This document shows, one piece after another, positions 1 through 30,450 of a DNA stretch of 30,450 bases (the stretch's first letter is position 1; each line of letters opens with the position of its first letter). Origin of the DNA: a virus. A program made the translations under genes and the position numbers. The notes beneath the pieces were generated by a model that saw only the letters and a program-made list of their open reading frames with translations, was not told where the DNA came from and did no database searches. The stretch covers positions 1-30,450 of the IMG/VR virus record IMGVR_UViG_3300033149_003925; one strand, written 5' to 3'.

Positions 1-1
1 A

Positions 2-388
2 AACATACCATACTCCGTAGATGAGCCAAAAGAAATTAATAGCAAGAATGTAATATACTATTCAGAACATTACAAAATGCTCAAAGGTGCAGAAGGCGAA
101 GCCATTAGAACCAAAGCAAAAAAATTTGTAGAGTTAGGTTTAATTGAATATTCTAAAGAGCATAAATGTTATCTATGCAAAGGAAATTTAAGAACTTATC
201 ACATAATCTGGGATAAAACAAAACAAAGATATAAAGAAGATGGAAGAAGAGGAGAATTTGAATGTTCTTGTCAGTATAATCAAAAAACCTTTAAAATGTG
301 TAGTCATATTTTGGCTTTATATATGCAATTTCGCATATGGGATTGGCAAAAAAAAGAAAAATTAATAAAAGAAGGAAACTTTAAATAA
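2..388 (+). CDS. SWIM zinc-finger protein (5' partial)
   Basis: The frame is open from base 2 with no stop, so the protein begins upstream of the window; the ATG at 77 is internal or an alternative start. Near the C-terminus, ECSC followed by a spacer and CSHILAL gives the CxC...CxH pattern of a SWIM zinc finger, a small zinc module that binds DNA or protein. Earlier there is an isolated CYLC pair. The protein is lysine-rich and probably cytoplasmic. The next gene starts 2 nt after its stop, so the two are probably co-transcribed. SWIM proteins occur in recombination mediators and viral accessory proteins, but nothing here fixes a role. The motif is clear; the function is not known. Confidence 0.75.
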   Translation, partial: NIPYSVDEPKEINSKNVIYYSEHYKMLKGAEGEAIRTKAKKFVELGLIEYSKEHKCYLCKGNLRTYHIIWDKTKQRYKEDGRRGEFECSCQYNQKTFKMCSHILALYMQFRIWDWQKKEKLIKEGNFK

Positions 389-390
389 AC

Positions 391-984
391 ATGGTTGCTA
401 AAGGAAAACTTGAACAATTAGGGGGAAAAGCTCAAAAAGAAGCCATCAAATTAAGTGTTGAAGGACTTTCTCACGGAGCAATAGCAGATAAACTTAATGA
501 AAAATATAATTCAGACTTGTCGGCAGACACAGTTAGATTTTTTTTAAAAAGAAACAAAAACAAAACCTTCCAAATATTAAAAGAAGATAAAAACTTTCAA
601 AATAAGATGGTTAAACAATACTTTGATACTTTAACCCAATTAAACCAATTAAATGCAGAGATGTGGAAATTCTTTTACGAAATAAGAAGAGACCCAGAAC
701 ATTCCTCTAAACAAATATTTTGCCCTAAATGTAATCACAAGTTTAGAGTTCAATTAAAATCATTTGGAACCCTTTTAAAAACATCAGAAATTTTATTAAA
801 ACAAATAGAACATGTAGACAAGGTTTTAGGTAAAATGAAAGACAATAATTTAACAATTAATTATAGTTATACAGATATGAGTAAAAAATTACAGATGATT
901 TTTCCAGAACTTGCTAATGAAATGGCTAAACAAGGAATTATAAAAATAATCAAAAAGAAGAAGTTAAGAGAAATTAATCTTTAA
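391..984 (+). CDS. HTH and zinc-ribbon DNA-binding protein
   Basis: A 197-aa protein. Residues about 14-50 (SHGAIADKLNEKY then SADTVRFFLKR) look like a helix-turn-helix of the resolvase/small-terminase kind. Residues about 60-100 are helical, followed by a CPKC pair near residue 110 that could be half of a zinc knuckle. The C-terminus is very lysine-rich. It follows the SWIM gene by 2 nt. Order (HTH, coiled region, basic tail) is compatible with a small terminase subunit, but it is far from the large subunit in this window, so this is only a suggestion. It may instead be a general viral regulator. The stop overlaps the end of the convergent leftward gene by 11 nt. Confidence 0.7.
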   Translation: MVAKGKLEQLGGKAQKEAIKLSVEGLSHGAIADKLNEKYNSDLSADTVRFFLKRNKNKTFQILKEDKNFQNKMVKQYFDTLTQLNQLNAEMWKFFYEIRRDPEHSSKQIFCPKCNHKFRVQLKSFGTLLKTSEILLKQIEHVDKVLGKMKDNNLTINYSYTDMSKKLQMIFPELANEMAKQGIIKIIKKKKLREINL

Positions 985-1504
985 CCCCAACTTTTAAAAT
1001 AACATCTTTCCCATACTTGACTTTTAAGGCTTCTTTGAGTTCTTTTGTTAATCTCTCAATTTTTGTTTCTGCATATTTTAAATCACTTGCCCTATTTCTT
1101 GCTTTCCATTCTTCGTGCTTCTTCAAATCTTCTTCTGTCATCTCTACTTTTGTGACTTTGATATTTTCTTTTTTATAGCCATCATCAATTAACATACCCA
1201 AATACCATTTCAAACAATCTTCCAATTTTTCTTTTAATGTCTTTTCTTTCTCTCCTATCTTTCCACCAAATCCACTTGAGTTAGCAGTAACACCCAAATC
1301 ATTACAACTCACATCAAAATCTCTCTCATCTTTGCTATCTAATCCATACTTAACAATCACTTCTGTTTTCTTATCGTGTTGTAAAACCTCAACCACTTTT
1401 TTCTGCTTTACTCTTTCATCTATTATTGTTATTGTTCCTTTTGGCTTTGGCTTTCCATAACTTTCTATCCCTTCACTTGCTTCTTCAAATAATGTTTTTT
1501 GCAT
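974..1504 (-). CDS. Hypothetical charged protein
   Basis: A 176-aa ORF that I do not recognise. It is highly charged, with a middle segment (about residues 80-95) rich in glycine and serine and a long predicted helical C-terminal half rich in K and E (possible coiled coil around residues 120-165). No membrane segment is visible. The start has a good Shine-Dalgarno (GGGGGT) a few bases upstream. It lies 9 nt downstream of the RuvB-like ATPase gene on the same strand, so the two are likely one transcript, and a helper role for the ATPase is possible by context only. Confidence 0.65.
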   Translation of the reverse strand: MQKTLFEEASEGIESYGKPKPKGTITIIDERVKQKKVVEVLQHDKKTEVIVKYGLDSKDERDFDVSCNDLGVTANSSGFGGKIGEKEKTLKEKLEDCLKWYLGMLIDDGYKKENIKVTKVEMTEEDLKKHEEWKARNRASDLKYAETKIERLTKELKEALKVKYGKDVILKVGVKD

Positions 1505-1513
1505 TTTACCCCC

Positions 1514-2671
1514 TTACAACTCTTCAAATTTGTAGTTGTTTTCATAACTCTCCTCTACATTTATGTCTGTCCCAAAACTTGCCCAATCAATCAAATCCGG
1601 CTCTATCCCCTCTTTGATTTTTTCAGCAATAAAATTTACTAATTCCAAATACATATTGCTATATTGTTCTTTTATTTCAGGATTATCATTAAGCCACTTA
1701 ATTGCTGTTTCTCTATCATCTTGCTTAAACTTTGTAGTTTTTACTTTTTCTAATTGTTCATATCCAACATCTTTAAACTCTGGTGCTAACTCTCTCCCTT
1801 TGCTTGTAATTAAAATCATACCCTTCTTGATGAGTTCTGGCTCAACATCTAACTTAATGTAGTTCTCACTTCGTCGTAAGACAAGAGATAAATTCCTTAA
1901 ACTCGCTTTCTCAACCTTCTTGAGATACTCAACATATTCTTCTTGCTCATCACTTAACCCAGAATAGAGATTAATCTTCATCATTCTAAAAACTTTAACA
2001 CAATTTTTTTCATTCACTTCTCCATACATTTGCATATAAGCAATCAATTTCTTTAAAACACGAATATTTGTTGTATAATTAAGAAGATAATCTTGAACTT
2101 CTTTAGAGATATTCATCTTTACAAGAATTTCTTTAACAAGACTTTCTTCAGGTTCATCAAACTCAATTCTCATAAATCTATCTAACAATGGTTTAGGCAA
2201 CTTTTCAGGTTCAGTTGTTGTCCCTATGAACACACAATCAATCTTAATTCTTTTCCCATCATAAATTTCTCCATATTCAATCGCAGGATAAATTATTTCA
2301 GCAATCCTTTCAGATAAATTATGAATTTCATCAATAAGAACTAAAGCATTTGGTTTTAAACTTTGCAACATCTCTAATATCCTACTCTTTCCCATACTTC
2401 CTGTTAAGTAAACAAAAGGTTTTTGAGTTTCACAAGCAATCATCTTACTTGAATAAGTCTTGCCTGTTCCAGCATAACCACTAAAAAGCAAGTTAATCTT
2501 CTCACTTTTCATTTTGGCGATAGCCAACCTAATAAACTCTTTCTGTTTTTCATCATAAACAACATCCTCAAAACAAGGAGAATTAACTATTTCTCCAATT
2601 TTTTCTCGCTCCTCTTCACATATAATTATCTCTTTTTTCTTTTTCCAATTAACTATTTCTTTAAAATTCAT
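1514..2671 (-). CDS. RuvB-like AAA+ ATPase with winged-helix domain
   Basis: A 385-aa AAA+ motor. Walker A is GYAGTGKT (about residues 65-72), Walker B is VLIDEIHNLS (about 111-120), sensor 1 is FIGTTTEPEKLPKPLLDRF (about 148-166, including an arginine-finger candidate), and a sensor-2-like TNIRVLKKL follows near 201. The IDEIH...IIYPAIE and PLLDRF patterns match RuvB, the branch-migration helicase of Holliday junctions, better than generic clamp loaders. Residues about 257-293 (SLRNLSLVL ... EPELIKKGMILITSKGR) match the RuvB C-terminal winged helix, which binds DNA. About 85 extra residues follow. The ATG at 2671 is preferred over the GTG at 2677 because GAGGTG sits just upstream. Likely role: viral DNA replication, recombination or packaging preparation. 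No RuvA or RuvC partner is visible nearby. Confidence 0.85.
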   Translation of the reverse strand: MNFKEIVNWKKKKEIIICEEEREKIGEIVNSPCFEDVVYDEKQKEFIRLAIAKMKSEKINLLFSGYAGTGKTYSSKMIACETQKPFVYLTGSMGKSRILEMLQSLKPNALVLIDEIHNLSERIAEIIYPAIEYGEIYDGKRIKIDCVFIGTTTEPEKLPKPLLDRFMRIEFDEPEESLVKEILVKMNISKEVQDYLLNYTTNIRVLKKLIAYMQMYGEVNEKNCVKVFRMMKINLYSGLSDEQEEYVEYLKKVEKASLRNLSLVLRRSENYIKLDVEPELIKKGMILITSKGRELAPEFKDVGYEQLEKVKTTKFKQDDRETAIKWLNDNPEIKEQYSNMYLELVNFIAEKIKEGIEPDLIDWASFGTDINVEESYENNYKFEEL

Positions 2672-2730
2672 TTTCACCTCGCTTTAATAAAATAAAAAAA
2701 TAAAATAAAAAAATAAATATAGTTAAGGAT

Positions 2731-2811
2731 TTATTCCTCGTCTTTTTCTTCTTTAGCTTCGTCTTCAGCCATTTTTGAATACCTCTCATTTAATTGAGTA
2801 GTTAAAACCAC
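2731..2811 (-). CDS. Possible 26-aa acidic peptide
   Basis: A very short reading frame starting at GTG, 6 nt after the stop of the 118-aa gene and preceded by AAGAGGT as a possible ribosome site; an internal ATG lies at 2772. The C-terminal half is almost entirely D, E, K and A. It fits the pattern of closely packed small genes in this leftward set, but such a short frame can occur by chance. Weak call. The rest of the stretch 2678-2817 is A/T-rich simple sequence. Confidence 0.25.
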   Translation of the reverse strand: MVLTTQLNERYSKMAEDEAKEEKDEE

Positions 2812-2817
2812 AAGGAT

Positions 2818-3174
2818 TTACCTCTTTTTAAGTGTTCTTGCACCATATTCAACTTCAATTTCCTTTTGAATTCTCTTCGCCATTCTAAAACGTTCAAGGG
2901 CTTCGTGTGCTTTAGGTAAATCTTCTGTGGCTGTTAATATCAATCCAGCATATACTTTATTAAAACGGACATGTCTTTTATCTAAAATACCTATGGCACT
3001 ACATAAACCTGTAACATTATGATTTTCATCATATGTTAAATAACGGCTACCATTACACTTGTCTACTATATTTATAGCTTGAACTCTATCAACTTGAAAA
3101 AATCCAACATTTTCTGGTTCAACAGATACGAAGCTATTTATTAAAAAATCTTCATCATGTTCTACATATATCAT
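2818..3174 (-). CDS. Hypothetical protein (118 aa)
   Basis: A small soluble protein I do not recognise. Its N-terminal half mixes strands and acidic residues, and residues about 80-118 form a basic amphipathic helix ending in LKKR. No motif, zinc site or membrane segment is visible. It has no good ribosome site of its own. Instead a strong AAAGGAGG and an 8-codon frame lie just upstream in the same frame, separated by TAG-TAA, so it may be translated by reinitiation. It belongs to the leftward cluster that ends with the RuvB-like ATPase. Confidence 0.6.
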   Translation of the reverse strand: MIYVEHDEDFLINSFVSVEPENVGFFQVDRVQAINIVDKCNGSRYLTYDENHNVTGLCSAIGILDKRHVRFNKVYAGLILTATEDLPKAHEALERFRMAKRIQKEIEVEYGARTLKKR

Positions 3175-3180
3175 TTTTTA

Positions 3181-3207
3181 CTAATCTCTAATTTTTTTGT
3201 TTTCCAT
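3181..3207 (-). other. Possible 8-codon leader ORF with strong ribosome site
   Basis: ATG at 3207 is preceded by AAAGGAGG (3212-3220), the strongest Shine-Dalgarno in this leftward set, yet the frame encodes only MENKKIRD before TAG and TAA. The 118-aa gene begins at 3174 in the same frame. This may be a leader peptide used for coupled translation, or a gene start ruined by a nonsense change. Confidence 0.3.
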
Positions 3208-3257
3208 TTTAACCTCCTTTCAATTCTATACTGAAAAATAATAAAAAAATAGAGGAA

Positions 3258-3350
3258 TTAGTTAATCTCCTTAACTATTGCTTTGTAGTTCTTGTCTGCG
3301 ACAATCAAGTCTCCCAACTCATCTAAAAGTTTCTTAATTTTCTTACTCAT
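3258..3350 (-). CDS. Small basic protein (30 aa)
   Basis: A 30-codon frame starting inside the end of the 60-aa gene (ATGAGTAA overlap of 8 nt), typical of translational coupling. The sequence is one amphipathic helix (MSKKIKKLLDELGDLIV) followed by a short basic tail. No function can be inferred. The coupled start and lysine/leucine-rich composition, like its neighbours, support a real gene, but the short length keeps confidence low. Confidence 0.4.
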   Translation of the reverse strand: MSKKIKKLLDELGDLIVADKNYKAIVKEIN

Positions 3351-3525
3351 TTTCTTCGTTCCACCTATCTTTACACCAACTCTCAAATTCTTCTTGATAG
3401 TGTTCCAAGAACCCACTAATCAACTGCTTTTTATTGTTGTCATTCTCACACCAAGTCTGGAAAGCCCCATCATCAATCTCCTGTGCTGTTTCTCTTATCT
3501 TGTTGTTTAATTCTTGTTCCATCAT
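3343..3525 (-). CDS. Hypothetical acidic protein (60 aa)
   Basis: A 60-aa acidic helical protein that I do not recognise, with two tryptophan-cysteine pairs in similar contexts (FQTWCEND and FESWCKDR), suggesting an internal duplication of a helix of about 27 residues. Its start overlaps the stop of the upstream 88-aa gene as ATGA, and its stop overlaps the 30-aa gene. The three are therefore probably translated together from the promoter at 3842-3860. Confidence 0.55.
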   Translation of the reverse strand: MMEQELNNKIRETAQEIDDGAFQTWCENDNNKKQLISGFLEHYQEEFESWCKDRWNEENE

Positions 3526-3788
3526 TTTAAATCAACACTCTCTAACTGATGACACTCAATTTTCTTTAAAACCCTCTCCTTAACGCCGACAGGCAAACTT
3601 GAACTATCAGTTAAAACAGCAACTTCACTTAAAGACATAAATCTATCTGTCTTATTCTCTATACCTAAAGCCCTGTTTAATTCTCCTGTAATGTTATCTA
3701 ATTCTTCTTGCATCTTTGTCAAACTCCTTTCAATTACATAAGTTTGAGTGCTTATGCTCACTTTTTGATTATAAGGGAAATAATCCAT
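3522..3788 (-). CDS. Hypothetical protein (88 aa), first leftward gene
   Basis: An 88-aa soluble protein of unknown function and the first gene downstream of the leftward promoter at 3842-3860. Residues about 22-45 form a helix that could be coiled coil (MQEELDNITGELNRAL); the remainder holds a helix-turn-like stretch (SLSEVAVLTDSSSLPVGVKERVLKKI) resembling a small DNA-binding or adaptor fold, though I cannot assign a family. No clear ribosome site precedes ATG 3788. Its position at the control region suggests an early or regulatory role by inference only. Confidence 0.6.
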   Translation of the reverse strand: MDYFPYNQKVSISTQTYVIERSLTKMQEELDNITGELNRALGIENKTDRFMSLSEVAVLTDSSSLPVGVKERVLKKIECHQLESVDLK

Positions 3789-3841
3789 AAAGGATTAAGT
3801 CCCAGATGGTTTTTATTTTGCTAATCTTTTAACGAATATAT

Positions 3842-3860
3842 AGTTTATAAATGTTTCGTT
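3842..3860 (-). promoter_or_regulatory. BRE/TATA promoter for leftward genes
   Basis: Read leftward this is AACGAAACATTTATAAACT, a classical archaeal BRE (CGAAAC) plus TATA box (TTTATAAA). The same 19 bases occur rightward at 4793-4811. Expected transcription start is near 3818-3824, giving a leader of about 30 nt before ATG 3788. Confidence 0.75.
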
Positions 3861-3876
3861 ATATACTTTACACATA

Positions 3877-3893
3877 TAACTATTATATAGTTA
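3877..3893. repeat. Short inverted repeat beside the leftward promoter
   Basis: TAACTAT and ATAGTTA are perfect 7-nt inverted arms around a 3-nt centre, just upstream of the leftward promoter. It is a plausible regulator site, though AT-rich inverted repeats are frequent by chance. Confidence 0.35.
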
Positions 3894-3941
3894 ATACATA
3901 TTAGTTCTTACTGAAAAGATATAACAGAATGAGCATAAAGA

Positions 3942-3963
3942 GTTAATCGGTATACCGAATAAC
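3942..3963. repeat. 22-nt near-perfect palindrome, operator candidate
   Basis: The core TCGGTATACCGA is perfectly palindromic and continues into GTTA/TAAC arms, with a single mismatched pair in 22 nt. Its higher GC content stands out from the surrounding AT-rich DNA. It is the best candidate binding site for a dimeric regulator, for example the AbrB-like or RHH-like products at 4868-5219. Confidence 0.6.
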
Positions 3964-4076
3964 TATTAACCCTCCCTTTTGGTGTAAAACTCCTCACGAC
4001 GAAGTCAATTAACAAGCACCATACAAGCACTACAATAAACAATAATAATAAAGTAATAAGATAACCTTACTAATTA

Positions 4077-4120
4077 CAAATATATATCTAATTTTACTTA
4101 TTGCAAATATATATCTAATT
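4077..4120 (+). repeat. Two 17-nt direct repeats
   Basis: CAAATATATATCTAATT occurs exactly at 4077-4093 and again at 4104-4120, a period of 27 nt. The spacing and AT-richness are compatible with iterons or a helix-phased protein site. Confidence 0.55.
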
Positions 4121-4241
4121 GCTACAACATAAAAATAGATTTCCACTGGAAATGAAGGTGCTTTGGTTACCTAAATATGCAATATCCTTATATCTTCTAT
4201 GTATAAAACTACTTACAATGTAGATTGTGCGAACTATTGAA

Positions 4242-4294
4242 TAGGGGGGGCTTCTGATTATGGGATAAGTAGAAATCCCTTCTTAGCACCCCTA
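4242..4294. other. Possible nested hairpin
   Basis: TAGGGG (4242-4247, within a run of seven G) can pair with CCCCTA (4289-4294), enclosing GGGAT (4262-4266) and ATCCC (4275-4279) around an 8-nt loop. This may be a structured RNA or a replication hairpin; stems are only 5-6 bp. Confidence 0.3.
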
Positions 4295-4332
4295 AAATAT
4301 GCGGGTAATTTTGACATATAAGACTAAAATAA

Positions 4333-4350
4333 GCGAAAGATTTATATATA
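4333..4350 (+). promoter_or_regulatory. BRE/TATA promoter for HNH gene
   Basis: GCGAAAGA followed by TTTATATATA gives a BRE/TATA pair. The expected start is near 4371, leaving a leader that includes CCGGAG, 8 nt before the ATG at 4409. Confidence 0.6.
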
Positions 4351-4408
4351 TGTTACATTTTGTATACACTATGTTACAAATAAACCCATGCACACCGGAG
4401 ATACTTTT

Positions 4409-4768
4409 ATGAATGAAGAAGAAATAAGAAAGCAATTAAAATTGATTAGAAGTAGTTTAATATTCAAAAGAGGAAATAAATGTGAGGTTTGTGGGTGTAT
4501 TGGGGGGCCAGAAGACCCAGATGATTTTGATTCTAAGAAACATAGAAAGTTGTTAATTCATCACAAGAAACCAATCAAAGAGGGAGGAGACAATCAAGAA
4601 TCTAATTTACAGGTTGTTTGTTTTAAGTGCCATAGTAAAATCCACAATCATGGTTGCGTTATAAGAATTGATAGAAAATTGGTTGATTGGTTAAAAGATA
4701 TTAATGAAAACGTAAATAAAGCTCTTTATTATTTGAAGGGAAAATATGAATTGGATATAAAGGGATAG
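4409..4768 (+). CDS. HNH endonuclease
   Basis: A 119-aa free-standing HNH nuclease. CEVCGC supplies the first zinc cysteine pair, LLIHHKKP the catalytic histidines, an asparagine (ESNLQVV) follows, and CFKCHSKIH closes the second zinc knuckle and the final histidine. HNH proteins of this size are commonly mobile homing nucleases, sometimes packaging nucleases. ATG 4409 is preferred because GGAG lies 8 nt upstream; an ATG at 4388 would add 7 residues. The gene has its own TATA box and is separated from the next gene by another promoter, so it is an independent unit. Confidence 0.85.
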   Translation: MNEEEIRKQLKLIRSSLIFKRGNKCEVCGCIGGPEDPDDFDSKKHRKLLIHHKKPIKEGGDNQESNLQVVCFKCHSKIHNHGCVIRIDRKLVDWLKDINENVNKALYYLKGKYELDIKG

Positions 4769-4792
4769 ATTACTAATAAAATGTATATCAAA

Positions 4793-4811
4793 AACGAAAC
4801 ATTTATAAACT
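4793..4811 (+). promoter_or_regulatory. BRE/TATA promoter of the regulator-chaperonin-glycan operon
   Basis: AACGAAACATTTATAAACT is identical to the leftward promoter at 3842-3860. The predicted start lies near 4830, giving a leader of about 38 nt that ends with GAGGAG before ATG 4868. No comparable TATA box was noticed between here and the terminase, so this promoter may drive most of 4868-16039. Confidence 0.75.
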
Positions 4812-4867
4812 CTTTTTCCTAAGTAAAATTATGAAATCTAAAAAGTTAAATTATCGAGGAGAAAAAA

Positions 4868-5092
4868 ATGAAAGAATTATCTAAAAAAGTAGTAAAAATT
4901 AAAAAGCTACAAAAAGTAGGCGATAATTTGATGATTTTAATTCCAAAAAAATGGATAGATGAATTGGATTGGAATAGAAATACTAAATTGGTTTTGGAAT
5001 TTTTCCCATATAGAAAAGGAATAATTATTAGTGAAAATAAATCGGAAGAAAAAAATGAAGAAGTTAGTGATATTGTCGAAGTCACAGATTGA
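4868..5092 (+). CDS. AbrB/SpoVT-like transcription regulator
   Basis: A 74-aa protein. Residues about 12-55 (VGDNLMILIPKKWIDELDW then LVLEFFPYRKGIIIS) match the swapped-hairpin AbrB fold common in archaeal DNA-binding regulators and antitoxins: a lone glycine-asparagine turn, an IPKKW strand and a short helix. The C-terminal 15 residues are acidic. GAGGAG precedes the start. As the first gene after the 4793 promoter and next to palindromes, it may autoregulate the operon and repress the opposed promoter that shares its 19-nt sequence. That regulatory role is inferred. Confidence 0.75.
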   Translation: MKELSKKVVKIKKLQKVGDNLMILIPKKWIDELDWNRNTKLVLEFFPYRKGIIISENKSEEKNEEVSDIVEVTD

Positions 5093-5219
5093 GTATGTGG
5101 AAGATTTGGCTAAAGCCATGTCTGATCCGAGAGCTAAAAAAGGAGATTTTAGTAAGGCCTTACGGCAGATAATCGAAGAACACAAATGGAAGATCAAAAA
5201 AACGCTCACATTCAATTAG
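5055..5219 (+). CDS. Ribbon-helix-helix-like small protein
   Basis: A 54-aa protein whose layout (strand KKLVILS, helix KSQIEYVEDLAKAM, helix FSKALRQIIEEHK) fits a ribbon-helix-helix DNA-binding domain. The ATG at 5055 is used; an in-frame ATG at 5031 lies deeper in the preceding gene. It overlaps the AbrB-like gene by 38 nt and the chaperonin gene by 34 nt, all in different frames, so the three are translated from one message. It may act with the AbrB-like protein as an operon regulator. Confidence 0.6.
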   Translation: MKKLVILSKSQIEYVEDLAKAMSDPRAKKGDFSKALRQIIEEHKWKIKKTLTFN

Positions 5220-6592
5220 CAGTTAATTTTGCTGATTTAGTTAGGAGCACATTAGGACCAAGAGGGATGAATAAGATAGTTATTGGAAAAGCTGAAACTC
5301 TCCACACAAATGATGGAGCTTCTATTATTAAGAATATAGATGCAAATGATCCAATTATTGGGTTGTTTAAAGAGTTGGCTATTTCTCAAGAGGAAAGAAT
5401 AGGAGATGGAACTACTACTGCTGTTATTTTAGCTGGACAATTTTTAAATAATGCTCTTCAGTTGATTAATAAAGGAATTCATCCCACAACAATTATTAAT
5501 GGATATAATATTGCGAAAGTAGAAACTATGAAGTTTTTAGAACAAGCTGCTGAAAAAGGAGATAAACAGAAAATTATTAAAACAGCTTTTGGAAGTAAAG
5601 TATCAAAAGAAACAGTCCAACATTTGACAAAACTTTTATTAGATATAAACCCAGAAGTAAAAATCCATAAAAAAATTGATGATCCAATAAAAAGTGAAAT
5701 TTATAAAGGGTTTGTTTTTGAAGGATTTACTTTGAATGATTTAACTCCAAGCCAGATTGAAGGGAATATTTGCTTACTTGATTACAGAACAAATGTTGAG
5801 GCGGCAAATTATTCTGTAACAGATGTAAATGAATTGAAAAAAATTAATGAATATGACCGCATTTATAAAAAAGAGATAGTAGATAATCTTGTTGAGAAGA
5901 AAGTTGATTGTTTACTTTATACAGACACTAATCCTGAATTTGAAGCTATGTTGACTGAAGCTGGAATTACAGGGATTGTTGTTTATAAAAGAGGTGATTT
6001 TATTAGTGGAATTGCACAGGCATTAGATATTCTTCCAACAAGTGACCCTAAAAATATGCATGTTAAAAAAGGAAAATTAAAATATGTCAAACCAAATCAG
6101 ATTTTTATTGATGGAGATATGGAAACTTTAATTCTTTGTGGTTCTACAAAACAAACTTTAGATGAAATTGAACGGGCAATTCACGATGTTTTATCATTAC
6201 TTAAACATGATACTGATACTGTTGTTGGTGCTGGAGCAGTTGAAATAGGAATTGCTAATCATTTGAATGCTATTGCTAAAAATCTTGGTGGTAAAGAACA
6301 ACTTGCAATTGAAAAGTATGCAGAAGCTATTGAAAGTATTCCTTTAATTTTGGCAGAAAATGCAGGGTTGGATTCTATGGCTGTCTTAACAATATTAAAA
6401 ACAAAACATCTAAATGGAGAAAATGATTTGGGGGTTGATATTTTTCAAGGAGTTTCAAATGCAAGAGAAAGAGGCATAGTTGATCCAGTCTTTGTAAAAA
6501 TCTGTGCTATTGATTCTGCGACGAATGTTGCAAACTTAATTCTAAAAACAGATAAAATTCTAATGGGAGAAAAAAGTGAAGATAATAATTAG
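5186..6592 (+). CDS. Group II chaperonin (thermosome-like), compact viral form
   Basis: A 468-aa ATP-driven protein-folding subunit of the thermosome/CCT family, expected to form a double ring in the cytoplasm. Visible family motifs: STLGPRGMNK (21-30), TNDGASIIK (41-49), GDGTTTAV (73-80), GIHPTTIINGY (97-107), the ATPase aspartate in HDVLSLL (D334), GAGAVE (348-353, family form GGGAVE), REQLAIE-like KEQLAIEKYAEAI, IPLILAENAGLD (385-395) and GVDIFQG. Thermosome subunits are usually about 540 aa; this one lacks the N-terminal extension and the Gly/Met C-terminal tail, and has a shortened apical part (about 165-300). Both catalytic aspartates remain, so it looks active. It is the first large gene of the operon; likely clients are capsid or tail proteins, by inference. 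Confidence 0.93.
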   Translation: MEDQKNAHIQLAVNFADLVRSTLGPRGMNKIVIGKAETLHTNDGASIIKNIDANDPIIGLFKELAISQEERIGDGTTTAVILAGQFLNNALQLINKGIHPTTIINGYNIAKVETMKFLEQAAEKGDKQKIIKTAFGSKVSKETVQHLTKLLLDINPEVKIHKKIDDPIKSEIYKGFVFEGFTLNDLTPSQIEGNICLLDYRTNVEAANYSVTDVNELKKINEYDRIYKKEIVDNLVEKKVDCLLYTDTNPEFEAMLTEAGITGIVVYKRGDFISGIAQALDILPTSDPKNMHVKKGKLKYVKPNQIFIDGDMETLILCGSTKQTLDEIERAIHDVLSLLKHDTDTVVGAGAVEIGIANHLNAIAKNLGGKEQLAIEKYAEAIESIPLILAENAGLDSMAVLTILKTKHLNGENDLGVDIFQGVSNARERGIVDPVFVKICAIDSATNVANLILKTDKILMGEKSEDNN

Positions 6593-7238
6593 TTATTTAC
6601 AAGAGGACGAAAAATTAAAGGAATGTTTAGCAAGTCTCAAAAAATATTCGCCAAATGTTGAAGTAATTAAACTAAAATCTGATCCTAAGGTAACTAAAAG
6701 TTGTGAAGATGCAATTAGAAAATATATTGAAAAAAACGGGATGGATGATGATTTAATGGAATGGCATCCAGATATGCGTGCAACTAAGGGTTGGTATGAG
6801 AAATTAATGAAGTATTATGATAAATATGATATAATTGGATGTAAATTACTTTATCCAGATGGATTAGTTCAGCATTATGGTGGATTTTTTTTAGGAGATG
6901 GGAGAGGATTTCACCCTCACCAGTATGCTTTAAATTTTGGGGCAAATGATCCAATGGAAACTGCTTATGTTACAGGGCCAAGTATGGTTGTTAAAAAACA
7001 TGTTTACAAAAAATTAAATGGTTGGGATCACACTCTTTGGGCTTATATTGATGCAGACTTTTGTATCAGAGCAAGAAAAGAAGGGTTCAGTGTTGGGGTA
7101 GTTCCAGTTGAATTAATTCATTATGAAGGAGAAGATCAACTAAAAAAAAGAACTTTAGAAGAAAATAATAAAATTCTTGGAGAAGGTCATAAAATATTCG
7201 TAAGTAAACATATGGATTATTTATCAAAATTCAAATGA
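6576..7238 (+). CDS. Family 2-like glycosyltransferase
   Basis: A 220-aa GT-A glycosyltransferase. The N-terminal strand KIIISYLQED begins the nucleotide-sugar fold; the middle has CKLLYPDGLVQHYGGFF and the C-terminal part GWDHTLWAYIDADFCIRARK, a typical GT2 acceptor/metal region ending in a histidine (ELIHYEG). The usual N-terminal DxD is replaced by EWHPDMRATKGW, so metal binding may differ. The start is GTG 6576 with GGGAGA just upstream, overlapping the chaperonin stop by 17 nt. It opens the sugar cluster and probably moves a hexose onto a viral or host glycan. The exact sugar is unknown. Confidence 0.8.
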   Translation: MKIIISYLQEDEKLKECLASLKKYSPNVEVIKLKSDPKVTKSCEDAIRKYIEKNGMDDDLMEWHPDMRATKGWYEKLMKYYDKYDIIGCKLLYPDGLVQHYGGFFLGDGRGFHPHQYALNFGANDPMETAYVTGPSMVVKKHVYKKLNGWDHTLWAYIDADFCIRARKEGFSVGVVPVELIHYEGEDQLKKRTLEENNKILGEGHKIFVSKHMDYLSKFK

Positions 7239-8071
7239 TGCCCAAACGATTTAACTATGCAACAGCATTTTTGACACTTAGATGTAATTTAGATTGTTCT
7301 TATTGTATAAATGATGACTCTGGAGTTGTTAGAAATAGGAAAGAACTTACTGGTGATGAATGGATCTCTGCTATTAATAGGATAGATTTTGGAAAATTAC
7401 CTCTTACTCTGACTGGCGGTGAGCCAACACTTCATAAAGATTTTTATCAAATAGTTAAAGAAACAAAAGTTCCTTTAGATATGATTACAAACTTACAATT
7501 TGATGTTGACGAATTTATTGAAAAAACAGATCCAAAAAGATTTCGTTTTTATCAAGATTCAGAAAATTCAGCATATAGAAGTATAAGAGCAAGTTTTCAT
7601 CCAGAAAGAATGAGTGTTGAAGATACAGTAAATAATGCAGTAAAATTACAAGACGCAGGATTTAAAGTAGGTATTTTTTCATTAAATGTTCCTCAAAATA
7701 CTGAAAAGAATATGCAGATGGCTGAACGAGCAAGACAAGAGAAAATGTATTTCTTTATTCAGGATTTTTTAGGTGTTAAAGATGGAAGATTATATGGAAA
7801 CTTCAAATATCCAGAAGGACTTGATGGAAAATTAAAGCATGCTGAATGTAGAACTAAAGAACTTCTTATTGACCCAAAAGGAGATGTTTTTCCATGTCAT
7901 AGACATCTTTATCATAACACAAATAAAATAGGAAATATTAATGATGTTCACTTTAGAATAAAAGATGAATTTAGATCATGTGAAGAATATGGAGGATGTA
8001 ACCCTTGTGATGTTAAATTAAAAACAAATCGTTTCTTACAAATGGGAAGCTGTTCAGTGGAGATAAAATGA
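7235..8071 (+). CDS. Radical SAM enzyme
   Basis: A 278-aa radical SAM protein. CNLDCSYC (C17, C21, C24) is the cluster-binding CxxxCxxC; LTLTGGEPTL is the GGE SAM-binding motif. The C-terminal part has further cysteines (AECRTKELL, FPCHRH, CEEYGGCNPC) in a SPASM-like arrangement that could hold a second iron-sulfur cluster. Such enzymes modify sugars, peptides or cofactors by radical chemistry. It overlaps both neighbours as ATGA, so it is made with the glycosyltransferases and likely acts on a glycan precursor or a peptide. Substrate cannot be told from sequence. Confidence 0.85.
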   Translation: MMPKRFNYATAFLTLRCNLDCSYCINDDSGVVRNRKELTGDEWISAINRIDFGKLPLTLTGGEPTLHKDFYQIVKETKVPLDMITNLQFDVDEFIEKTDPKRFRFYQDSENSAYRSIRASFHPERMSVEDTVNNAVKLQDAGFKVGIFSLNVPQNTEKNMQMAERARQEKMYFFIQDFLGVKDGRLYGNFKYPEGLDGKLKHAECRTKELLIDPKGDVFPCHRHLYHNTNKIGNINDVHFRIKDEFRSCEEYGGCNPCDVKLKTNRFLQMGSCSVEIK

Positions 8072-8799
8072 GAGATTTACCAAAAGACACAAAATTGTTA
8101 ACAATCTGTTCTACAAGAAGTAAGCCAAAGTTAGTTATGGAGATGTTGAAATCTTTTGACGAGACAAAATCTAAAGGCACAGAAATTGTTTTATATGTTT
8201 GGGAAGATGACCCAAAGATTGAAGAATATAAAAAGAATTTAGAGGGAAGAAATGTAATATATGGCCCACCAAGATTTATGGGAGAAGTTTTGAATTATAT
8301 TTCGACTGAAGTCTATCCTGATATTCCTTATTATCAAAATATTAATGACGATCATTATTACATGGTTAAAGGATGGGATAAGATGATGATGGGAGTCTTA
8401 AATGATAATAATGGATGGGGTGTTGCATATTGTAAAGGAAAAGATAATGTACACAATCCAAATGCAGAAATCATTTCAGGTAAAATTGTTAGAACAATTG
8501 GATATTATGTTTATCCAAAATATAGGCAATTTGGTTTGGAATCTTATGTAATTTCAATAGGTGAATCTTGTGGATTTTTTCTTATTCCAGAAGTTATTTA
8601 TCATAATTCTATTAATGCAGGATTTGGTGAAAAGGATGATATTTATAAATTTATTTATTCCCCGCAAGAAATGACAAATTCAACAAATGCTTACAGCGAA
8701 TGGATGGAACATAAAGATGAAGCCTTTGAAAAAATTAGAATAGCAATTAAAAAAGAACTTCAAGAAAAAGTTGGAGAAAAGGAGATGAAATATAAATGA
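8068..8799 (+). CDS. GT-A-like glycosyltransferase
   Basis: A 243-aa protein with an N-terminal GT-A-like start (LLTICSTRSKPKLVMEMLKSF), a WEDDP segment and NINDDHYYMVKGWDKMM around residues 90-106, which resembles the metal-binding acidic motif followed by the GW acceptor motif of family 2 transferases. No membrane segment is present, so it is soluble or peripheral. ATGA overlaps tie it to the radical SAM gene before and the cytidylyltransferase after. The divergent sequence leaves room for a non-catalytic or different nucleotide-dependent transferase. Confidence 0.65.
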   Translation: MRDLPKDTKLLTICSTRSKPKLVMEMLKSFDETKSKGTEIVLYVWEDDPKIEEYKKNLEGRNVIYGPPRFMGEVLNYISTEVYPDIPYYQNINDDHYYMVKGWDKMMMGVLNDNNGWGVAYCKGKDNVHNPNAEIISGKIVRTIGYYVYPKYRQFGLESYVISIGESCGFFLIPEVIYHNSINAGFGEKDDIYKFIYSPQEMTNSTNAYSEWMEHKDEAFEKIRIAIKKELQEKVGEKEMKYK

Positions 8800-9209
8800 A
8801 GAATATGGAAAAAGAGATAGTTTATACTTATGTTGTTGCAGATTTATTACATATGGGACATATTTTATATTTAGAAAATGCTAAAAAACTTGGAAAGAAA
8901 TTAGTTGTGGGAGTTCTAACAGATGAAGCTGTTATGGAAAAGAAGAAAAAACCAACAATTAGTTTTTCAGAAAGAATGAGATTAATAAATGCTTTAGGGT
9001 GTGTTGATATTGTTGTTCCACAAACAACTTATTCACCAATCCAAAACATTAAGGATATAATCCCAGATATTTTAGTGGAAAGCTCTTCCCATAAAAAAGA
9101 GGATTTAGAAAAAATAGAAAAAGTTTGTAATGATTTAATTATTAAAATAGTAAAATTTCCTTATTATCCTGAACAGAGTTCAACTAAAATAAAGGAGAAA
9201 ATAAGATGA
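8796..9209 (+). CDS. CTP-type nucleotidyltransferase (cytidylyltransferase family)
   Basis: A 137-aa cytidylyltransferase-like enzyme. ADLLHMGHILYL holds the HxGH nucleotide-binding motif (H19, H22); TDEAVMEKKKKPTISFSERMRLINAL and the closing SSTKIKEKI are the other family blocks. These enzymes couple CTP to an alcohol phosphate or phosphonate (glycerol-3-phosphate, phosphoethanolamine, aminoethylphosphonate); the VVADLLH...TDEAV...IVVPQ pattern recalls the branch linked to phosphonates, but I cannot fix the substrate. The next gene is LicD-like, which uses a CDP-activated alcohol, so the pair probably makes and then transfers a phospho-alcohol group. Confidence 0.85.
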   Translation: MKNMEKEIVYTYVVADLLHMGHILYLENAKKLGKKLVVGVLTDEAVMEKKKKPTISFSERMRLINALGCVDIVVPQTTYSPIQNIKDIIPDILVESSSHKKEDLEKIEKVCNDLIIKIVKFPYYPEQSSTKIKEKIR

Positions 9210-9769
9210 GTTTGAAAACTATTTTGTTTAAATTTGATGATATTTGTAAAGAATTAGGTATTAAATATTTTCTTTTACAAGGAACTTGTTTAGGACTTTT
9301 TAGAGATCATAATTTTATTAAAGATGATACTGATATTGATGTTTTTGTTGATTGTAGTAAAAATAAATTGATTAAATTATTTAAACAATTAGAAAAAAAA
9401 GGATTTGTTCCAGATAAGATTTTTTCCAATAGGTTTGAAAATGCGCCTGGAGAAGAAATAAACAGGCATGTAAAGTATGGAACTATGTGGATGGATGTTT
9501 ATTTCAAAATGTTGGATAACAGAAAGAAGTTTATGATTAAACCAAATAAAATTAGATTTAAAGGGAGAATATTCAACTGCCCATCACCAGTTGAAGAATA
9601 TTTAGCTTTAGAATTTGGAGATACTTGGGAAACTCCATGTGGTCAAAAGAGTAGAGGGAAAGGATCACTACTTTTTGAACCATCAAAAGATTTATCTTGG
9701 GACGAATTATTAGAAGCTAAAGAGTGGTTAAAAAATACTATTCCACATGAGAGAGGAGAATTAAAATGA
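9206..9769 (+). CDS. LicD-like phosphotransferase
   Basis: A 187-aa protein of the LicD/nucleotidyltransferase fold. YFLLQGTCLGLFRDHNFIKDD (about 21-41) followed by TDIDVFVD is the LicD signature, including the GT(x)LG loop and the DxD metal pair (D43, D45). LicD proteins transfer phosphocholine or a similar phospho-alcohol from a CDP donor onto a surface glycan. The ATGA overlap with the cytidylyltransferase and the shared operon support that activity here. It is shorter than many bacterial LicD proteins (about 260 aa) but retains the catalytic block and the FNCPSPVEEYL helix seen in the family. Confidence 0.8.
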   Translation: MSLKTILFKFDDICKELGIKYFLLQGTCLGLFRDHNFIKDDTDIDVFVDCSKNKLIKLFKQLEKKGFVPDKIFSNRFENAPGEEINRHVKYGTMWMDVYFKMLDNRKKFMIKPNKIRFKGRIFNCPSPVEEYLALEFGDTWETPCGQKSRGKGSLLFEPSKDLSWDELLEAKEWLKNTIPHERGELK

Positions 9770-10842
9770 CAAGATTAATGGACGGAACAAAAATATTATG
9801 GCACATGGAGAGGGTTAGAGAACATTATGATGAAGGAAAAAGGATTTCACCACTTTTAATTAATATCGGAGCTACAAAAAAATGTAATGCTAACTGTGTT
9901 TATTGTTATGGAAATTTTCAAGGAAAAGACCAAAAATCTTCAATAGAAAGAGAACCTCTTTTAGATTTATTTGCTTCTGCACCTAAATTGGGGGTTAAAG
10001 CTTTAGAAATAATTGGAGATGGAGAACCAACTTTAAATCCACATATTTATGATGCTATGGATATTGGTAAAAAGAATGGATTAGATATAGCTTTTTCTAC
10101 TAATGGGATTTTATTAGATAATGATGAGAAGAGAGAAAATGTTTTAAGAAATAATAAATGGATGAGATTTAATCTTTCTGCTGGGACAAAAGAAGGATAT
10201 AAGAAAATCCATAGAGTAGATCAATTTGAGAAAGTTACAAGCAATATAGAAGCTATGGTAAGACTAAAAAAAGAAAAAGGTTATGAATGTGATATTGGTC
10301 TGCAGGCAGTTTATGTTCCTGGAATGATGGATAAAGATATGGTTGATGAATCAAAATTGGCAGTTAAATTAGGTGTAGATTATTTAGTTATTAAACAATG
10401 TAGTCTTCCAGAAGATGGAACTGTTTCAGACGTTTCTTTTGATGTAAGGGATTATGATAAACCAGAAGTTAGAAAAGTTTTAAAAACTTGTGAAGCTATG
10501 TCGACAGACGAAACAGACATAGTTATTAAATGGAATTTTATGGATATTGGTAAAAAAAGACCTTATGATCATTGTGTAGATGCACCTTTAATCTTTCAAG
10601 TTAGTGGAAATGGAAAATGCTATCCTTGTGGCTATCTTTTTGGAAATGAAGAATATGAGTATGGTGATTTAAATGAACAAAGTTTAGAGAAGATTTTAAA
10701 AAGCGAAAAGTATTGGGATGTGATAGATAAAATGAAAACTTTTGATGTTCACAATGATTGTGAGGGTTGTTGTAGACATGATAAAATTAACGAATTCATT
10801 TGGAATTACTTAAATAAACCAAAGGGGGTTAATTTTATATGA
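9766..10842 (+). CDS. Radical SAM/SPASM enzyme
   Basis: A 358-aa radical SAM protein. CNANCVYC (C40, C44, C47) binds the SAM cluster, EIIGDGEPTL replaces the GGE motif, and the C-terminal region carries CVDAP, KCYPCGY and DCEGCCRHD cysteines as a SPASM domain with auxiliary clusters. SPASM enzymes mature peptides or alter sugars and cofactors. It is the second radical SAM enzyme in this operon and is not similar enough at a glance to the first to be a recent copy. Overlaps of 4 nt with both neighbours mark it as part of the same message. Confidence 0.87.
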   Translation: MTRLMDGTKILWHMERVREHYDEGKRISPLLINIGATKKCNANCVYCYGNFQGKDQKSSIEREPLLDLFASAPKLGVKALEIIGDGEPTLNPHIYDAMDIGKKNGLDIAFSTNGILLDNDEKRENVLRNNKWMRFNLSAGTKEGYKKIHRVDQFEKVTSNIEAMVRLKKEKGYECDIGLQAVYVPGMMDKDMVDESKLAVKLGVDYLVIKQCSLPEDGTVSDVSFDVRDYDKPEVRKVLKTCEAMSTDETDIVIKWNFMDIGKKRPYDHCVDAPLIFQVSGNGKCYPCGYLFGNEEYEYGDLNEQSLEKILKSEKYWDVIDKMKTFDVHNDCEGCCRHDKINEFIWNYLNKPKGVNFI

Positions 10843-11390
10843 GACCTATGTTTAAATATATTCAAAGTATAATGAATCCAGGATTAGTTGGAGTAGAAAT
10901 TGGAGTTTATAGAGGATTTAATGCTTTTGAAATATTGCATAATATGAACATAAAAAAACTTTATCTTATAGATTCATATAAAGGATATATGGGTAAAGAT
11001 GGGATTGAATATCCAGATGGAGAATCAGATGTTCCAGGAGATAATGAAAAAATTCCTTCAATGGAATCAGCAAAAAAAGAAGCACATAAACTTATAAATA
11101 AGAATTATAAAAAGAATGTTGTTTGGATTGAAAAGACTTCAGATGAAGCTCTTGCGGAAATCCCAGATAATTTAGATTTTGTTTATATTGATGGCAACCA
11201 CAATTATGAATATGTTAAAGCAGACATAGAAAATTATGTTAAAAAAGTTAGAAAAGGGGGAATTTTAGGTGGACACGATTATATAGACAATAGACATCCT
11301 GGCGTTAAGCAAGCAGTTAATGAATTTTTAGCTAAAAATCCAAAATATAAACTTGTGCAACAATTACAAGATTGGGCAATAAAATGTTAA
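10839..11390 (+). CDS. SAM-dependent methyltransferase (family 24-like)
   Basis: A 183-aa class I methyltransferase. VGVEIGVYRGFNAFEIL (about 17-33) is the SAM-binding loop, LYLIDSYKGY the acidic strand-2 site, and FVYIDGNHNYEYVKADIENY with GGILGGHDY the later blocks typical of the Methyltransf_24 group found in sugar and surface-polymer clusters. It probably methylates a glycan or its precursor. The start overlaps the radical SAM gene by 4 nt; the stop overlaps the transketolase N-subunit start. Confidence 0.8.
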   Translation: MRPMFKYIQSIMNPGLVGVEIGVYRGFNAFEILHNMNIKKLYLIDSYKGYMGKDGIEYPDGESDVPGDNEKIPSMESAKKEAHKLINKNYKKNVVWIEKTSDEALAEIPDNLDFVYIDGNHNYEYVKADIENYVKKVRKGGILGGHDYIDNRHPGVKQAVNEFLAKNPKYKLVQQLQDWAIKC

Positions 11391-12130
11391 ATAGAGATTT
11401 AAGAAAAAGAATAATAACAGAAGGATTCAAACGAAAACACGGACATTATGGTAGTAGTATGTCTTGTTTAGATGCAGTTAAATATCTTTATGATAATGTA
11501 ATGACTGATGATGATATTTTTATAATGAGTAAAGGACATGGTGCTCCAGCATTACATGTAGTTTTAGAAGAACAAGGTATAATCCCCCCCTGGACAATTC
11601 ATATAGAATATGCTGAAGATAAAGGAATTAAAGCAACAGGTGGAAGTTTAGGACAGGGGTTATCTGTGGCTTTGGGCAGGGCGTATGCCAAACAATTAAA
11701 AAAAGAAAAAGGAAATGTTTATTGTTTATTGGGTGATGGTGAATTACAAGAAGGAATGATTTGGGAAAGTTTTGATATAGCAAAAGGTTTGAATATTGAT
11801 AACTTAGTTCCAATAATTGATTGGAATAAATATCAAGCGATCAGTTCAATAAAAGAAATTATGGGAGAAGATGATAAAACAATAAGGAAAAAATTGGAAG
11901 CATTTGGTTATAATGTTAAACAAATAAATGGGCATACTGAAGAAGGATTAGAAGGATTAAGGCATATCCATAAAGGTTTGCAAGCAATTGTTTTAGATAC
12001 AATTAAAGGATATGGTATTCCATTTATTGAAAGAAATCCCTCTCATCATGTAATTTATTTACATGAAAAACCAGAAATAATGAAGGAGGCATTAGAATAT
12101 TTATGCGATACGAATTCGGAAAACAATTAG
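11384..12130 (+). CDS. Transketolase N-terminal (TPP-binding) subunit
   Basis: About 248 aa covering the thiamine-diphosphate-binding half of a transketolase. Motifs are SKGHGAPALH (49-58), GSLGQGLSVALGRA, and GDGELQEGMIWES (117-129) leading to DWNKYQ, the classical GDG...N metal/TPP motif. Split transketolases with separate N and C subunits are common in archaea and in sugar clusters, where they make or shorten ketoses for unusual sugars. ATG 11384 is chosen; a TTG at 11372 is possible. It works with the next gene, whose start lies 28 nt before this stop. Confidence 0.9.
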   Translation: MLNRDLRKRIITEGFKRKHGHYGSSMSCLDAVKYLYDNVMTDDDIFIMSKGHGAPALHVVLEEQGIIPPWTIHIEYAEDKGIKATGGSLGQGLSVALGRAYAKQLKKEKGNVYCLLGDGELQEGMIWESFDIAKGLNIDNLVPIIDWNKYQAISSIKEIMGEDDKTIRKKLEAFGYNVKQINGHTEEGLEGLRHIHKGLQAIVLDTIKGYGIPFIERNPSHHVIYLHEKPEIMKEALEYLCDTNSENN

Positions 12131-12576
12131 CAAAAGAAATGGAGAAAGATCCTAAAATCCATTTATTAGTAGCAGATATAGGATTTGGAGTTTTTGACAC
12201 TATTCAAGAACAATACCCAGATAGATTACATAATACTGGGATTGCAGAACAAGCCACAATTGGAATGGCCGCTGGCATGGCAATGGAAGGATTAAAACCA
12301 GTAGTTTACACAATTACCCCTTTCTTATTAGAAAGACCATACGAATCAATTAAACTAAATGTAATGCAACAAAAACAAAATGTCAAGCTTGTTTCTTATG
12401 GAGATTACCCAGATTTGGGACCGACCCATATAACAAGCGATTTACATGGACTTTGTAAATGTTTGAAAATACCTTTACTTGAACCCAAGTCGATTGATGA
12501 AACAGTTCAAATGACCAAAGATATGTTCAAACATAAAAATCCAATTTTTATGTATTTGTCAAAGGCACCAAAATGA
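12103..12576 (+). CDS. Transketolase pyrimidine-binding subunit, lacking C-terminal domain
   Basis: A 157-aa protein holding only the pyrimidine-binding domain: LLVADIGFG, then NTGIAEQATIGMAAGMA with the catalytic glutamate E49 that activates TPP, and ITPFLLERPYESIK. The usual split C-subunit is about 300 aa and ends with a Transketolase_C domain, which is absent here because the gene stops at 12576 and the next gene begins at once. That domain is not essential for TPP chemistry in related enzymes, so the pair can still be active. It pairs with the product of 11384-12130. Confidence 0.88.
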   Translation: MRYEFGKQLAKEMEKDPKIHLLVADIGFGVFDTIQEQYPDRLHNTGIAEQATIGMAAGMAMEGLKPVVYTITPFLLERPYESIKLNVMQQKQNVKLVSYGDYPDLGPTHITSDLHGLCKCLKIPLLEPKSIDETVQMTKDMFKHKNPIFMYLSKAPK

Positions 12577-13640
12577 AAATCTTATGGAAAGGAAATATCT
12601 ATAATCCCACAGGGATTGCAACTGCAAATAGAGAGATAGTTAAAGAACTACATAAATTAGGAGTAGTAATTCAAACAACAGATCCTTTTAGAGATAATTG
12701 GGAATTTAATAAAGGACTTGAACATTTTAATAATCCAATTAATGTAGCTAAAGATACAAAAACAATCTTTGCTGATTATCCTCAATTTTGGAGAGAAGGA
12801 TTTGGAGATTTATATGGGCTTTTTTTACATGAGGGAACTGTTTTACTTCCAGGATGGGCAGAATTAATGAATAGGGGCGCTAAAAAAATCTTTGTTCCAT
12901 CAGAAGCAACTAAAAACTTATTCAAATGGAATGATGTAGTGGTTCCGATTGAAGTAATTCCTTATGGGACTAATCCAGAAATCTATAAACCAGCAGAAGA
13001 TCCAAAGAATAAAGATTTCATTTTCTTATCTGTTAATTCATGGACAGGAGAAGCAGGTGATAGAAAAGGCACAGATCTTTTAATTAAAGCTTTTGATGAA
13101 GAATTCAAAGAAAATGAAAAAGTAAAACTTATTTTAAAGATTGGAACTTTTTGGAGCCAACAAAAATTTGATTATATGGAGAGTATTATTAAAATTTTGG
13201 GTGGTCACACAAATAAGAATATTATTTTTAATGAAAATTATCTTCCAGAAGAAGAATTAGTAACCCATTATCAAAAATCTGATTGTTTTGTGGCTCCAAC
13301 ACGAGGAGAATCTTTTGGTTTGACAATTTTAAATGCTATGGCTTGTGCACTTCCAGTGATAGTGACTAAGGATGTAAATTCAGGCCACATGGATTTTTGT
13401 AAAGAAAAAGACTCTGTTTTATTTGTTGATGCACCAACTGTAAAACAAGGAGACAGAAGATTTTTTGCTGAAGGAAATATGTTGGCGGAGCCAGATTTAG
13501 AAAGTTTAAAAAAACAAATGAGATATGCTTTTGAAAATAAAAAAGAATTAAAAAAGAAAGCACTAAAAGTTTCAGAAGATATTAGAAAAAATTGGTCGTG
13601 GAAAAGAACAGCAGAAAAATTAAAGGAGGCTATAAAATGA
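12573..13640 (+). CDS. Family 4-like (GT-B) glycosyltransferase
   Basis: A 355-aa GT-B glycosyltransferase. The N-terminal KILWKGNIYNPTGIATANREI has the glycine-rich acceptor loop; VPSEATKNLF and EVIPYGTNPEIYKP mark the domain junction; FLSVNSWTGEAGDRKGTDLL begins the donor domain; and APTRGESFGLTILNAMACALPVIV carries the EX7E donor-phosphate motif. It retains the sugar stereochemistry in known relatives. Start overlaps the transketolase stop by 4 nt. It likely extends the same glycan as the family 2 enzymes upstream. Confidence 0.88.
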   Translation: MKILWKGNIYNPTGIATANREIVKELHKLGVVIQTTDPFRDNWEFNKGLEHFNNPINVAKDTKTIFADYPQFWREGFGDLYGLFLHEGTVLLPGWAELMNRGAKKIFVPSEATKNLFKWNDVVVPIEVIPYGTNPEIYKPAEDPKNKDFIFLSVNSWTGEAGDRKGTDLLIKAFDEEFKENEKVKLILKIGTFWSQQKFDYMESIIKILGGHTNKNIIFNENYLPEEELVTHYQKSDCFVAPTRGESFGLTILNAMACALPVIVTKDVNSGHMDFCKEKDSVLFVDAPTVKQGDRRFFAEGNMLAEPDLESLKKQMRYAFENKKELKKKALKVSEDIRKNWSWKRTAEKLKEAIK

Positions 13641-13756
13641 GAATAGATTTTGATGGAAACACCTTAGTTGCAGCAGTCTATGAAATTTTGTATGGGATTG
13701 TTTTAGCACTATTTCCAATCTGGTTAATTAAATTGTTAGTGCAGGCAATATTATGA
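13637..13756 (+). CDS. Small single-span membrane peptide (39 aa)
   Basis: A 39-codon frame with a good ribosome site (AAAGGAGG, 6-8 nt before ATG) whose start and stop both overlap neighbours as ATGA. After a short polar N-terminus, residues about 10-38 are almost continuously hydrophobic (AAVYEILYGIVLALFPIWLI), so it is a single membrane helix. It could anchor or organise the glycosylation enzymes at the membrane, but that is inference. The coupling on both sides makes it a convincing gene despite its size. Confidence 0.65.
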   Translation: MRIDFDGNTLVAAVYEILYGIVLALFPIWLIKLLVQAIL

Positions 13757-14454
13757 ATCCTGAACAATTAAAAGAAATGAATGAAATCAAGTGGTGGCAT
13801 CAAATTGAATTGCCAGTAGAGAATGGAACAGTTACAACTCCTGGAAGAGATCTTTCTGCTATCAAATTATCTGTGATAGGTATGCCTGAAGATTTAACTG
13901 GGAAACATGTAATTGATGTTGGAGCATGGGATGGTTATTTCTCATTTGAAGCAGAGAAAAGAGGCGCAGAAGTTTTAGCTATAGATACAGTTATGTGGAA
14001 AGAGGGACCAACATTTGATTCAGAAAAAAATAAAGAAGTTCATCACACAGGTAAGAGAGGATTTAATTTTGCAAAAAAGATGCTTAATTCAAAAGTTAGA
14101 TCAGAAAGAGTTGAAGTTATGGATTTAGACGATGCTTCTCAATATGATTTAGTTTTATGTTTAGGAATTCTTTATCATATGAAAGATCCTTTTGGGATGT
14201 GTAAAAAAATGTTTGAAATTACAAAAGAAGGTGGGCAATTAATTCTTGAAACTCATATTGATTGTGAAGTAGAAGGAATAATGAATAAACCAATGATGAG
14301 ATTTTATCCAGATAAAGAATGTAATAATGATCCTGGAACTTGGTGGGGACCAAATCCAGGATGTGTTATTGCTATGCTGAAAGTAGTAGGATTTAAAGAA
14401 GTAAAATTACATCATTTAAGTAATCATAGGGGGATATTTCACGCATTCAAATGA
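13753..14454 (+). CDS. SAM-dependent methyltransferase (CmoB/DUF1698-like)
   Basis: A 233-aa class I methyltransferase. WWHQIELPVENGTVTTPGRD near the N-terminus and HVIDVGAWDGYFSFEAEKRGA (about 51-71, SAM loop) resemble the CmoB/DUF1698 group; LCLGILYHMKDPFGM follows at the acceptor side. Relatives act on tRNA or on small molecules and sugars; the surrounding glycosyltransferases favour a sugar substrate here. ATGA overlaps with the membrane peptide before and the HNH gene after. Confidence 0.8.
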   Translation: MNPEQLKEMNEIKWWHQIELPVENGTVTTPGRDLSAIKLSVIGMPEDLTGKHVIDVGAWDGYFSFEAEKRGAEVLAIDTVMWKEGPTFDSEKNKEVHHTGKRGFNFAKKMLNSKVRSERVEVMDLDDASQYDLVLCLGILYHMKDPFGMCKKMFEITKEGGQLILETHIDCEVEGIMNKPMMRFYPDKECNNDPGTWWGPNPGCVIAMLKVVGFKEVKLHHLSNHRGIFHAFK

Positions 14455-14825
14455 GAGATAAAAAAGGAAGATTTATGAAAGGGTATAAGAGAAAACTTTC
14501 AAAGAAGCATAAAGAAAATATAGCAAGAGGATTAGCAAGGGCCCGACCAAAACGTCTCGGAAAAAATAGTTCTCAATGGAAAGGTGGAATTTCACAGGAT
14601 TATTATAGAAGGATAGCATTTGAAAATTTACCAAATCTTTGTGAGATTTGTGGTTCTTTAAATCAACTGAGAGTTCATCATAAAGATCAAAATAGACTTA
14701 ATAATGATTTAAATAATTTAATGATTGTTTGTAAATCATGTCATAATAAAATTCATGAAAAATGGAAAAATCTTCATTCAATTAAAAGACTTAAGAAATT
14801 AAGTCGGGAGGTGAAAAATGGCTGA
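14451..14825 (+). CDS. HNH homing endonuclease with NUMOD-like N-terminus
   Basis: A 124-aa HNH nuclease. The basic N-terminus (KGRFMKGYKRKLSKKHKENIARGL) looks like a NUMOD3-type DNA-binding helix, a module common in homing endonucleases. CEICGS, LRVHHKDQNRLNND, then CKSCHNKIH form the HNH zinc site and catalytic histidines. It sits neatly between two glycan genes with overlaps at both ends, so it has become part of the operon. The next gene begins inside its last codons and is frame-disrupted 60 nt later, which might relate to its mobility. Confidence 0.85.
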   Translation: MRDKKGRFMKGYKRKLSKKHKENIARGLARARPKRLGKNSSQWKGGISQDYYRRIAFENLPNLCEICGSLNQLRVHHKDQNRLNNDLNNLMIVCKSCHNKIHEKWKNLHSIKRLKKLSREVKNG

Positions 14826-16039
14826 AATACGTGTTTTGTCCTATGGAGATAATCCTTTGGCAAGCACTGGCTATGGGATGTGTTTGGGAAAATTTACTTT
14901 CAAGGTGGGCTAAATTAAAACCTGATTGGAAATTCTATCATGTTGGCTGGCAGAATTTAGATAGAGAACACCAAACAAAAGAAGGGTATATCAGTCTTCC
15001 AACAGGTAGGGTTGAAATTGGAAAAGACACTATTATTCCAAACATAGAAAAACTAAATCCAGATTTTATAATTACTCTTGCAGATGTTGGAAAACAATTA
15101 GCATTTCTTGAACCAATTTTTGAAGCAAAGAAAAAAGGATGGAAAGGAAAATGGATTGCTTATGTGCCATTAGATACTGCAGATTGGGCTCTTTATTGGG
15201 ATGAAATGTTTACTGCACCAGATATTATTGTTGCAATGAGTGAGTTTGGAAAAGAGAGAATGCAACATTATGGGGTTAAAAATCCAATTTCAATTCTTCA
15301 TGGAGTTGATACAAAAGTTTATTGTCCTTTAAAAGAGAAAAGTTTGCTTAGAAATAATTTTAAGATTAATGATAAGTTTGTCGTAGGGTTTGTTGGTAGA
15401 AATCAAATAAGAAAAATGCATCCTTATTGGATTAGGGGTTTTTCAAGATTTGCTAAAGGAAAAGAAGATGTTTGTCTTTTATTACATACTGACGCAGATC
15501 CTCCTGCTGGTGAAGGAAGAGGATGGGCAATACCATGTATTGTTTGGAAAAACGAAAAAGAATTCGGAGAAGATTTATCAAAGAAAATTATTTTAACAAG
15601 AACAAAATTAGATATTAGAGCAAGACAAAAGATAGGAAAGAATGATATGAATGAAATTTATAATTTAATGGATGTTTTCCTTTTTCCAACTGGTGGAGAA
15701 GGTTTTGGTTTACCTGCAATTGAATGTCAAAGTGCCGGCATTCCAATTTTGATGTCTAACAATACAACAGGCCCAGAATTAGCAGGAAATGGCGAGTTGA
15801 TAAATATGCTCAAAGACAATCATGGAAGAGAAATGCGTTTAGTTGGAACAAATGGGGTTACAAATTCAATTCCAGATGATAAACATGTGACAGAATTACT
15901 TGAGAAATACTATCAAGATTGGAAAAACGGAAAGAAATTATTAAAGGAGATGTCAAAAAAAAGTAGAGACTTTGCATTAACACTTGATTGGGACATCATC
16001 GCTAAACAATGGATTACTATGTTTGAGAAAGAATTATGA
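14818..16039 (+). CDS. Family 4-like (GT-B) glycosyltransferase with frame change near its N-terminus
   Basis: A GT-B transferase of about 405 aa if read with one frame change. ATG 14818 has GGGAGGTG upstream and encodes MAEIRVLSYGDNPLASTGYG, the expected first strand and glycine loop, but that frame ends at 14911. The remainder, from WENLLSRWAKLKPDWKF to the stop at 16039, is in the +1 frame and contains TADWALYWDEM, ILHGVDTKVYCP, VGFVGRNQIRKMHP and PTGGEGFGLPAIECQSAGIP with the EX7E motif. Dropping one base near 14881 joins the two as ...GYGMVWENL. Options are an assembly error, a true frameshift, programmed +1 shifting, or a shortened protein from GTG 14831. Confidence 0.8.
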
Positions 16040-16042
16040 TAA

Positions 16043-18304
16043 ATGAGAACCATTCACCAAATATTAAAGAAAACCAAATTTACTGAAACTCGTATGGAAG
16101 AGTTCTGGAGTAGATGTTATTTTGATTTTCTTTATTTTGCAGAGCATGTTTTGGGGTTTGAAATTGCTGATTATCATCGTGAGTGGTATGAACTTGCTGA
16201 GAAATATCCAAGACTTTGTATAGAAGCTTTTAGAGGTTCAGGAAAAACTTATTTCTTTTCAGGATATTATTTATGGAAATCTATTTTTCAGGCTCCAAGA
16301 GAAACATTAATTATTTCTTACAGAGAAAGTCAAGCAAAACAAGTATTAAAAATTGTTAAGAATATGGTGGTTGGAAATGAGATACTAAAGCAATTTGTCC
16401 CAGAAAATAGAGATGCCACTTGGCGTGCAACAGAATTAGAATTAGTTAATGGAGCAATCTTTTATTGTAAACCTTATAATGAGTCTGTTCGTATGTGGCA
16501 CCCAGATGATGTTCTTTGTGATGAAATTGGAGAATATGAAGATAAGTCTATTTATTGGACAGCGGTTTTAGGAACTATTCAGCTTAAAAGGGGAAGAGTT
16601 ATTGGTATTGGAACTCCAAAATCTGCAGCAGATTTATTATCAGAATTAAAAACCAACGATGAATATTATTGTGGGAGCTATCCAGCAGAGACAAACGGAA
16701 ATGCTCTTTGGCCACAGAAATATACAACTCTTGATTATGATACAGATACGAAAAAAAGTTTAATTAAGATTAGGAAAGAAATGGGAGAATTACCTTATGC
16801 TCAAGAATATATGTTGATCCCTATTAGTTCAGCAAATTCTCTTTTCCCAATGGAAATTTTAACACCCAATATAACAGACCAAGAAGATTTCTTACCTTAT
16901 GGAAGAAAAGATGAAAGATATTATATTGGTTATGATGTTGCAAGAACTCCAAAGGGAGATTATGTTGTGATGGTTGTTTTGGGAGTTAATGCCGATAGAA
17001 AAAGATTAGTTAAAGGGCTTAGGTTCAGAGGAACGTTCGAAGAACAGATTGAAAAATTAAAAAGACTTTATGAAGATTTTAAACCAATTAAAATAATTGT
17101 TGATGCAACAGGCTTAGGAGATAAACAAGCAAGAGATATTGAAAGAGAATTTTCAGGTGTAGAAATGTTAAAAGTTACTTATGAAAATAAGATTAATATG
17201 TATACTGATTTAAGGAGAGAGTTTGAAAACTTTAATTTGACTCTTCCAAATAATAAAGATGGAGATTCTTATGCCTTTACTCAGCAATTAGTTAAAGAAT
17301 TAAATGAGATAGCTTTGAAGATGGACTTACGTCCTGGACAAACCACAAGACCTAAATTTCATTCAGGAAGACATGATGATTGTTTATTTGAAGGAACTTT
17401 AATAACAACAAATAAAGGACAGAAACCCATTGAAGAAATAAAAGTTGGAGATTTAGTTTTAACAAGAAAAGGATTTAGGAAAGTTACAAAAGCTTGGCTT
17501 AAATCAGAAAATGCAGAATTATATCAATTAAAATTTAATGATGGAAGAACATTAATAGGAACTTCAGACCACAAGATATTTACCCAAGAAAAAGGATTTA
17601 TTCCAATAGATACTATGCGTAACATTTATAAACCTTTAGATGCTATAAGTTATGTATGTCAATCAAATTCAATGGAAAAATTTACAGCAGAAATAAAAGA
17701 ACAGGATATTGGTGTAGGGCAGGAGGATATGGACTTTTGCATAGAGATGTTTGGGAATTTTATAACAAAAAAATACCAAAAGGATTTGAAATTCACCATA
17801 AAGACGGAAACAAATCCAACAACAAAATTGAAAACCTTGAATGTCTCAAACGAGGAGGATATACTCTTAAACACCATAAACACTGGACAAAAGAAAGAAA
17901 AGAAAAACAAAGAGAATGGATGGAAAAAATTAGGCCACTCACAAAAAAATGGCACAAATCTAAAGAAGGAAAAAAATGGCATAAAGCACATTGGAAAAAA
18001 AGTCTTGGAAATAAAAGGAAATCAATTAAAAAAAGATGTGAAGTATGTTCTAAAGAATTTACAGATAATTCGTTTCAACAGTCAGGAAAATATTGTTCAA
18101 ACAAATGCCAACAAAAAGCATTTAGAATTAGAAACTCTAAAAAAATTAGATTATACAGGAAAGGTATATGACTTAACAGTAGAAGAAGAACATGAATTTT
18201 TTGCTAATGGAATTTTAGTTCATAATTGTGCTGATGCTTTATCCTTTGCAAATAGGGCTGCGCAGAATATTTATGGTGCAGTTAGTGTTAGAGGAGTAGA
18301 ATAG
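16043..18304 (+). CDS. terL: Large terminase subunit containing an intein
   Basis: A 753-aa precursor; 471 aa after removal of a 282-aa intein. It is the DNA-packaging motor and nuclease. ATPase: Walker A FRGSGKT (63-69), Walker B DDVLCDEIGE (155-164). RNase H-like nuclease: YIGYDVARTPKGD (D298), IIVDATGLGD (D354) and HDD (444-446). The intein is inserted directly after this last HDD, and the protein resumes with CADALSFANRAAQ. Splicing is therefore required to rebuild the active site. The start at 16043 is 3 nt after the glycosyltransferase stop with a weak ribosome site. A T-rich stretch follows the stop. Confidence 0.95.
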   Translation: MRTIHQILKKTKFTETRMEEFWSRCYFDFLYFAEHVLGFEIADYHREWYELAEKYPRLCIEAFRGSGKTYFFSGYYLWKSIFQAPRETLIISYRESQAKQVLKIVKNMVVGNEILKQFVPENRDATWRATELELVNGAIFYCKPYNESVRMWHPDDVLCDEIGEYEDKSIYWTAVLGTIQLKRGRVIGIGTPKSAADLLSELKTNDEYYCGSYPAETNGNALWPQKYTTLDYDTDTKKSLIKIRKEMGELPYAQEYMLIPISSANSLFPMEILTPNITDQEDFLPYGRKDERYYIGYDVARTPKGDYVVMVVLGVNADRKRLVKGLRFRGTFEEQIEKLKRLYEDFKPIKIIVDATGLGDKQARDIEREFSGVEMLKVTYENKINMYTDLRREFENFNLTLPNNKDGDSYAFTQQLVKELNEIALKMDLRPGQTTRPKFHSGRHDDCLFEGTLITTNKGQKPIEEIKVGDLVLTRKGFRKVTKAWLKSENAELYQLKFNDGRTLIGTSDHKIFTQEKGFIPIDTMRNIYKPLDAISYVCQSNSMEKFTAEIKEQDIGVGQEDMDFCIEMFGNFITKKYQKDLKFTIKTETNPTTKLKTLNVSNEEDILLNTINTGQKKEKKNKENGWKKLGHSQKNGTNLKKEKNGIKHIGKKVLEIKGNQLKKDVKYVLKNLQIIRFNSQENIVQTNANKKHLELETLKKLDYTGKVYDLTVEEEHEFFANGILVHNCADALSFANRAAQNIYGAVSVRGVE
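17622..17633 (+). promoter_or_regulatory. TATA-like box inside the intein, for the nested HNH gene
   Basis: ACATTTATAAAC is the same 12-nt core found in the two strong promoters at 3842-3860 and 4793-4811. Its centre lies about 28 nt before ATG 17656, the spacing of leaderless genes elsewhere in the window. The BRE part (GCGTA) is weaker. The same bases encode RNIYKP in the intein. Confidence 0.5.
17656..18171 (+). CDS. HNH homing endonuclease nested out of frame in the intein
   Basis: A complete 171-aa HNH protein read in a different frame from the terminase/intein. The N-terminus (GYWCRAGGYGLLHRDVWEFY) and IPKGFEIHHKDGNKSNNKIENLECL form the HNH_3-type active site with catalytic HH, D and N residues. 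A basic helical middle (KEKQREWMEKI...KKWHK) is followed by a C-terminal zinc finger (CEVCSKEF ... YCSNKCQQKAF). Its frame is closed by a TAA about 27 nt upstream, so it needs its own start; no clear ribosome site is visible, but a TATA-like box is 28 nt away. It probably spreads the intein allele by cutting intein-free terminase genes. Confidence 0.88.
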   Translation: MSIKFNGKIYSRNKRTGYWCRAGGYGLLHRDVWEFYNKKIPKGFEIHHKDGNKSNNKIENLECLKRGGYTLKHHKHWTKERKEKQREWMEKIRPLTKKWHKSKEGKKWHKAHWKKSLGNKRKSIKKRCEVCSKEFTDNSFQQSGKYCSNKCQQKAFRIRNSKKIRLYRKGI

Positions 18305-18350
18305 TCATTGTTGCGTAAAATATCAAGTTTATGTATGCTGTGCCTAAAAG

Positions 18351-18371
18351 TTTATTTTTTGTCATTTTTTT
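18351..18371 (+). terminator. T-rich terminator after terminase
   Basis: Two T runs (TTTATTTTTT and CATTTTTTT) lie 47-67 nt after the terminase stop. Archaeal transcription often ends at such runs, and here it would stop the rightward transcript before the convergent methyltransferase gene. Confidence 0.5.
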
Positions 18372-18957
18372 ACTCCTGTTCCACATTTTCTGGTATTTTC
18401 ATAAAACAAAACCATTTTGTATCTGATTTTCCACTTCCAGAAGTTCTATTAAAAAACAAAGGTTCTTTTGGGAAAAGGGATAATACTTCTTTAAATTTTA
18501 TATGATAATCACTAAACTTAAATAAAAGAACACCATAATTATCAAGAACAGACCATAATTCTTTAAATCCTTTCTTTAAGTCTGATTGCCATGTTTCTGG
18601 ATGTAGTCCCCCAAACTTCTTTAACATTTCTCCAGTTAATTTTCTTGCTTTAAAATGTGGAGTGTCCCAAACAATTAATTTAAATCTTTGAGATTTAATT
18701 GAATCAGGTAAGTTAGAAAAGTCAGCTTGTATATCTGGATTAATTTCTACATTTCTTTGATTTGGAATAAAACCTTTTTCTTCTTTTCTTATATCAATAT
18801 AAAGAGTATTTGGATGTTTTTTATTATTCCACATCTGTCTTGCCCCACAACAAGCATCAAGAATAAATTTATCACCATCATGCGCTAACTTCCAATCTTT
18901 ACAAGATTCTTTATCTAACTTTTCTAAATGTTCCATAAAATCTTGTTGTTTTTCCAT
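18370..18957 (-). CDS. Phage-type SAM-dependent methyltransferase (probable DNA modification)
   Basis: A 195-aa class I methyltransferase. FILDACCGARQMW (about 32-44) is the SAM loop and LYIDIR the next acidic strand; LIVWDTPHF is in the place of the DPPY-like catalytic motif, suggesting amino-group methylation of DNA bases, although the motif is altered. KSDTKWFCFMK closes the fold. ATG 18957 is used because AGGTGG lies just upstream and the previous gene stops at 18959-18961. It follows the YopX/RHH gene in a leftward block. A role in protecting viral DNA is plausible by family, not proven. Confidence 0.75.
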   Translation of the reverse strand: MEKQQDFMEHLEKLDKESCKDWKLAHDGDKFILDACCGARQMWNNKKHPNTLYIDIRKEEKGFIPNQRNVEINPDIQADFSNLPDSIKSQRFKLIVWDTPHFKARKLTGEMLKKFGGLHPETWQSDLKKGFKELWSVLDNYGVLLFKFSDYHIKFKEVLSLFPKEPLFFNRTSGSGKSDTKWFCFMKIPENVEQE

Positions 18958-18958
18958 T

Positions 18959-19105
18959 TTATCCACCTTTTTTTATTACCTCTTTTATTAATTCCTCTAA
19001 CATTTCAGACATTTCTACTCTTTGTCTTATACAATAAATCTTAAAATCTTCCCAGATAAAAGGGTTAATTTTTATACTCGTTGTTTTTCTTTCTTCTTTA
19101 GTCAT
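18959..19105 (-). CDS. Ribbon-helix-helix protein from an internal start
   Basis: The last 48 codons of the YopX frame form a complete RHH domain: strand KTTSIKINP, helix FIWEDFKIYCIRQR, helix EMSEMLEELIKEVIKK. Immediately before ATG 19105 is GGAGGAG at ideal spacing, so this protein is very likely also made on its own. It may repress transcription of the leftward block or the nearby divergent promoter. It is listed separately because both products, fused and free, are possible. Confidence 0.55.
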   Translation of the reverse strand: MTKEERKTTSIKINPFIWEDFKIYCIRQRVEMSEMLEELIKEVIKKGG

Positions 19106-19555
19106 TTTTCTCCTCCAACAATTCAGGATCTCAAATTTATTTCCCACAACAATTTCTCCTTTTCCGAACTTGTCATAAAGTTTCTTAAATTTATCATAAT
19201 CCTCTTTTGTTTTTGTAAGTATCTTTTCTTCGTTTATTCTTTTCCAACCAAATCTATATCCATAATTATAATCTTGTTCTACTTCAACGCAAATGGTAAT
19301 TAAATACCAAACATTTTTCCCGAAACCTTTACATACTATTGTCTTTAAAATATCCCCTTCATAAATCTCTTTTCCATTTTTATCTTTTAGTCCAGTAAAT
19401 TGTATGAGCTCAACACCATCTAAATTATGCCAATCATTATGTTCATCTAAAATCCCCTTGCCACATTCATCACAATTATCTACAAAAGTTAATCTATCTA
19501 CTTTTAACATTTCTTTTTCTTTTTTATCCCAAGCCCTAAATTTTATTTCTCTCAT
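18959..19555 (-). CDS. YopX-domain protein fused to a ribbon-helix-helix domain
   Basis: A 198-aa reading frame. Residues 1-150 are a YopX protein, a family frequent in phages and of unknown function: MREIKFRAWDKKEKEML, then LIQFTGLKDKNGKEIYEGDIL, and IVVGNKFEI at the end. Between them CDECGK is a possible half zinc site. The frame then runs without a stop into a 48-aa ribbon-helix-helix protein that has its own ribosome site and ATG at 19105. ATG 19555 is chosen because GAGAGG precedes it; an ATG at 19588 lacks one. The usual YopX end is close to the join, so this is probably a stop-codon loss or a true fusion. Confidence 0.75.
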   Translation of the reverse strand: MREIKFRAWDKKEKEMLKVDRLTFVDNCDECGKGILDEHNDWHNLDGVELIQFTGLKDKNGKEIYEGDILKTIVCKGFGKNVWYLITICVEVEQDYNYGYRFGWKRINEEKILTKTKEDYDKFKKLYDKFGKGEIVVGNKFEILNCWRRKMTKEERKTTSIKINPFIWEDFKIYCIRQRVEMSEMLEELIKEVIKKGG

Positions 19556-19614
19556 TTTCCATAACCTCTCTGTATCAATTCCAACCATCTATTTTTATTT
19601 TTGCAACAATTTTC

Positions 19615-19848
19615 TCAGGACTTACAAATTGGAGATCTAAGAATGTTGATTGTGCAATACCCGTTAGAGGCGTTGAGTGATCCTTCTCGAAATCTCAACA
19701 AGATTGTTTTATAAAATTCCTCAATCAATTTACTCTTATTTATTTTCTTTTCTTTAAAAAGTTTGTTTATATCTTCTTTAATGGACTTGTTTATTTTTAC
19801 AGTCTCCATAATATCGTTTGGATATTTATATTTCCCTATTTTTATCAT
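19615..19848 (-). CDS. RHH-like small DNA-binding protein
   Basis: A 77-aa protein. Residues about 14-50 (METVKINKSIKEDINKLFKEKKINKSKLIEEFYKTIL) have the strand-helix-helix layout of RHH regulators. The last 20 residues contain two cysteines and no known motif. The gene begins about 26 nt from the centre of a TATA box shared with the portal gene on the other side, so it is probably leaderless and transcribed divergently from the virion genes. A regulator of that shared promoter is a reasonable guess. Confidence 0.6.
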   Translation of the reverse strand: MIKIGKYKYPNDIMETVKINKSIKEDINKLFKEKKINKSKLIEEFYKTILLRFREGSLNASNGYCTINILRSPICKS

Positions 19849-19863
19849 TTACATAAAAGGATA

Positions 19864-19880
19864 GAAACCTTTATATATTT
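19864..19880. promoter_or_regulatory. Symmetric TATA box shared by divergent leaderless genes
   Basis: GAAACC then TTTATATAT (19870-19878) is a BRE/TATA for the portal gene, whose ATG 19899 is 25 nt from the centre. Read on the other strand, AAATATATAAAG serves the RHH-like gene whose ATG 19848 is 26 nt away. Both genes would be leaderless. Confidence 0.65.
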
Positions 19881-19898
19881 TGCTATTTATTGAAATAT

Positions 19899-21521
19899 AT
19901 GCCAAAAAGTATCAAAAAAGCCCCCCAAGTAGCAAAATCTTCTATTAGGGGTTTAGAAGTAGAATATGTCCCTCACGCTAACTTTACAGGGATTGCTAAA
20001 GATATTTTTTCTTCTGAAAAAAGCACAACTGTTGAAACTCTTTATGATGTTGTAAAAGCTTCACCAGAGGTCTCTGCTTGTATGCTTGCTCAGGTTGAAG
20101 ATGTAATGGCAGATGAATATCGATTTAATCCATATAGTTCTAATGATAAAAAAGGTAAAGGTCAAACAAAAAGGGCACAAGAGTTTGCAGCGAAAGTTAA
20201 TTATTATCAAAAGAAAACAGATGCTCTTTTTGATTTATTTCTTACAGGGAATGCTTATATCTTAAAGTTGAGTGTTGATGCAGAATCTATCAAAGGAATT
20301 ATGGAGAATATGTCTGCAACTCTCAAAAAACAATTTAATGTTGAAGTAAATAAGGGAGAGATTGTAAAAATAATTAATCAAGAAACAGAAATTCCAAAAG
20401 ATTTACAGGTTCTTAAAGCATCGACTGTAAAAATTAATTTTGATAAAACAGGAAAGATTAGTTCATTTCAGCAAAATGTTCAAGGAGAGAAAAGAGTATA
20501 CAAACCAAAAGATATAATCCACTTGAGTTTGGTTAATGTTGGTGGTCAGCCTTATGGATTTTCTCCATTAGAACCATTACTTTCAGATATTGGAACATTA
20601 ATCTTCGCAAAAGAATTTGCAGGAAAGTATTTCGAGAATGATGGAATCCCTTACTTTATTTTCAAAATGATTGAGGAATCTCCTGATGGTAGAAATTACA
20701 AACTTTTAAAGAGAGAATTAAAAGAACTAAGAAAGAAAAATCAAAAATATAAAGCGATGGTTTTAACAGGAAATGTAGAATGGGATCAAGTAAATAAATT
20801 TAACAAGGATATGGAATTCTCAAAATTAATAGAACACTTTACTATGAAGATATTTATGGGATTAGGGATGCCCCCAAGAAGAGTTCATTATACTTCAACA
20901 ACACAAAAAGATGCTGCCCAAACTGTCGGAAAAGAAGAAACAGGATATTATAAAAAAATCTCTTTTATTCAAAAAGGGATAGAGAATGTTTTAAATAAAG
21001 ACTTATGGAGTAAATTTGAAGTTGCTCTTCAATTCAAAAGAGCATATAAAATTGATGAAATGAGGGAAGCAGAAATCATAAGGATCCTAACTGAGATAGG
21101 TGCAATCACAATCGAGGAAGCAAGAGAAAGAATAGGGATGGATCCAAGAATTCCAAAAGGAACTATGGCGAAGCCAATTGGAAGTGATAAAACTATTGAT
21201 GAAGCAAAAGATAAAAAGAGAGAACAAGGAATAGATCAAGAAGAAAAGAACAAAACTGACAATAAGCTTAAACACCTCTCAAAATCCTTCATAGATTCAG
21301 TTGAAGTCCCTTTCCAAGACTTTAAGACAATAGTTGAACATAAGGTTGGTTTAGGAAATTTTACAAAAGGGAATGTTATTTATATTGAAACTGAAAAAGA
21401 GTTTGTATTGTTCTTTTCTGATGAAATGTGGAAGTATAAAACAAAAGTAAATAAAACAGAAATAGATGCTGAACAATTTAAAGTAGAGAGTTTATTAAAT
21501 TTTATTAAAATTTCTCCCTAA
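19899..21521 (+). CDS. Portal protein
   Basis: A 540-aa portal of the HK97/SPP1-like type, the ring at the capsid vertex through which DNA is packaged. Recognisable blocks are LYDVVKASPEVSACMLAQVEDVMADE, FLTGNAYILKLS, DIIHLSLVNVGGQPYGFSPLEPLLSDI and FAGKYFENDGIPYFIF, then a long helical crown region (about 255-460) including IFMGLGMPPRRVH. ATG 19899 is preferred over the TTG at 19890 because the TATA box is 25 nt away, giving a leaderless message. The last about 70 residues form an additional small domain. It starts the capsid gene run after the leftward insertion behind terminase. Confidence 0.9.
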   Translation: MPKSIKKAPQVAKSSIRGLEVEYVPHANFTGIAKDIFSSEKSTTVETLYDVVKASPEVSACMLAQVEDVMADEYRFNPYSSNDKKGKGQTKRAQEFAAKVNYYQKKTDALFDLFLTGNAYILKLSVDAESIKGIMENMSATLKKQFNVEVNKGEIVKIINQETEIPKDLQVLKASTVKINFDKTGKISSFQQNVQGEKRVYKPKDIIHLSLVNVGGQPYGFSPLEPLLSDIGTLIFAKEFAGKYFENDGIPYFIFKMIEESPDGRNYKLLKRELKELRKKNQKYKAMVLTGNVEWDQVNKFNKDMEFSKLIEHFTMKIFMGLGMPPRRVHYTSTTQKDAAQTVGKEETGYYKKISFIQKGIENVLNKDLWSKFEVALQFKRAYKIDEMREAEIIRILTEIGAITIEEARERIGMDPRIPKGTMAKPIGSDKTIDEAKDKKREQGIDQEEKNKTDNKLKHLSKSFIDSVEVPFQDFKTIVEHKVGLGNFTKGNVIYIETEKEFVLFFSDEMWKYKTKVNKTEIDAEQFKVESLLNFIKISP

Positions 21522-21524
21522 TTT

Positions 21525-21540
21525 TATTTATGTAAATAAA
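21525..21540. repeat. Small inverted repeat after portal gene
   Basis: TTATTTA and TAAATAA surround a 2-nt centre just after the portal stop and before the next TATA box. It may be a weak terminator or chance. Confidence 0.2.
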
Positions 21541-21543
21541 TAA

Positions 21544-21559
21544 GAAACTTTATAAAAAG
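21544..21559 (+). promoter_or_regulatory. BRE/TATA promoter for capsid genes
   Basis: GAAAC followed by TTTATAAAAAG; the TATA centre is about 28 nt before ATG 21581, so the protease message should have almost no leader. It can drive the protease, scaffold-like and major capsid genes. Confidence 0.6.
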
Positions 21560-21580
21560 TGACTACTTCTTTATAGTGAA

Positions 21581-22348
21581 ATGCCAAAGAAACTTGATAA
21601 AATCCACGATGCAATAGTAAGAAAACTTAAAGGTAAAACCAATCCTCGAACTAAGAAACCCTACACTGAATCTGAACTTTGGGCAATTGCAAGAGCCCAA
21701 TATAATGAATCAAAAAAAGCCTTTTCTTTTATGGCTCCAATAAGCAAAACATGGGAAGAAGAAATTGATGGAGACATTAAAAAATCAGCAGGAAAAACTA
21801 TTGAGAAAGGAAAACATAGATTTGTTGAAGTGGTTGTTTCTGGATTAGATAATGATAGACAAAATGAGAGAATGTCTCAAGAAGCTATTGATGATATGAT
21901 TGGGCAATTTAAATCAGGTTCAATACCTTTTTTTGCTGATCATGGAAGGGATCCAAATACAGGCCAGATGGGAGTTTATCCATGGCAAGGAATGATGGGA
22001 GTTTGGACAGATGCGTTCCAAGAAGGAAATCATTTGAAAGCTGTTGTGCGATTAAATTCAGCACATCCAGATGCTGAAATGTTCTGGAATTTTTTACAAG
22101 AGGGAATGCCAATTGGATTTAGTATTGGTGGCACCCCTGAAGAAGCACCAGAATTTGTAGAGGAGTCAGTCGATGAAATATCAATAGAAAAAGCAAGGGG
22201 AGAGGGTCAAGGAGTTGGTGGAGAACGACAAGGAGATGGCGGAGCCGAAGAATGTGTCTGTCCTAAATGTAATTATAAAACAATTCACAAGAAAGGAACT
22301 CCTTGTGGAACATGTCCTAAATGTGGAGCTAAGATGATAGGAAAATGA
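21581..22348 (+). CDS. Prohead protease with C-terminal zinc ribbon
   Basis: A 255-aa capsid maturation protease of the HK97/U35 type. After a basic helical N-terminal region (about 1-45), the protease fold spans about 75-190: RFVEVVVSGLD, PFFADHGRDP with catalytic H121, and GMPIGFSIGGTPEE with catalytic S181. A low-complexity linker leads to a zinc ribbon (CPKC 227-230 and CPKC 245-248 with an extra C242), unusual for the family and possibly for binding capsid partners. It lies between portal and capsid genes, the standard place. The next gene overlaps by ATGA. Confidence 0.88.
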   Translation: MPKKLDKIHDAIVRKLKGKTNPRTKKPYTESELWAIARAQYNESKKAFSFMAPISKTWEEEIDGDIKKSAGKTIEKGKHRFVEVVVSGLDNDRQNERMSQEAIDDMIGQFKSGSIPFFADHGRDPNTGQMGVYPWQGMMGVWTDAFQEGNHLKAVVRLNSAHPDAEMFWNFLQEGMPIGFSIGGTPEEAPEFVEESVDEISIEKARGEGQGVGGERQGDGGAEECVCPKCNYKTIHKKGTPCGTCPKCGAKMIGK

Positions 22349-22875
22349 AAAAAAGAACAAAAGTTTGGGGAAAAATTAAGTTATGGGAAACTTCGTGTTG
22401 TGGAATTCCAATGTATCCCGCAGCACATAAATCATATTCACTTATAAAAGCTTTAACAGAGACTGAAATTTCTGAAAAGCAAAGTGATGAATTAAATTTG
22501 GAGAAGAAACCAAAAATGCCTGAAGAAACTGAAAACGTAGAATCTGAAGAGAAATCTGAAGAATCTGAAGAAGAAGCTAAGCCTGAAGAAGAAGAGAAAT
22601 CTGAAGAAGGTGAAGAATCTAAAGAAGAATCTGAAGAGAAATCTGAAGAAGAAGCTGCAAAATCAATTTCAGCAGAGAACATGACTGGAATTCTGGCTGA
22701 TGCTTTGAAAAAAGCTATAAACGAGACTGAATCTCAAAGAGGACTTGTATCACCTGAAGCGCAAGTTGAAAAGATGCAAGAAGATTTGAAGACTAAAAGT
22801 CTTGGAGAATTAGCTTTAATGCAAGGATTATTTAAGTCAGAACCAGCAATTGGCGAATCTCCTGTGAGTGCGTAA
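22345..22875 (+). CDS. Acidic scaffold-like capsid assembly protein
   Basis: A 176-aa protein. The N-terminal 40 residues contain WETSCCGIPMYPAAHKSYSL and read like a continuation of a protease-type C-terminus. Residues about 55-105 are a long glutamate/serine-rich stretch made of repeated EEKSEE-like units, and the remainder is helical (MTGILADALKKAINE ... LGELALMQGLF). Its position between protease and major capsid protein, its acidity and its helical tail suit a scaffold that the protease later removes. No enzymatic motif is seen. Confidence 0.6.
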   Translation: MKKRTKVWGKIKLWETSCCGIPMYPAAHKSYSLIKALTETEISEKQSDELNLEKKPKMPEETENVESEEKSEESEEEAKPEEEEKSEEGEESKEESEEKSEEEAAKSISAENMTGILADALKKAINETESQRGLVSPEAQVEKMQEDLKTKSLGELALMQGLFKSEPAIGESPVSA

Positions 22876-22876
22876 G

Positions 22877-23839
22877 ATGACAGACATTATGAAAGCATTG
22901 AATGAAGCTACTAACGCTGAAGGTCTATACTTAGTTCCTACTGAGTTTAGTAATCGGTTATTAGCATTAGTTCAAGCAAAAACTATTGTTATGCAAGATT
23001 GTGACATACGGCAGATGGCTGGTCTTACAAAGTATATCCCAAAGGTAACTGATGGAACTACTGCATATTGGCCTTCTGAATTAGGCTCAATCACTGCTTC
23101 TCAACCTTCTTATGGTAGGATAACTCTTACTGCAAAGAAAGTTGCTGCATTAACTGAAGCTTCATCTGAAGTTTTAGAAGATAACAATGTGAATGTCGCA
23201 GACCAATTTGTAGAACAAATGGCTACTGACATTTCTTTGGCTATTGATGCGGATATGATTACAGGTGATGGAACAAACTTTACAGGATTGAGAAACACTG
23301 CTTCAATGGCTAATGCTGTTGATGCTGCTGGAAATACTGACTTGACTCACGCCGATGGAACTGGAAGTGTTTTAACAGGGAGTGCGATTACTGTTAAGGC
23401 TGTTCAAGCTGCTGTAACTGAAGTTTTGAAAGACAATCATGACCAACCAGATGTTTCTTACTGGAACCCTAAAACATTAGGACAAGTTCAGCAATTAACA
23501 GATGGTAGTGCAAGGCCATTCCTTAATATGGAAACTTATGGAAGTCCATTATTGAAGGATGGAATTACTGCAACAATGTATGGAACAAGAGTAAAAACAT
23601 CTACTCAGATGCCAATAACTCTTACTTATGGAACAAGTGCAACAGAAAGTGGAAGTTGTGCTGACGCCCTTGTTGGAAGAAGTAAAATGTTTGCTTTGTG
23701 CGGTCAAAGGAGAGGATTCATTTGGAAGACTGATTATGAAATATCTACGGATAAATATCAATATCAGACTACTATGAGACTTGCCTTTGCAATCAAGTAT
23801 GCAAATGCTTATTGTATGATTCGTGCTATCATAGATTAA
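22877..23839 (+). CDS. Major capsid protein (HK97 fold)
   Basis: A 320-aa capsid protein of the HK97 type that builds the icosahedral head. LYLVPTEFSNRLLALVQAKTIVM begins the fold, ITLTAKKVAALTEASSEVLED is the spine-helix lead-in, NVADQFVEQMATDISLAIDADMITGDGTNFTGL is the central helix and loop region, and the C-terminal part has FIWKTDYEISTDKYQYQTTMRLAFAIKYANAYCMIR, the classic P-domain end. ATG 22877 is used; a GTG at 22868 would add 3 residues inside the previous gene. A T-rich terminator follows, suggesting high and separate expression. Confidence 0.9.
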   Translation: MTDIMKALNEATNAEGLYLVPTEFSNRLLALVQAKTIVMQDCDIRQMAGLTKYIPKVTDGTTAYWPSELGSITASQPSYGRITLTAKKVAALTEASSEVLEDNNVNVADQFVEQMATDISLAIDADMITGDGTNFTGLRNTASMANAVDAAGNTDLTHADGTGSVLTGSAITVKAVQAAVTEVLKDNHDQPDVSYWNPKTLGQVQQLTDGSARPFLNMETYGSPLLKDGITATMYGTRVKTSTQMPITLTYGTSATESGSCADALVGRSKMFALCGQRRGFIWKTDYEISTDKYQYQTTMRLAFAIKYANAYCMIRAIID

Positions 23840-23840
23840 T

Positions 23841-23866
23841 TATTTTTTATTTTTTAATTTTGTTTT
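23841..23866 (+). terminator. T-rich terminator after the major capsid gene
   Basis: Dense T runs (TATTTTTTATTTTTTAATTT then TGTTTTC) directly follow the capsid stop, a typical archaeal termination signal. It would give the capsid gene a higher message level than the genes after it. Confidence 0.6.
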
Positions 23867-23896
23867 CAAAAGCCGAAGGCAAAGGAGATACGAAGT

Positions 23897-24697
23897 ATGT
23901 TCATAACACCTTTAGAATTGTGGAAAAGTTTAGGGAAAGATGCTTTTACAAAAGTGAGAGCAGAAACAGTTGGCACAGGAAATGGAGTAACCACTTCTTT
24001 TTCATTAGATCATGATAATGTTGTTTCTGGTTCAGATACTCTTTATACAGATGGGACCTCTGTTAGTTCTTATACAATTGATTTAGATGATGGAGAAATT
24101 ACAGGCTTAACAGCAAGCACGAATAGTGTAATAACAGCAGATTATCATTATGCTGATATTCCAGATTCTCATGTTCAAGATATTTTAGAAAGAGCAGATG
24201 CTGAATTAACAAAAAGCACAGGTAGAACTTTTGCAACTGCCAGCACAACAGAATATATTGATGTCGAAGACAGAACAGCAGATGAATATTTCTTATTAAA
24301 TTATCCAGTAATAACTATTAGTTCTCTTCAAGTGAATACAAATAGTTCTGAAGGCGATACGCCAGGATGGAGTTCAAGCACACAAGGTTTAGGAAATGAT
24401 TTTATTGCAAATTCTGAAGATTTAAAAATTGGAAGATTTAGATGGATAGATAATTATCCCCCTTCAAAAGGAAAAGATAGGATTAAAGTAACTTATATTC
24501 ACGGGTATGCTACAACACCTGTATTAGTTCAAGAACTGGCTACTTTGTTAGCCACAAAACAAATGATTAACTCAACAATTTATCAATCAATCTTTAAAGG
24601 AAGAGATGCTTTTTCACCAGTAAGATTAGAAGAAATTGAAAACAGAATTAAAGAACTCACGAGGACACTCAAAAAAATAAATATTGAAAGACCTTAG
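23897..24697 (+). CDS. Head-tail connector (adaptor) protein
   Basis: A 266-aa protein. Residues about 25-90 contain GTGNGVTTSFSLDHDNVV ... DGTSVSSYTIDLDDGEIT, a beta domain met in phage structural proteins. Helical sequences before and after it (MFITPLELWKSLG and DSHVQDILERADAELTKSTG, then VLVQELATLLATKQMI) resemble the gp6/adaptor family that sits under the portal. The beta domain looks like an insertion in the adaptor fold. AAAGGAG precedes the start at good spacing. Position just after the major capsid gene agrees. Confidence 0.7.
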   Translation: MFITPLELWKSLGKDAFTKVRAETVGTGNGVTTSFSLDHDNVVSGSDTLYTDGTSVSSYTIDLDDGEITGLTASTNSVITADYHYADIPDSHVQDILERADAELTKSTGRTFATASTTEYIDVEDRTADEYFLLNYPVITISSLQVNTNSSEGDTPGWSSSTQGLGNDFIANSEDLKIGRFRWIDNYPPSKGKDRIKVTYIHGYATTPVLVQELATLLATKQMINSTIYQSIFKGRDAFSPVRLEEIENRIKELTRTLKKINIERP

Positions 24698-24707
24698 ACG
24701 AAGTCAA

Positions 24708-25244
24708 ATGGCTAAAAGAATATATTTTGAATCTGTTAAGAAGTGGGCTTTAAGAGTTGGCATACCTTCAGGTATAGTAGGTTTCGCTTTGCTTTTTTAT
24801 TATCTTGTTTTTATCCAAGCGATTGTTATTACAGGACATTCAGGTGATTCTGTTTGTGCAGGAACTTTAGAAGATCCTTGTATTGCTTTAATCAATTTTT
24901 CAGTTAAAGAAGATATTTTTATTTATCCAGTGGGGTATGATCCTTATGGAAGAGAAACGCCTTTTGAAACAGACAAGGAATTAAAATCTTGGAAAATATA
25001 TCGTTCTTGGGGAAAAGGTTGGAGAGAAATAAAACTTAATCAAACTTGTGTATCTACTTGGTGCGGAGCACCTCCAAATAGTCCAGACAACAAATATGCT
25101 TTTGCTTTTAGAGAAGGGAGAGATTATGTTATTAAGATAATTGCTTATAAAAATGATCCTCGTCAAGAAATTAAATGGGGGTTTGGGCCAGTTGATCCAA
25201 CATGGAAAGCTGTGGTTGCAAATGAAATTAAAATCACTTATTAA
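24708..25244 (+). CDS. Membrane-anchored extracellular protein
   Basis: A 178-aa protein with a basic N-terminus, one membrane helix (VGIPSGIVGFALLFYYLVFI, about 16-35) and an outside domain of about 140 residues with two cysteine pairs (SVCAGTLEDPCIA, and TCVSTWC) that could form disulfides. I do not know its family with confidence. The ATG at 24708 is chosen over a TTG at 24684. It is directly followed by the secreted beta-helix gene, with which it may form a membrane or virion-surface complex. Finding such a protein within the head-tail gene run is unusual. Confidence 0.65.
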   Translation: MAKRIYFESVKKWALRVGIPSGIVGFALLFYYLVFIQAIVITGHSGDSVCAGTLEDPCIALINFSVKEDIFIYPVGYDPYGRETPFETDKELKSWKIYRSWGKGWREIKLNQTCVSTWCGAPPNSPDNKYAFAFREGRDYVIKIIAYKNDPRQEIKWGFGPVDPTWKAVVANEIKITY

Positions 25245-25245
25245 A

Positions 25246-27462
25246 ATGAAATTATTAATATTATTTATGTTTTTGTTTTTGGTTAGTTTGGGGGTTGTTA
25301 GTGGTGCTAATCCAAGTGTAACTATTGTTTCTCCAACTGCAATAACTTATTCAACTTCTCAAATAGATTTTAATTTAACAGTAACAGATGCAGATACTTA
25401 TCCTGAAACTTGTATGTATTCTTTAGATAATTTTGTAACTAATTATTCTATGACAAATGATACTGCAAGTAATTTTTATAACTCAAGTTTAAAAACAATG
25501 TTAAGTATGGGAAGCAATACTGTGAATTTTACTTGTAATGATACTAATGGAAATATAAATATGTCTGAAGGAATTAGTTTTACTATGGCTTGTTTGACTC
25601 CTTATGAGGGTATGCAAATAACTGAATCTACTACTTTTTGTCCTGGGACTTATTATTTGAATGGTAGTGCTACTGGTGCTATACAGATTGGTGCTGATAA
25701 TGTTGTTTTGGATGGTAATGGGTCAACTATTGTGGGGAATTCAACTAATACAGCAATTATGAGGGATGCTTACTATACAAATATAACTATAAGAAATTGT
25801 AATATACAAAATTATTGGAGGGGGATATATCATTGGAATGGGGATAATTGGTTAATTTATAATAATGCCATAAACACAACTAATTTTGGAATTCAATTAA
25901 GAGCTCCAATTAATACCTCTATTTATAATAATACAATTTATGGAGGTAATCGTTCTAATACTGGGACAGCAGGAATAGAATTACAAAATTTTGGAAGAGA
26001 CAATAATATTTTTGACAACAATATAAACGATTTTAGAGATGGTATTAGGATAAAAGAACAAAATAATGCAACTCAAATTTATAATAATTTTATAAATAAT
26101 TCTGGTAATGATGGAATTTGGGTTCATTTAAATTCTACGGGGGCTAATGTTTATAATAATACAATATACAATTCTTATTGGAATGGTATAGCTGTTCATA
26201 GTAATTTTAGCGTTATTGATTCTAATATAATTATATTTAATAAGGAGTTGAGTGGACATCATTGTTTAGATGCTAATCCTAAAGAGATTTCTCCAACAGT
26301 TTTTACTATGAGTTACACCAATTTTACAAATAATATATGTAATATTTCTGCAACTTTTGATATTAATTTTGCAGAAGGAACAGGAATGTATATACAAAAT
26401 GCAACAAATTTATACATAGCTAATAATGAATTTAATAATGTTTCAAATTTTGGAATAGGTATTGATGGTTTATCTAATAGTTTTAATAATACATTTGAAA
26501 ATAACTTTATAAGCATTAGTCCATTAAGTTCACATTATTGCTTGTCTCTTTCTGCACAAGATAATTCATTTAGAAATAATACATTTGGCAATTGTAATGG
26601 AAAAACTATTAGAATATCTTTTGATAAAAATAGTTCTTTTTATAATAATATTGCAAAAGAAGACTTTATTTTCATAAATAATACTGGTGGAACAAATAGT
26701 CTTCGTTTCTACAACATCTCCAACGCCCTAATCTACTACTCAAACAATTCAATAGCAGAAAGCACAGACATAAATTCAAATGATGGAAATATAAATATAA
26801 CATTAACTCCAAATAATTATTCTTATGTTTTAGATGAATACAATGTTACAGAAGGAGTAGATAGAGAAAATAGTCCTTTATGGTATCATGGTTCTTCCAA
26901 TACAATTAAATATATTATGAGCAATCTAACAAATACCATTAATACTACTTTAAGTTTTTATGTTGATAATTGTTCTATCTCTACTATCTCTTTTGTTTCT
27001 GCTCAAGAAGGATATATTCTTTCAAATTTTACAAGTTGGACTTGCACAACAGGTTCATCATCAGTTGTTACTTTAACAGGATTAAATTTAGAAAGTTCTT
27101 CGGGATATGAATCTGATTTAAATGTTTCATTTGGAGAGGGGATCACAAGCATGGAATTTAGACCAACTGCTTACTATGGAAAGTTTTGGCCAGAGGGGCA
27201 AACATGGACTAAAGGAATATTTAATATTTCAAATACAGGAATTTCTACAGTTAATGTTGGAATTAGAATAAATCAAACTCAAACAGGCTGGAAAATAGAA
27301 TGTAATAATCAAACAACTGAATCTTGGATTGAATTAAATACAACCCTTCAAACAATTTATTCTGGTTTAGAGGCAGGAGCAAGTTTTGAGACTTGGTGTA
27401 GAGCTGTCTTATCTAATCCAGATGAAAATTACAAAGGGAAAATTTTGTTCGAGGTAGTATAA
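25246..27462 (+). CDS. Secreted beta-helix protein rich in N-glycosylation sequons
   Basis: A 738-aa protein. It starts with a signal peptide (MKLLILFMFLFLVSLGVVSG), then an Ig-like segment (about 22-110) and many parallel beta-helix repeats of the NosD/PbH1 type from about 125 to 540, with ladders such as IYNNTI and NNIFDNNIND. The last part (about 600-738) includes a beta domain (MEFRPTAYYGKFWPEG). I count roughly 40 Asn-x-Ser/Thr sites by eye. Beta helices in viruses are often tailspikes or glycan-binding fibres. The signal peptide instead argues that it is exported by the host cell, so it may be a surface receptor-modifying or decoy protein. Its product could be a target for the viral glycosyltransferases. 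Confidence 0.75.
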   Translation: MKLLILFMFLFLVSLGVVSGANPSVTIVSPTAITYSTSQIDFNLTVTDADTYPETCMYSLDNFVTNYSMTNDTASNFYNSSLKTMLSMGSNTVNFTCNDTNGNINMSEGISFTMACLTPYEGMQITESTTFCPGTYYLNGSATGAIQIGADNVVLDGNGSTIVGNSTNTAIMRDAYYTNITIRNCNIQNYWRGIYHWNGDNWLIYNNAINTTNFGIQLRAPINTSIYNNTIYGGNRSNTGTAGIELQNFGRDNNIFDNNINDFRDGIRIKEQNNATQIYNNFINNSGNDGIWVHLNSTGANVYNNTIYNSYWNGIAVHSNFSVIDSNIIIFNKELSGHHCLDANPKEISPTVFTMSYTNFTNNICNISATFDINFAEGTGMYIQNATNLYIANNEFNNVSNFGIGIDGLSNSFNNTFENNFISISPLSSHYCLSLSAQDNSFRNNTFGNCNGKTIRISFDKNSSFYNNIAKEDFIFINNTGGTNSLRFYNISNALIYYSNNSIAESTDINSNDGNINITLTPNNYSYVLDEYNVTEGVDRENSPLWYHGSSNTIKYIMSNLTNTINTTLSFYVDNCSISTISFVSAQEGYILSNFTSWTCTTGSSSVVTLTGLNLESSSGYESDLNVSFGEGITSMEFRPTAYYGKFWPEGQTWTKGIFNISNTGISTVNVGIRINQTQTGWKIECNNQTTESWIELNTTLQTIYSGLEAGASFETWCRAVLSNPDENYKGKILFEVV

Positions 27463-27953
27463 TGGTTGAAAAAGGGCAAGAGTTTACAGCCTTCCTTCCA
27501 GAAACGGAGGAGGAAGTAGTAACAATAACAAATGCAAACCTTTTTAGTGAAAGCTACAATGCAGTAGAAACATTTCTAAAAGACAATCTAACTGATCCAA
27601 GAGATAGATATAAAACAAATTGGATTCATGCTTCTATGCCAAGAATTACAGCAAAAGGATTTGAAGGTTATCCATTTATTATTTTAACAGTTGATGTAAG
27701 AGAAGATAGAAAATCCTTTGATACAGACATATCCCAAAAAATATTCATAGCAAAAATTTCAATTTATTCAGATCAACCAACAGATATTGAAAGTGTTTCA
27801 GATGAGATAGGAGAATTATTTAGAGATGAAACTAAATTAACAGACTTTGATGCGAGAGCATTTAACAATTCTCCAATAAGTTGGACTCTTGATCAAAACG
27901 GAAAGAAAGTTTTATTTAGGGATATTACATTAAATTTGAGGTCGAGAATATGA
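27462..27953 (+). CDS. Tail terminator/neck-like protein
   Basis: A 163-aa protein with alternating strands and helices (YNAVETFLKDNL, ASMPRITAKGFEGYPFIILTVDVRED, SQKIFIAKISIYSD, then SVSDEIGELFRDE and a final strand pair). This order resembles tail terminator or head closure proteins that cap the tail tube. It begins at the last base of the beta-helix gene and ends 1 nt before the stop of the leftward gene. Assignment rests on position and fold pattern. Confidence 0.55.
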   Translation: MVEKGQEFTAFLPETEEEVVTITNANLFSESYNAVETFLKDNLTDPRDRYKTNWIHASMPRITAKGFEGYPFIILTVDVREDRKSFDTDISQKIFIAKISIYSDQPTDIESVSDEIGELFRDETKLTDFDARAFNNSPISWTLDQNGKKVLFRDITLNLRSRI

Positions 27954-27954
27954 T

Positions 27955-28161
27955 TTACCCATACAGTTTTCTTAAAAGGCACAGAACAATATCTTCTTTA
28001 ATAGATTTTACAATTTCTTCGGATGAAAAGCTTTTCGGATCTCCTTTAATTTCTGTTAATGAACTAATTTTTCCTGAGACTTGGATTTTTTTGCCTTTTA
28101 ATTTGCCCTCAAAACCTGGAAATTCTTTTTTTAAATTTAATTTACCTTCTTTAAATTCCAT
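27955..28161 (-). CDS. Small leftward accessory (moron-like) protein
   Basis: A 68-aa basic protein of unknown family on the strand opposite to all neighbouring tail genes. It has a strand-rich middle (KKIQVSGKISSLTEIKG) and a C-terminal helix (SSEEIVKSIKEDIVLCLLRKL). Support for it over the opposite ORF (27950-28189) is a leftward TATA box with ATG 28161 about 26 nt from its centre, and the soluble, lysine-rich composition. Single inverted genes with their own promoter in a tail module fit the moron pattern. Confidence 0.6.
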   Translation of the reverse strand: MEFKEGKLNLKKEFPGFEGKLKGKKIQVSGKISSLTEIKGDPKSFSSEEIVKSIKEDIVLCLLRKLYG

Positions 28162-28180
28162 AAATAAATTAAGAAATTGG

Positions 28181-28193
28181 GATATATAAATGT
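28181..28193. promoter_or_regulatory. Two-way TATA box between leftward small gene and gp10-like gene
   Basis: Leftward it reads ACATTTATATATC, with ATG 28161 about 26 nt from the centre. Rightward, GATATATAAATG gives a TATA box about 32 nt before ATG 28219. It resembles the arrangement at 19864-19880. Confidence 0.55.
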
Positions 28194-28218
28194 TTTTATT
28201 GATAAACTATATTATAAA

Positions 28219-28650
28219 ATGAGAATTAAAATAAATGCCAGACAAGTGCAAACAGACATAGAAAGGATTAGAGGAAAATTATTAATGTTAGCAGAGGACA
28301 TAAAAGCTGATTCACAAAATAAAGTTTTAGAAGTTGGCGAATTGGGCTTTAATTATGCTATAAATCTTGCGCCAGAATATACAGGTGCCTTGAAGGCGGC
28401 AATGAGATTAGAGATTCCAACTCCAACTGAAGCATTGATTATCTCAAGTCATCCATCTGGAGATATTGAACCAATACATATATTATGGGATGCTGGAACC
28501 TATCCTCAAGTGTTTCCAACCTATGAAATAAAAAAACCAGCGGCTTTAGGATTTATGACAAAGACAGCAAATTTCTTACAGAAAGAATTTGCAGAAAGAT
28601 TAAAGATGGCAATTTCACACTCAATCGAAAAGGTTGGGAAAGGGAGATGA
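28219..28650 (+). CDS. HK97 gp10-like tail completion protein
   Basis: A 143-aa protein. Helix VQTDIERIRGKLLMLAEDI is followed by VLEVGELGFNYAINLAPEYTGALKAAMRLE, which matches the gp10-type family (a helix plus APxxTGxLxxS-like turn), then HILWDAGTYPQVFPTYEIKKP and a C-terminal helix. These proteins finish the tail-to-neck junction. ATG 28219 is preferred over an upstream TTG at 28177 because the latter lies before the TATA box. It lies between the terminator-like and tail tube genes as in other tailed viruses. Confidence 0.7.
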   Translation: MRIKINARQVQTDIERIRGKLLMLAEDIKADSQNKVLEVGELGFNYAINLAPEYTGALKAAMRLEIPTPTEALIISSHPSGDIEPIHILWDAGTYPQVFPTYEIKKPAALGFMTKTANFLQKEFAERLKMAISHSIEKVGKGR

Positions 28651-28685
28651 CCCAGAAAAGGTAATGTAAATAAAGGAGAAAAATA

Positions 28686-29255
28686 ATGGCTATACAAAAA
28701 AATGCTTGGTATGATAAGGCTTATATATGTGTATCAGCAGAATCTGGAACTGAAAAACAACTAAGAGCAAAGACTACAAGTTTAGGTGTCTCTGGAGGAA
28801 ACTTCGACATAGAGGGTATTGAAACTTTTGGTGGTAAAATTAAAAAAGTTGGCTCAAGAGAAGACTTTGAAATTAGCTTTGATGGAATCCCAACAAGTCA
28901 ACAAGACTTTGATTGGATGTTTCACGGACTAACAACAAATACAGCAACTTCAATAACTTCTTCAACAGTTATTGATTACAGAGTAACTATGCTATGGACT
29001 AATGAATCAGGAATTACAAGTGCTGCTCAAGCAATTGCTACTACAAGTGAAGCTTACAGAGAATCTTATGCTGAATGCAATCTGGTTAGTTTAGAAAAGA
29101 ATATGGATGCTGGAGAACATTTAACTGCAACATTAACTTTTAAATGCCCTTTTGAAGATACAAGTGGAACAATCAATTTCATAAAAGAAAGTTGTGATAC
29201 AACAAGCGCACTTACTGCATTAGGTGCTTATACTGCAACAACTAAATTCAGGTAA
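28686..29255 (+). CDS. Major tail tube protein (likely)
   Basis: A 189-aa beta-rich protein. WYDKAYICVSAESGTEKQLRAKTTSLGVSGGNFDIEGIETFGGKIKK and the later GIPTSQQDFDWMF, YAECNLVSLEKN and LTATLTFKCPFED segments follow the pattern of tail tube subunits, which form the hollow tail. AAAGGAG precedes the ATG at proper spacing. Position (after completion genes, before chaperone-like genes and tape measure) supports it. It is followed by a small gene that may help tail assembly. Confidence 0.7.
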   Translation: MAIQKNAWYDKAYICVSAESGTEKQLRAKTTSLGVSGGNFDIEGIETFGGKIKKVGSREDFEISFDGIPTSQQDFDWMFHGLTTNTATSITSSTVIDYRVTMLWTNESGITSAAQAIATTSEAYRESYAECNLVSLEKNMDAGEHLTATLTFKCPFEDTSGTINFIKESCDTTSALTALGAYTATTKFR

Positions 29256-29261
29256 GTATGA

Positions 29262-29501
29262 ATGGATATTGAAAAGATTCAGGAGCAAAGAAACACTAAC
29301 TTTAAAGTGACGAAAATACCAGTCTGGGCTCTGAGAGAATTCAAGAAATTATGTAAAGAAGAATACGGAGATATTTATTATGTTGGGATAATTCAACTAA
29401 TGAAAATCAAGAAACAATATGAAGAACTTCTTTCTGGATTAGGAAAAAAACAAGTTCCATTAATTAAAACATTTGGAGGAGAAGATGTCAAAACTGAGTA
29501 A
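29262..29501 (+). CDS. Hypothetical tail-module protein (79 aa)
   Basis: A 79-aa protein that I do not recognise. A strand-helix portion (NFKVTKIPVWALREFKKLCKEEY) is followed by a helix (QLMKIKKQYEELLSGL). It might be a DNA-binding or assembly helper; no motif settles it. An overlapping ATG lies 4 nt upstream in another frame. Its last 17 nt overlap the next gene and contain that gene's ribosome site. Confidence 0.55.
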   Translation: MDIEKIQEQRNTNFKVTKIPVWALREFKKLCKEEYGDIYYVGIIQLMKIKKQYEELLSGLGKKQVPLIKTFGGEDVKTE

Positions 29502-29781
29502 TTTAATTGGGAAAAGCAAGACGTTTAAGATAGGTGATATAGATTTGGAATTTAAGCCCCTCAAATTTGAGGATTTGGATTTGCTCGCAGAGTTCGAGTC
29601 AGAAGATGAATCAAAAAGAGTTATTGCAATGAAAAAAGTTATTGCAAAAACACTCAAAGAGGCTGTTCCAGACGCTACTGATGAAGAAATTGCAAATTTA
29701 GGTATGACACATATGCAAAAAATCACAGAAGCTATTATTGAAGTCAATGGATTGAAGAATGTCGCACGAAAAAAAGATTAA
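29485..29781 (+). CDS. Tail assembly chaperone-like protein (gpG-type)
   Basis: A 98-aa protein with a strand-rich start (FKIGDIDLEFKPLKFEDLDLLAEFES) and a helical rest with EAVPDATDEEIANLGMTHMQKITEAI, the kind of layout found in tail assembly chaperones before tape-measure genes. ATG 29485 follows GGAGGAG; a TTG at 29473 is rejected. The end overlaps the next ORF (offset +1) around an A7 run at 29769-29775, so a longer fused product is imaginable. Confidence 0.6.
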   Translation: MSKLSNLIGKSKTFKIGDIDLEFKPLKFEDLDLLAEFESEDESKRVIAMKKVIAKTLKEAVPDATDEEIANLGMTHMQKITEAIIEVNGLKNVARKKD

Positions 29782-29971
29782 AGACCTTATGGAGAAAGGG
29801 GGAAGGAGTGATAGATTAGTAGCCACTATCGATGTTTTGATGAAGGAGAGACATCAACAATTCTCAGAAATTATGAAAATGCCAATACCTTTAGTAGAAG
29901 CTATTATGGAAAGGATTGAGAAAGAAAAAAAGAAGGAAGAAGCTGAAATGAAAAAAGTGAGGAGAAGATAA
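29759..29971 (+). CDS. Second tail-chaperone-like ORF (T-like)
   Basis: A 70-aa helical, basic ORF (DLMEKGGRSDRLVATIDVLM, then a Lys/Glu helix ending in KVRRR). It occupies the place of the T part in the G/GT system of tailed phages, directly before the tape measure. It can start at its own ATG 29759, although the ribosome site is weak, or be reached by frameshifting within the A7 run. Its stop overlaps the tape measure start (TAATG). Confidence 0.5.
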   Translation: MSHEKKIKDLMEKGGRSDRLVATIDVLMKERHQQFSEIMKMPIPLVEAIMERIEKEKKKEEAEMKKVRRR

Positions 29972-30450
29972 TGCCAGTCGAAGATATTGTAATAAGGATG
30001 AATGTTGAAGGGGAAGAAGAGATAGAGCAAGCTCTCAAAGTTGCTGGAATCAGCATGAGACAATTCAATAAACACCTTCAAGGAAATATCCAAACATTAA
30101 CAAAACAGGGCATAGTTGTTGATAGGTTAACAGGTAAAGAAATTAGATTATCAGATGCTATGAGGAAAGCGGCTATTAGTTCAAGAAGATTTAAGTTTGA
30201 GTGGTTAGGAATTATGTTTGCGGGGATGGCTTTATCAAGGGTTTTTGGTGGATTGATTAGACAGCAGATGGAATTATTTGGAGTTTCTGATATGTTAGCA
30301 GCTATGTGGACAGTTGTAATGTTGCCGATAATGGAATTAATAACCCCCATAATTTATAAATTGATAGAAGCTATGATGGATATGAGTCCGGTAATGAAAT
30401 TATTAATTGGGGGCGCCATTTTAATCGCAGCGGCTTTTGGATTATTTTTG
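29971..30450 (+). CDS. Tape measure protein (3' partial)
   Basis: The frame runs open for 160 codons from ATG 29971 to the window end. GAGGAG lies upstream and the start overlaps the previous stop. The N-terminus (IRMNVEGEEEIEQALKVAG, then helical QFNKHLQGNIQTL) is followed by hydrophobic helices (WLGIMFAGMALSRVFGGL, MWTVVMLPIMELITPII, LLIGGAILIAAAFGLFL). This mix of an assembly domain and membrane-like helices right after chaperone-like genes is typical of tape measure proteins, which set tail length and help DNA entry. The rest is outside the window. Confidence 0.75.
   Translation, partial: MPVEDIVIRMNVEGEEEIEQALKVAGISMRQFNKHLQGNIQTLTKQGIVVDRLTGKEIRLSDAMRKAAISSRRFKFEWLGIMFAGMALSRVFGGLIRQQMELFGVSDMLAAMWTVVMLPIMELITPIIYKLIEAMMDMSPVMKLLIGGAILIAAAFGLFL

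Follow-up and report, generated by a model that had tools for sequence, protein, structure and literature searches.

Can the homing endonuclease of an intein be a complete gene in another reading frame of the same DNA? The question is raised by a terminase large subunit (TerL) gene in the IMG/VR virus record IMGVR_UViG_3300033149_003925, the whole of which (30,450 bases) was analyzed and is referred to here as the window. The TerL ORF at 16043-18304 encodes 753 aa and is stop-free from end to end. The first-pass annotation had described within it a terminase intein that retained its splice residues and an open frame, and an HNH nuclease ORF lying out of that frame, closed by a TAA shortly before its ATG. 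All of these features were found where they had been placed (Table 1). From the sequence comparisons presented below, we consider it very probable that the intein is mobile and that its homing endonuclease is encoded by a complete overprinted gene instead of forming an intein domain.

Table 1. Features of the terminase gene, the intein and the nested HNH gene (window coordinates)
Feature	Position	Strand	Basis
N-extein of TerL (ATPase and most of the RNase H-like nuclease)	16043..17380	+	Terminase_6N, Terminase_6C
N-terminal splicing part of the intein (Hint; Cys1; Thr61 and His64 of block B)	17381..17665	+	AlphaFold2 pLDDT; residues invariant in 40 inteins
TAA in the HNH frame, closing it 27 nt upstream of the ATG	17629..17631	+	sequence
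HNH homing endonuclease gene nested in the intein, in its -1 frame (171 aa)	17656..18171	+	HNH_3 1e-14; AlphaFold2 pLDDT 89
Intein-frame linker, residues 101-242, shadow of the HNH gene	17681..18106	+	AlphaFold2 pLDDT <50; amino acids drift, stops absent
HNH residues: HH (47-48); N60; Tyr69 (TAT); Cys4 zinc finger	17794-17799; 17833; 17860-17862; 18037-18108	+	residue counts
C-terminal splicing part of the intein (blocks F and G; last residues ILVHN)	18113..18226	+	AlphaFold2 pLDDT about 95; TIGR01443
C-extein of TerL, first residue Cys+1 (CADALSFAN..., nuclease motif DD/CADA, the slash marking the insertion point)	18227..18304	+	DDCADAL unbroken in intein-less relatives L006-L008

The intein extends from a Cys (17381) to an Asn (18224-18226), which is followed by Cys+1, and was matched by the Pfam Intein_splicing (5e-14), TIGR01443 intein_Cterm (3e-9) and Hint_2 profiles. 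Residues C1, T61, H64, H281 and N282 were invariant among 40 intein sequences. By its sequence, the window intein belongs with the class 1 inteins, having Cys1, the block B TxxH, the terminal His-Asn and a Cys at the position where Cys, Ser or Thr+1 is expected. The AlphaFold2 model has the Hint fold of that class, which is predicted confidently from residues 1-95 and 245-282 (in the N-terminal part, pLDDT 96-98 at residues 1-80 and about 90 at residues 81-90) and matches the gp41-1 intein (6qaz, TMt 0.86; Foldseek). In the same model, the 142-residue linker is disordered exactly where the HNH gene sits. Self-splicing of the window intein is predicted from these features. Intein-less relatives provide empty alleles at the same nuclease motif.

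Other architectures were considered for the window and set aside. A canonical intein with an in-frame endonuclease does not apply to an HNH in the -1 frame that is closed upstream by the TAA at 17629, and a split intein does not apply to a continuous intein frame. No Rfam match to a group I intron was found in 15800-18700.

The model of the HNH protein was confident (mean pLDDT 89), and its best fold match in the PDB was I-HmuI, a weak one (E=0.06, prob 0.90); a sequence search of the PDB with the HNH profile returned no matches. Catalytic and zinc residues were near-invariant among relatives. The clear HNH active site and zinc finger claimed at first hold for HH, N60 and the zinc cysteines, but not for the third HNH residue, which is Tyr69 in the window and His in the other 34 of the 35 sequences aligned. 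Because this residue is otherwise a near-invariant His, the window copy of the HNH may be impaired or losing activity.

When the arrangement was surveyed in IMG/VR and phage records, 124 non-redundant nested cases were obtained (119 at -1 and 5 at +1), the count being taken after removal of near-duplicates and the nested set being defined by an open intein ORF. The proposal of a nuclease gene out of frame inside an otherwise mini-intein-like intein is thus matched by the same arrangement at >120 loci. Relatives keep both frames open as well, the closest one, L005, at matching places. The same intein/HNH module was found in locus L017 in a very different terminase, and the other intein matches of the first scan that spanned the HNH region also contained a nested HNH. 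A scan with the HNH profile returned 80 loci, which were pooled with the earlier loci and GenBank phage records. In this HNH-based sample, 71 HNH genes were at -1 and 5 at +1 within an open intein, 4 were accompanied by a closed intein frame and none was in the intein frame. Where hits were ranked by the window intein, the survey is biased towards relatives. Nested HNH genes were also present in Tetrasphaera phage TJE1, Acinetobacter phage Highwayman and a Rhodobacteraceae phage (GenBank; OP947163), whose GenBank records annotate only a terminase large subunit and leave the HNH unannotated. A scan of genome contigs gave four loci, three of them with contiguous inteins; with the profile used, none was seen to carry a nested HNH. 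The N-exteins of 69 cases matched terminase families only, save for intein/endonuclease domains in single members. Pacc40 gp60 was rejected as an example of nesting in an intein, because the HNH that it carries out of frame is located apart from its intein, the middle of which contains no nested HNH.

Two routes to the HNH product were compared, namely independent initiation at an internal start codon and programmed -1 frameshifting by ribosomes reading the intein frame, which would yield an IntN-HNH fusion and not a free protein. Frameshifting would agree with the position of nearly all cases at -1 (119/124), but +1 cases exist, slippery heptamers were found in 6 of the 124 cases compared to 5% in the background, i.e., without excess, and the HNH frame is closed by stops a short distance upstream (median 17 codons, minimum 3). 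Moreover, SD-like motifs were enriched, preceding 30% of the nearest ATGs compared to 7% of background ATGs (P=2e-12). A plausible start codon was present in all 124 nested genes, and it was ATG in 115 of them. Because of these start codons, the enriched SD-like motifs and slippery sites at background level, the sequences favor independent internal initiation over frameshifting, which we regard as improbable. In the window, the HNH start has no SD-like motif; among the 18 further genes examined there, 10 also lack one. We infer that the HNH gene is expressed.

That the intein frame is open across the HNH gene could mean little if the HNH were a non-functional relic and the frame open by chance. 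For the window alone, the probability of an open intein frame was 0.24 when its own synonymous codons were shuffled and 0.001 with GC3-matched codons, and the first-pass claim that a stop-free second frame is unlikely by chance is therefore left undecided by the window. It is the family that supports it. Over the HNH gene, 103 thinned cases contained 0 stops in the intein frame and 1754 (mean 17) in the third frame. With within-gene synonymous shuffling, 14.6 open frames were expected compared to 103 of 103 observed (joint log10 P about -142), in a set of cases selected as open, beside which there are about four loci whose intein frame is closed. GC3-matched synonymous resampling gave an expectation of 0.8 open intein frames in 71. 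Non-nested relatives had 2-11 stops in the +1-offset frame. In the +1 cases, the open alternative frame switches accordingly and the other offset holds 7-10 stops, indicating that openness follows the intein frame and is not a property of HNH codons. Openness is thus beyond chance, decisively in the family and not decisively in the window alone.

Substitution patterns in both frames were computed as isolated changes per opportunity in 14 disjoint close pairs. Changes silent in both frames occurred at 0.047, those silent in HNH and altering the intein at 0.053, those altering HNH and silent in the intein at 0.0063, and those altering both at 0.0061. HNH-altering changes were approximately eightfold rarer than HNH-silent ones, while HNH-silent changes that alter the intein were as frequent as fully silent ones. 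Stop-creating changes in the intein frame numbered 0, whereas the HNH-silent rate would predict about 9. These rates point to purifying selection on the HNH protein. In the linker of the intein frame, they indicate that residues drift freely and the frame must stay open, since intein-altering changes are as common as silent ones and stop-creating changes are missing. The suggestion that selection kept both frames open is borne out in an unequal form, the HNH sequence being conserved and the linker only stop-free. The shuffling result for the window and its Tyr69 would fit a relic, but the strong purifying selection on HNH residues in the 14 pairs, the avoidance of stops in the intein frame and the near-invariant catalytic and zinc residues of the relatives make a relic very improbable. 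An in-frame HNH domain shifted by assembly or sequencing indels, which nothing but the strangeness of an isolated case would suggest, can practically be dismissed, because the same layout recurs in >120 independent contigs and in the complete or annotated GenBank genomes (TJE1, Highwayman, OP947163) and the HNH ORFs possess their own start and stop; the compensating indels named at first as counter-evidence are excluded on the same grounds.

The module appears to be mobile. Its presence among terminases is patchy, with empty alleles in L006-L008. The intein DNA of the window and L017 is 83% identical (nt), while the exteins are only 23% identical (aa), which indicates by sequence that the whole intein and HNH module moved horizontally between terminases. 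In the mechanism that we propose, an HNH gene came to overprint a mobile intein in a second frame, at the position where endonucleases are usually inserted. Ribosomes on terL would traverse the whole region and produce a precursor with a meaningless, disordered linker, around which the two Hint halves would fold and excise the intein, making the nuclease site of the terminase whole again. The HNH enzyme would be translated on its own from the internal ATG and is predicted to cleave the empty site, i.e., the DDxxDA site of terL alleles that lack the intein, and repair after the cut would copy the intein and the HNH together, resulting in homing.

Several known systems resemble parts of this arrangement. 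In-frame HNH_3 inteins are known from the cyanophage CL131 dCTP deaminase, where splicing was shown (PMC6293099); the CL131 intein shares Hint and HNH_3 with the window but reads the HNH in the intein frame, whereas in the window the HNH has a gene of its own, out of the intein frame. Out-of-frame HNH insertions without a splicing domain were published in 2025 (PMC11855218). The insertion described there (ShiLan domain/Pacc40 gp60 insertion) has in common with the window a complete out-of-frame HNH gene, an open host frame and no obvious RBS. It differs in that it occurs in methylases, has no splicing domain and leaves its shadow in the host protein. A ShiLan-type insertion was rejected for the window, where the HNH is enclosed by a complete Hint domain. 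A passage of PMC11855218 cites the Gosselin et al. 2025 preprint (10.1101/2025.01.02.630785), on non-canonical actinobacteriophage intein architecture, for overlapping reading frames; the preprint possibly covers the same arrangement, its title being restricted to actinobacteriophages.

Split inteins with an endonuclease between the halves, as in phage MIJ3 PolB, share with the window a separate gene at the same place and a related Hint fold (gp41-1). They differ from the window intein, which is contiguous and predicted to splice in cis, with an HNH that overlaps it rather than separating its halves. Dassa et al. (2009, cited in PMC6892783) reportedly described split inteins whose halves are separated by an endonuclease gene. 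Split inteins with HNH are also known (PMC6892783), and such systems are resembled by a few loci of the present survey. In L084, L089/L090 and L094, IntN is closed by a TGA before the HNH and IntC is in a separate ORF after it; in L094, IntC has its own ATG with an SD-like motif ahead of it. These loci are likely to be split inteins with the HNH in between. Closure of the intein frame in relatives had been put forward as evidence against overprinting; it was found in these few distant loci, but there the separate IntC is what would be expected of a split intein. In the HNH tree, the +1 cases fell within a clade that also holds -1 cases, with mixed support; because the two share a clade, the frame relation may have changed at least once or HNHs may have been inserted more than once. 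Two inteins were observed in one terminase in L179 (506-3376), one with a different HNH at +1 and one at -1, and L151 also has two inteins with nested HNH genes.

These findings suggest that a homing endonuclease and the intein that carries it can be separate proteins. An intein that tolerates about 140 unconstrained residues could lodge an endonuclease gene in another frame, provided that stops in the intein frame are avoided. We tentatively propose, as a possibility somewhat short of even, that inteins with an overprinted endonuclease are a third intein architecture in phage terminases, widespread and mostly unannotated, next to the in-frame and the split type, and that split inteins arise naturally from them, one stop in the shadow and a start for IntC giving a split form as in L094. 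The overprinted intein would then offer a testable origin for split inteins. The nested pair is also a clean test case, provided by nature, for overlapping genes under asymmetric selection, and annotation appears to have missed many endonuclease genes in phage terminases.

Other genes of the window were also noted. A second, ordinary HNH gene (14451-14825; PF01844 2e-6) is located just upstream of a glycosyltransferase gene and terL. Between terL and the portal gene there is a minus-strand island (18308-19690) with a DNA methyltransferase (phrog_954) and YopX. At about 19626-19680, a reading that ends in NVDCAIPVRGVE and a stop resembles the C-terminus of TerL (ending in NIYGAVSVRGVE and a stop), as if the end of terL had been split or duplicated by the island. 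Two radical SAM genes (7235-8071 and 9766-10842, the second with SPASM above cut-off) were found near glycosyltransferases in this tailed virus. The gene at 5186-6592 encodes a group II (thermosome-like) chaperonin (TIGR02339 3e-80 compared to 1e-28 for GroEL), which hints at an archaeal or archaea-like host.
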